64,000 bases of DNA from Eunapius fragilis (taxonomy: Eukaryota; Porifera; Demospongiae; Spongillida; Spongillidae): NCBI GenBank assembly GCA_963681505.1, contig OY811980.1:2964553-3028552 (forward strand), in the 5' to 3' direction. Positions 1 through 64,000 of this stretch are shown here, in pieces; position 1 is the first letter of the stretch; every line of letters begins with the position of its first letter. A model generated the notes under the pieces. That model saw only the letters and a program-made list of their open reading frames with translations, was not told the origin of the DNA and ran no database searches. The position numbers and the translations under genes are program-made.

Positions 1-439
1 GTTAGGTAATGAAAGATTTTCACATCATACAGTGTTTGGAATAAGTATGCTCCACATGTATGTTGCTACTAGTTATTTTCAAAATTTCTGTGTTAAATGT
101 TATCTTCCACTAACAGTTTGTATCATAATACAGTTAGTGTTTACAAATCAGATAAAACTACAATAACTATTGATCAGTGCACAAACCATGATATTTCCGC
201 TTAATAACAATTTGTCCCCTCCACTTAAAATGCATTGAATATAAGGAACATAAAGACTTCTACCTGTCCCAATCTTAATATAATGTTGCTCTGCAAGATC
301 CCCATGTAGCTCTAATGCTGCTTCATTTTAGCACGCTATCTCACTTAGCTCGCACCACACCCCCATCAATAGTGTAATGGTGATGCCTCCCAGAGGTGGA
401 GACAATATAGGATCTTAGGGTGTCAGCTGTCGCAACTCT
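1..439. other. No gene seen
   Basis: This stretch is AT-rich DNA with no open frame that I can support and no repeat that recurs elsewhere in the window. It borders the integrase relic that begins near 440. Confidence 0.5.
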
Positions 440-1180
440 TGCCTGAGTGTCACCATTTCGAACTCAGACCTCGGTTCCACTGTTTAATTCTGATTGTTCT
501 CGAGCACCATGTCACACACTTTCTGTATCCTTTTTGCCAGTTCATCAGATCTGTGAAATCCTTTGAGGTATGGCCATTCAGGAATTAGCCAGCTTGTTAC
601 TTGTGGTGTGGTTGTGTGCAAGCGCTGACCAAACAAGAGCTCAGCTGGACTGAGCCACACGATGGCAAAGGTGTTGCCCTGTATTTAAGTAGTGCCAGAT
701 GAGGGTCATCAGTATGCTAAAGGAGTGCTTTGATTGTTTTCACTGTCCGTTCAGCTAGCCCATTGCCTCTAGGGTAGTATGGACTACTGGTGGTATGCTG
801 AAAACTGTATGAAGCAGTAAATGCTTTCATTTCGTTCAAAGTGTACTGAGACCCAATATCTATGACGAGTTCTTCAGGAATGCCATTATGTGCAAATACA
901 CAAATGAATGTTTCAATCAAGATCTGAGATGTTGTTCTTGAAGTTATATCACCTCTAGGTATGTGCGCCCATGCAACGTGAAGATGTCTGAAGCTATTTT
1001 CTGCCAAGGACATTTGGGGAGAGCTGTGGGTATCATTGGTTCCACTGAAGTAAAGTTCCTTTTTGTACACATGTGACAGTGTTGAATCATTTTGCAAATC
1101 TGTTGGTTCAGCCCCGACCACCAGATAGCAGCTGTGGCTCTCAAGCGACATCATTGGATGCCAAGGTGTCCCTCATGTAG
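440..1180 (-). mobile_element. Ty3/gypsy integrase relic
   Basis: The minus strand carries remains of a Ty3/gypsy-type integrase: part of the zinc-binding module (CHMCTKRNF region), the catalytic core (GIPEELVIDIGSQY and SPYYPRGNGLAERTVKTIKA regions) and a short C-terminal part towards 480. Parts appear in the usual order. It resembles the integrases of K02A2.6-like gypsy elements. No LTRs were found beside it. It is a broken, old fossil with several interruptions, and only the integrase part remains here. Confidence 0.8.
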
Positions 1181-1639
1181 CGTTTGTACGGTGTAAGAGT
1201 GTAGAGATGTTCGAACAATTATTCTGTTCCCATACAATAGCAGGTCGTTGCAGATGGCTAGATCACTTCAAACCAGCCAGAGTGGTTTAAGATCGGTTGT
1301 GATTTTTGCTTCAGAGGCCATCCATTTAGACACAACTGTCGGAGTGAAGTGCACACAGGATCAGCTTGCTGAGCTGAGTGATACCGTTCTAGGAGTGACG
1401 TCAGTGTGTATGAGGCATTAAATATACAACTGTAGGGTATTGAAAATGACCCATATTTTGGGTGTGGTAACCCTGGTCACAGCTATCTCTTTGGTCACAT
1501 GAAGGATTAAATCCTGGCAAACACGTTGGATTGGGCAGCGTTCTAAAATACTCTATGGACCAGGAGACCAAGCATTGAATGTAGCAGGACAATTTGCCGC
1601 TACATTGACATACAAAGGAATTAATACAATCACATCAGG

Positions 1640-2005
1640 CAATCTTTGTGGTAAAGGGCCTTAAGACGAACCTGCTAGGCCTACCAGCACTGTGTGCGCT
1701 GAAGCTAATTGCATGGGTCGAATCAGTGGAGCAATATGACGACACAATCTGTTGAAAATATGCTACACTGTTCACTGGCCTTGGAAATATGGGCGTGGAA
1801 TACACAATCAAGTTAAGGCCAAATGCAAAACCGTATACTCTGAGCACACCCTGGAATATTCCTTTAGCTCTGTGAAGCAAGGTTAAGGAGGAACTCATAA
1901 ATATGGAAAAATCAGGTATTATCTCAAAAGTGGAAGCCCAACCGAATGGTGCACAGGAATGGTTGTTGTCCCAAAGAAACACAACCAGAAGTGCACCAAT
2001 GCAAG
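1640..2005 (+). mobile_element. Ty3/gypsy reverse transcriptase relic
   Basis: The plus strand holds the start of a Ty3/gypsy reverse transcriptase domain, recognisable from an N-terminal region ending in MEKSGIISKVEAQP and a VVVPKKH segment. It lies in opposite orientation to the integrase relic just upstream, so the two pieces are either from different insertions or have been rearranged. It is broken and old, with no LTR seen. Confidence 0.7.
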
Positions 2006-2184
2006 GCTTCGCTAGGCAGTGTTACTCTAGCTTAAAATTGTAGTATAAGGACTTTAGTTGGTTAATAATATTGAAGAAAGTTTCTCTGTATTTATTACCT
2101 AGTTACACAAATCAACTGATACCAGACGATGAAAGTGCTATATTAAATATATTGACTAGTCAAATGAGTTCCTCACACTTCTGG

Positions 2185-2690
2185 AAAGTTAACCACATCC
2201 ACAGGGCTCTTTTCTGTCGGCTATGTTCCTTAACCCCTCACAAACCTCGTAAGTTCACCACACCCACACGGAGCTTTTCTGTCGGCTGTTTTCCTTAATC
2301 CCTCACAGTCCTAGAAAGTACACCAGGGCTCATTTTTGTCAGCTATGTTCCTTAACCCCCCTCCTAGAATGTTTACCACACCCACAGAGCTCTTTTATGT
2401 TGGCTATGTTCCTTAACCCCTCACACTCATGTTAAGTTTACCACACCCACTGGGCTTTTCTTGTTGGCTATGTTCCTTAATCCCTCACACTTCTCACCAC
2501 ATCCATAGGGCTCTTTTTGTCAGATCTCACTTATCCCTCGTGCTCTTAAAAGGAAAGTCACACCCACAAGGCTCTTTTTTTTGTCAGCTTAACCCCCACA
2601 CTTCCTTTCAAATTGGACCTCACCTACAGGGTTCTTTGTGTCCGCTAAGTAGGCCACACCAACAAGACACTGCTCACAACCAGAGCGACC
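2185..2690. repeat. Degenerate ~62-bp tandem array
   Basis: About eight imperfect copies of a unit of roughly 62 bp follow one another. Each has a CTATGTTCCTTAA-like block, a CCTCACA block and an ACCACACCCACAGGGCT-like block. The CTATGTTCCTTAA block recurs near 2222, 2286, 2343, 2404 and 2468, giving spacings of 57 to 64 bp. The last unit (2600-2660) has a close relative at 47041-47095. Open frames through the array are by-products of the repeat. Confidence 0.8.
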
Positions 2691-3446
2691 TTGTTCAATG
2701 GCGTATTCAGGATTTCAGTGAGGGGGGGTCTTCAATACAAAAAGTGGGAACAGTGCAAGTCCTGTCTTGGCAGCACTCTCCTATGCAACACTGTAATTGC
2801 GGAAGCTACCATACCCTTGTCGAATAGGGTATTAACACAAGGCTTGTTTGGACCAACTGCCATAGAGATGTGAAAATCACTTATACTTGGTATAGTGGGC
2901 AGATGGGTGCATATATCTACAGCATATTCTAAGATAGGCGCTTTTTCTGACGGCTATACAAAACCCCTTGAAAATGGCCCTTTCTAAGATGGCGGCTACT
3001 GGTTAAAATGAATGGCTTAGTGTAAAGTCGCTTTGATGGTCTTCTGGCTTCCAGTATGGGGAAAACGATTTAAAAGTGTAGTTGCATTATGCCAGCTTTC
3101 ATCAGTACAGTAGTCTACAACTGCCAGTACGCTTACCATCAATTCAAATCCAATTCCAAATTGATGCATCCATTCCATATGTGTTTCTCTAACATCTAAA
3201 CAATTCTGTTTCAGTACTCCAAACTCTTCGATAAAACTCTGTGATTAGCCTGACCTGTGAAAAATAATAAAAATGTCAGCTGGCAACCTCATTACTGGTT
3301 TTACAGGTGCATGCCAAGTTCCTATATTTCATCAGGAGAGATTGCAATTGCAATTCCTCCATCCATTAGTTTCTTCCCTTATCCAGGTTGATTCACTTCC
3401 TTTTGGAGGACATGATCGGAATTCTCAGCAGTAGCTAACACATTGA
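2691..3446. other. No gene seen
   Basis: No supported gene lies here. Near 2699 a GGCGTATTCAGGATTTC block followed by a G run looks like one end of a small TIR element, but I could not find the matching end. Confidence 0.4.
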
Positions 3447-3451
3447 ACAGC

Positions 3452-3750
3452 CAGTGGCGGATCCAGGGGGAGGGTGGCGGGGTCTTTGGGGTCTAAAGAC
3501 ACCCCCCCCCCCCCCCTCAACCAGCTATTAAGAATAATTAAATACATAAATTGACACGTTCCAATATGAAGTGTTCAAAGAGCACTATGCGAGGAGTGAC
3601 TGCTGTGTCGACCCCACTGGGAGTACTAGCAACACTCCCCCACACCCCCTGGCAGCCACGGGAGGGGTACGCCCCTCCCATACCCACCCGCACATGTAAA
3701 TATAGTTATTATACCCCCCCCTCCCTCCCGAAATCCTGGATCTGCCCCTG
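3452..3750. mobile_element. Small TIR element with 5-bp TSD
   Basis: A 299-bp non-autonomous DNA element begins CAGTGGCGGATCCAGG and ends with the near complement CCTGGATCTGCCCCTG. It is bounded by a perfect ACAGC duplication (3447-3451 and 3751-3755). The ends carry poly-C tracts. The CAGTGGCG start is seen in many hAT-like MITEs, and a 5-bp duplication would fit the hAT5 group; that assignment is inference. It encodes nothing recognisable. Confidence 0.85.
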
Positions 3751-3755
3751 ACAGC

Positions 3756-4779
3756 TGTGACAAGATTTTGTTTGACTTCTTATACTCTCTGGAGATCATG
3801 CCTGGTGTCATGCAGTGACTATACTGCATATTTACATGGGTAGATAAACGCATATGAGGTTTGGCGTTACAAAATATTTACTGTTCCAGCTGCTTGAATA
3901 TGAACGTATGACATTGCTATAGAGTTCTCACTTGTAAAGTGCAAATAGGTCTTGGTACTTCTTGTGCGAGACGTTATCATTATTTATGTAATGTTGTGTA
4001 ACTATTATGTAATCACACGTGTTGCAAAAGAAACAATGAACGATTATCACGAGTGTAATTTGAATAGGATCTAGACGAGATGTGTCTTACTAGAAAAGAG
4101 TTTTGTAAACTTCTATAGGCACTTCAGCTGTCCCTTGCTGCATGATGTGTATCATTTTCTCCAACTGTTATACATCTCTTGCATGTATTGCACTGTACAT
4201 CATGCAGCAAATGAATACTGGGTTGTGGACACTTTGTAATGTCAAACTGTAGTCAACATGGACTCTGCTTGGCCGACATGCGTGCACCACAACATGCACT
4301 GACAGTGGTTGTTTAACTGATTACAGAAACAGGACCATGGCCTTCAATTCCTGGTTGTTGTAAAGATGATTGCTCAAACCATGATAAAATCTTCATGGTT
4401 CGTGGCTTAATCAACATAGGTTCCAGGCATGTGTATAACCTGTCTTGAATTCTTGATTTCTTATTAACTTGCTGGGAGTGTATTTGCACATGCCTGCTAA
4501 GAATATATGCCCTGTATGGTCCATATTTTGATGAATTTCAAGTGCTATATGGCTTGATCATGCTATGCTTCTCTAAAGTGTTCTTGTAGATGGTATGATG
4601 CTGCATAGGCAGATAGCCACATATTTCCAGCCAATTGCAATTGGAATGCAAGAGTAGATCAGATACCTATGTAGGGCATTGGTGTACAACTGTACAAGGA
4701 TCAAAGACTAATCCAGTGAATTTTCACATGTGGTGCGGTGGGGGGGGGTGGGATGTAGGAGACCTGGGCATGTTTCAAG
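3756..4779. other. No gene seen
   Basis: This is AT-rich DNA without a supported gene or recurring repeat. Confidence 0.4.
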
Positions 4780-5165
4780 GAACCCTTAGCTATAGAATAG
4801 AGAAACATGATATGTGTGTTGATGCAGATGAAGAGTGTGCTGAATCTGTTGATGTTTTGAATTCTGTGTTTGTCCTCAGAAAACCTTTGTCATCACCTAT
4901 AGTAGTGAGAGTGAAGCTCAATGGGAAGGATGCAGTGATGAAACTGGATACTGGAACAGCAGGGTCGATCATTCCGGAATGACAACGGTTATTTCCTCAC
5001 AGTGATTGCCAAAAAACAATTGCTCTTTTGAGGACGTACATTGGTGAACCTATAGCAGTTAAGGCTGTCCTACCAGTAAGGTAGAGTATGGCTCTCAGGT
5101 TTACAGCCTGGGCCCAATAAAAGCTAGAGACAACAACAGACTTCTTTGTAATATCTAGGTGACGG
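4780..5165 (+). mobile_element. Ty3/gypsy protease relic
   Basis: The plus strand contains a retropepsin-like segment. A VKLNGKDAVMKLDTGTAGS region carries the aspartic-protease DTG signature, and a short downstream part of the domain continues towards 5165. This is the protease region of a Ty3/gypsy-type polyprotein. No LTR or gag was found beside it. It is a broken fossil fragment. Confidence 0.65.
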
Positions 5166-6240
5166 CACATCCGGAGTACAAAATAATCAGATCGTGAAGT
5201 TGTCTATTGGGTCAGGCAGTGAAAAGGGCCCTTAATGCATATTATATAAAATTTCCAGCAAGGAGCATCAAAGTTGACACTTGCAATTAAAAATGTACAT
5301 GTAATTAAAAATTCAGGCCACTGTAACTCCATGATGAATAGGCTAATTTCCGGTGCATAAGAAAGAAGTTGCAGAGGACATAAGTGTCTCTTAGAATATG
5401 AAATAATTTGAAAACTATGCGGTAGGTCCCTTTTCGCTGCCTCCATCCCAAGGGTATAATAGATCTAATGATCTCTGGTACATGTAATAGACGTAGAATA
5501 CACTCCACCCCCCCCCCCCCCCCCCAGGACCCCCTCCCCCTCCCCTTTATAAATTGGAACATCCAGTTTTAAGAATAGCACATATCATCCCCCCGCCCCA
5601 CTTTCCTACACCTGTGCATTTTAATGTAAATTAAGCAAAAAGCCTAATTTCTGTTTTAAATACATGTATGGGAACATGCGAAAAACAAATCTCTTTTCAA
5701 TCTTCGATTTCTGAGTAACAATCCCCATGCTTTAAACAAGGCTGTCTAGAAGCTCATTGTTTAGTCTCACCACCCAGACCAAACCTTTTGTTGTTGCATT
5801 TTCATTTCATAAATTTTTATCAACCCCCCCCCCCCCCCCCCCCCCCCCCACCACCTTCTAATATCCTGTGTAGGGGTCACAGGATGATTTGATGACAAGC
5901 GCAATGATAAAGACACAAAAAACGGACCATTTTTTAAAATTAAATGGATCGACAGGAGAAACTACATGTACATGGATTGAAGCTACTAGTATGATGCAAT
6001 GTTTGCATTAAAAAAACCTTGACACATGACCATGATCATACATGTGGATATTTTCTACATGTAGAAGGTATAGTGTGGCGCCGCAGGCGCCTCCCCACCG
6101 GAGGCGAAGCCTAAAAACGTGGCGCCATTAGAGAGTTTCAATGAAGAGTGTCGGGAGTAAGGGACGGGTGCAATTCGACAAAGAGGATTCTAATCGACGC
6201 AACTTCGTTGCTCTGTCTATGTCACAATAAGTTTGTGAAC
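5166..6240. other. Region upstream of DSCC1
   Basis: No gene is visible. Two long poly-C tracts (5508-5525 and about 5823-5849) stand out. A GC-rich stretch with GGCGCC-containing inverted blocks lies at 6073-6125. Confidence 0.4.
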
Positions 6241-6254
6241 TGTGTGTGTGTGTA

Positions 6255-6321
<67 letters not shown>
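6241..6321. repeat. (TG)n microsatellite
   Basis: About 40 TG dinucleotides run almost without interruption, some 290 bp upstream of the inferred DSCC1 start codon. The histidine/threonine-rich reading frames across it are artefacts. Confidence 0.95.
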
Positions 6322-6322
<1 letters not shown>

Positions 6323-6606
6323 AGCGTGCGTACACCATGCACCATGCACGCTATTAGCTTATACCTTGCGTACTTCAGTTCTTTGAGCTAGACCATGGCC
6401 GCGGAGTAAGATACTAGCTCAAATTTGTCTGATATGCTGCCCTGATGGCGGATCGTATTGACAGTAAAAATACCCCGGCGGCATGGCGAGAAAGCCGCTA
6501 GTGCTAGTCCTTCCGGTATCACCTTACTATTAGGAGTCCGCGGTAATACGCGGGGTTAAGATCCGTAATATATTTGGATGGCGGGAACGCAGGAGGTAGG
6601 CCGGCA

Positions 6607-9600
6607 ATGGTTTACTTAAATGCAGAGTAAGAAGCCGATGAATAGGTGTCAGCCCCCCCCCCCACCCATGTTCAGGCCGTGTTATCCTCCTGCACACCTG
6701 CTAAGCTAGGCTTAGGTTAGGGTTAAGTGGTACGTAAAACTTCACTCAGTCTAGACGAACTGAAGAAGAAGTTCACGCGTCGGCAGAAGCAGCAGGTCTT
6801 GTACACTACCGCGGACCCGTTCAGCTGCTACGCTTCAGCCCGCAGCTGAATGCACAGGACATCAAGCTGATGGAGTTGCCTAACGACGTGCTCGAAGCCA
6901 TGAGGAAGGGGGACCGGTCAGTTGAAGGGGGGGGGGGGGGGGGGGGTAGGTAGGTAGGTAGGTAGGTAGGTAGGTAGGCGGAGCTTAGCATTGCACATGT
7001 AGGGAAAAGAAGCAGGTAGGGTGAGAAGTGAAGAGATAGGGAGGGAGGGTGAGAAGGGGGATGCACATGTAATGTAACTTGTAGATTATATAGTACCCTC
7101 CACTGAGGTGTTGAATCAATGATGTGTCTATTTTAGTATAGTCATACGTGGAGACCCTAGTGATGATGCGGTGCTGTGCACTGGGGACCGGACCTATGAG
7201 CTAAAGATAGCCGAGACCTCCAATGCTTTGCTGCTGTCCCCAGACCTGTACCTCCCGACCAATCCTCGTTAGTCCGTAAGAATGTGCTTGCTTCTTCTTG
7301 CAACAGGATATTCCTGATGTGTATAACATGCATGACTGGCTTCTCAACTGCTGAGGACAAGCCAGTCATTCACTACACCTGTACACTGTACATGTTTGCT
7401 CACTGTGTGTTTGTGTGGTATGTGTGTGTCTTATGTGTGTTTGCACATGTGTGTATGCGTATATGTGCGTGTGTTGTGTGTGTGTGTGTGTGTTAACAAA
7501 ATGCATACATGTATGTGTATGCTAACAAAATGCATACGTTCTCCAGAATTAAAGGGATTTGCTGATGGAAGTTTAGTCAATTCCCAGGTACGTTGTATCA
7601 GGGTTTGAAGGAAGGTTTCTCTGTTTGCATTGGTGAAGATTTGTTTGTGTGATGAGTGTGTGGTGTGGTGTGGGTTAATGTTGAACATGAGATGAATTTG
7701 ACTTCTCTGTGGGAAGCTAATTTGAATAAAATAATTGCAAGATAGACATGCATTTTAAATATGATTCAATTGTAAAGACATGCTTATGTAATTAAACTTA
7801 CATTGCTGGATGGAAGCCATTTTGTTAATGCCTTTTCAAAACCCTCCTACCCCCACCTGCTCCCTTCCACCTGCTACCCACTTCTCTGCCACCTTCCTGG
7901 ACCCTCCCACTTCCCTCCACCTTCCCCCATCTCTCCCTGTACTTCATGTACACATGCAAGACAGTCAGATAACTAGTTACATGTAAGTGACTACATGTAA
8001 TTGTATACCGATGGCTATGGATTAGCTTAGGTTGTAGGATTATGGCTAAAGTTCTAAGCATGTCTGAATGAAATCTCATTTCGGCTTAGCAATGTCCTTG
8101 GCAACCCCTACACCATCCCATGCACATCATACCAGGAGACATCCTGTTTAGATCGTCACCCTTCTTAGACTCCTCATTTGCATGGTTGTGCACCAGAAGC
8201 ATCTGCTCTGCTTGTTCATCATTCAATATTATTCCAATAACTGCTTCAAGTGGAAAATGCCTTCATACATGTAGTTAAAACATTCATATGTACATGTACT
8301 GTATATACATGTACTTCCACTTCCCATGAAGGCCTCTGTTACCTGAACATATACCTTGTTTGAGTTCTTATCAAAGCAGCCTTCCTACCTTAACTTTTGG
8401 TGGCTCTAAAAAGCTTTTCTGTCACCATGCAGTATTGCAGTCCATATAAAGAGGGTGTAAATGCACATAGATATGCAGAAATTCTATTGTTTTAACCTCT
8501 ACTCCATTCATCCTGTGTATACATATGCGAACAAACAGTTTTTGTAGCCAATGGGTATATATTATGAAGTCATACCGCTTCGATGCCATTTTTATTTGTT
8601 AAGGTTCCTGTGACCTTAGGTACAAAGTTTTTGTTCTGCAATGCTAACTCGACAATGGGCAGTGCAGTACCGTGACGCATGTCATCTAATACCTGAAACT
8701 TTTACATGTAATTGCCTAACCTACCGGAATGGAAATCATTATGTCATAATGATGCAATCATTTGAGTTGCATGCAAGATCCTGTACAGAGAATGCCTTAA
8801 ATTTTAGATGTTATGCACTGCCAAACAGTTTATTTTGACACACTAAGATCATCCAGGTAACCAGTGAGTGAGGTACAATGTACATGTACAGTGTAAGTGT
8901 TTTATTAACAAAGCTTTTTGCTATTTTGTTATCATTTTTTTCAACTACTCCATAACAAGCAGTTATTGCCCTCTCATGCTCACAACACAGATAGGTACAT
9001 GTAGCAGAAATTGTTGTTGGCAGGACTATAAGCAAACCAGTGGTAGAAAACTGCTTTGGAAGAAGTTTTCAAACAAGATATAAATCATGTAGCAGCTAAT
9101 TCACCCCCCACCCCCTCACTGCTTCACATGTTTGGGCAATAAACCAGTGGTTTCACACTGGGCATTCTCTAACTGTGAGCTGCTCTCTGTAGAAGGTTCC
9201 CATCATCGGTGCAAGCTATCCTCCACAATCAAAAAGGCTGGCTTTCTTTCTCTGCTTGATGGAGCATCCACAGTAGGCAAGGCCAGACTACTAGCCATCT
9301 CTGGTCCCCAACCACATGCTTGGCGGAGGGCACAACATCCTAAGTTGGGGTTAGCCTTGGTGCACAATGAAGTCCAACCCTTGGTGGCTTGTGTTTCCAC
9401 TTTTCACTGCTGCAGACGCTTGTCCACACTGTTCCCAACCCTTTGGGCTGCCACCATACCCTGACACATTGTTATGATGACGATGTAGTCCTAGCTGTTA
9501 CCAGGCTTGCCTTGCCTCCTGAGCAAGAAATGGCTTGTGGCCTTACAGTGTATAATCACTAACTTGTTTCTCACACGTTGGGCAGCATTTGACCTGAAGA

Positions 9601-12600
9601 CCATCAATCTGCTCAATTCAAACCTTTCACTGTGAGCGAACATGAGCTCTGGGGGTGCCCCAGGAGCTGGTAGAGCTTGGCAAGCACTATGGTGCTTCTA
9701 CTGCAGTGGGGGAGGACGGATATGTATCCCCATTGGTTGCTGAGGCATTTGGTGGTTTGAGTAGTGAGACTCAACTTTTCCAGCCCTCGCCATTGGCCAT
9801 CCAGCTGTTAAAGTCATGCCACCTCTGGCCTGAAGTGGTATAATCATCATTCGCTAAAAAAAAAAAAAAACGAACACAGACGGACTGACTATCAGCGTAT
9901 TTATGAATAGATACTATTATTATAAATACACATGTAGTAACCTGGTTGGTGGTGTGTTTTGTATTGATCATTGAAAGCCATCACTTTTATGAAGGGGATT
10001 ATTTGTTGAAACTTTCATTGAGTAGCCTCATCTGATGGTCCATTTTGTGTGGTTGTCAGCAAACTACTTTATTACGGGTTATTAATAATTTGGGAACTGG
10101 CACTGGTATAATGATGCAGCATATCATTGTACATGTGTGTATTTGTACCGTGCATGTGCATATAGGTGACTGCTTGTGTGGGGGACTACTATGAACTGCG
10201 TCCTTGCCAGCCCAAGACCCAGAAGCTGAAGGATATGCTATCAGAGTGTCCGTACAAGGGACCAGAGTATGAGGCAGAACAAGACGATGATGGCTCTGGT
10301 GAAATGGAGTCATTCCACGAGAGTGCAATTCAAAAGAAGCTAAAGAGACCACACAAGGTACATGTTGGGAGGAGGAGGATGAGGAGAAGGAGGAGGAGAA
10401 TGAGGAGAAGGAGGGGAAGGGTCATAAAGCACAACGCGTCTATGAAAGGATAATGTGGTAATGGGGTGTACATGTAGATGGTTAAAATACATGCACACAT
10501 GTTTAGGTATATACCTCTACATTTCAGTTGTACATTGCTGGCATGAAGATATGCACCCATTCAAATGTAACTGTTACATGTATGTCTGTACTAACTTGCA
10601 ATAGTACATCGCCATTCGGAATTGTGCGTGTTGAACCGGGACCACTAGGTCTGTTTCTATCCAGGTATTTACATGTACAAATGTAACAAGCATTAAATAT
10701 AGTTAGGTATTGCATGGCTCTAAGGTACTTGTATAGCCCTTGTGGCTTAGCCCTGCTAGGTACAGACCTCATAGCCCTGCTAGGTACAGACCTCATAGCA
10801 CTGCTAGGTACAGACCTCACAGCCCTGCTAGGTACAGACTTCACAGCCCTGCTAGGTACAGACCTCATAGTCCTGCTAGGTACAGACCTCATGGTCCTGC
10901 TAGGTACAGACCTCATAGCCCTGCTAGGTACAGACCTCACAGCCCTGCTAGGTAAAAACCTCACAGTACTGCTAGGTACAGACCTCACAGCCCTGCAAGG
11001 TACAGACCTCACAGCCCTGCTAGGTACAGACTTCACAGCCCTGCTAGGTACAGACCTCATAGTCCTGCTAGGTACAGACCTCATGGTCCTGCTAGGTCTC
11101 CTGCTAGGTACAGACTTCACAGCCCTGCTAGGTACAGACCTCATAGTTCTGCTAGGTACAGACCTCATAGCGCTGCTAGGTACAGACCTCACAGCCCTGC
11201 TAGGTACAGACCTCACAGTCCTGCTAGGTACAGACCTCACAGCCCTGCTAGGTACAGACCTCACAGCCCTGCTAGGTACAGACCTCACAGCCCTGCTAGG
11301 TACAGACCTCACAGCCCTGCTAGGTACAGACCTCACAGCTCTGCTAGGTACATGTACAGACTTCACAGCCCTGCTAGGTACAGACCTCATAGTCCTGCTA
11401 GGTACAGACCTCACAGCCCTGCTAGGTACAGACCTCACAGCCCTGCTACACTGTAGGTACAGATCTCATAGCCCTGCTATGTACAGACCTCACAGTCTTT
11501 TTACATGTAGGTACAGACCTCACAGCCCTGCTAGATACAGACCCCATAGGCGCAGTGTAGATAGGCTAGCTGTGCTGAAATTTGTCTTGTGACTCTCTGT
11601 TCAGTACTCTCTTGAGGAGCTAAAAGAGAGGGTTCAGGCCAGTGATGCTGAACTGTTAGAGGCATTGGAGCAGCAACAGGCTTGCAGCATAGATGGTGAG
11701 ATTGCAGTACCAGTCAATGGCATTGTAGTACATTTAGAGTGCAGTATTGTTAATGGGTATTGCATTTAGGTTTCTACATGTGGAGGGGGGGGGGGGGGGG
11801 GGAGGGAACAGAATCAAGTTAACTTCATCCTTGATCAATGTACGCATCCTGCCTTGTACGAGATTCAGGATATGCCCCCTAGACGTTGTACATGTACATG
11901 TATGTGTAGGTGTGGAAACAAATAAGATGTAAACATTCAAAGGGTATCCGTCCTTTTAATTTTATGCGTTTGTATTTTTCAGTAACATTTTCTGTGCTTT
12001 AATAAAAGAAACAATGATTAGTTTCCTCGACACAGCATAACAGATCCACACCCGTAAACACACATTGTGTGTAGATACCATGAAGTAAACATATTAGAAT
12101 TTCATTCATTATGTTGCAGTAGAACCTTATGCACAGCTGTGAGATATGAAGACCTTATTGTCGCATTGGGATATCCTTGCTACTCCTCCTGGTACACATG
12201 TAATGTACTCATTCCTTCCCCCTCCTCACAGGGTTCTGGCGAGCATTTGACCCTGACTACAGAGATCGGGTGTTCCAACATATCCTGACCCTTCTAGAAG
12301 AAGAGGACTGGAGCTACTGTCAGATCCCTCTTGATGGCTGCCTCAATAAACTGCTGCAGTTGGAGCCAAGGTTTCCTTGATTGTTTGTGTGTGGGCATTG
12401 TTTGTTAGTACTCAAGACTGATTATGAATGTCTATTGTTTGGGGGGGGGGGGGGGGGGGTGATGGTACATACATGTATGTCTACCATAGTTTGCAGATTT
12501 TTTGGGAGTAAAGTCAAGTACATGTACATGTACATGTATTAAAAAAAGTTTCAGCTCTGACCCTCCAAGTAACCAAGATGTACAAGTTGTGTCTTATTTT

Positions 12601-15600
12601 AATCATGATTATACAGAGCCTTAATCTTTATCTGTTCCTAAAAATAACTAAGCCTACACTTCTGTAGCAAATTTCGTAATGTAATGACTTTAGCCCTGAG
12701 TATTTTCGCCCAGAGCTACATGTTTAAAATAGTTTTAAAGCAAGGTGTTATACATGTACATTTCGAATGAAGTAACAAAGTGCCATCAGTCTCAAGTTGA
12801 GGCACACTCATCCCCCAAGGACTATATAGACACTAACAATAAGAGCACTTCCTTAGGCAACAGTACAGTCACACTGTTGAGTTCGACAGCATGTCACCCT
12901 TACCAATTATAATGTCACAACATGAGAACAGCGGGGATGTATCTACATGTATCATGAGTGGGTAGGCAACTAAGCATGGGTGAATTATATTATAATAAAG
13001 AAAAAAGTGGTACCATCCCAACATAATTTTCCCTGATGGGTAAGACCAAACCTCATGGGTGGGTAAGACCAAACGTCACGGGTGGGAAAGACCAAACCTC
13101 ATGGGTGGGTTAGCCCCAAATATCATGTGTGGGTAAGACCAAACGTCATGGGTGGATAAGACATGTGTTTGTTACATATATGTCCATCACTGATGCTAAC
13201 AATGTGTATCTCTTAGCCATCATTTCCAACCATCCACCATCTGTATATGTGACTACATTTCAATTTATTGGAGGAAGAGGAAGTTTTCAATCACTGGCCG
13301 GTAGTGACCACTTTTATTGACACGTTTGGCACATGGAAGCAAAATATATTATTCATTCAATCATGAGACCTCTTGCCTGTTGTGTAGTCGTTAGTGGTAG
13401 TGAATATTAAGATGGTGTGAATTTACGAATTATAATTGGGTTATTGTATACCATTCTAACAAGCAGATGGACACAACAGTTTAGATTATGTTCAAAACAT
13501 TTATGTTAATTTGTCTATATATAAGAGATCATTTAATGGAGTAATTATTATTTCACCCTTAATGGTTTACAAGATAATCGATGCTGAATAATTAATTAGT
13601 TTACTGAACTTTGCAGTGTCTTATCTTGGTGCCCACTATGAAAACAGGACCATGCATGGCACCAAATCGAAGGACCTGATAAGTACAATCTCATGCGTCA
13701 AGTATTTGGATGAGAAATGAAAGGGTTAAACAATGTATTGGTTTATAAGGCATATTTCATAATTACTGTGTGAAGAAGGGGGATAATTGCATTATAATAC
13801 TATGTGCCACATTATGTTGAACCTGTATTTCAAATAAACATATTGATTATTGATAACCTCTGATAACCACAAACTGTTTTGTGCATGGTGGCCATTTTAA
13901 TGGGGGCTATTTGGTAGGTGTTGCCAAGTGGGTTAATATCACAGCTATCAAAACTTGAATATTTAACAAGTGTGTCAACAAATTCTTTACATGCATTTGC
14001 CAGGGCAATTCCCTCACCATTGTTATGGCTTAGCGCTCCGTTAAAAATTTTTTTTTGACTTTCAACAGATCAAACTTCAGTTACAATGTATACTTCTATG
14101 CAAGCATTTACTAAACAGTCGCTTATATATATACTCATGCTTTTGCTTCAAGTGCACAGGTTGCTGCTGCAACTTCCTTGGATGTCAACGAATATGTGCG
14201 CCTTGTAGTTGTGGAGGGGCTCACGAGTGTAAGTATGTCTGATGGGTCGACCTCCAGTACATCCTGATGCTGTGGATACACATATGACCTTGCTGGCAGG
14301 GGTGGATGAAGAAAATTTACTTCAGCAAATTGAGCTTCTCTATCCACTTTTATAACACAGCCTAGCCAACAGCATCATATGCTACAATTACAAAGCCTTT
14401 AATAGATGACAGTGGAAAGGTCTCGATCTGTGTAGTAAACACTCTTTCAATCCTTTTCACAGGGCTCAATGAAACCTGCCTGACTTCTACACTGTTGTGC
14501 AGTGATCTTGTTCCAGGAACAGTTCTGCAGTTCTTGTACCTTTCTGCCAAAAGCTTTGCTTCTTCATCATGCTCAGTGGTTGTTGCAAAGTCGAAGTGTA
14601 TCCCTTTCATCTCAGAGGATACAAACTGATACAACTTGATAGGGGTGAGGATTTGGTCTTTTAAAGGCTAAACTTGGCAGCAGTCCTGTTTACAGTTCCC
14701 CCTTAGACTTTGCAACAACCACTGAGCATGATGAAGAAGCAAAGCTTTTGGCAGAAAGGTACAAGGACTGCAGAACTGTTCCTGGAACAAGATCACTGCA
14801 CAGTGTCATACCAATTTCTAGCAGCAGTGTAGAAGTCAGGCAGGTTTCATTGAGCCCTGTGAAAAGGATTGAAAGAGTGTTTACTACGCAGATCGAGACC
14901 TTTCCACTGTCATCTATTAAAGGCTTTGTAACTGTAGCATATGATGGGTGCTGTTGGCTAGGCTGTGTTATACAAGTGGATAGAGAAGCTTGATTTGTTG
15001 AAGTAAATTTTCTTCATCCACCCCTGCCAGCAAGGTCATATGTGTATCCACAGCATCAGGATGTACTGGAGGTCGACCCATCAGACATACTTACACTCGT
15101 GAGCCCCTCCACAGCTACAAGGCGCACATATTCGTTGACATCCAAGGAAGTTGCAGCAGCAACCTGTGCACTTGAAGCAAAAGCATGAGTATATATATAA
15201 GCGACTGTTTAGTAAATGCTTGCATATAAGTTTACATTGTAACTGAAGTTTGATCTGTTGAAAGTCAAAAAATAAAATTTTAACGGAGCGCTGAGCCATA
15301 ACAATGGTGAGGGAATTGCCCATGTAAAGAATTCTTGACACACTTGTTACATATTCATATAGCTGTGGCCAAAGTTTTTATAGTTGTGGTTTGGGGTTTA
15401 TTAACCCACTTAGCAACACCTACCCATAAAAATGACTGCCATGCACAAAACAGCTTGTGGTTATCAGAAGTTATCAATAATCAATATTTTTTATATGAAA
15501 TACAGGTTCAACATAATGTGGCACATAGTATTATAAAATAAAATATGCAATTATCCACCTTCACACAGTAATTACAAAATATGTATCCACCTTCTTCACA

Positions 15601-18600
15601 CAGTAATTACGAAATATGTCTTGTAAACCAATACATTGTTTAACTCTTTCATTTCTCATCCAAATACTTGACGCAGTGAGATTGTACTTATCAGGCCCTT
15701 CAATTTGGTGCCATGCATGGACCTGTTTTCATAGTGGGCACCAAGATAAGACACTGCAAAGTTCAGATTTTGAAGAATATGCCTTGCTGCAGTTGCAATG
15801 GCAAGAGAGCGGTTTGTAAGGGTTGCACCTGTGCTAAAGGCAATAAAGTCTGCATCAACTGCTACCCAGGAAGGCAAGGTAAGTGTGCTAACGCTTCGAT
15901 TAGACCCACAGCATCTCAGACATCGTCGCAGCCGCTGCTCCCCATCCTATCGCCTTCATGCTCATCGGCTCAGGCGTCACAACAAGTAATTCCTCTCCTA
16001 TCAACGAGGCCTTCCCCGGCCGTAGATGGTCTGCCTCCTCCAGGCTCCCCATTATTGTATTCACAGCAGCTGTCCGCAAATCCACCGCTGTCTCCCGCAC
16101 AGCTGTCCACATTACAGCCGCCGCCTTCATCTTCTTCCTCCCCATCGCAATATCTACCGTTTCCAGGCCCACATCAGCCACCCTCGACATCAAGGCAAGC
16201 GTTTTCGGAACTTCCATGTCAAGTTGCGTCCCCTGAGCCCTCAGTCCCGTCCCTGCCAGAACCACCAAGTACAGATTCCCCTCTGATACATAATCCTTTA
16301 AGCTCCCACTCTACTCGGAAGAGATGCCTTGTTCCAGGGTGCACAGCTCTCTTAGCTCCTACCATGTGGCATTCACACATGTCATTTCATGCACGTGGCC
16401 TTTTCCCAGGAGATGTCCCTAGCTCTTGGTTGACTGATCAGAACCTCTCTATCTGCACTTCTTGCCATCAACTTGTGTCCAATACAAGGACAGTTTCACA
16501 TCGCAGTCGCTGTAGATCTAGAGCAATCACTCCAGATGTAGTACTCCCTCCCACCAACTTGTCAGATACCTCCACAACCAGCCACAGCCTCCCGTCTCTC
16601 GAAGAGGTTTTTCAGCTTCGCTGCCCCACCCTGCGTTTTGTCCCGGCCAGATCGAGGCCAGCCTTTGCTAGAATTCTTGCAAGCACCCTCATATCAGCTG
16701 TAAATGACAACTCAGAAGACGCATGGCTAAAACTAATGATGCTACCAAAATGTGTACTCCCTTCAACAAAGAGCAAAGGAAGACACCTCAAACAGACACC
16801 GATTAACTACTTATGTGACTTGTGGTCCAAAAACGAGTTTGGCACACTTTGGAACCTTGCCAAAGGACGTGCTATCCCAGTGGCACATGAATCTCACGGA
16901 AACGATAAAAGACGAATTGAATCAGCAGTTTCCATGGCCAGGGCCGGTCTATTTGGAAAGGCGAGCCGTCTACTTCTCTCGTCTGGACTAGCTCCCAATA
17001 CAGATACCACATGGCAGTTATTATTATCCAAGCACCCCAGTTGCCCACCTCCTGTAGCTCCATTGATACCATCCACTCCTGCCACGATTGGTCCGGATTT
17101 CAATATGCTTGCCATTTTACATTCCTTTCCTAAGGATACTGCAGCAGGTCCTTCAGGCTTAAGGATCCAACACCTGCTAGATGCTGCCACTATCCCTTTG
17201 CCCACATCCATTTGCAGTGCTCTTCGGGATGTTGTCAACCTCCTGGCATCAGGTAACGTACCCTCTCAAGTGTCTACCTACCTGGCTGGGGGCTCCCTGA
17301 CTGCACTAAATAAGGTGAAGCCGGGTTGTCCACCAGACATCAGACCCATCGCAGTTGGGGAGACATTAAGGAGGTTGACAGGGAAATGCCTGTGTGCTGT
17401 CATCAAGGACAAGGCATCTGAGCTTTTCCATCCACTTCAGTTTGGAGTAGCATGTACTGCAGGATCAGAGAAGATCATCCATGGCCTGAGGAAGTGCATT
17501 GAGGACCACTGGGATGATGAGGATTTCGTGGTGCTCAAGGTAGACATGAGGAACGCCTTCAACTTGGTCTCAAGGCAAGCCATCCTGGATGAATGCGCTT
17601 CTCTCTTCCCTGAACTCCTACCTTGGGTATTATGGTGCTATGGTACACATTCAGCACTATGGCATCCGATGGGCCGTGTGTCTTCAGAATCAGGGGTTCA
17701 GCAGGGGGACCCACTAGGCCCTTTACTTTTTGCTCTCGTGCTCCAAAAAATCATCTCCGCAGTCGATGTAGATGTTGAATGCATTGAGATGCTTTTCAAT
17801 GCATGGTTCCTGGATTATGGGGTGCTGGCTGGCCCTAAATCTGCAGTACTTAGAGCGATGCACTTGATTGAAGAATTGGGTCCTTCTTTTGGTATTTTTA
17901 TCAACCTTGCCAAATGTGAGCTGTATAGTCGTAATGAGCTGAGCAGCACCTTCCCGGTGATGATAAAGAGCTCTCAGGTGCCACATTTGGAGTTACTTGG
18001 GGCCCCCATAGGTGACTTCTTGTTTTGCTCAAAGTTCATTGCTTCTAGGCGCAAGATTGCCTCAAAGCTGCTTTCTAAATTGGAAGAGGTTGCCAGTATT
18101 GATCCTCAGGTAGCTCTTATCCTCCTGCGTTTGTGTGGTGGCTTCTGCAAAATGGTGCATGTGGCTCGAACAACACCCCCTCACCTTGCCTTTAGCTCCC
18201 TGGAGTCCTTTGACAGTGATGTCAGGATGTGTTTTTCAAACTGTGTAGCCACGGACATTTCTGATGTAGCCTGGAAACAGGCTCAACTTGGCTTGAGCTA
18301 TGGTGGCCTTGGTCTGCGCTCAATTTCACACCATTCCTGTGCGGCATACATTGCATCACTGAGCTTTTCTGGCCTGGGGAGTGCTGACAACCCTCACCTG
18401 ATGCGGTCAATTGTCAAGTACAATGGTTTGGTCTCACCTCCAGATGGCATCTCTGTGGAGTCTATTTTAGCTTCCCCGATCCCACAGAGAATCTTGTCTC
18501 AGAGGCTGGATGACCACTCTTTTGGGCTTGTAATTGCAGCTGCAACTGACGCAGACAAAGCACGTCTTCTTTCTACATCTGCACCCCATGCAACCTCTTG

Positions 18601-21600
18601 GCTCTCAGTTGTGCCTTCTATAGGTCTTGGGCTACATTTAGATCCCAATGAGCTTCAGATACCAGTGAAGTGGTGGTTGGGCTTGGACACTTCCAGAGGC
18701 TCTTCATGTGGTCTCTGCCCTGATGTGGCATTGGACCCTCTGGGCCATCATGCAGCTACCTGCCGGCGTGGTGGCGATGTAGTTATACGTCACAATAGGT
18801 TGCGTGATGTCTTTCTGAGCTTTTGCCACCAAGCCCACATTGCAGCAAGGTTAGAAGCTGGAAGTGGCCTCACTCCAGGACTGGATCGCGCTCGCCCAGC
18901 TGATGTGCTAGTGAGGGACTGGGCTCAAGGCAAGCCGGCGGCCTTTGACATCACGGTCACATCTCCTCTTACCCCTGCTATTTTGGCTGAGGCAAGTAGG
19001 AGGGTGGATGCTGCTGCTGAAGCTGCAGAAAACAGAAAGCACACAGCCAATGACCCTAAATGTGCTGAACTAGGCTGGAGGTGTGTGCCTCTAGCAGTAG
19101 AAACGTACTGCAATTGGGGTGAGGAAGCAAGAGGAACCTTTGCTCTATTGGCCACACGCTTGGCCTTTGGCTCTTCCTCATTTCGTAAAGCCAGGGTGAT
19201 CAGTGACATGTTTGGAAGGTTGAATATCACCCTGGTGAGAGCCATAGCAAGGGCCATACTGGCTAGGACTGTGATCCCTTCTGACTTTAATTAAATAATA
19301 ATAATATGTTGGTGTGTATTATGTATATATGCGTATTTGTGCTCCCTTCTGACCTCCAGATTATATGTAAACTAAATAATAATTGCTCCATTAAATGATC
19401 TCTTATATAAAGACAAATTAACATAAATGCTTTGAACATAATCTAAGCTGTGCTGTCCATCTGCTTGTTAGAATGGTATACAATAACCCAATTGCATCAT
19501 CCAATTAATAATTTGTGTAGCCCGACCACTTTGGAAAATATTGCACCGACCCTGTCCATATGTTGACAAATTAGCTGATGAAATCAAAGTATCATGCACA
19601 GTTAATAACACCATCAAAGTCCTTGTTGGTCACATGTACATGTACATGTACAATGGTTTGAAGATTGGAGTTACAGCAAGACAATTACATACATGTTCTC
19701 ATTTCAACCCTATTTAGGTTTGCTATTGAACACTGCTTGAAGTGTTATGGAACATCTTTCGCCAATGACACTGGTGGTATGTTACTCCAGCTATTGTTGA
19801 CAGTGCACGATCAGCTATGTAATGCACACAAGAGGTCTGTTACAAGCTGTCAGAAGAAAAGGTTTGTCAATTCTATGGAGAACTGATCTTGAGGCCTGCT
19901 GGCAAGGTACTTGTATCTGTGCAGCGTGTGTACTTGTTGTAGTACCATGTATAATGAACATGTAGAGATCATATGAAATCTGTGATGATCATAAAACAAT
20001 GATTTTAGTTCTCAGTGGTATTACTCTATATTGTGTGTGCGTGGACAGCCTGCTGTACCCTGTTACTAAAGGCTATACGTATACATGTACATGTTGAACT
20101 TTAATTTTGGACAGTTACAGTATCTTTTTTTTTACACCCACACAGTGGATGCACATACATTACATGATAACCATTCCAATGCTGTGTTTGTGTACAGATG
20201 AATCATTGTGTTGTACACGTACATATGCACCTGTTGGTGTGTGATTTCATGAAGTCAGCAAGGTTGAAAAAATAAATTAAACAATATAGCAATACCATTT
20301 TTCTGGACATGTGAACTTTTTAAGATAAATGCAAGAACTACATTTCTATGTACATGTACATGTACATGATAACAAAATTTCCTCATGACAATATTGTCAA
20401 TATCTAAAGGAATGGGTCTTCATCAATGTTACTGGAATCCATCCTGGTGCAGAATTATGTATAACCCATGTACATGTGCATATACACTTTTTAAGTTTTA
20501 ACATTCATGATGCATTGGTTGTAAGCTTATCATACTGTAGGGTGTATAAGGCCACTTTGTCAGATACATGTACATGTATACTTTTATATCTGTTTAAAAG
20601 TGGCTGTTCTACCTAATAGCTGGCATACGCGAGTTGCAAAAAGCTTTTATGCTACATTACATGTACGTATACATTGATATACACTTGATTCTTTGTCCAG
20701 GCACTCATGCAACAACAACATTGCTGTGAATATAGTGGGTTAGGTCTAGGAAGGAGTCATTAGATTTCATAGATGCATGATGTAAGTGTATCATCTCCAT
20801 GCTAATGAATTGGTGTGTTGCCGCAAATACCACAATGTTTAGAACTCTATCAACTATGTAGGCTGTAAAATTTAACCTTGTGCAGCTTAACAACTAGTCG
20901 ATAATTTCAAGTTAAGGGGGGGGTGGGGTACTTTTAAAATATTTATTCAATTCGACAATAATTTTGTATCACATCCAAAATAACATATTTTGATTCTATG
21001 TGTAATTATACCTCTAACTGCACAAAGCTTGAATATTGTCTTTTTGGTTTTCAAAAATAGCTGTTATGTTTTGCCTCATTTACTAGCACCATTGTTATAC
21101 ACCTGTAAACAAAAAAACGTACTAAACTAACTGTGACTTGATGCAGTTGATGCAGTTGATACAGTTGTTGATTGGTATGTACCAGCTAAACAACCCTATG
21201 AGGCGTTCCTTCACCATTGTATTAGCTTATCAACGAGCAGCGTTCTTGCTGCATGAACCCTTCTGTTTTGACTGCTTTCGCTAAAGTGCTTTCATATGGA
21301 TTCAATAAATGTCGCTGTGCTCATATTAACTATCATGAATCATTAATAGTGTTGTTCATTAGTATTCAACTCTGTCACTGAATTGGTTGTTAAACGGATT
21401 GGTCTACTCAAAATAATACATCGTACCTATTATTTGGACCCTAATGACACCTTTAGTTTATTTTTATTTTTAAACTACCATTATTTTTACGTTGTTGGTG
21501 TCATGTACTTACATGTATGCTGCAAGTACAATACATTTTCATGTTCATATACTTGTACATCCTTTCTGTTTGATTTAATGCTTTTTAGCAATGGGCACCT

Positions 21601-22880
21601 CTTATTGCATCACTGATGGTGCTCGTTTTCTTCCTAGTTCAATTATCATGAGTTCATGAAATCTTGGCAAGACTCTGTACCTGAAGGGATGACCACATCC
21701 CTGCATCAGCTGGAGGTACATGGCACTATTGCAACTGAACCAATCTGCTGACATGTAGCACTGCACTACTTGTAGGGTATAGCGCTGACAGACATGAATG
21801 CCACTCCCCCCATCATTTGGTTTTTCCCTGTCAATGCATTGCCTCAGGATGCCACTGAGAGGTGGGTGTGTTCTTACCATCAGTCAATGCGTTTCAGCGT
21901 GCCATACCTCCGTAAATGTACATCCATGCATGCTGAAGGTTTAACAGGCTGTTCACTTTAAGAGAGAAGTGGACACAGGCAGACATTGAACCATACATAC
22001 GGTAAGTTATCATGACATCTATATTTATCTAAATTATCATAAAGGCTGAGAATATTCAATTTTTTGTTTCCCTTATAAATGGCTCATTTGAGCCCTACAA
22101 TTGACTACATGTACATGTAGTGGCCAAATGGATTATGAGGGAAGATAGTTTTAAGAATGTAATTCTATGAAAGGTGAAGGCGCCAGCTCACTTGGTAGAC
22201 CTTCACTTTTTTTTTAATTTAATTGTGCGGGGCAAAAACTAAGCAAAGTTTTTTTTGAAAACTCATATGTAAATTGTTACTTTATTCATGTCCCATATAC
22301 ACAGCTTAATGCAGGTACCAGGATGACTTCATTGTTTGTACTTTTATTTTAAAGTTTACTGTGCATTATTTATATCTCGCAGGAAAATTACTGATGTTCA
22401 AACGTAACCTACAAGTGGGGAGGATAGAACTTTGGCACTGTAGTTATCATAATATATACACGTACCTCAACAAGAGAACGAGTGTATCAAGTGGTAGAGC
22501 TACATGTACATGTGAAATGTCTTCATACATATGTAAACATCACTCGTACATGTACAGTGTACATTTCAAGCATAGTGATTATAAATACTAATCACTAACA
22601 AGCATTGTTTAATCTAGGAACAAGCTGCAGCTGCAGACGTACAAAGTAATATGGGGGGCGGGGGTAAGAATAGCTGTACCACATTGAAGCAGGAGCGTAC
22701 ATGTACATCTACTGTATTACAATAGCACATGCTGGTGTACATGTACATGTATACCATTCTACTGCCAGGGACCTTGAGACATCATCACAGTCCCTCAAAG
22801 CCCTCCTTCTCAAGCATGCGCGAATGTCCACTGGCCCCAAGGGGGAGAAGGTCTTCAATGCAAAGAGAGCTGTGACATGA
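6607..22880 (+). CDS. DSCC1: DSCC1 (DCC1), cohesion clamp-loader subunit
   Basis: Thirteen coding exons with GT-AG introns join in phase: 6607-6626, 6755-6916, 7137-7267, 7547-7587, 10166-10357, 11605-11695, 12232-12370, 19718-19773, 19833-19906, 21638-21715, 21776-21861, 21948-22001 and 22769-22880 (TGA). The product is 411 residues; human DSCC1 is about 393. Collinear matches to human, from memory, include VIRGDPSDDAVLC (exon 3), NPQLKG...YYELRP (4-5), IEHCLKCYG (8), SVPEGM (10), LREKWT (12) and the C-terminal LLLKHARMS block (13). DCC1 is known to join CTF8 and CTF18-RFC in the nucleus to load PCNA and help establish sister-chromatid cohesion. Exon 1 (20 nt, ATG at 6607) is the least certain, though its splice phase and the following RTEEEV block fit. 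Intron 7 (7.3 kb) holds the LINE palindrome. All exons look intact. Confidence 0.93.
9205..9480 (+). pseudogene. RLE-LINE fragment (weak)
   Basis: Within DSCC1 intron 4 a reading frame contains KARLLAISGPQPHAW followed by LGLAL, resembling the KARLLSTSAPHATSW...GLGLHL stretch of the LINE at 15765. The rest of the match is poor, so this is a decayed 5'- and 3'-truncated copy or a distant relative. Confidence 0.5.
10749..11560. repeat. 24-bp minisatellite in DSCC1 intron 5
   Basis: About 33 copies of a 24-bp unit (CTGCTAGGTACAGACCTCATAGCC-like) run head to tail between DSCC1 exons 5 and 6. Units vary mainly at two or three positions (CATAGCC, CACAGCC, CATAGTC), and a block with the CTTCACAGCC variant recurs. 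The array tails off in imperfect units from 11440. Because the unit is a multiple of three and lacks stops in several frames, it yields long spurious frames on both strands. Confidence 0.97.
14135..14634 (-). pseudogene. Transposon-like ORF remnant, left arm
   Basis: The minus strand encodes EEAKLLAERYKN, VPGTRSLH, a VAYDAVG segment and, after a frameshift near 14350, FLHPPLPARSYVYPQ...VDPSDILTLVSPST. The layout resembles a C-terminal region (VPGTxxxH, a YDxxWWxGxV-like strand, then FxHPxGPA) that I associate from memory with uncharacterised transposon-type proteins of sponges and cnidarians. The left copy has a 4-bp deletion relative to the right copy after the VAYD codons. Its function is unknown. 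Confidence 0.55.
14702..15190 (+). pseudogene. Transposon-like ORF remnant, right arm
   Basis: This is the mirror copy of the minus-strand remnant at 14135-14634. It reads EEAKLLAERYKD, VPGTRSLH with a short extra serine-rich insert, VAYDGCCWLGCV, a stop after VDREA, then VNFLHPPLPARSYVYPQ and SPSTATRRTYSLTSKEV. Both copies are therefore decayed and neither is a template for the other as it stands. No function is assigned. Confidence 0.55.
15765..19366 (+). mobile_element. RLE-type LINE, nearly full length
   Basis: A non-LTR retrotransposon is inserted in the right arm of the palindrome. The left arm lacks it, which places its 5' edge at about 15765 and its 3' edge between 19313 and 19366. 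After the stop codon come TTAATTAAATAATAATAAT and GTTGGTGTG, shared with a truncated copy at 30561, so the LINE's own 3' end probably lies near 19313 with a (TAA)n-like tail. There is no obvious target duplication. The single ORF has zinc fingers, reverse transcriptase and a restriction-like endonuclease, placing it with the R2/R4/NeSL/Hero-type groups rather than the APE-type LINEs. Confidence 0.9.
15779..19294 (+). CDS. LINE ORF: zinc fingers, RT, restriction-like endonuclease
   Basis: The frame is open from 15713 (1193 codons), but the first 22 codons lie in the palindrome arm, so Met at 15779 (1171 residues) is the better start. Numbering from 15713: a Cys-rich cluster (MPCCSCNGKRAVCKGC..., 23-60), a Pro/Ser-rich linker (about 62-195), a CCHH finger (CLVPGC...HSHMSFH, about 203) and a second Cys/His block. 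Reverse transcriptase motifs are DMRNAFN (about 611), SGVQQGDPLGPLLF (about 660) and FLDYG (about 698). A CCHC knuckle (CGLC...HHAATC, about 999) is followed by RHNRLRDVF and RPADVLV...FDITVTSPL (about 1061), which fits an R2-type endonuclease. The expected [FY]xDD of motif C reads FLDY, so this copy is probably catalytically dead although the frame is otherwise open. Confidence 0.88.
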   Translation: MPCCSCNGKRAVCKGCTCAKGNKVCINCYPGRQGKCANASIRPTASQTSSQPLLPILSPSCSSAQASQQVIPLLSTRPSPAVDGLPPPGSPLLYSQQLSANPPLSPAQLSTLQPPPSSSSSPSQYLPFPGPHQPPSTSRQAFSELPCQVASPEPSVPSLPEPPSTDSPLIHNPLSSHSTRKRCLVPGCTALLAPTMWHSHMSFHARGLFPGDVPSSWLTDQNLSICTSCHQLVSNTRTVSHRSRCRSRAITPDVVLPPTNLSDTSTTSHSLPSLEEVFQLRCPTLRFVPARSRPAFARILASTLISAVNDNSEDAWLKLMMLPKCVLPSTKSKGRHLKQTPINYLCDLWSKNEFGTLWNLAKGRAIPVAHESHGNDKRRIESAVSMARAGLFGKASRLLLSSGLAPNTDTTWQLLLSKHPSCPPPVAPLIPSTPATIGPDFNMLAILHSFPKDTAAGPSGLRIQHLLDAATIPLPTSICSALRDVVNLLASGNVPSQVSTYLAGGSLTALNKVKPGCPPDIRPIAVGETLRRLTGKCLCAVIKDKASELFHPLQFGVACTAGSEKIIHGLRKCIEDHWDDEDFVVLKVDMRNAFNLVSRQAILDECASLFPELLPWVLWCYGTHSALWHPMGRVSSESGVQQGDPLGPLLFALVLQKIISAVDVDVECIEMLFNAWFLDYGVLAGPKSAVLRAMHLIEELGPSFGIFINLAKCELYSRNELSSTFPVMIKSSQVPHLELLGAPIGDFLFCSKFIASRRKIASKLLSKLEEVASIDPQVALILLRLCGGFCKMVHVARTTPPHLAFSSLESFDSDVRMCFSNCVATDISDVAWKQAQLGLSYGGLGLRSISHHSCAAYIASLSFSGLGSADNPHLMRSIVKYNGLVSPPDGISVESILASPIPQRILSQRLDDHSFGLVIAAATDADKARLLSTSAPHATSWLSVVPSIGLGLHLDPNELQIPVKWWLGLDTSRGSSCGLCPDVALDPLGHHAATCRRGGDVVIRHNRLRDVFLSFCHQAHIAARLEAGSGLTPGLDRARPADVLVRDWAQGKPAAFDITVTSPLTPAILAEASRRVDAAAEAAENRKHTANDPKCAELGWRCVPLAVETYCNWGEEARGTFALLATRLAFGSSSFRKARVISDMFGRLNITLVRAIARAILARTVIPSDFN

Positions 22881-23390
22881 GTGTGCTACTGTGTGTCATA
22901 TGTCGTTCAATGGATGCATCATGTTACATGTTACTAATTGTATTGAGGTACCAATATTTGGGCATTGCCTTTAAGAGGGGGGGGGGAGCCGGGATGTGAT
23001 CAGAAAGATGCATGGGCAGCCAGGCACCAGTCACTCCGTCTTGAAGGCAGATAATAGATTGGCTCGGGTTGTCAGGAGCAGAGACCCCAGGATTCCTGAT
23101 GGTGGGAAAGGGTGCCATTAGGCAAGGCCTTTGGCACAGTAGGCTAAGAAAACACGCCTACAGTGGCCCTGGACTCCTGGAGGTTAACTTAACTGCATGA
23201 GCAACAGCCATGCACAGTCCAGATTTGAAGCCAAACATACTATGGGATAGCATTTCTGCATGGGATTAAGTAATTATATATCTTTTTTATTTCTATTGTT
23301 GGAATATTTTAATTAGCACAATTAAAATGGATAATAGTATAAATTACAACATTACTCCGAACAAAGTTGGGGGGGGGGGGGGGGAAGAGC
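22881..23390. other. DSCC1 3' flank
   Basis: No gene is seen. A poly-G run lies at about 22976-22987 and a longer one at 23369-23383, just beside the 3' end of the next LINE fragment. Confidence 0.4.
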
Positions 23391-23397
23391 AAGAGCT

Positions 23398-24908
23398 CCC
23401 TAGCCAGAATGGCTCTGGCAATGGACCGGATCAGGGCCATATTCAATTGCCCATAAATCTCCGCCATCACTGATGACTTGGTGGAAGACTGTGAATGGCC
23501 AGGTGAGATGCCAGCCTGGAGATATTGTCATGGGCCTATTTCCATATGTCTCCACTGCCAATGGAATGCAGGACCAACCTAACTCCTGGCATTTTGGTCC
23601 ATTGAAGTGTAGTTTACGGGCCTCTGCTGCACCAGTTTGGTGATCGACATGACTCACCTAAGATGGCTGGGCAGAGGGGTGATGTGATGGTGATGTCCAG
23701 TGCAGCAGGTTTGCCTCTGTGCAATGAGAATGTCAGCTGGCCTGGTGTGATCACGGTCCCTAGTGGGGCCATTGCCTAACACTGAGGTGAGCATGACAAC
23801 AGAGGTCAATGACCTCATCCCACAGGTGATTGTGGTGTAAAACCACTGCCTGCAGGTCACGCATGGTGACCAAGAGGATCAAGGGCAACACATGGATCGA
23901 TCTGAAGTGTCCAGTTGCAGTCACCACTTTATGGCCACCTGGTACTCATTGGACTCGAGGTGCAAGCCCTGAAGGGACCACTGATAGCCAAGTGGAAGAA
24001 TGAGGAGCTGCCACTGGCAGGAGACAAGCCCTAGCCTGTTGGCATGAGAGGAAGACTCCAACAAGGTGGAGAAAAGTTGGTCCTCGATCATTCCAGACAA
24101 AACCTTCTGGGTAGGTGTGGGAGAGGCCAGAGCAGAATTGACAGATGGCATTGGGGAGAGAGACCTGGGAGTTAAATGGCAATGAAGGCAGCAGCAGCAT
24201 GTAGAGACACAGAGCAAAGGCCTAGACCACCAAATTTCAGTCCAAGTTGTGCCTGGCACTATGCCCCATTGGGAACCTCAATCGCAGTGCATAGCGTAGA
24301 GCCTCGTTGGACATCCTCATCGAAAGATCTCAGAGCATCTGGGGCCAGGCTGGGTGGGGTCACCCTTGCTATGTGGACCATCCTGCAGAAGCTGCCACGC
24401 ATGTGCAACAAGGTAACTGCTACCTGGATATCAACTGCAGCCACATCCACCAGCCTAGACAGCGACTTCCTGGACTCTGCACACTTACCAGCAATAGACT
24501 TAGAACAGTCACCAATTGGTGCACCGAGGATATCCAAGTTGGGCAGGAGTGAACACCTCACATCAGATGGGAATGAGGTGTTTCCCTTTCTACTGAATCA
24601 CTCACACCTGGCCAAGTTTACATGGAAGCCTAGGGCTGGGCCCATCTCCTCAATCAAATGCAAGGACAGCACAGATGGGTGGCTACCAGCCAGGACTCCA
24701 TCATCTAGGTACCAGGCTTGAAGGAGGAGGTGAAAAGTATTCATCATCAATTTCCATGCTTGCTACCAGCTCGTGAAGCACTAAAGCAAACAGCAAAAGA
24801 CCCAGGGGGTCACCTTGCTGCACTCCGGATTCGGAAGTGATCTGGCCAAGTGGGTGCTAAATAGGGGGTGGGATCATAGCATCGAGATACCCATGGTGAG
24901 CTCTGGAA
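23398..24908 (-). pseudogene. RLE-LINE copy, RT motif B to C-terminus
   Basis: The minus strand holds a decayed copy of the LINE family. In order it shows a FPEL...WV region, SGVQQGDPLGLLLFALV, AWYLDDGVLAG, the LDILGAPIGD...VTLLHMRGSFCRMVHIARVTPP block, then RPADILI and CQELGWSCIPLAVETYGN near the 3' end. Several frameshifts and stops break the frame. Motif C reads YLDD here, unlike FLDY in the copy at 15765. Its 3' end abuts a poly-G run. It belongs to a subfamily closer to the copies at 27765 and 62205 than to the one at 15765. Confidence 0.85.
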
Positions 24909-26300
24909 AGAATGTAATTTTTTTAACTCTACATCTAACTACCTACTATACCCACCCCACCTCGTAGTTAGAGGTGGGGGTGGGTATAAAGGTATGTCTG
25001 GCTGCAAATACGGGCTTCACATGAATGCAAAAACGGCGCTATGATATAATGCTATGCATATATATATGTATAATTATATAATATATAATTATAATTATAA
25101 TTATAATTATATAAATAATTGTATACACAATGCAATAGCACGTCCTCCAGGACAATATTAATTGCAAGATGGCGTCAACATGTCGACATATGTCTCCATT
25201 TTGTACGCTCTTGGCTTTTGGTCAGATGTGCTATTTTGGATATAGCCAGTCCAATGAATGCAATTATCGAATGTCGCTCCAACAATAGAAATGTGTGCTT
25301 GGCATACGCCATTTTAGCTGCACCATATAGAATATGGCTGCACCATGCGTACAATAGTAAAAACCTACACAGCATGCAGGAGTGCTAGCTCGGCATGCAG
25401 GTGCAGGTCAAAGCACTTACAGCTAGACATTTCTTCTAGTGTATTTTTGCTTTGTTGTGCCTTTCCCTATCAATGAAATAATCAAAGGGCATAAGCATGA
25501 GTATCAGAGTACCATTGTACGCTTGCTTGCTTAGGCCCACATTTCTCCTCCTACCCTCTCTACAGCTATAGCTATAATGCGTAGCTATTCTACCCTGCAT
25601 ATATGGATACAACACTGTACACATCACTTGTAAGTACACAACGAACATAGTCCATGCACACTGATTTTCTACAGTAGCCCTACACTCTGTGCATTTAATC
25701 TCTGGAGATGTGACAAATGTCAGTTGTCGTTGTTGCAAACATACCGTCCTTTATAACTAACGTACATAAGCTCACTAGCACTGACATATTTTTTGGCCTA
25801 CGTGTGGGGATGGCAAGTAACGCGGCAACTGATGAGATAGTGGCCTTGTTTCTACAATGCTTCATATTTACGAACGTCATGAATACAATTACCCGATCCC
25901 AACGTACCGTAGAGTCAATATGACGTATTTGGATAGTACCTACAATGTAGTAAAACTGCCGACGCTTAGAAAGCTAATACTGTAGAGATAATCGATACTC
26001 GTTCTCACACTCGAACCCAGAAAAACGTCCCGTTCGGTAAATTCTAAATATTCCATCGGTTTTATAAGAGCTATATTGCACTATGTCTTTGTCCCGATTT
26101 AAGCCCAATGTTTAGCGCCCGCGGAGGGTATTATAAAGTGGGGGGGGGGGGAAAGATATCATTACTCCTGTTAGCAATTAAGTTGTAACATAGAAGTATC
26201 TATGATTGTAATGTAATATTCCTTCGCACCTCCCTGCATGTGAATTCATTACAAATTTCAATGTTTACCTTTATTCCAAACAAGGCTCGGTTAATGTCTG
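24909..26300. other. No gene seen; AT-rich hairpins
   Basis: A short hairpin (CTAACTAC...GTAGTTAG) lies near 24935-24980 and an AT-rich palindromic tract at 25050-25115. From 25119 to 25925 there are overlapping open frames on both strands, none recognisable. Confidence 0.4.
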
Positions 26301-26304
26301 CTTC

Positions 26305-26745
26305 ATCAACCCTTGCAGCTTCAAAAAAGGCATTCCCGAGTTGGTTGTGGCGTGACACATCCCCATTATATCTGCATGTTAGGGCATGGTAAATTGGTAA
26401 CCGAAGGAATTTAATACTGGGTTGAACAAGATGGGCACCTACTACCACCGAACACGTCCAATACCTATCCATCATTTTAAGGCTGTCTGGAATTCAGCCT
26501 TGTCAAGGCGGAGGTTAACACCTGGAGCTATCAGTTTTACCATCCCCAGGTCTTAATCTCCATCTTGACAAGGCTGAATTCCAGACAGCCTTAAAATAGT
26601 GGCTAGGTATAGACGTGTTTGGTGGTAGTAGGTGCCCATCTTGTTGAACCCAGTCATTATAATCCTTTAGGTTACCATGCGATATAATGGGGATGTAGTG
26701 TCGTGCCACAATCAACTCAGGAATACCTTTTTTGAATCCTGCAGA
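26305..26745. repeat. Inverted pair of LINE endonuclease fragments
   Basis: The left arm (about 26305-26515) and right arm (about 26558-26745) are reverse complements around a spacer of about 40 bp. Both read as the region around WWLGLD, the CCHC knuckle and RHNRLRDVF of the RLE LINE: the right arm on the plus strand (ALK-WLGIDVFGGSRCPSC) and the left arm on the minus strand (RYNGDVSRHNQLGNAF). Both arms are decayed. Confidence 0.8.
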
Positions 26746-27010
26746 CAGGCTGGTGTTTGTGGTGTGGGGCAGGATGAACGATGCATTCGGCCAGCTGATG
26801 TTCTAGCGCCAAATTGGGATCTGGGGAAACCTGTGGCTTTTGATCTCACTGCTTAATCAAAGCATCCACACTGAGCATGAAGTGTGTGTGACAGTGGGAT
26901 CATCTGCCCGGGTTTCCGAACATAGCAAACATGCAATTGCCTCCAATGATGTTAAGTGCTCAGAGCTAGGTTGGTCTTGCATACCATTGGCTGTTGACTC
27001 AGTGTTGAGA
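26746..27010 (+). pseudogene. RLE-LINE C-terminal fragment
   Basis: Continuing from the right arm of the inverted pair, the plus strand reads CIRPADVLAPNWDLGKPVAFDLT and later CSELGWSCIPLAVDS, the RPADVLV...FDITV and CAELGWRCVPLAVET blocks of the LINE. Stops and frameshifts are present. Confidence 0.75.
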
Positions 27011-27254
27011 CTTACGTGTCCAGTCATAGTCGTGTCTCTTTTACTTACTAATAATGTTTACTAGGACTTTGACTTTGTATTATATGCTATAGTATGTTAG
27101 TATATGCTTGTATCACCTTATGAATAATTAAAGTTGATACGTTCATGTACTCATGCATAACAGTTAAAATGCAAATGTTTTCATAAGACACAATAATATC
27201 AGAGATATCCTGGCTGAGTAGTTTTGTTGTGCAGGTATAAATGTGCAAAGTGAA

Positions 27255-27635
27255 GCTGGAAGTGGGTTGAGCCATGAGTCACACTAGACTGGCTGACATA
27301 TTGGTCCCCATTTGCTACTGCAGCAGACCAGCAACCTTGACTTAACTGTGATTTCACCACTTAACTCCAATGTCATTGCTGAAGCAGGATTCACAGGGGG
27401 AGTCAGCAGCTGCAGCTGCAGAAGTCTGGAAACACTCAGAAAATGATCGAAAGTGTGAAGAACTTGGGTGGATCTGTGTGCCTCTAGTAGTTGAAACCTA
27501 TGGTGCATGGGGCATGGAAGCACAGTACGCCTTCTCCTGTTTGGCTCGCATGCTCTCCATCAGAACCAAACAAACCATGTCCAGGGTGTTTACGGACCTA
27601 TATGGTTGTCTGAACATGATATGTCACTAGTAAGG
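27255..27635 (+). pseudogene. RLE-LINE C-terminal fragment
   Basis: The plus strand reads LDLTVISPLNSNVIAEA, then CEELGWICVPLVVETYGAW...FSCLARMLSIRTK and a shortened YGCLNM ending. It is a 5'-truncated, frameshifted copy of the LINE C-terminus. Confidence 0.8.
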
Positions 27636-27764
27636 CCGGATCCAGAGCTATGTTGAGTAGAATTGCATTGTAGATTTAGTCGTGCAGTGTAGTTAGTTGT
27701 GTGATAGGTTGTACTCTTAGGACTGAATACAACTAAACTACTAATAGCAAGTTGGGAGGGTGGA

Positions 27765-28215
27765 AGCTCCCTGGCCAGGATGGCTCTAGCAATGGACCGA
27801 ACCAGGACCACATTCAACCGGCCATAAATTTCAGCCACAACTACTGCCTTGGGGGAGGACTAGTGAATGGCTAGGAAGGATGCCAGCCTGGAGAAGGTAT
27901 CATGTGCCTGCTTGCCCCAATTGCCATAAGTCTCCACTGCCAATGGGATGCAGGACCAGCCCAACTCTTGGCACTTGGGTCCATTGGAGTGGAGCTTGCG
28001 GGTCTCTGCTGCCAAGGCTGCCGCACCAGCCTGGTGACATGATTCACCCAAGATGACAGAGCAGAGTGGTGAGGTAATGGTCAGGTCTAGTGCCGCAGGT
28101 TTGCCTCTGTCCCAGCCAGCAATGAGGATGTCAGCAGGTCTGGTGTGGGCAAGGTCTCTGGTAAGGCCATGACCTCTCTCCACACTCACACTAGGTTGGC
28201 ACGACGACAAAGGTC
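27765..28215 (-). pseudogene. RLE-LINE C-terminal fragment
   Basis: The minus strand encodes GHGLTRDLAHTRPADILI, GKPAALDLTITSPLCSVI, CQELGWSCIPLAVETYGNW and AEIYGRLNVVLVRSIARAILA, in the same order as the LINE C-terminus. It is largely open with one break near 27850. It is tail to tail with the fragment at 27255 and head to head with the one at 28243. Confidence 0.88.
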
Positions 28216-28242
28216 TGGACTGAATAAGGATTATTATTATTA

Positions 28243-28497
28243 ATTAGCTGCAGAGTCTCGCAAACATGTTGCTAATGACCCAAAGTGTGCTGAGTTGGGG
28301 TGGACGTGTGTTGAATTGGCTGTGGAAACATGTGGGAATTGAGGTAGAGAGGCCCAAGAGACATTTCCCCAGCTAGCCTCTCTTCCTGCTGTGACTAAAT
28401 TAAAGGCAGTAGCTGACATTTATGGCAGTCTAAACCTGACCCCAACCAGATCTGTGGCCAGGGCTATCCTGGCTATGGGTCTAAGGCCAATATAATT
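28243..28497 (+). pseudogene. RLE-LINE C-terminal fragment
   Basis: The plus strand reads AAESRKHVANDPKCAELGW, then LAVETCGN, a stop, and ADIYGSLNLTPTRSVARAILA. Only the last 85 codons of the LINE remain. A (TTA)n stretch just before it (28230-28244) lies between this copy and the minus-strand copy. Confidence 0.82.
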
Positions 28498-28649
28498 AGG
28501 TTGTGCTTATATAACTCTCTAGATTAAGAAGTGTGCATTTATCCTGTTGTTGTATATTATCTATGTAATAATTAATAAGCTGACATAAATAATATAAATA
28601 TAATAGACATTCTCACACACAAACTACGTTGACACAATTAAAAATAAAT

Positions 28650-29003
28650 ATAACACAGAAACACGAAAAGCAGTGCTGAAATTCATTCTGGCAAGTATGG
28701 AAGCCCAGCACCATCTTCAATCTCCATCCTCCTCCATTTCACTCTACTGCCACAAATGCACAGATTTGTGGCACGACAGCAAAAAGCATTCTTGCATGCA
28801 CATAACCCAGCACTCCACTGTTTGACTTGTGCCAAATTGCTGCTATTTTTTCAGCCAAATGACGCATAAATGTCTTTGCCTCAAGACCCCGTGCCCCATC
28901 AGCTGTCACAACAAATGGTGTAACAGATGCATTAATCATTTCTGCAGCTTGTGAGTATTTTAGTTTCTTAGTTTGTTCAATCAAGGAAAAAACTGCACCC
29001 ACA
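28650..29003 (-). pseudogene. Retroelement ORF C-terminal fragment, class unknown
   Basis: A minus-strand frame contains SVTPFVVTADGARGLEAKTF, then LAEKIAAIWHKSNSGVLGYVHARM. From memory this pattern (TPxVxTxDG...LAxxxxxKWxxxYSxVxGxxRARM) occurs at the C-terminus of reverse-transcriptase proteins in cnidarians and sponges. It is not part of the RLE LINE at 15765. The family is not assigned. Confidence 0.5.
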
Positions 29004-30560
29004 TGATGATGATGAATAATAGTGTGTAGTCTGTAATAAATGATGCATAATTATAATTATATTATTGCTATCCCGAGCATATGGCATCAGCTCTGATATC
29101 TCAGCTTAATTACTGTAGGTTGACATTCAGCTGTCCAGTCATAGCCGTTGTGTATTTTGTGTGTGATAATAATAATAATAAGAAGAAGAATGTACACTTT
29201 CATGTATTCATGCATAATTTTTTCTTGCTTCTGTACTTATTCATTTATTCTCTGTATTTATTTTTTCTTGTACACCTTTTTCAATAATTTTTTTTAATTA
29301 TTTTTTTTAATTATAATAAAAGTAATAATACTGTATAAAACAATACATAAACAGTAATAAATGCACATTTATTATCACTATTATAATAACCTTAAAAATC
29401 AGTAGTATAAGGTGAAAAAAGTGTTAATAGGATGGAGGCAGCATTGCCCCTTTGTACAGCCACTGAAAGACGTTGGAGCAGATAGCTGTAACTTTTTGTG
29501 TCACCGGTTGTTGCTGAGAGCCTGTGACCTAGCTTTCAATAATCATTTCATAATGAATTTTAAAAATGGTAGATGGAACTTGACCCTGATCAGAGCCAAC
29601 TCCAGGGCCATTCTATCTAGAGTATGTGTTTAACTTTGTTGTGCGTATCTAATGTATGTATTTCATGTACATGTATACGTTGTATTAATTTTTTCAATTG
29701 CTATATGTATTTATTTATCATCTAGAAAGTGCATGGAATATAATGTAAATGAAAAAATAGATAAAGATAGGTTTTTATTACTCAGCTTTAAATTAATAAA
29801 TTAGTGAATCATAGCATGAATACGGTATTAACATAAACAACCTAAATTAGCACGTCACTGTGACCATAGAAGTTGGGGTCTGCGTTTTTCTAGTGCGCGG
29901 GGTTAGTATGGCAACGCATAGAAACCATACTAGCAGGGTTTGAAGATGAGCACATTCTATTTCTTTGTATAAAATGTGTATAAAATACAGGAAATTGGGG
30001 ATGTAGGTATGTGGTTTAAAACAATATCTTTTTGTAATGATTGAAGCTTACTATGCGGAAGCACTACGGCAAACTTACTGCAGAATTAGATTTCTTTTAA
30101 ATGAAGAGATTATAAAATTAAAGAGAGCATGTTTGACACAAATTTCCATCTTTCGTAAGTTAGTAATAACTATTACAGCTGCTTCTCTCTTACATGTAGA
30201 AACCCAAAATACATATAGTGGTAGAACAGGTTCTAGTATATAGCTAATCTAGTGGCCAGTTACACAACAAAGATATGCAAACACCATACGAAAACCGTGC
30301 CCCCATAATCGTGACGTCGTGTACCATGCACCTATTAATCATGTTGCCCTTCCACACTCAGCTGCATACAAGATAAATGAAGTTTTAATTGGTGATGTAG
30401 GATTTCTAAGTATCAATTGTGTAAAAAGTGAGCAAACAAGAAATTGTACCATTATAAACTTATAATTATTACATACCTACATTTAGCATTTGGTTCATGA
30501 ATGTTGGTATTGTAATAATGATGTTTAACCATTATATTATAAAATACATACACCATACAG
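29004..30560. other. AT-rich stretch without a gene
   Basis: No gene is supported. At 29566-29640 the plus strand reads GRWNLTLIRANSRAILSRV, similar to the GRLNITLVRAIARAILAR end of the LINE, so a 3' stub of another copy is likely. Confidence 0.45.
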
Positions 30561-31411
30561 CACACCAACATATTATTATTATTTAATTAAAGTCAGAAGG
30601 GATCACAGTCCTAGCCAGTATGGCCCTTTCTATGGCTCTCACCAGGGTGATATTCAACCTTCCAAACATGTCACTGATCACCCTGGCTTTACGAAATGAG
30701 GAAAAGCCAAAGGCCAAGCGTGTGGCCAATAGAGCAAAGGTTCCTCTTGCTTCCTCACCCCAATTGCAGTAAGTTTCTACTGCTAGAGGCACACACCTCC
30801 AGCCTAGTTCAGCACATTTAGGATCATTGGCTGTGTGCTTTCTGTTTTCTGCAGCTTCAGCAGCAGCATCCACCCTCCTACTTTCCTCAGCCAAAATAGC
30901 AGGGGTAAGAGGAGATGTGACCGTGATGTCAAAGGCCCCCGGTTGCCTTGAGCTCAGTCCCTCACTAGCACATCAGCTGGGCGAGCGCGATCCATTCCTG
31001 GAGTGAGGCCACTTCCAGCTTCTAACCTTGCTGCAATGTGGGCTTGGTGGCAAAAGCTCAGAAAGACATCATGCAACCTATTGTGACATATAACTACATC
31101 GCCACCACGCCGGCAGGTAGCTGCATGATGGCCCAGAGGGTCCAATGCCACATCAGGGCAGAGACCACATGAAGAGCCTCTGGAAGTGTCCAAGCCCAAC
31201 CACCACTTCACTGGTATTTGAAGCTCATTGGGATCTAAATGTAGCCCAAGACCTATAGAAGGCACAACTGAGAGCCAAGAGGTTGCATGGGGTGCATATG
31301 TAGAAAGAAGACGTGCTTTGTCTGCGTCAGTTGCAGCTGCAATTACAAGCCCAAAAGAGTGGTCATCCAGCCTCTGAGACAAGATTCTCTGTGGGATCGG
31401 GGAAGCTAAAA
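30561..31411 (-). mobile_element. 5'-truncated young copy of the RLE LINE
   Basis: This minus-strand copy is nearly identical to the last part of the LINE at 15765, from the LDDHSFGLVIAAATDADKARL region through the CCHC knuckle and endonuclease to the stop codon. It shares the downstream TTAATTAAATAATAATAAT and GTTGGTGTG before the copies diverge. The 5' end is cut at the codons for an IL-ASP segment. A one-base deletion near 30940 shifts the frame. The close match suggests recent movement of this subfamily. Confidence 0.92.
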
Positions 31412-32690
31412 TATGATTATAAATTCATAATGGCGCAATTCCTTGTTTGCTTACTTTTTCCACATTCAATTGATACTTAGAAATCCGACACCTGCAATGA
31501 AATTTTTGTATCATATTTAGGTTCATCAGCTTATAGTCTCCCTTGTCTCTGTGGTCTGAGCAGCAGCCTTGCCCCACAGATGATAATGATGGCCAAGTCA
31601 TGTGATGTATGGCATTATGACTCACTCCTTAATGACATAACGTTTTAACCTCAGTAAAATACGTTTCCTTTTTGACTTAATTGCAGCGGGCATGTAATGT
31701 ATAGGCAGTGGGTTATCAGAACGGTTGGCATCTCAATTCATCTATCTTAAGAGGAAATGAAGATGGGTTAATTTCAAGCAATAAGCAGCAACTCTGCTCT
31801 CTGAGCAGACAAAACCGGCTGTGGGTGCTGCATGTCTGGTCTGGTATTGTATACAAAATTGTCTCTAGTGTTGTGGTTTTGAGGGCATACACTCTTATTA
31901 TTTAATGGCTGATGTACAACCAGTGGGGTCAGGTCAAAGGCTATGGTGAACAATACTATGATAACAATAGGATGGCTGGCTGGCATGCCTGCTCCCTTTA
32001 TGCTCATAAGGGGTTTTGGGGAGAGCACCTATACATCTCTTACCAACTTCTCTGGTATAAATATCCATGTTGGTATAGCACTAGGTACTTGCATGTCAAA
32101 ATTAAAGATCCATCACTGGAGCATCCAAATTTGAAATTTAACCTTTGTTTCACTTAGTATGTATACATCAAGGTATAACTACATGTACATGCACTTGATG
32201 TCCAACATATTGCTCTTTTCATGTCATACAGCCAAGCACAGCTACGTTAACCTTTTTTTAAAAGGGATACAGGGATTAAGCTACCTTTCTATGTATAGTG
32301 CCATAGCACAAGCGTACAGGTTCCACTACCATGCAATGGCACGTAATTGCGACTATATCCCATGTACATGGGATGGTATGCTCAGGTTTGTAACCTTCTT
32401 TCACTGTATGTACCTCCAATTTAATACCACACTCATGTCTCACAGCAGGGTAGCATGTGTGGAGAGGAGCTACTGTTAAGGTTCCGCTAATTAGAAGTAA
32501 AAGCCACTAAACGACCCCACTGAACCCAGCGATACTAGTCAGAGAACTTTGGTCATTTTCATGCCAATTTATTCACTAAACCATATATAGACCTACGGAA
32601 CTTTAATCTATGACTAAACGATCCCACTGAACCAGAGATACTATATATAATTGTACTATTATATGTCGGAAGTTTCACTAGAAACTTCCA
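31412..32690. other. No gene recognised
   Basis: Open frames of 60 to 106 codons exist on both strands (for example at 31912-32157 and 32159-32479), but none shows a recognisable domain or plausible splice context. Confidence 0.35.
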
Positions 32691-32694
32691 TAAA

Positions 32695-32985
32695 GGATTT
32701 CACCCCGACTATGAAATCATTAAAAACACGCGACCCATTTTTAATAACGAGATTCCTGACGATCGGATCGTTTAGCTAGTTGTTTTAATCGAACGAGAAG
32801 ACGAAAGAGAGTAAGTTCGTCGTTTGTTTCATGTCGCAAAACCGCGCGGTTGTAGAGAACGAAAGGGTACCCGTCCTCGTACCCAGTCCCGGAATTATCC
32901 TCCCTCTTGACCACGCATAACTTGGGATAGGAACACATTTAAAGAATGAAAATTTCACCAATAGCTTCAGAATTGGCTGGAGGAG
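32695..32985. repeat. Dispersed ~290-bp repeat, copy 1
   Basis: This stretch aligns along its length with 62771-63076. Shared blocks include CACGCGACCC-like, CGCGGTTGTAGAGAAC, CTCGTACCCAGTCCC and GACCACGCATAACT. Copies differ by many substitutions and small indels, so the family is not recent. A 65-codon minus-strand frame exists here but is not kept in the other copy. Confidence 0.8.
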
Positions 32986-33203
32986 TGCCTAATGTGATCA
33001 AATAGTCGGCTGTATATTTTGGTATTGTATTGTCATATTAAACGCTACTCGTATCATTATAAGGCAGAATCTTGACGAGTGTAGAATTGTCAATAACCGA
33101 ACCAGAAGACTACAGGAGCAGTAGCAAATGATTTACAATCAACTACATGTATACAGTCAATGTAAGACGTATAATTAGATATGAGAAAAAAATCTATGAA
33201 ACC

Positions 33204-33473
33204 AGTAACTAAAAACATTCTCTATGAGAAAGTTGGTGAGATATAGGATTTGAAGGCAATTGTGGTGTAAAAAGCAAGGAAACAAGGGTCTGTAATAGTA
33301 AGGGAAAATGTCATTTAGCACACGAACATAGTATATGCTACAAACGAGCTAAATATAGGACTATGACTTTTTCCCTTACTATTACAGACCCTTGTTTCCT
33401 TGCTTTTTACACCACCATTGCCTTCAAATCCTATATCTCACCAACTTTCTCATAGAGAATGTTTTTAGTTACT
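33204..33473. mobile_element. Palindromic MITE family A, copy 1
   Basis: A near-perfect palindrome has arms of about 130 bp. It starts AGTAACTAAAAACATTC and ends with the complement, and inside are CTATGAGAAAGTTGGTG and GGAAACAAGGGTCT blocks. Related copies lie at 49461-49748 and 63783-64000. No coding capacity. I could not fix the target duplication. Confidence 0.9.
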
Positions 33474-33474
33474 T

Positions 33475-35570
33475 GTATAAATTTCTATTTCCTCGACAAG
33501 AAACGTAGGTCTGATATAGTCATAACACCTTCGTCCTCGTTTAGTAATCCCACCTCTAACGACAGATCTGTTTAAACGCACTACTAGCTGCTGTTTAGAT
33601 CGAGCATTGGAAGGAATTTTCAAAAGCCTTCTTTGAGTCGATACTTTGGAAAAATGGACATGGCATGGATGATGGTGCAGACCCCGTCCATTTTTCTCAC
33701 TGATGAAAGAACATCGTTTAGAACGTTGTTTTGTTATCAACCGGATGTACAAAAACTACATGATGTTTTAATTCGCACGCTGGCTGGAACAACACAAGCC
33801 ACAGGCGGCGGAAGCAATTTGATATTATGGCATGGATTACTAACTTGAACTGCACCAATATATAGTTGGTCAGGTCCACAATCATATTAATTAAAGGTTA
33901 ACCTAACGCCACCACATACACACAGTTATGTAAGTACTATACAACAAATTATTGTTGCAATTTTGATTTTGATACAGTCTGTAGCAGAATGTAAATGTAC
34001 AGTAGACATCAGAATGTCGGTGTACAATAAAATAAAATATACCTACTGTTCTTTTTCTGTGTGGAGATGGAGCTTTTACATTGGCGGCATTATTTCTTAC
34101 TGAACTCATAAGCTTCTTATAAATAATGAATTCGATCGCCTGTATTCTTAGGCAGCCTTGTGGTAGTTACCTCAACTTTACAATTATAAATTGACGGATC
34201 TAGCTGGTTTCAAATTACAAATAAACGTAATGTTCTCAAACAGATGCAGCGCAAACTTTGTGTTATAAAAGGCTCACTTATAACACTGCTAGTAATAGAT
34301 AAATACATTGTGCACGCGTTCATGCTACGTCTGGCCATGCTTGTTAAATTATGTTGAACACAGCCGCGGCGTCAAATCATTTATTGATTTTCAATTAGTA
34401 AGACCAAGCGTACTTGATTTTCCTGTGAAATTATGGGCTGATAAAAATTGATTGAAAACAATCCGGCCCTGAGAAATCAATGATTGATTTTAGGCATTCT
34501 TTTCGCTGTGGAACGCTGAAACCCTGGCATTTAGGACAAAGCATTTTAGCTTCATTATACGATGAATATTTAATGAGCTCGGGGCCCAAGGTCATGCATG
34601 ACCTGGTCAGCCTAACCATAGATTAAGGCGGTTATTAATCTATGGCCTGATCGATTCCGCCACCACTGACCTGGGTCGAACGTCATCCTTATCCAGCCAT
34701 ACAGCTGGCAAAAATCCAGGGTCCGCCGCTAACATTTTTGCTTCCTCATTATCATCGAAGAATCTTACAAATGCCTTCCAAGTATTCATCGAAATCCTCA
34801 AAAAAGAATGTTTTACTCGTACGTGTAAGGGATACAAAGACTTGGTTAAGTTCATATCTTATCGCGTCGTTCATCGCTTTGGTGAGTGTGCCTCGGGATG
34901 CTATATCATTATTTGTTGTGGTTGCCTCCGAAAGTCATTGTGCGTGCATGCTATCAAAAGGATTCATTGATGCTCATCCTCTTCTTCAGCTGACCTCGGG
35001 CAAGGTGGGCATATGATGAACCTCTGGACAAATCATGGCCAAGCCACCAGTTTATGGCTACCAAAAGCACATTGGGTTCCAAGTGTAGGTCAAGTGCAGC
35101 AGATAGTATCACAGTACAGACAACCAGGCTGACTCAGACAAAATACGAGCTTTGTTGGCAACTAATCACACTAAACATATGTCTGGAACAGTCTACGATA
35201 AATAAGTTTCTGAGACTAACTTCTCCGTTAGGGAAGAACAGATTCTGCAGAAATGGCATCAGATGGAAGGAACTTGCTGTTAAAAAGAGTAATTGCCTGG
35301 AGACTATATTAATTATCAATGTCACCAACACCAGAGGAACATACAGAAGCAATAAATGCTGCACTTGAATGGTGAGAAAGAGATTGCAAGCCAAAGCCAC
35401 CATAGCGTTACTGAGCTGAACCTTGCCATGCGGTATTAGAGAGGTCCTACACATGCAAAGCAATCTTTAATCCACTTTCTGGTATCACCATCAAAAAGCT
35501 GCAAAGAATTAGGTGATTACCAAATTTTTTATTTTGTGCAAACTTCATTCCCTTAAAGCATGCTGATGCC
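33475..35570. other. No gene recognised
   Basis: Short open frames are present (33465-33848, 34431-34855 on the minus strand, 35054-35368), none with a recognisable domain. Confidence 0.35.
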
Positions 35571-35579
35571 CGAAGTTGC

Positions 35580-36110
35580 GATCTACGCTTGTTGAGGTTG
35601 CAACCATTGGTTCTCAGGTGGCTTTAATTCTGTTGTGCTTATGTGGGTGTTTTTATAAGCCATAGTCCACCTGGCAATAGCCACCCTCCAAATTTGGCCT
35701 CTGTGGGGGCTTGTGAGGTAAGTGTGATGTTCTTATTGAGGCTGGAGAGGATGAAGATCATCACAGTTTAATAGAATTCACACTTGCTTAAAATGACAAA
35801 GCCTAATAATAATGCAAATTATATCATATGTATAACACAAGCAATGGTCTAAGAATGTCCATTTAATTAAAACCTCTTGGCTCATAGGTTGTGCCTAGCT
35901 TCTATGGGTCTTGTGGGCTCCATTTATATCCCAATAAGTACTGAAGTGGTGGTTGGGCTTGGAAACTTCCTGAGGCTCTTTATGTGTTCTTTGCCGTGAG
36001 GTCGCCCTTGACCCTCTAGGCCATTGTGTAGCTACCTGCCGACTTGGGGGTGATGTTGTAATACGATTACATGATATATCTTTCTGAGTGTTTGCCACCA
36101 AAGTCCAATT
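35580..36110 (+). pseudogene. RLE-LINE fragments, plus strand
   Basis: Near 35590-35700 the plus strand reads QVALILLCLCGCFYK, matching the QVALILLRLCGGFCK stretch of the LINE. From about 35890 it reads VVPSFYGSCGLHLYP, a WAWKLPEALY region and LSECLPPKSN, matching the region around the CCHC knuckle. The two parts are separated by about 170 bp of unrelated sequence or deletion. The copy is heavily decayed. Confidence 0.7.
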
Positions 36111-36439
36111 GTTGCATCTCCATATTAGGTTTTTAGGTAGAGAGGTCTGTACCTATTGATTTGTTCTCTTCGTTAATTTAGACTTCATCCGTTACGGTGA
36201 TATAGATGTTCAAAGTGCGTGCACGGTTTCCCGCTCGGTTCGTGCCAACCATGATTTAAGCAATCCAATGTATGGGAGGCCATGGCGGGGTCGAACCCTG
36301 TGGGGTATCGGACGTTGTAACGCTGGCACGGAGCACATCAAAGACCACAAAATGTCTTCTAACGTTAAGAAATGGTGCAGTATATGAAGTCTTGAAAGTA
36401 GGACGTCGATTGCGTTTACGCCAGATGAACTTGTGATGC

Positions 36440-37565
36440 ACCAGTGCAAAAAAAGGCCAAGTGGATCCCCCTGCTGAACTCCTGGCTGTGAAGTCAAGCA
36501 TACATGTAGGATGCACAATAGTGGATGATGATCCGCATATCAACTAGCTGCCCAAGGAAGACGCTTAGGGGGAAAAGCAGCACACTCATCTTTTTCTTTT
36601 TCAAGCAGAGCTAGCTTGCTTAGAGAAGACAGGAGCACACAGCTGGCCTTCATAAACAAACCATCCCTGGCCAAAGACACATCTGACTGAATTTGATGTT
36701 GTGAGTGCGGATGGGATCCAACGGACTATGGGGATTGCCCGCCCTTTGGCAAGATTCCAAAGAGCGAATATTGTATTCTTTAACCAAAGATCACACAGAA
36801 AGTTTATGGAGTGGGTTTAATGTGGCGACTTCTACTCTTTGTTGATGGAAGAACGCACTTCGGTAGAATCATCAACTGCAGCCAAGCGTCTTCGGTATTC
36901 TCACTCAAAATAGAGCGAATGGCAATGGAAAGGATTCGAGCAAAAGCAGGCCTAGATCTTACTGTTACCAAATGTAAAGTTGGACAACTATAAACTTCCT
37001 CAAAGGATGGGAGGCTCATGCAGACAATACACTCAGGTGAGGATCGTAGTAGGAACATCTGAAGTGGGTCCTCTAAGTCTGCCGTTGTCGGTGTGAAAAG
37101 GTCCTTGAATTGGACACCAGTTGGTGACAAGAAGTTCATATAGAGAGATTCTGATCAAGCAGCCATGTTAAAGGGACATATCGTAGGAAAAGATCATGAG
37201 CATAGTGCACACAGGCAAAAGTTATAAACGACCAGCCTGGATTTTTTTTTGGCTGGTTTTTAACAAAAACAGCGTAAAAACCATCCTGGGATTGAACGTC
37301 CAGGGTGGGAATAGTGTAAAATCCATGTTCTTCTACCCTCATGTTTAGATATGAATATAATTATTACCTCAACATGGTTTTTGTTCGACTGAACCAGGGT
37401 AGAACTATATCTATTCCCACCCTGGACGCTCAATCCCAGGATGGTTTTTACGCTATTTGCTCCACTCCAGATGGGTTTTTGTTAAAAACCAGCCTTAAAA
37501 TCCAGGCTGGACGTTTATAACTTTTCCCTGTGGTGTGAGTATCACTTAGTAAGAGCAGTTACCGG
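36440..37565 (-). pseudogene. RLE-LINE copy, N-terminal and RT region
   Basis: On the minus strand the LINE ORF can be followed from a decayed zinc-finger block near 37550, through SWLTDQNLSI-like sequence (37140-37200), LPSFEEVYSCPTLHLV, RSRPAFARIL, AWLQLMILPKCVLPSTKSRSRH (in two runs) and NLAKGRAIP. It then jumps by internal deletion to the SGVQQGDPLG region at about 36480. A palindromic MITE (37211-37531) sits between the zinc-finger block and the SWL block. Stops and frameshifts are frequent. Confidence 0.82.
37211..37531. mobile_element. Palindromic MITE B inside LINE copy
   Basis: Inverted arms of about 140 bp begin near ACAGGCAAAAGTTATAAACG and end with CGTTTATAACTTTTCCCTGT. They include CCAGCCTGGATTTT, GGCTGGTTTTTAACAAAAAC and CCATCCTGGGATTGA blocks on both sides. 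It splits the zinc-finger part of the minus-strand LINE copy, so it is younger than that copy. CACACAGG / CACCACAGGG flanks hint at a short duplication, but this is not certain. Confidence 0.85.
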
Positions 37566-38751
37566 TAAGTGAGTAGGTTATTCAGCCTGGATGGGTTCAT
37601 TAATGTAATGGAAGGTAAATGCGGCTCTCAGCGAGGAAGCCAAATTACTATTACTCGGACCAATAAATGGTACTAGAGAGAATTAACGTTCACTCCTGAG
37701 AATTCAAAGTAGTTGACACAAGTGCGTTAATTCCTGACATCACTGAATAAACAATATTGAAGCTCAGCTATTTAACTAGTCAAGAGGTTAGCAAAATGAG
37801 ACCGATGCCGAGTCTGCAAATAAGAGCTGCCGTGACCTTACCTTAAAGCAGAGTAGCGCATATTTCAAGGCGAGAGGCCAAACGGAAGAATGTGATGTAT
37901 GTCGCTTCTACGCCTCGACGTTCGGGATGCTATCCCTCCGACTATGCAAAGAACCAAAAGCGTACTTTCTCAAGAAAAACATCAGATTAAAAATTGGAGA
38001 ATGGCGCCCTGTACTATTCCCTGCCCGCCACACACACACCCTACCCCTCTTTCCATTCATTCTTATATATAATTATTTCATATCGCGTAACATAGGTTAT
38101 GAACATACAGCTGTAAAAGCCTCAGCGCTTCACATATCCTCCTTCCGCACCCAACCCCATTAGGTTATCCATGCCCATGCACTTCTCACTTACGGGGGAC
38201 GCGTGCTCCCGGTGAGTGACATCCGAACTGATACTACCGAGGCGAGTACCGCGGAACGTAGCATGGTAGCAGTCCAAAGATTAAAAGGGATTTGTTTTAT
38301 GTTTCAGCCCCTTTCAGTAGGTACATTAGTTTTACTGAGAAAATGTCACCTGGTAGAAGAGGGGTCCATATAAAATTACAATCGCTTGGAAAGGGAGTTA
38401 CAAGATATTCAATCTACCGTTGAAAAGGGTCGTCAAGACGTCAACATTTGCAGGTTGAAACTCTTTCATTCTGCTGAAAGAAAGAAGTCCCGTCATATAT
38501 TTCTGACCATTCCAATTCCCCATCTATCGCTGGTAACCATTTAACACCTGAATTACTGATTCGATCACTGATAACACTTTATTTCTATGCATCATTCACT
38601 TCTTGCAGTTCACTTGATTTGCGATAACATTGATGGAAAGTTAATTGAATAAAAATACATGCAGGCACATGCGTTAGCGCAATGACATCGTGATAGGGCG
38701 TCGTACTAAATAGTGACTCTCCACCCCCCGTCCTCCCATTAATTTAGTACA
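37566..38751. other. No gene recognised
   Basis: Mixed intergenic DNA. The only frame over 70 codons (37927-38163) has no recognisable domain. Confidence 0.35.
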
Positions 38752-38759
38752 CTCGCCAG

Positions 38760-39474
38760 CAGAGATGCCGCGGCCAGCACTGGCCGTCCGGGACCATATT
38801 GATTTGACGGCTCAGATGGCCCAGCCGTGACCGGGACCATCACTAAACAGGAGCACGTGAGCTAACCGTATGAAATTCGCTGGCCGTCAAAGTTTTGGAC
38901 TTTTGGACTGTTGACCGTGGCCGTCAAGATCAGGAACTTTCACGGACGGCCAGTTTTACTCACGTGATACCACTGATGGTATAAATTAAATACTCAGTGC
39001 ATGTATTTTTTGGTTCTGGTGTCATTAACTGGATTAAGCAGCCCCCCCCCCCCAATCCTCCGACGTAACAGTATCTTTAGCTTTCTCAGTTCGCTATTTT
39101 ACTCATGAGTCATGACTGAACCTTTATTTTTTCTGAGTTCTCATGTTATCTAGCCGGCTGCATGGCCTGCACTCAACAGCGCGTTGCGACCAAAGTTGTC
39201 ACGTGCATAACCATATGTTTTTGAACGCGTGGCTCGATAAATACATGTATGTCTCCTAACTGGCTTCTATAATACTTACATTATAAATGCCTAAAGGCTG
39301 TAAAGCCGTGACCGTCCGTGACCGCATTGAAGATAGACGGCTGCCGGCCAGGCCGTGTACGTGACCGTATTGCTAAGTGGCGGTCAGCCTTTGACCGCGA
39401 TCGTGACCGTCGGGACAAAATCCGGCCTGCCGTCAACGTGACCGTATCGTATATTGCTGGCCGCGGCATCACTG
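38760..39474. mobile_element. hAT-like 715-bp element with 8-bp TSD
   Basis: Inverted ends CAGAGATGCCGCGGCCAGCA and TGCTGGCCGCGGCATCACTG are flanked by a perfect CTCGCCAG duplication (38752-38759 and 39475-39482). The CAG start and 8-bp duplication fit hAT. Both ends hold dense GACCGT/ACGGTC-rich repeats. No transposase is encoded. Partial relatives lie at 52525-52600 (left end) and 59357-59635 (internal part). Confidence 0.93.
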
Positions 39475-39599
39475 CTCGCCAGGGATTAATTTGTGCGTAT
39501 AGCTGGAGGCCGCGGCATCGAGGAGTGAAAATTTAACTTTAACACAACATCGGGTTTGGAGAGACACTTTGTCAACGATATAGTTCGAATGTTCGGATG

Positions 39600-39606
39600 A
39601 GTGTGT

Positions 39607-39637
<31 letters not shown>

Positions 39638-39830
39638 GGGGGGGGGCACTTTACCTTAGGATAGAATGTCCGTCGGAGACACTCTAAACCAGATAGGGAT
39701 ACTTTTTCCTAGGATAATGTATCCGGGGGGACGCATTTTCCCTAGAATATATATAGTGTCTTGGGGGGAGGGGGGGGGGGGGGGGGGCCTCTTTATCCCA
39801 GAATCAGTGCCCGCGGGGGGAAACGTTTAG
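39600..39830. repeat. G-rich array with CCTAGGATA-like units, copy 1
   Basis: After a (TG)n and poly-G run (to about 39646) come several imperfect units with CCTTAGGATAGAATGTCC, TTCCTAGGATAATGTATCC and related blocks separated by G-rich spacers, including a second poly-G run at 39770-39787. The same kind of unit occurs at 52612-52815 and 59229-59350. Confidence 0.75.
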
Positions 39831-40064
39831 GGGGACACAATTTACTACAACACCGGCGATATGAAATCACAGTCTCACAAGACAAATGTTTTGGTGTGGC
39901 GCTGATGACTAAGGTCTACGTGGGCAACCGATGGGGCGGGAGCTAGTGAAAGGGGGGAGGGGGGAGGGACTGCATGTCTGGTTGAAACAATAATCATTGA
40001 AATAACAATAAACTATATATCTCCACGCGATCACTCAGCAGTGCATGACATTTCTTATTTGCAG

Positions 40065-43000
40065 ATGTATGCAATGAAGCCTATTCCGTCTCTGCTATTG
40101 CTGATCGTTTGGAATCAAGTAACAGGTACGTGACATGTATCGGGAGTAACGATTGTGTGGCTAAAAATCCAGCGTTTGTATTAGTTCTTGAAATAGGGTA
40201 TATAGTCGACAACCGCACTGTCAACACAATACAGGGCCTTCAAGAAGACGTTTTCAATACAAAAAAGGAACAAAACTTCTGGGTTGTCTTATAGGAAGCG
40301 GTAACTCTATAGCTTTATATAATACAGGGCTTAACAATGCTTACATGGGCGTGAAATCCAGCTGGCGTGTACAGAGTGTCCATGCCGCGCAACGTAACGT
40401 TGCGCTCATTCGAGCCTGTATCTAGAGAGGGTCTAGTTAAGCTGAAAACGACGGCCGTTGAATCACTAATGAACGCAACTCTAGCGCTTTTGAACGTGAA
40501 TAACTATAAGCGTTGCGTTTATAATTGTATATGTATACACGTTAACGTTGATATAGTGATGGCCTGGTTCCGCGGTTTATCATGGGGCCTGGCCCGGTCC
40601 TTCTGTTTTAGTTTAAACATTGATAATAAAGTCTACTTTACCGCATCCGCGTATGATCTGGGTCAGGTTTAGGGGGAAACTAAAAAACCAAAAGGTCCGC
40701 TATAGCAATACTATAACAGTATTTAGTTGCCGATGTAGAACAACGACGTACGGAATACCACACAACAGTTTAGTCTTATAAAAAACATCTCTGCAGGACG
40801 AGATGAGCTAGCTAGCGTGCTTTTAATACATCGGGTCGGTATCGGGAAGGCATCTCAAAATTGGATTTTTAATGCTAATATTAACTATAAAACTATACCT
40901 ACTTATTAACTTACCTCTTTAGAAACAAAAAAAAAACTTGTGTCATCATTCCAATCAATGTCTGTACATCACATACTAACGCTGAAACCTACGGGGGAGG
41001 TTGAAGGTTAACTAATTGTCATAATAATTGAAATAATCTTGTTACGGATCCGCCTTCGCGGAAAATGAATACTGAAGGTAATCCACAATCTAAATGCAAA
41101 TGCAAAGACGGGTCCTGTCTATTGTGTGGAAGTAGGTGCAAGAGATGTGGATGCGCTTGTGATGGCATAGTGCCTGCAGGGGCACTTGCTTGGACGACGG
41201 ACAACGGTGTCCGCTGAAGCGATCATTAAACAACAGCGCGGCAGAAAGAGACCATTCAGATAGATATGCAGCGAAAATCCCAGAATGGAAACATCCAAAG
41301 CAGTGGAGCTGGAGGAAAGTGACACAGATCCAACCGTGAAGCCATTGTAGAACATAAATGATTTGGGGGAAGCATTTGGATGGGGTGAGGCAACAATGAA
41401 GAAGCTACCTAATGAAAGATCCAGGTTAGCAGGCGAATCACTTAAAGAAGCTGGTGGATCAGGATGGAGCACCATTGTGCATGCTGTTCTCGCAGCGGCA
41501 ACTAGGACTGCTGAAATTTTGTATCCTGCACTCAAGGATGTCTAAAGACATTAAGAAAGATGCCATGGAAGTCATCGTGGATGCCTCGAATAAACTGGAG
41601 CTATATCATGGACACAGTCCGTGTATAGCTAACCAGCAATTTCATTTGGATAAAATCATACAAGACATAGAAAAGCAATGCCTTGAAAAAAAGATATTAA
41701 CTCTGACGCGTTGGTAGTTGCGGACTGGAAAATGAAGTTTGAACCCATGTCATCACGAGAAACATCACACCAGCATTTTGCCAAACGAGGAATTAGCCCA
41801 CACGGCATGTATAAACATACTCAGCCATTTCCCCCGCAGGTATAGCTATAAATAGACATGAGGATGGTGGATTAATGAATGATTGCCAGCTGCTAATGGC
41901 CTGTATAACCCTTTGATACGACTGGAGCTCCATGCACCGAACCAGCCACGTCAGTAAGGATATATATCGTGCGCGTGCGTAAGCGCGCGGTTGCACACCA
42001 TCATTTTAGGTGTATGAAAAGCACTGAACAAGTGTAAGAAACAAATTATGCACTTTGTAGCAATCAATCCTAAGGTCAAGGGTACAAATGGAGTGTTTTT
42101 TTACGATCAGAAATCACGTGTAGGATCAGGATAACAAAATGAAATGTTGAAAAAGAAAAAGTTCGCGAAGCGTTCACAGTTATATGTGATGGTTTAAACA
42201 CAACCCCCCTTTTTACGAAGGGGCGGAGGGGGCTTATGTGTCGATACATATAAGAACGCAAGAACCGAATCAATCAGACGCGCCCACATGTACATGGTGC
42301 GGCCCCATACATTAATAATGTATTTATTATATGACCGCATGCACTGTGCATGTGCACCCGACCTGAATAATACATGGTGCCGACGAACACTATATCGGCA
42401 TGATTGTGTAAATAATTTTTTAAAGGAGCGTAGTGAAATAGAGCAAGTTCACCCCCAACGAGCGCAGCTCTTCATTCTTCATGCATCCCCGTTTTCATGA
42501 ACTCTTCCTAGAAAGAAGTTCTTGCTGGTCACTTTGCAGCATTCAGTACGGTTGCTGGTTCGCTGCAATTATTCATATGATTCAAGACAGATATCGTTTT
42601 TAACTTTTCTCCTATTCTTTCAGGCATGCCGAAACCAATCAGCTCTGTGATCTCCATGCATATTGATTTCATTCTCGACAGATATTATCCACTACTTTTC
42701 CTTCTACTTCCCAGCTTACTAGATCTGGGAATTAATGGCTAAACAGTGTTATGTTCTTGAACTAGAGCAGTGTATGCATGAAATCAAAGGATGTGCACGT
42801 GTCTACTGCAGTATGGTAACCAGTTCTAGGCAACGCTCTTCTCATTGTCTTTTTCCACATATGCTCTTAACAGCTGAAGCAATAATCTGTTCATACGTTC
42901 CCATATCATCACACTGTGGGTGGCAAGCTGCAGTGCTAAACAATAAGTATAGAGAACGAGTCGTAGGATGGTACTGTTTTGACCCCAAACCTTGCGATGT

Positions 43001-46000
43001 CTGTTCCTTGTTCCATATGGAGAAATGAAGTCAACGAATTTCATCAATTTATGATCTCGTGCCTTGATATGCCATTATATGGGAAATTATCAATTGAAAA
43101 ATAATCTGGATGATAAATTTATAATAATTTACATATGGATTTATTTTGGATATCACAACATCCAAAAATTTTACACCGAAATAGTTCAAAAGGTTAACAC
43201 CAATTACATCCCAAAAACGATTGGCTGTATGGGAGACAATGAAATATCTTAAAACGTACAGACATGTTCAGTGAGAAATAATTTGGTATAGAAAATAATT
43301 TGAGTAAAATATTTCAGATTATCAGGCCCATCTGAAAACGTTTTGACTTCGAAAATTTCGGTGAAACTACTCTGTGCACAAATCAAACAATTAATGATGA
43401 TGTTAGCCAATTAAGTGCCCTTAAGCTCTTCATGCAAGGTTTCACTAAACCACCCATTTGTATCAAACAGCTGATTTGCTATCCAACAATTCCCCAACAC
43501 TCTGTATTGACTTCTACAAGTCTGGGCATTTCATCACTTCGCATAATAATATGGTCGATTAGATGGATTCAGATGTGTCTGGTTAACACTGATTTCCCTG
43601 TGAGCAAAACTACTGTCAGATCTTGCTTAGAATATTTAGAGTTCTTTCTTTAGGTGCTGTTATACAAATGTTCTAAAGCAATCAGTGACATCCATTCAAA
43701 TTATATTATCCATAAAGAAATCTGAAGACACCATTCTAAGATCATTTCAATTGTCATCACAAATAAATGGTTACTTAACCAGATTGTCTATCACTTCTTG
43801 CTGGGTGGGAGGAGGTAGCCTCTTCTCTCTTTGATTATTCATATTGGCCCCCCCCCCCCCCCCCGCCTCCAAACAATAATCCTACATCTGCTTCTGAGAA
43901 CCCCTCCAATGATACAGGGTATCTTGCCATGTTCAATGATCTATGGTTCCAGCTATATCATACTACATTATATGTGTGTGCTCAGAGTAATGCTTAATTT
44001 CCATTTATACCCTCAGGTCAGTCTCCTCTGGTCACCTGGAATGACATGAGAGTAGCCAACAACAGTCTGGTGACCCTCTCAGTGGTCACAAACAGAGTGG
44101 GCACACTAAACCTATCAGCATACCAGGCTCCTCTACTGTGCCAGGGTATAGCAGGTGGACAGTGGTATCAATCAAATGGAGCTCTGTTTCCACTTGCACA
44201 AGACCCTGTAACCACCCCTGGAGGTTTGGGTCAACGAAATGTGTCTAAAGGAGTAGAGCTTTTTCGTGGAACTCCTTATGACTTCCCACATGGTGTCCAA
44301 TGTTGTACAAATGCCACCATCTCACTTTGTGTTGGTGTGTACACTGATCTCACACTAGCGGCAGCATCAGGCATAGCTACATCGGCCCCTAATGTCCATG
44401 CTCGCTCCATAGCAGCCACGTGTAAGCAGAGATAAAAGTACATCACATGTGTTATGGAAGTGTTCATTGTCCCACAGATGGTCCTAACATCACAGCAGAT
44501 GTCCAGTTTCAGCTGTTGACACCTACAAATGTTGATCCACCAGTGTTCCAGTTGACCTGCACCAGCAGTAGTTCTCCTCCAACAACTGTGCAGTGGACCA
44601 TCAATGGAAGTCCTTTGAATGGTGGTAACTATGCTTCCTCTCAGATAGTGACAGATCGACCAACATCTACTTACAACAACATCCTGACTGTGACTGGGAG
44701 AGCACCTGGGATGTACACATGCACTGTCACCACAACCTGCTCACCAGTGTGTGGAGCTACAGGGTTTACCCTCAATCCAAGATCCACTACCTCATCCCTC
44801 AGTGTATCAGGTAAGTACTGCCTATGAAGAGTGTCTTGTACCTATAGACATATCCTCCCTATACAGATTCTCCTGCCCCACCTACTGGTGTCACTGCTGT
44901 GCAGCTTGATCTCACATCTATCAACATCTCTTGGAGTGCACCAGCATCAGGTGGTTTAACGAACAGATATGATATCTACTATGTGGCTAATGGAGCCACA
45001 AGTACAAATGCTGGTTCAACCACTGCTACCTCTTACGTCCTATCCAAGCTTCAAGTAGGGGTTGAATATACCATCTCTGTCATAGCTGTAGGGACTTACC
45101 TTCCATCCATAAGTGGCAATACAATGATTACCCTATCAGACAACAGGGATGGGGTCATGGATCCTCATAGCTCTCCCCACTTTGTGATAAAACAACCGCT
45201 TGGTCCAGTGAGTGGACTACAAGCCTTCAACAATACCTTCACAACCATTACACTCACATGGCTACCCCCTCCTACCCCCAATGGGGTGATCATCAAGTAT
45301 CAGGTGACCTATTCCACCAATGGAGTAGTGAACACCTACAGTACAACCACACCATCAGTGACAATAACAGGACTGGAACCAAGGACCAGCTACACCTTCT
45401 CTGTCGTTGGTTACACCACCACAAGACCAGGGACACCACAACAAGTACAGACCAGTACTGCAGCTATACGTGAGTGTGTAGCTGTTATTGCTGTTGCAGT
45501 GAAACTGCTGGGGGGCGAGGGGGGGGGGGGGGGGGTGATTGCCGCCCCCACTTCACAGAAGGACATAGCCATCCCCCACGCACACCCCTCATTTAATCAT
45601 ATGAACTTGCCAATCATATACTGATATCAACTTCAAACATTCCTAGTTAGAAGTTGATAAGTTTGAAGTTGACTCTTATTGAAGCAAGTCCTGGGGGTTG
45701 GGGGGGGGGGTCTAGTTGTTGTCTCGAGGGAGGGTGGGGGGGGGGGGGTATTTATAGATTACATGTCCTGAGGGGGTAGATAGGCAGTTATTGTCATCTG
45801 TAGAGGTGTACAGTTAAATAATGGAATAGCCCATTGATACTGATAAAAGTTTTACTAATAGGAATTGCCTGCTAGTAATTTCATTCTGGTCTTTCCATGC
45901 ATACACCTGCATATCATGATACTTTTACGCTTGTACCCTTCAGCAAATGTGCCAGGTGTGGTGGTACTAGCAATTAACATAACATCTGTCAGAGTGTCCT

Positions 46001-46726
46001 GGCTGGCTGTCCAGTGGCTCCCTCAAGATGGCATCCTAACAGGATACACTGTGCATTATCGTTCTATTCCGAACACTCCTAAGAGTCTGTCTGGTGGGTA
46101 CATCAGTCAGTCCTTCCCACCAACCACCACCTCAGGGGACATCACCTACCTCAATCCTAATGGTATCTACCAATTCTGTGTGGTTGCCATGGTGACCATC
46201 GGGGGCCAATTGTACGGTGGAGAGGTGGTCACATCTTTGGCAGACTCACCCACCATCATTCCAGGTTAGGATTAAAAAATCTCATGGCAAACATCATTAT
46301 CTTATGACATGTGACTGGTAGGTACCCTAAACATGATACCCATATCATACTCTGAAGGAGTGCTTGCTGGCTCACTTATGGCTGAATGTGTAATTCTTTT
46401 AATTGTCGTGGTGACCATTGCCACATTGGTTGCGACCTTTAGAAAGAAACGAAGGTGGGCTCTAATTTCTAATATACCTGTACTTTGTAAAAAAATTTAT
46501 AACCTGAACATAATTTCAGTGAATATTCTGCTGTGAAGTCAAAGGATACATGTTCAGTCAGCCGGTACATTGTAATAAATCAACATCACCTCTCACTTTA
46601 TTTTAACTTTTATGACACTGTAGCGATGATATCATCATGGAGCCATGTGATGCATATGGCGAAATAAGAAGAGATGGACAGGGTCACTATGAAGTGGTTA
46701 AAAGTAAAAATTTTTACCACAGATGA
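40065..46726 (+). CDS. Single-pass receptor with Ig and fibronectin III domains
   Basis: Seven coding exons join in phase: 40065-40125, 44017-44421, 44478-44810, 44867-45469, 45944-46264, 46322-46454 and 46624-46726 (TGA), giving 652 residues. Exon 1 encodes a signal peptide (MYAMKPIPSLLLLIVWNQVT). Exon 2 encodes an N-terminal, probably Ig-like region (LFRGTPYDFPHGVQCCTNAT), exon 3 an Ig domain (FQLTCTSSS...WTINGS...GMYTCTV), exon 4 two fibronectin III domains and exon 5 a third. Exon 6 holds the membrane helix (CVILLIVVVTIATLVATF) and a basic stop-transfer RKKR. The 34-residue tail has YGEI and YEVV motifs that could bind SH2 proteins when phosphorylated. There is no kinase domain. Introns between extracellular modules are all phase 1. 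Linking exon 1 across a 3.9-kb intron is the weakest step; the rest is strong. Ligand unknown. Confidence 0.8.
41065..41830 (+). pseudogene. Decayed Cys-rich transposon-type ORF in receptor intron 1
   Basis: Three frames show coding remains in order: a cysteine cluster (SKCKCKDGSCLLCGSRCKRC), a GRKRPFR basic block, a segment LPNERSRLAGESLKEAGG, and WKMKFEPMSSRETSHQHFAK. From memory the last block (KMKFExMxxRExxxxHxxKRG) is widespread in uncharacterised mobile proteins of cnidarians and sponges. Several frameshifts break it. The family is not assigned. Confidence 0.5.
41831..44016. other. Rest of receptor intron 1, no gene seen
   Basis: No supported exon or repeat family apart from a poly-C tract at about 43847-43865. 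Confidence 0.4.
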
Positions 46727-48283
46727 CAGATTCATATGATTTGAGGCACTGATGAAATGTTGCATTGTTTGTGTACATTCACTCATCAGCAGAGGTCTAG
46801 CGAAATGGTATTATTGGGTAGGACAATTTATGTGCATGTGTGGAGGAAGCAATGTTGGGAAGCAGTGATGAGGTGGGTGTGAGGAGTAGGAGAGGAAGGG
46901 TGAATGATCCAATATGATTAATTAATAAGTTATGGCCTCGTGGGGGTTAAGTAACCATTTTACCATTGATGCTGAATCAAGCATCATTCATATCGGCAGG
47001 GGAGTAAGGGAAGGGGGGGGGGGGGGGGGGGGGGGCCCACTTCCTTTCAAATTAGACCACACCTACAGGGTTCTTTACGTCCGCTAAGTCCACCATCCAC
47101 AAGAGAAACGAAGAGGACAATAGAAAAGCGAGGGACTAATTGTTCTTTATCACCATCCATCCAACCATTTTACGTATGCACTTTCATCACGCCTCAAATA
47201 TGCCAGCATGTTTGGTCCGCCCGCGCCACAAACGCGACGCGCATGCGTTTATACGTGGGAAAGCACATCTATCTCAATCAGAAACTGCTACTGAAATCCA
47301 TGTATCCATGTATAATTACTACTGCACACGAGATTGGGACCTATTGTGTGTGTGTGTGTGTATATTAATGGAAACTATTAAACAGAACAAGCTATTGAGC
47401 ATTGCTGGCAGCTGAACTCAAGTTTCTCTACAAGGTGTGATCGATCTGACCCAGATGGATTTGCGCCACATACACTATGGTCCGTCAGTTTCTGAAAAAG
47501 ACGGCTGACCCAACAAATTGTAAGGTAAAAACGTCAAACTCATTCACAGCATAGCGAGGTTCTATTGTTCTGTCGTGCATAAATATATGCAGGTTGCCTC
47601 CACGAGTGCAAATACAGTTTTGAAGTATAGAACCAAGAAGGGTAGGTGAGTTCTATTACAATACCACACATGTCTGTTCTAACCAGATCCAGCTGACAAT
47701 CTGGTGACTGTTCCTTGCTGCCGCATGGTATATAGAAGAGTGTGACGTGCGTGTGAGGATGCGACACTTCGCCACGACTGGTTTCCCAACGCTAGCGCTG
47801 GACCAACATGGGGAGGACTCCCATGCAATAAAATTATTCATATGTCATCTTCATCAGTATGAGATAGGTATGGTGATCTGGGCGGGCCTGCGCCTGGGGG
47901 GTAGGCACATCTCCCTCCCACACCCTAGGGCTCATATCCTATAATCGCCTCCTCCTGAAAATAAATGAGCTAGCGGACGCATATAGGTGATGGAAACCAG
48001 TCGTAGCGTTGGTTCATCCATTCTTACATGATCACATGCATATATATACCCCACAGCAACAACTGAACATGAATTCCCTTGAACTTACATAAGTGGCACA
48101 CTTTGTCATGCATTCGATCCCCATGCACTACCTTTGATTCTGGTCCCCAATAACATGTGTGCACTCCTAAAAAAGAGGGCGTAGGGGATACCATCCTACG
48201 CCCCTTACATTGTTGCGCTTCAGATTCACGATAACAATTTCTTGATACATATTCATTTTGTTTTAAATGTGTACTTGCATATA
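46727..48283. other. Receptor 3' flank, no gene seen
   Basis: A poly-G run (about 47016-47036) is followed at 47041-47095 by a single unit closely related to the tandem array at 2600-2660 (TTCCTTTCAAATTAGACCAC and TACAGGGTTCTTTACGTCC). No gene is supported. Confidence 0.5.
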
Positions 48284-49067
48284 CAGGGTCTTTGCGAAAG
48301 AGCGCAAAGCTTTAATATAATTTCTTAATAGGATTGTCAATCTAAATGAATTTATGAGCGTAAAATAACCACGTTTTGTCAAATACGAACCGCATTGTTA
48401 CAATTCGTTTATCTTTATCTTTAGCAGTTCAAACGATAAAATCAAATAACTTGCAAGCAACTAAATTGACAAAACATGAACAATGTACGACAACTTTTAA
48501 TTAATAACGTGATTTATAAACTGCAGAATAAAATTGATTACGCTTTGAAAAAGTATGAAATTTGATTGGCGTTTTACTAGTTAATATTCTAAACAACAAA
48601 TCAAACTTGAAAAAACTATATGACCAAACGTTTTTATGTTTTAATAACGCACCATTAAATAATCCATTACCAAAATCACATAGTGTTATGTACTTCATTT
48701 TATAATTTATGATGGTAATATTTTACCACATAACAGCAATTCAACCTTAATAACTTTAAAGTAATGATGGTCTTAAATGTTAATAACTCACTATTGACCC
48801 TAGGAACAATCAGTACTGTTCCGTCGCATATCCAGATCATGCGCTACTTATTATTGGATATTAAAATCAATTATCGTAAACCGCAATCTTGAATAACTTA
48901 GGGTTTGAATATTTTTTTATAAGGGATTTGATACAGTTACTTAACCGCTTGTAATTTTTTGTATTTGCCTAACTACTGCAACATATGTTAAAGAAATCGA
49001 GCAGTTAATTAATTTCAATCCTGAGTTATAGGGATTTTAAAGCGTTGCGTTCTTTCGCAACACCCTG
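48284..49067. mobile_element. 784-bp TIR element, AT-rich
   Basis: The ends are inverted repeats: CAGGGTCTTTGCGAAAGAGC at the left, and at the right the complement of CAGGGTGTTGCGAAAGAACG. Homology continues through GCTTTAA. The inside is AT-rich with many TTAATAAC-like motifs and no ORF. No clear target duplication was found, so the superfamily is open. Confidence 0.75.
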
Positions 49068-49203
49068 TCGGAAATGCAATGGCACAAAATATTCATATTT
49101 TTAAAAAGCTTATTTATCATTAAAAATCTAACTAAATCCAAACTATTGCACATTATTGTTTTAACCCCCATGTCTACATTTTTAACCTCGTCCGCCGGCA
49201 ATT

Positions 49204-49279
49204 TAGTCTCGTACCCAGACCTTCTATGACGTAAGCGATAATCGTTGTAAACAGCTCAGAAGGTCAGGGTACGAGACTA
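49204..49279. mobile_element. 76-bp micro-MITE with 9-bp TSD (Mutator-like)
   Basis: The element begins TAGTCTCGTACCCAGACC and ends GGTCAGGGTACGAGACTA, flanked by a perfect CCGGCAATT duplication (49195-49203 and 49280-49288). The same family occurs at 51351-51465. A 9-bp duplication fits Mutator-like elements. At 76 bp it is little more than two ends. Confidence 0.92.
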
Positions 49280-49460
49280 CCGGCAATTGTAAGGTACGTA
49301 TATCAACCCCCACGGGATCTTTGATGCGAACAGCTGGATGTGACATAAAGCGTTCTAAAATGATTTGAAAAGAGAACCCTATAGACGATCTCACATTCTG
49401 ACACACATCAAGTAAGTGCTGTCCCTGCACTTCGTTATCATAATGAGGATCATAACATAC

Positions 49461-49748
49461 ACAAGTAATAAAAACATTCTCTATGAGAAAGTTGGTGGCA
49501 TATAGGATTGGAATAAGGCAATATTGGTGTAAAAAGGAAGGAAACAAGGGTCTAATAAGAAGGGGAAATGTATAATAGTCCTATATTTTGCCCATTTGTA
49601 GGTCATTATGTTTGTGTGCAAAATATAGGACTATTATACATTTCCTCTTCTTATTAGGCCCTTGTTTCCTTCTTTTTTACACCAATATTGTCTTATTCCA
49701 ATCCTATATGCCACCAACTTTCTCATAGAGATTGTTTCTATTACTTGT
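49461..49748. mobile_element. Palindromic MITE family A, copy 2
   Basis: The ends read ACAAGTAATAAAAACATTC and its complement, with arms of about 130 bp carrying CTATGAGAAAGTTGGTGGC and GGAAACAAGGGTCTAATAAG. It is closer to the copy at 63783 than to the one at 33204. Confidence 0.9.
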
Positions 49749-49751
49749 TTC

Positions 49752-50400
49752 ATCTGTTTTTTAATTTCTGATAATAACATGGTGTCCAGTTGGGCTGCAA
49801 GAATATTTAGTTGCAGCAGACCCTCCCCAGATATGAAGATGGTGTATTAGGATCCCCAAATGGTGTGTAGTTGTGGAGGTGGATGTGGGGGTTGCATGTG
49901 GTGGTAGAGCAGGAGGGGTATACTGTGTGGAGGGGGGGGGGGGGGCGGGGTGTCCTAGAGAGGCACCTAGAGAGGCAGTGTCCCGATGTGGAAGTGCAGC
50001 ATCCAAGGAAATAGGGATATCCTGATGAGGAGGAGCAAGGAGCTTTGTAGTGGTGTGGATGTCCCAACATGAAGGGAACTTGATGACTTGATGAAGCAAG
50101 CAGCCGGGTGTCCACTGGTGGAAGTCCAATGGACACTATTACAGTACAGCTTGCAGAGCTTTTTCAAACATCATTATACTCCTGGGTTCATACACGGAGT
50201 AGCTATAGGAAATGATTGCAGTCATTAAAAAAACATTTCTTTTACCTATGTTAAATTTTAGCCAAAGGTATATGTAACTCAAATAGCAGTGTAATTAATC
50301 ACACCAGCATGCACACCAGGTGTTAACAAGGCATGCACAGACCTGCACGTGAAGCCTTACACATGTACATCAGATAATGAACCTCCCTTACTACAACCAT
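49752..50400. other. No gene seen
   Basis: A G-rich stretch with GATGTGG-type motifs gives proline/threonine-rich overlapping frames on the minus strand (49761-50136). These look compositional. Confidence 0.4.
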
Positions 50401-50407
50401 GGAAGCA

Positions 50408-50758
50408 GAGCATACTTCTATAGTGGTACTCCATGATACGGTAAGAACCATCCCTCCATGTTGGCTTGAAACAAATTACGCAGTGGGATGCAGCACAGAC
50501 CAAGCTACACGAACATGCTTTTTTAAACTAATAGTCACATTGGATGGCAGAGATCAAGGGATAGTTCTCAGTATCACTACATGTATAAGTACAAAGACAT
50601 GCATCACCAATTATAAAACACTACGCAAAAAACGAATTACACAGTGGGATGCAGCTAAGACCAAGCTACACGAACATGCCTTTTAAATGCATAGGATGGC
50701 AGAGATCAAGGGATAGTTCTTACCGTATCGTGGTGTGCCACTATAGAAGTATGCTCTC
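50408..50758. repeat. Inverted ends around a direct repeat
   Basis: The outer inverted blocks are AGCATACTTCTATAGTGG...ATACGGTAAGAAC (50413-50448) and its complement (50717-50755). Between them are two direct copies of a unit of about 85 bp (50477-50565 and 50639-50720), each with GTGGGATGCAGC, ACCAAGCTACACGAACATGC and ATGGCAGAGATCAAGGGATA. It resembles a small TIR element with an internal duplication. Confidence 0.8.
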
Positions 50759-51187
50759 ACGTGACGTGCTTTCAATCCAATCTACAACGTGAACCCACGC
50801 GCGAATTGATAAAAGCGAGGTTCATATATGCCATTGATCTTACCTTTTTGATGGTAGTTCAGTTGGTAGTTCTAAGACCCTACGGTAATATTAGTCTGTA
50901 GTCTCAAACCATCAGTCGGGTCCCCAGACTACGGCAATATGTCATCTTTGGAGCTTTGCGACTGGACGTCCGGGTCTCCTATTGCATTCGCTTAGCAAAT
51001 CGGACAGTTTTTTAATATACATCTGCTTAGCCGGCGGAGCCACCAGCAACTGCCTAGATAGACTTTTAGTCTTTAAAGTAAATAAATGAATAATCATTAC
51101 CAATAATTTTGTGGACTCACGAGTGAGAGGTGGCTGTCGCGCTCATATAGGTCTTCTACTTTTCTGGTTCTGGTTTAGCCTCATAGC

Positions 51188-51297
51188 CAGTGGCGGATCT
51201 ACCATAGAGTTGGGGGGGGCGGCCGCCCCCCCCCCCCCCCCCCCCCCCCCCCATCGATATAAAATGCCGCCCCTATTATTAAATTGCCGCCCCCCTT
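51188..51297. mobile_element. 5' end of a CAGTGGCG-type TIR element
   Basis: CAGTGGCGGATCTACCATAG followed by a G run and a very long poly-C run (about 51220-51252) matches the left-end style of the elements at 3452, 58161 and 59645. The right end is not fixed; a GCGTACGCCCATG block at 51603-51615 is a candidate but no target duplication supports it. Confidence 0.5.
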
Positions 51298-51350
51298 CAC
51301 ACTAAGACATACACATGAACATCACTTTTTAGCGCCAATGTATCCTGAAT

Positions 51351-51465
51351 TAGTCTCGTACCCAGACCGTCTATGACGTAAGCGATTATCGCACGTTCAG
51401 ACGTGGTGATTATACTGTTTACAGCGATAATCGCTTACGTCATAGACGGTCTGGGTACGAGACTA
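51351..51465. mobile_element. 115-bp micro-MITE with 9-bp TSD (Mutator-like)
   Basis: TAGTCTCGTACCCAGACCGT and its complement form almost the whole element. It is flanked by a perfect ATCCTGAAT duplication (51342-51350 and 51466-51474). It is the second copy of the family at 49204, and its arms share GTCTATGACGTAAGCGAT with that copy. A lone GGTCAGGGTACGAGA end lies at 51751-51765. Confidence 0.93.
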
Positions 51466-51619
51466 ATCCTGAATAGCATCATACCAGAGATAATATATCA
51501 TACAAAGCATCGATGTACAAAATGGAAATAACTCTCAAAATATATATTATTGTAATTAAGGTCACCTATTAAAAAAATTCGACCCCTCCTTGCCTGAAGG
51601 CTGCGTACGCCCATGAAAA

Positions 51620-52370
51620 GTACGAATAGACCAGAGATAATATATATTATCTCTGAGTAGACATCTCGCCTTGTTAAACTGGTAACTATATTCATAACGC
51701 GTAGGTGTGACTTACCGTATGTCGGTGAATAGTAACACAGTAGATGTATGGTCAGGGTACGAGATTTTTTGTTTATCCAACAATCATAGATAATCTATGG
51801 ATCAAAACAGGTACAACCGTTAACAGACACGTGGCGGGTAAAAGTGTCTGCCGCTATCTTGTTCCAGGTGGGGAGAGCCCAGAACAGCTTTTGTGGCACG
51901 CAGGAGCAAATTAGGAATGAAATGATGGCTAATTCTCTCAAATACATAGGAGTACACGAGCACCATGGGTACACCATTGATAATTCATAGTTCCATCGCA
52001 TAGCCTCTATAATCTCATTTTCAACAATGAGATTCATTAATTAAACCCTCAAGTGTGCCGACGAATTCATGGATCTTTATAAGTAGATATTCAGGCATTT
52101 ATAAGGTATAACACAGCGTGCCTATGACGCGGGATAGTATTCGCGTGCTGGCTTACACTCTTTGGAGAGTTGAAAGCAGGCCGCCGTACATCCTATTAGT
52201 TTTGTTGCATTCCTCCGCGGAGGCAATTTTTTTCTTATTAATTTTCTTTTTATTGAAGAACTAGGGGCGCGTCATGAAAAATTTGGTCCGGGGAAAAAAT
52301 CGGTCCGACCGGACCAATTTTGGCGACCAAAAGTCAAAATTTGATAATTTGATTCACTGTATTCTATCCT
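51620..52370. other. No gene recognised
   Basis: An 80-codon minus-strand frame (51795-52037) has no recognisable domain. A short palindrome (AGAGATAATATATATTATCTCT) lies at about 51633-51655 and a TTGGTCCGG...CCGGACCAA hairpin at 52285-52318. Confidence 0.4.
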
Positions 52371-52480
52371 TGCAGATTTTTATGCGAATGCATGGGTTTG
52401 CCCAAGATTATTACAACAGACAATGGCACAGAGTTTTAAAATGAATTAATTGAACAAGCACCTAATTCCTCAGGGGTGTT
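52370..52480 (+). mobile_element. Integrase-core fragment
   Basis: The plus strand reads CMGLPKIITTDNGTEF, the middle of a Ty3/gypsy- or Ginger-type integrase catalytic core, just after a CTTGCAG acceptor-like site. Only this short segment remains. It is an old, broken fossil in the opposite orientation to the Ginger-type gene at 53227-59170. Confidence 0.55.
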
Positions 52481-52521
52481 GTGGGGGACGGGACATGTAA
52501 GTGGACTCTTATAAGAATGCA

Positions 52522-52600
52522 GTGATGCCGCGGCCAGCACTGGCCGTCCGGGACCGTATTGATTTGACGGCTCAGATGACCCAGCCGTGACCGGGACCGT
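52522..52600. mobile_element. Left end of the hAT-like element, fragment
   Basis: CAGTGATGCCGCGGCCAGCA and the next 60 bp match the left end of the 715-bp element at 38760 almost base for base. The sequence then passes directly into the CCTAGGATA array at 52612. Confidence 0.85.
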
Positions 52601-52611
52601 TGTCGCAGTAT

Positions 52612-52815
52612 ATATTGTTCCCCCTATTTCTGTCCCGCCGGACAACCTATCCTAGGATATTCTGTCCCCCGGACATCCTATCCTAGGATAAATTGTCCCC
52701 CCCCGGACATTATATCCTAGGATCAATTGCCCCCCCCCCCCCCCCCCCCCCCCCATGTATACATTGTCCCCCTCCCCCGGATATTATATCCTAGGATCAA
52801 TTGTCCCCCTACCGT
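52612..52815. repeat. CCTAGGATA tandem array, copy 2
   Basis: Five to six units of about 30 bp each contain TATCCTAGGATA and a TGTCCCCCCGGACA-like block, both self-complementary, with poly-C in the spacers (about 52730-52753). It directly follows the hAT-like left end. Confidence 0.88.
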
Positions 52816-53226
52816 AGTTCACCCCATGCAAGACTTACACATGAAACAGTGTCCTGCAAAATCACCCTTCTGGATATTTTTTCATTTTCCATGAACTCCA
52901 AAGAGCTTCTATATATCGAATGGTCATACGCACCCTAAATTGGACTATGTATCCATCATAAAGTTAAATGTTATTAGGCATTGAATTTATAATTCGCCAT
53001 ACATTTCAATGCGAGCAATACTTTCTTTTGCTTGTCCTGGAAAATTTGATGATGTATCATAAGGATGATTTTGCTTGACAATGTTCCATATACTGATTCC
53101 TTCTCTCTCCCCCACACATGCATTAGCCGCCCAACTGTACATTATGCAACTCGGGAAGCGCGAATATATACCGGTATAACGTTAACGACATCTTAAGATG
53201 CATCACAAACAATGATAATGATTGAC
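52816..53226. other. No gene seen
   Basis: Spacer between the array and the 3' part of the minus-strand Ginger-type gene. No signal recognised. Confidence 0.4.
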
Positions 53227-54394
53227 TCAACATGCTAAGGAAGCTTTTGTAAAACACACTCTGTGCACAGCCACGAAGCATTTTTTTATCCAAATAGCAA
53301 CTGGAATCTTCTCACATGTGTCATGAAACCATTCACCACATTGGTCGCACATAGCTATCCGTCTTGCTCCTTGTGGTAGCCTGCAATTACAGAGTATATC
53401 AAATTTTATTTCCGAAGTAGGACGTCTTAATGGCTGTCGCTGTGTACAAGGGAAGATGCTCATGTCATGATTCATTAAACAATCCAGCAAATGATTTCGC
53501 ATAAATTGTTGATTGTAGAAAACTGTACTTATCCACATTCAGTACTTGAACAAATTCTCCTTTTTCCACTTTAAAGGCCAAAACTTCGGCAAGTGTGGTA
53601 ACTTGCAGACCACCAATGAATGGGTAACTATCTTTAAGTAGCTTTTGCGCTGCATTAATGATGTTATCAGTTAGCCATCTGCCACCAACCAGAGCTTCAT
53701 AATCAAACATTAGTAACTGAAGTGATGGTATCCAGTAGTTTGGCCCCCAAACCACTATCCGAATTGTCATCAATTTCTAATGGGTCTGAAAGTAAGCAAA
53801 CATACATATGACATATGTATCTACGTGTACATACATGTACATGTATGCATACAATTTTTTTTTACCTTGATTGGTTGGCAATCACATGGATTTTTTCTCT
53901 CTTGTGCTTGTTCCTAACTGCAGTTGTACTCTTCCTTCGTGGTTTACGCTGTGCTGCTGTAGTTGTAGTTGTTGCCTTTGCAGTTTCAACACAAACAGAT
54001 TGCGGTACTTGATTTAAGATTTGGTCCACTGAAACTGAATTCTTCGGACCAGCAACACATTCTGAATGAAAGCTGATAGGGGAAATACCCACAGTGTTCA
54101 TTTCAATAAAAAAAAACCACATGGAGTGCTGGTCACAAAATCTATATATATGATTTGTACATATAGTATTTGAAAACGTTGTGTGATGTGTGGGATGATT
54201 AGTTTGTATCATGCCAGTGTTTACTGCCCCATCAATGTGTTGGATACTAAGATTACTCTGGTCACTACTACAAACAGTGGTTGTCTCTTTAAATAAGCTC
54301 TCTTTAATTAAGCTGGTACGCTCAATGGCAGCATTCAGAAGTGTGGAAATGTGTTCAGACTTTCCTGGGTTTTCATCAATCAGTCTTGACGTTT

Positions 54395-54935
54395 CATCTG
54401 CAATCCTATCCAACATTTCCCTGGTGGATGGGTGTGGAGCAGTGTGCCCACTGTCATCTGATAATTGGTTCACAGTTCGTCTCCTCTTTGGAAATGGACA
54501 GTCATTGTTAACACATGAGTCATTGGCAATCCTTTCCAACACTTTCCTGGTGGATGGGTGTGGAGCAGTGTGCCCACTGTCATCTGATAATTGGTTCACA
54601 GTTCGCCTCCTCCTTGGAAATGGACAGTCATTGTTAACACATGAGTCATCGACAATCCTTTCCAACATTTCCCTGGTGGATGGGTGTGGAGCAGTGCGCC
54701 CACTGTCATCTGATAATTGGTTCACAATTCGTCTCCTCTTTGGAAATTGACAGTCATTGTTAACACGTGAGTCCTCGGCAATCCTTTCCAACTTTTCCCT
54801 GGTGGATGGGTGTGGAGCAGTGTGCCCACTGTCATCTGATAATTGGTTCACAATTCGTCTCCTCTTTGGAAATTGACAGTCACTGTTAACACGTGAGTCA
54901 TCGCCAATCTGTTCCAACATTTCCAAAGCACTTGT
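54395..54935 (-). repeat. Four tandem 126-bp coding repeats
   Basis: Within the Ginger-type gene, a 42-residue unit recurs about four and a half times. Each unit has LERIADDS-like, NNDCQFPKRRR and NQLSDDSGHTAPHPSTRE blocks. Copies differ at a few residues only, so the array has expanded recently or been homogenised. The KRRR cores look like nuclear-localisation or DNA-contact motifs; that is inference. Confidence 0.92.
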
Positions 54936-57476
54936 GGGTGTCAAAACGTGGCCTGAATCCACCTTATCCTTACAGATTTGTTTTTCCTTCCTCTTTGTAG
55001 ACTTCCGACCGTTACAACCATTTGTGTCTTCAAGTTTGCTTGTTTGTCACCACACACGGAAAATTTTAAGCCGACAGATGTTAGTTGTTTTCTTAAGCTT
55101 CTTCCCGATTAGATAACACATATCGTCCCTTTCCAAGTGACTCAACCACTGTGTAAGGACCAATCCATGGCTTTTGCAGCTTATCACCCTTTCTGCCATC
55201 ACGTCGGGAGTTACGTAAGAGGACCAATGTTCCAACCTTAAGTGGCTAAAGATGCAGCCAAGTGTTGTAAGATGTATATTAAGAAAAAAAGTATAAACAT
55301 ACCTTGCCTTTGCAATGTTTTTTATCATAGTCCCGTTTATGTCGTCTCTGTGCCTTGACTATGTTATCCTTGGCTGATTGGTATAAATCTTTTTTCATCC
55401 TTACCATTCTTGCAATTATTTCTTCAGCTGTCTCAATCCTATTTTGGCCTTCTACCTCTACATCACTGTTAGAAGAAATTTCTTCTCCTGGTTCATTTTC
55501 AATAGGAAGGACAGCTTTTCTAAGAAAGTACAAACAAATATATAACATCACAACAAATATTTGCCAATAAACCTACCTGCAAAACATTAATTCAAATGGT
55601 GTAACAGCAGTAGATTTGTGCACAGATGTGCGATAGGCAAACAAGCCCCCATCCAGAAACATGTTCCAATTATTTTGCTTCTCACTGACAAGCTTTATCA
55701 AAGACCTCTGAATGGTCTGATTATAATGCTCAACTAAACCATTGCACTGAGGATGATAAGCTGAAGCTATCTTGTGTCGGGTACCAGTGAGGATGAATAG
55801 TCTTTTGCATACTTTATTAACAAACTCCCTACCCTGATCACTGATAATTGATCTTGGAGCTCCAAACCTACAGTGTATACATGTATGCATACAAGAATAG
55901 TATTACATGTAGATGTAATGCCATACAATACTCATTTATTGGTGTATTAAACTGGTGTGTATGGAGCATACTTCTATGTAGGGTACTTCTATGTAGGGAC
56001 TGATGGGTATGGAGAGTACTATGTAGGGACTGCATGGTGGGTATGGAGAGTACTATAGGTGCAATGCAGATACATGTTCTGCACCTGCATATCATGGTAT
56101 ACAGGAACGAGGCCACACCCTCTGCAGTCTTGTCTTTCAGTGGAACTGCTTCGGGCCATTTTGAAAAATAATCCATGAGGGTCACAATATATCGATTGCC
56201 TGATAAGGTCTTGGGGAGGGGTCCAATGAGATCAATGCCAGCCTGTACAGTACAATGCTATGAAATTAATATGTATGTGGTTGATGTGTCATTTACTTCA
56301 TGTTTTAAAATGGGAGTCATAGGCGGCCCCAACGCTTACCAAAGGGAGGGGCCAACCCCACGAAGGGCGCCAAAGGGGGAGGGGCATTATGGATTTTGCA
56401 ATCTTAGTCATTTGTAAATCGCTATTTGTACGCTCAGATGAGTGTTAGTAGCTATTTTACACATAGTTACATGTAGTACTCATATTGCAACGCTACAGTA
56501 AAAATTACTTATAGGGGTTGGGGGGGGCGCCATAACCAGAGGAGGGGGGTGCCATGGCCCCCTGGGCCCCCCCATGGGGCTGCCTATGGGAGTAACTATC
56601 ATATAAAAAATTAATTGCAGCTCTGAAATAGCATGAATTAACAATGTGTACTATTGCAAGAAAAAATATAGATCACTTTAGAATACACTTGGCACCTCAG
56701 AAAATTGAAGCACTTTTGAAGTAGTTTGGGAGCATTTTATGTATCTGTGTAACACTCAAATAAAATGAAACAAATGTTGAGTGATAATAGGTGCCAAAAT
56801 AATTGAGGACATGTACATTTGTGCACTTACAAAGTACCTGGTTCCACACTTGTGACTTAACAGGAATTGGGTGATGAGCAGTGTCAACCTTAATAAATTT
56901 TGCGTCATTGACTCTTTGGCAGGTATCACAGTTCTGAATAAATTGGCGGATATCATCAGCCATATTCTCCCAATAAAACCTTGATGTTATCTTTTCTAGT
57001 GTCTTGTCCCTTCCAAAATGTCCTCCTAGGATATGAAGAGCCAGCTATATAAATTACTAGAAAAACTTTTGTGTTATCACTTTGTTTTAAAGAATAAGCT
57101 TTCTTAACTAAGTCAAGTTTTGGAGTTGTAACGAATTGAACAAGGTATACAATCATAATAAAATTTCAATGCGAGATTACGAACTGACCAGATAACATGT
57201 ATACATAACAAGTCGACATGTTAGCTACAGGACTAGAATTGTGTCAGATACTTAGCTTGTTCATTGTACTAACACTGTCATAGCAGAGCCACTCCCAACC
57301 AGAGCCATTCTCTAAGCTGACGGTATATATGAACACGTACCTTCAGGTGATGCATGACAGGCTGTCAGTATGCGAAATCGTTCGTCTTCTTCCGCTACTA
57401 CTTTTCTCCATTGACGCTCCGCGATCGAGGCTGATTGCTTCCTCGTAAGAGGATTTGCAAATGCAGAATAAAAGAG

Positions 57477-59035
57477 GGTTCTTGTGAAGATCTCCCCCCC
57501 CCCCCCCCCCCCCCCTCGCACCTATACTTTTACGGTACAGATATTCAATTAACATCTTATTGACACCTCAATGACATAATACATTCCACATCTCAAACTA
57601 ACACTATTAAAATTCTTCATTCCGCGACGCGAGCAAATGTTATTGATTTATCTCTAACATGCACAAACAGTAGTGAACACTTACAGTAATGAGCGTTTCA
57701 TTTTTCGCCGGTACTGGTCCACACCCCTCTTGTAAATTCTCGTTCCAGCTGGGCCTAGTTTAGGTTCAGTGTAAAGGGGATAAGTGCATTGGCTTCACTC
57801 CCCTATGCTAGCATGGCACACCCATTCTAACGCCCCCCATTTTCTAACCCTAAGTGAAGCCAATGTACTTATCCCCATTACACTGAACCTAAACTAGGCC
57901 CAGCTAGAACGAGAATTTACAAGAGGGGTGTGGACCAGTACCGGCGAAAAATGAAACGCTCATTACTGTAAGTGCTCATTACTGTTTGTGTTAGAGAATA
58001 TATTTAAAACCTGATGGACCGTCTTTATTTGCCCATCTCATACAACATACCCTGTTTGAGATGATAGATGCGCGGAATGCATTGTCATTGAGGTGTCAAT
58101 AAGATGTTAATTGAATATCTGTACCGTAAAAGTATAGGTGCGAGGGGGGGGGGGGGGGGACAGTGGCGGCGGAAGTGGGGGGGCTGGGGGGTCTCGAGCC
58201 CCCCCAAAAATGGCATTGGAGGGGCTGAGCCCCTCCTCTAACAAAAGGTCCTGAAAATAAATTAATATATACGTATTGTTAACTTATTACAATGCGGCAC
58301 TGGAACTCGGCTATCGTATCAAATTGTATTCATATTTAGTACATGTACAGACGAACGTGCGTGACTGTCGTCGCCTCAATTGCTATATCCTGCAGCTGTT
58401 CTATCACGTGCTTGACAAAATGAAGCGAAGGCAGGTTCATTTAGATGAAGCGTGGTCATTGAAGCGGGATAAAATTCAGGTCATCGAGGTGGTAACGAGC
58501 AAACCAAAGACGATACAGGCCCAGTTGACTTACCTCAATGTGCGATAGAGCCCACGTTGCCAACAGCTACCTCAACCTAGTCCTAGCATTGATTCTGAGT
58601 TGCTACCAGCTAACTGTTCAGCGGACTCGAATTACCACCGCCTACTTCTAATTGTCCGGAGGAGCTGCAGCCAGAAGACATTGCACCAATCGTCCTTGCT
58701 GCTAATGATTTGACAGCTTGCGACTGTCGAAGTACGTGCTGTAGCAATAAGAGTGAGGTTTATCAGCCTAAACAGATAGAAGTATTGAAAGGTCTTAAAG
58801 ATGTAACAGATCGTATCAATTTACAAGACGTCGCAAAAATTTATAGCTGTTAATGATGAGCGATCGCATTATTTTGGCTCGTTTACTTCGTAACTTTGCG
58901 CATACGCATGCACACTTCATTTGAATCAACAGATTTTGGGTTAAAAGTATTAATGAATTTAATTATCGTCGCTTTTAGAGCCCCCCCAATCTTATATACC
59001 TTCCGCCGCCGCTGGGGGAGATCTTCACAAGAACC
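57477..59035. mobile_element. Foldback element with 8-bp TSD, inserted in Ginger exon
   Basis: The ends GGTTCTTGTGAAGATCTCC and GGAGATCTTCACAAGAACC are exact complements, flanked by a perfect TAAAAGAG duplication (57469-57476 and 59036-59043). Almost the whole left half (57477-57815) is the complement of the right half (57815-58160), with TTTACGGTACAGATATTC, CTGGTCCACACCCCTCTTGT and CCTAAACTAGGCCCAGCT-type blocks on both sides. Without the secondary insertion (58161-59014 plus its duplication) it is about 700 bp. The 8-bp duplication fits hAT-like or similar foldback elements. It splits an exon of the minus-strand gene. Confidence 0.95.
58161..59014. mobile_element. CAGTGGCG-type TIR element nested in the foldback
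   Basis: An 854-bp element starts CAGTGGCGGCGGAAG and ends CTTCCGCCGCCGCTG-like. It is flanked by a GGGGA duplication (58156-58160 and 59015-59019) inside the poly-G part of the foldback's right arm. It contains a 90-codon plus-strand frame (58276-58548) and a later CDCRSTCCSNKSEVY segment (58725-58770). I recognise neither, but they may be remains of a transposase or a captured gene. Confidence 0.88.
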
Positions 59036-59228
59036 TAAAAGAGACAACCACGTTCAACTTTGAACTCTTCTTCTGAGTGAGCGCTTCTGATCTTTTGTAT
59101 ATCCGACTGGATAGCAGCCGTGAACGAGATACTGAAAAACTGCGTCGTATTCCGCCATTCTATATACACGTGTCTAGCCAAACTGTTAGTTAACCCGCTT
59201 GTACAACATTTTAATAACATTATTATAT

Positions 59229-59350
59229 TCTTGGGGAGGGGACAAACTATCCTAAGGGGGACACAATATCCTAGGATAGATCGTCCGGGGGACATTATAT
59301 CCTAGGACACAGTGTCCGGGGGGACACTTTTTCCAGGGGGACAATATAAA
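59229..59350. repeat. CCTAGGATA array, copy 3
   Basis: Four to five units with TATCCTAGGATA or TATCCTAGGACA and GTCCGGGGGGACA blocks. It runs directly into an internal copy of the hAT-like element at 59357. Confidence 0.85.
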
Positions 59351-59356
59351 CTCTGA

Positions 59357-59635
59357 CAAGGAACTTTCACGGACGGCCAGCTTTACTCACGTGATACCAC
59401 TGATGGTATAAATTAATTACTCAGTGCATGTATTCTTTGGTTCTGGTGTCATTAACTGGATTAAGCAGCCCCCAGTCCTCCGACGTGACAGTATCTTTGG
59501 CTTTCTCAGTTCGCTATTTTACTCATGAGTCATGACTGAACCTTTATTTTTTCTGAGTTCTCATGATCTAGCCGGCTGCATGGCCTGCACTCAACAGAGC
59601 GTTGGACCAAAGTTGTCACGTGCATTACCATATGA
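59357..59635. mobile_element. Internal fragment of the hAT-like element
   Basis: About 280 bp match 38930-39215 of the 715-bp element at high identity, including GGAACTTTCACGGACGGCCA, GTGATACCACTGATGGTATA and TAGCCGGCTGCATGGCCTGC. The match ends near ACCATATG. The left part is replaced by the array at 59229. Confidence 0.9.
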
Positions 59636-59644
59636 CAGACTAAG

Positions 59645-59942
59645 CAGTGGCGTAGGAAAAGGAGGGGCAGGGGGGGCAACTGCCCCCCCCCCCCCCCCCC
59701 CCCCACTTTTACACCAGCGATACTACAGATAAATGCGTAATTTGTAATGAATTGCACTGATTCTAGTGTAGTTTTGTAACGTCGTTAGATGCAAATAGCG
59801 TTGGCTTCTGAGGCACAGCCCCAGACCCCAATGCGTAAGCTTACAGTACTCCCCTAGCTGGCTGGGGGAGGGGCACCGTTCTCCCGCCATGATGACCATC
59901 GAACTTTGCACCCCCACTTTTAAACTCCTTCCTACGCCGCTG
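59645..59942. mobile_element. Small CAGTGGCG-type TIR element, 5-bp TSD
   Basis: The ends CAGTGGCGTAGGAAAAGGAG and CTCCTTCCTACGCCGCTG are inverted repeats, flanked by CTAAG (59640-59644 and 59943-59947). It carries a poly-C tract at about 59683-59705 and is 298 bp long, close to the 299 bp of the element at 3452. Non-coding. Confidence 0.92.
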
Positions 59943-60189
59943 CTAAGTGTTGAAGTTGATAGGTTGATTTGATTCTCTCATCCAGCATTAGATGGACGAG
60001 ACCAAGGCCTATGCGGGATATTATTATTATCAAGTGCAGAATGAACAATTTTGTACTCAAACAATGATGTTCTATACTGGGTAAGCCAGCGACTATATAG
60101 ACTCCTTCATGCAGAGAATCTATTCATGGATCTTAAAAAGTAATAATGCAGTACAAAGTCAATGAAGACATGTAAAGGAAATCCTCGTT

Positions 60190-61665
60190 TGAATCGTTTG
60201 GCCTAATCAATGTTACGCAAGCACTAACTGATATGTAAGCCAGTCTGGGCCCATATACGTTAGTGCAAGGTGATTAATTTCATATGTGACAGCGATCTTC
60301 TATAATCATTGAGCCGTTTAGTCTAAAGTTCTGTCAATGCAAGCATTAACCGATAAAAACCTATCTGGACCCGTATACGTTAGTGCAAGGGGATTAATTA
60401 CGCATGCAAACAAGGATTTTATGTATTTGGTAAGCCTGTGATTGTAGAAGCGCTCGTGCAGCGTACCTTTGGTAAAAATTTCATCAGTTTTAAGTTAGCT
60501 ATGTCAACCCAAGTATGCAAGCCAGTCTGGGCCCCTATTCGTTAATGCAAGAGGATCAATTTCGTATGTTCACAGGGATTTTTATCATCTTTAAGCATAA
60601 AATTGTAGGCATCCTTACACACACTTAGACTGTAACTGTTTTTAGTCTTAACTTTTTTCAATGCAGGAACTAACCAAAGCAAGCCAGTTCGTGTGGTGGA
60701 CCCGTATACATTAGTGCAAGATGACTAGTTCCTTATGGATTTTATGTTATTAATATAAGCCTGACATTGTAGACACTGTGGTGACAGTACCTTAGATAAT
60801 AATTTCATCAGTTTTTATGTTATGCTAACGCAAGCATGCAGTAGAGGCTGACAACTATATGTCCGTAACGTTTGTGCAAGATCAACAACTCCCAAATACA
60901 AAAATTGGATTTTTCTGTAATCGGTACATTGCAATGGCTGAAGTTCTCATTAAGAGTGCCTGTTGATAGAAAGTTTATTAGTCTGTCAACACATTCAAGT
61001 GGACCCTGTTTTCATAAGAAATTTAAATCAGTCGTCTCGCACTAACGTATACGAGTTCACACTGGCTTGTATCGGTTAGTGCTTGCATTAACAGACTTAA
61101 GTAAAAAGGTACTGTGCAAGTGTATATGAGAATGTCTACAATTTCAGGCTCAACGATTATAGAAATCCCTGTTTACGTATACGTTCACCTTGCACTAACG
61201 TATACGGGCCCAGACTGGCTTGCATATCGGTTAGTGGCAACTAACTTAAAACTGATGAAGTTATTACCAAACGTACTCTGCACGAGAATTTGTGCGATCT
61301 CAGGCTTACCAATCACATAAAATCCTTTTTGCATGCGTAAATAATTCCCTTGCACTAACGTATACGGTTTGTATCGGTTAGTGCTTGCATGCATCGACCG
61401 AATGAAGGACTAAAATCAGTAAGTGTGTGTAAGGGTATTTACAATTGTAGGTTCACCGATTGTAAAAAAAAATTAAATCCTAGTTAACATACGAAAATGG
61501 TTTGCGGTTAGTGCTTGCATTGACAGAAACCAGCAAGTTAGTGTGAAGAGTGTTTACAATTGTAGGCTCACCGATTACAGAAAATCCCTGTTAACATACG
61601 AAATAATTCATTTTGCACTAACTTATACCAGTGGCTCGCATCAATTAGTGTTTGTATATTACTAT
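60190..61665. repeat. Head-to-head array of ~160-bp units with GTTAGTGC octamers
   Basis: At least five units on the left carry CCCGTATACGTTAGTGCAAGG-like cores near 60259, 60379, 60541, 60710 and 60869. Then units in the opposite orientation carry CCTTGCACTAACGTATACGG near 61039, 61191, 61351 and 61614. Orientation flips around 60960. Each unit also has the same octamer inverted about 40 bp away (AAGCACTAAC or GGTTAGTGCTTGCAT), so each can form its own hairpin. A GGATTTTC...GGTGAGCCTACAATTGTAG-like spacer recurs. An outlying GCACTAACGTATA lies at 62071. No ORF explains it. Confidence 0.88.
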
Positions 61666-61669
61666 GAAT

Positions 61670-62200
61670 TATTCATCTATAGCACTATATATACCGCTCT
61701 ATAAGTTACATGTATAAGTTTTACTTTGCAGGACACAACGTCTATAATCAGAACCGAGCATCTTGATAATCCTTAAATCCTGGGAAGGCACCGTTCGCTA
61801 AAGAATTTGGGCGGGCAGGATACGACCAGGACATTCTGCCTGTGAAAGACAAATCCAAGTAACCAGCTCACAGATATGAGGTGCCTCTTGGGAGGATGTT
61901 CGGTCTGCAAGCACGATTTTTAGGGAGAAGCGTAATCCCGTTACACCGACACTGACGTTAGTTTCAATTGTTAATGCCATCCGTTTGAATTTTTCATTAT
62001 TCATCGTAATATACATATATAAATAAAATTTATGACCACACTGGCGCGAGCCACAGTCGTACGCCCCATTTGCACTAACGTATAAATGTATGATACACCG
62101 TGTGAATAACCTATAAAGCACGTGGGTGAAGGGGAGACATAGACTTAAGGAGACGTGGTCATACGCCATAATCGACTACGGGATGAGATATTCGACACCT
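61670..62200. other. No gene recognised
   Basis: A 123-codon minus-strand frame (61798-62169) shows no recognisable domain. The outlying GCACTAAC core at 62071 lies within it. Confidence 0.4.
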
Positions 62201-62204
62201 GCCG

Positions 62205-62662
62205 TCGTGTCCACCTGAGTGTGAGTTTGGAGAGAGGTCATGGTCTCACCAGAGACCTTGCCCACACCAGACCTGCTGGCATCCTTATTGCTGGCAGCTG
62301 GGACAGAGGCAAACCTGCATATGGCGCTTGACCTGACCTTCACTTCATCACCATATTGAGCGAGTCATGTCTCCAGGCTGGTGCAGCAGCCCTAGCAGTA
62401 GAGGCCCGCAAACACCACCCCAATGGATTCGAATGCCAAGAGTTGCATGGGCTGGTCCTGCATTCCGTTGGCAGTGGAGATGTATGGTAATTGGGGCAAT
62501 CGGCAGGCCCACGATACCTTCTCCAGGCTGGCGTCCTACCTGGCCATTCACCAGTCCTCCCCAAAGTCATCAGTGGTGGCAGAGATCTATGGCCGGTTGA
62601 ATATGACTCTGGTTCGTTCCATCACCAGAGCCATCCTGGCCAGGGAGTTCCCATCCACCTAA
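62205..62662 (+). pseudogene. RLE-LINE C-terminal copy
   Basis: The plus strand reads GHGLTRDLAHTRPAG, then (shifted) CMGWSCIPLAVEMYGNWG, HDTFSRLASYLAIHQSSPKS and AEIYGRLNMTLVRSITRAIL, ending at the stop at 62660-62662. A few frameshifts break the first half. Shortly after the stop comes a TGTATGTATG-TATTATTATTA stretch, perhaps the LINE tail. It is closest to the copies at 23398 and 27765. Confidence 0.88.
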
Positions 62663-62770
62663 CTGCTATTTGCCTGTGTATGTATGTATTATTATTACGG
62701 TACTTAAAAGTTAGAAATTTAAATTCATGCGTATGTAAATGAATCAGTGTAAAGTGCACAAGTAATCATA

Positions 62771-63076
62771 TAGGATTTGACCCCGATTATGAATGTCATT
62801 AAAAAAACGCGACCCGCTTCTAACAAGACTCCCGACGAGCGGATGGCTTATCTTGTTATCGTCGTCGTACAAGAAGGTAACAACAAGTAGTTTCGTGTTT
62901 GTTTGATGTCACAGAACCGCGTGGTTGTAGAGAACAAAACAATTTTCGAAACTCGTACCCAGTCCCACGTATTTCTCGTTCTTCTTCTTCTTCTTGTTCT
63001 TGACCACGCATAACTCGGGATAGGAACACTTTTAAGAAATGAAAATCACACCAATGGCTTCAGAATTCGCTGGCAT
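62771..63076. repeat. Dispersed ~290-bp repeat, copy 2
   Basis: Second copy of the repeat at 32695-32985, in the same orientation. It has a CTTCTTCTTCTTCTTGTTCTTG expansion where the other copy reads CCTCCCTCTTG. Confidence 0.8.
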
Positions 63077-63460
63077 TTTCGCTTCTGTGGTCAAAACGTC
63101 TCGAGGCTACATGACATATATCGGTGGTTGTGTTAGCAAATCACGTATAGTTAAGCTTACTGCACTGACACGACGCGGATAGGTCCTACTTCGCTCTTTA
63201 TACGAAGTATTAGCAGTATACATCATGTAATCAAATGTGTACGGTCTGGGCACTACACGTAGTGGTAATTAACTGTGGGGATTATGTATTTTTAACAACG
63301 TGCACGTGCGTACTATAATCGTTCTTGTTATTCGATCGTTGTAAGTTTGACGCTCTTTGTAACTTAGTGAAGTTCTTTTTTTTTTTTCAAAATGCCTTCA
63401 CGTCAGGAAAAGACGACGAGCATAGTACCTCAAAACTAGAGTCGACGTATTAGATTCAGC
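63077..63460. other. No gene seen
   Basis: No supported gene. A short frame beginning MPSRQEK at 63392 stops after 15 codons. Confidence 0.4.
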
Positions 63461-63468
63461 CCGAGCGG

Positions 63469-63588
63469 AACTACAAAGCAGAGCCTGAAAAGAAGCGGGC
63501 CTCTCAACGTGAAAAATATCGAGCAGAGCCTGAAAAGAAACGGACCTCTCGACGCGCAAGGTATCGAGATGCGATTAATAGACTGTAG
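63469..63588 (+). pseudogene. KAEPEKKR-type repeat coding fragment
   Basis: The plus strand encodes two near-identical units, YKAEPEKKRASQREK and YRAEPEKKRTSRRAR, then YRDAINRL and a stop before a poly-G run. From memory, RYRxNPEKKKAxxRA repeats form the charged N-terminus of many mobile-element proteins in marine invertebrates. Only this short piece is present. Confidence 0.55.
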
Positions 63589-63592
63589 GAAG

Positions 63593-63619
63593 GGGGGGGG
63601 GGGGGGGGGGGGGGGGGGT
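63593..63619. repeat. Poly-G tract
   Basis: One of about twenty G or C runs of 12 to 32 bases in the window. Others of note are at 3502-3516, 5508-5525, 5823-5849, 6927-6946, 11785-11802, 12441-12459, 23369-23383, 39620-39646, 43847-43865, 45518-45536, 47016-47036, 51220-51252, 52730-52753, 57492-57513 and 59683-59705. Confidence 0.95.
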
Positions 63620-63782
63620 GGGGAGAGGGTGCTGTCTGCTTCAGTCTGGCCCGATACAAAATGCGTTCGTGGGTTCGATCGCGCTGGGGCGACAATTAAT
63701 AACCTCTCCTTCCTCTCATATCAAGATGGATTACTTAACATGCTATACGGCTCATAATCGGGTATGAATAAAAATCAATGAA

Positions 63783-64000
63783 ACAAGTAAATAAAAAACA
63801 TTCTCTATGAGAAAGTTGGTGGCATATAGGATTTGAAGACATGGTGGTGTAAAAAGGAAGGAAACAAGGGTCTAATAATAAGGGAAAATGGAATAGTCCT
63901 ATATTTAGCACATTTCTATATGTAGGATATAGTATGTTGTTCGTGTGCTAAATATAGGACTATTCCATTTTCCCTTATTATTAGACCCTTGTTTCCTTCC
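63783..64000. mobile_element. Palindromic MITE family A, copy 3 (cut by window end)
   Basis: It begins ACAAGTAAATAAAAAACATTC and contains CTATGAGAAAGTTGGTGGCA and GGAAACAAGGGTCTAATAAT, then returns in inverted order towards the window edge. Its right end lies outside the window. Confidence 0.9.

What the first reader, a model, noticed from the sequence alone, without database searches (positions are those of the whole stretch)
60190..61665. Head-to-head array of hairpin-forming units, GTTAGTGC octamers
About nine units of 113-170 bp are arranged five in one direction and four in the other, meeting near 60960. Each unit carries GCACTAAC and GTTAGTGC about 40 bp apart around a CCCAGACTGGCTTGCAT-like loop, so the array is palindromic at two scales. 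Neither a TIR transposon nor a simple satellite explains both levels. Possible readings are a foldback element that grew by unit duplication, a Helitron-like hairpin cluster, or a regulatory or replication-linked repeat.
Basis: seen in the sequence. Interest (0 to 1): 0.72.

Follow-up and report, generated by a model that had tools for sequence, protein, structure and literature searches.

The report
Palindromic repeat array inside a transposon
The head-to-head hairpin array is real, but it is one internal part of an old, broken jumping-DNA family, built from repeated inverted copies of the short sequence that marks the element's own ends, and it is an unusual variant of a known design rather than a new kind of system.

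Summary
The array is real and far beyond chance: 10 exact GTTAGTGC/GCACTAAC octamers in 1.48 kb against 0.07 expected, and a palindrome with its main axis near 60870. I count five units on each side, one half decayed, rather than 5+4. It is not a satellite. It is the middle of a dispersed DNA transposon: seven array-bearing copies and five partial ones are listed in a 219-Mb, 24-contig genome. The element has ~36-bp terminal inverted repeats (two near-copies of TGTATCATATACGTTAG) and a 5-bp target duplication, shown for one copy by empty sites. The unit motif GTATACGTTAGTGC is that terminal motif, so the array is an internal palindrome of transposon-end motifs. Left of it, five of seven array copies keep broken pieces of a piggyBac-type transposase gene. 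It is probably captured, because relatives have ordinary piggyBac ends. The array formed once, before the copies spread. Most likely use: reiterated transposase-binding sites, as in Foldback/Galileo and CACTA elements. That step is inferred; the mobilising transposase was not found.

The parts
59945..60032 (+). Fragment of the 5' part of a piggyBac-type transposase gene (pseudogene)
   Evidence: DNA match 82-88% to L057, L058 and L063; translated fragments of L057 and L063 hit PF13843 DDE_Tnp_1_7. The window fragment itself gave no hit in the protein comparison.
60031..60218 (+). Non-coding lead-in of the array module, shared with the C4, C18b and C12 copies
60219..60881 (+). Left arm: five units, cores L1 60219-60269, L2 60339-60389, L3 60499-60551, L4 60663-60720, L5 60823-60881, motif GTATACGTTAGTGC on + strand; spacers of two related types
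60882..61035 (.). Central spacer between the arms (longest, 154 bp)
61036..61657 (-). Right arm: five units, cores R5 61036-61086, R4 61189-61239, R3 61349-61388, R2 61484-61519 (half), R1 61612-61657, same motif on - strand
61658..62068 (+). Non-coding right flank of the element, matched in 11 of the 12 copies listed (not in C4:8.76M there); the window copy lacks ~95 bp near 61659-61666
62069..62097 (-). Right terminal inverted repeat (one motif plus tip: TTTGCACTAACGTATAAATGTATGATACA); no left terminus found in the window

Best explanation
The array is the internal, head-to-head part of a non-autonomous TIR DNA transposon. Shown: the element has ~36-bp TIRs starting TGTATC, made of one or two copies of a 17-bp motif (TGYATCRTATACGTTAG), and moved as a unit leaving a 5-bp target duplication. 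Each array unit carries the inner part of that motif (GTATACGTTAGTGC or a decayed form), usually with a degenerate inverted second copy some 11-25 bp away. Left-arm units are oriented like the left TIR and right-arm units like the right TIR. The array arose once: two unit types existed, at least part of an arm was duplicated in inverted orientation, and the whole then spread with the element. Inferred: the units are extra binding sites for the transposase (not identified), either gathering transposase at the element or tuning its activity, as proposed for the reiterated sites of Galileo/Foldback and CACTA elements. Inferred: the piggyBac gene pieces to the left are captured cargo, not the enzyme that moved the element. 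Every copy seen is diverged and broken.
For: Seven array-bearing copies on C1, C2, C4, C10, C12 and C18 (two), and partial ones on C1, C4, C13 and C15 (two). All 17 listed genome matches of one 66-bp unit lie in the seven copies. Of 24 genome hits to GTATACGTTAGTGCAAG with 0-1 mismatch, 23 lie in the copies. Two copies have both TIRs and 5-bp direct repeats: C4 GGTGC, C13 CATGT. The C4 site joined without the element matches seven other loci at 81-87% without a break across the join (and more at 66-68%); the three of these seven that were read have a single GGTGC. A third 5-bp repeat, AGAGT, is inferred from the C18 pair, weakly: the left tip there has no TIR and no empty site was found. Within the window's array the motif is the most conserved 17-column window (0.871 pairwise identity against 0.553 elsewhere; 9 of 10 units, R2 left out). 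Tree of 46 units from six copies: seven of eight positions are monophyletic, the eighth (L2) is mixed only with R3; palindromic partners L2/R3 (0.93) and L1/R2 (0.80) group together. [quoted passage not shown] CACTA Tgmt*: 24 subterminal repeats able to form 12 palindromes at one end (PMC2613891, passages).
Against: Between copies the octamers are no more conserved than the spacers (0.882 against 0.887, P=0.67), so there is no sign of selection on the sites since the copies diverged. Of eight units folded singly, only two are clearly better than shuffles and two weakly. The third testable palindromic pair, L3/R4, does not group together in the tree, and the R1 clade has support 0.25. No transposase for these ends was identified. 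Only two copies with both TIRs were recognised.
Confidence: 0.7

Rival explanations
1. The palindromic array is a passive by-product: inverted and tandem duplication of the element's subterminal region by fold-back or template-switching repair, carried along with no binding role.
For: No excess conservation of octamers between copies; decayed and half units (R2, L3, L5); an internal inversion in the C12 copy with one breakpoint inside a unit motif; other strong palindromes exist in the window and in a high-copy repeat of the genome.
Against: Within the array the end motif is far better kept than the rest of the unit (0.871 against 0.553), which is unexpected if units were passive from the start; the motif is that of the TIR.
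Confidence: 0.25
2. The piggyBac-type gene is the element's own transposase, which acquired new ends (TGTATC...) and a 5-bp target duplication; the array is its binding-site cluster, in the way piggyBac's cysteine-rich domain binds palindromic subterminal repeats.
For: Five of seven array copies (window, C1, C2, C4, C12) and the array-less C13 copy carry pieces of the same gene in the same orientation; the two C18 copies have none. The stretch between left TIR and start codon in C13 resembles the upstream region of the C6 piggyBac relative a little more than any of 200 shuffles (score 37, shuffle maximum 32). piggyBac CRDs bind a palindromic sequence (PMC11707139, passages).
Against: Relatives of the gene have ordinary piggyBac ends: C6 has TTAA-CCCCCTCTGCCTGGC and GCCAGGTGTCGGGGG-ATTAA (read by eye); C12:3.88M, 77% identical in protein over the matched part, has the right end CAGGTGTCTGGGGATTAA, though its left end was not recognised. 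DNA similarity to C12:3.88M stops ~10 bp before the ATG; beyond it, C4 and C13 score no better than shuffles. Target duplications are not TTAA.
Confidence: 0.12
3. Satellite, centromere or replication-linked repeat, or Helitron hairpin cluster.
For: Tandem units with hairpins.
Against: 17 of 17 listed unit matches lie in element copies (counts are lower bounds); TIRs and 5-bp target duplications; no Rfam family at gathering thresholds in the window.
Confidence: 0.02

Closest known systems
Foldback-type elements: Galileo (P superfamily), Tetris, Drosophila FB
   Same: DNA transposon with internally repetitive, palindrome-forming inverted arms; in Galileo the repeats carry secondary transposase-binding sites (PMC3688188, abstract); Tetris is apparently non-autonomous with ~220-bp internal repeats (PMC4079207, abstract).
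   Different: In those the repeats sit inside long terminal inverted repeats; here the true TIRs are ~36 bp and the palindromic array is internal. Galileo copies are flanked by 7-bp sequences (PMC3573991, passages), here 5 bp.
CACTA/EnSpm elements with asymmetric subterminal stem-loop repeats (Tgmt*, En/Spm)
   Same: Asymmetric cluster of a short motif in paired inverted orientation, pairs able to form stem-loops (PMC2613891, passages).
   Different: No CACTA termini, 5-bp instead of 3-bp duplication; here the motif is the TIR motif itself and the cluster is also head-to-head at kilobase scale.
piggyBac superfamily
   Same: Most array copies carry pieces of a PF13843 transposase gene.
   Different: No TTAA duplication and no CC..GG ends; gene broken in every copy seen and sharply bounded at its start.
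Ginger2/TDD
   Same: TG..CA ends, TIRs, 4-5-bp duplications (PMC2836005 and PMC10045372, passages).
   Different: Tips read TGTAT, not TGTNR; no Gypsy-like integrase gene found in the element.

Membership tests
TIR (class II) DNA transposon | Terminal inverted repeats at both ends | tested here: met
   C4 and C13 copies, both ends; other copies have lost or not shown the left end
TIR (class II) DNA transposon | Target-site duplication, empty site | tested here: met
   GGTGC in C4 with seven unbroken empty sites at 81-87%, three read; CATGT in C13
Foldback/Galileo-like | Long terminal inverted repeats made of internal tandem repeats | tested here: not met
   TIR ~36 bp; palindromic array is internal, ~440 bp from the right tip in the window
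Foldback/Galileo-like | Transposase-binding sites in the repeats | not testable with these tools
   Only motif identity with the TIR shown
piggyBac | TTAA duplication and CC..GG ends | tested here: not met
   end motifs of the relatives not found in L056-L061 and L063, two one-mismatch hits to a 9-mer in L062
piggyBac | DDE_Tnp_1_7 transposase gene of the element's own | tested here: inconclusive
   Broken gene present; boundary suggests capture, but one weak upstream resemblance to the C6 relative speaks the other way
CACTA/EnSpm | CACTA termini and 3-bp duplication (2-4 bp recalled for the superfamily) | tested here: not met
   Termini TGTATC, 5 bp
Ginger2/TDD | TGTNR termini | tested here: not met
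   Inward reading TGTAT in eight right tips (window, L056, L057, L060-L064); the L058 tip has a short deletion
Ginger2/TDD | Gypsy-integrase-like transposase | tested here: inconclusive
   None seen in the copies; an rve-like ORF beside the C18a copy (below the Pfam cut-off) lies in the locus shared by both C18 duplicates
Helitron | No TIR, no target duplication (recalled) | tested here: not met

The most novel reading that the evidence does not exclude
A piggyBac-lineage transposase left its TTAA/CCCC ends and came to mobilise an element with TGTATC ends and 5-bp target duplications, with an internal palindromic array of end motifs evolving as its binding platform: an end-swap between transposon superfamilies caught in a genome.
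Probability: 0.1. Interest if true: 0.6.

Novelty: new variant of a known kind. Interest (0 to 1): 0.35.

Why it matters
It shows, in a transposon that fits none of the families compared here, the same apparently convergent design: multiplication of the end motif into inverted units. Because array positions can be followed across six copies, the order of events (unit types, inverted duplication, spread) can be read. It is also a probable case of a piggyBac gene riding inside an element with foreign ends. It is of interest to transposon specialists; it does not open a new field.

Tried and rejected
Rfam scan of the window: nothing at gathering thresholds. Satellite and isolated-unit readings: not supported. 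Assembly error: not supported, since the same head-to-head order recurs in dispersed diverged copies. Left TIR in the window: none within 3 mismatches. TGTAACATATCCCTTAGTGCA, a similar string with 12 exact genome hits, was listed but not followed; relation unknown. Hits of the TIR tip on C7, C21 and C3 (L070, L072, L073): the pieces read have other interiors beyond the tip (the C21 one resembles the left end over ~50 bp); an autonomous element was looked for on C7 and not reached. A search with the 258-bp left end found only the C13 and C4 copies. An rve-like ORF beside the C18a copy was considered as a Ginger-type transposase and set aside: it lies in the locus shared by both C18 duplicates, and its stretch matched no other fetched left flank. 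A test for extra conservation of octamers between copies was negative. The C18b left tip aligned to the known left ends no better than shuffles allow (157 and 18 of 200 shuffles reach the score). In one search the L057 comparisons are void: the start string was not found and the wrong stretch was taken. No paper listed appeared by title or abstract to describe this element; one search searched three letter strings of it and its four hits look unrelated by title. That is not proof of absence in print.

Full report
What is in the sequence. The region 60219-61657 holds ten related cores, five with the motif GTATACGTTAGTGC (or a decayed form) on the + strand (L1-L5) and five on the - strand (R5-R1), the R2 core half decayed. 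Exact octamers GTTAGTGC/GCACTAAC: 10 in 60190-61665, expectation 0.07; one more in the whole window, at the element's right end. Both octamers are exact in three of ten cores (L1, R5, R3). Spacers are 69-154 bp and of two related types, so the arm has a higher-order period near 300 bp (spacer L2-L3 against R4-R3 86%, against L4-L5 80%). The main palindrome axis is near 60870. The strand folds to -303 kcal/mol, z -20 against 40 shuffles, but 15 other segments of the window reach -131 to -380, so strong palindromes are not rare here. Of eight single units folded (L5 and R2 not tried), L1 and R3 are clearly better than shuffles, R5 and R4 weakly so, L2, L3, L4 and R1 not.

What it belongs to. The window lies in contig C10 of a 219-Mb, 24-contig genome. 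A search with 60000-62200 lists array-bearing copies on C1, C2, C4, C12 and C18 (two) besides C10, and partial copies on C1, C4, C13 and C15 (two); matched pieces of the array copies are 76-91% identical (counts are lower bounds). All 17 listed matches of one 66-bp unit lie in the seven array copies. Six copies aligned together share the same order through the centre of the array (the C12 copy was left out because it is rearranged) and have + motifs on the left and - motifs on the right. This speaks against a mis-joined assembly and against a satellite.

Ends. Eight right ends (window, L056, L057, L060-L064) end in GATACA, a ninth (L058) with a short deletion; two left ends were recognised (C4, C13). 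Left and right ends are inverted copies of each other over ~36 bp with a few mismatches, made of the 17-mer TGYATCRTATACGTTAG in one or two copies. The C4 copy (4050 bp, with a nested ~700-bp high-copy repeat) is flanked by GGTGC, the C13 copy (1670 bp, most of the array deleted) by CATGT. The C4 site with the element left out matches seven other loci at 81-87% without a break across the join, and others at 66-68%; three of the seven were read and have one GGTGC. For the C18 pair AGAGT is found at the left in one duplicate and at the right in the other, but the left tip there has no TIR and no empty site was found. The window copy keeps its right end at 62097; its left end was not found. A search with the 258-bp left end lists only the C13 and C4 copies.

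The motif. The array motif is the TIR motif. Within the window's array its 17 columns are the best conserved window (0.871 pairwise identity, other columns 0.553; nine of ten units). Left-arm motifs have the orientation of the left TIR and right-arm motifs that of the right TIR. Between six copies, however, octamers are no more conserved than spacers (0.882 against 0.887), as expected of dead copies decaying evenly; this gives no support to a function since they diverged.

History. In a tree of 46 units from six copies (L5 and R5 not used; the C12 copy not used; units under 70 bases dropped) L1, L3, L4 and R1-R4 are each monophyletic by position (R1 with support of only 0.25), L2 is mixed only with R3, and the palindromic partners L2/R3 (0.93) and L1/R2 (0.80) group together; the third testable pair, L3/R4, does not. 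So the array formed once, with an inverted duplication of at least part of an arm after the two unit types existed, and was then copied with the element. In the C12 copy the left part of the array is inverted, with one breakpoint inside the R4 motif and the other in the transposase gene remains.

The piggyBac gene. Left of the array in C1, C2, C4, C12 and the window, and in the array-poor C13 copy, are pieces of one piggyBac-type gene (PF13843), joined to the array module at different points; the two C18 copies show none. The closest relatives are at C12:3.88M and C15:2.88M (77% and 78% of residues over the matched part of a read-through query). The C12 one ends CAGGTGTCTGGGGATTAA at the right; its left end was not recognised. 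A 51% relative on C6 has both ordinary piggyBac ends, as read by eye. These end motifs were not found in L056-L061 or L063; L062 has two one-mismatch hits to the 9-mer. DNA similarity between the C4 copy and C12:3.88M is 87% just inside the start codon and no better than shuffles upstream of it, for C4 and C13 alike. Against this, the C13 upstream stretch scores a little above all of 200 shuffles when compared with the C6 relative (37 against at most 32), so a shared upstream origin is not excluded. I read the whole as probable capture of the gene by an element with other ends. The superfamily of that element is not settled: TG..CA ends with 5-bp duplications recall Ginger2/TDD (4-5 bp, TGTNR; PMC2836005 and PMC10045372, passages), but the fifth base does not fit and no integrase was found in the element.

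How it probably works. Reiterated end motifs inside a transposon are known as secondary transposase-binding sites in Galileo (PMC3688188, abstract; PMC3573991, passages) and as subterminal stem-loop repeats in CACTA elements (PMC2613891, passages); in piggyBat, interior sites restrict activity (PMC11707139, passages). The same use, gathering or tuning transposase, is the likeliest here, but it is inferred.

Noticed in passing
window 15713-19294: Open 1193-aa reverse transcriptase ORF (RVT_1); shorter ORFs that look related by eye at 24259, 27860, 30583 and 36210, so one retrotransposon family seems to recur in this window.
   Followed up: partly
L056:5904-6600; related DNA at window 63783-63998: A high-copy repeat (40 copies scored at 94-98% identity, out of 2780 first-look candidates) whose distal ~286 bp matches itself in inverted orientation at 93-94%; it is nested in the C4 element copy. 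Window 63783-63998 matches it at 79-84%.
   Followed up: no
L061:3158-5507: C12 copy of the element with its left array part inverted; one breakpoint falls inside the end motif (GTTAG/TGC), which would fit a cut by transposase at an internal site, or ordinary repair. One case only.
   Followed up: partly
L059 and L060; L064 and L065: Two local duplications: C18 loci ~14 kb apart share ~3.4 kb at 88%, C15 loci ~28 kb apart share ~2.4 kb at 90%, each with an element remnant.
   Followed up: no
window 57001-58476, 49001-50476, 33001-34476: Stretches that fold more strongly than the array or nearly as strongly (-380, -284, -263 kcal/mol); possibly other palindromic repeats.
   Followed up: no
window 54394-54924: 126-bp tandem repeat, 4.2 copies, 93% matches, inside an open frame on the - strand.
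   Followed up: no
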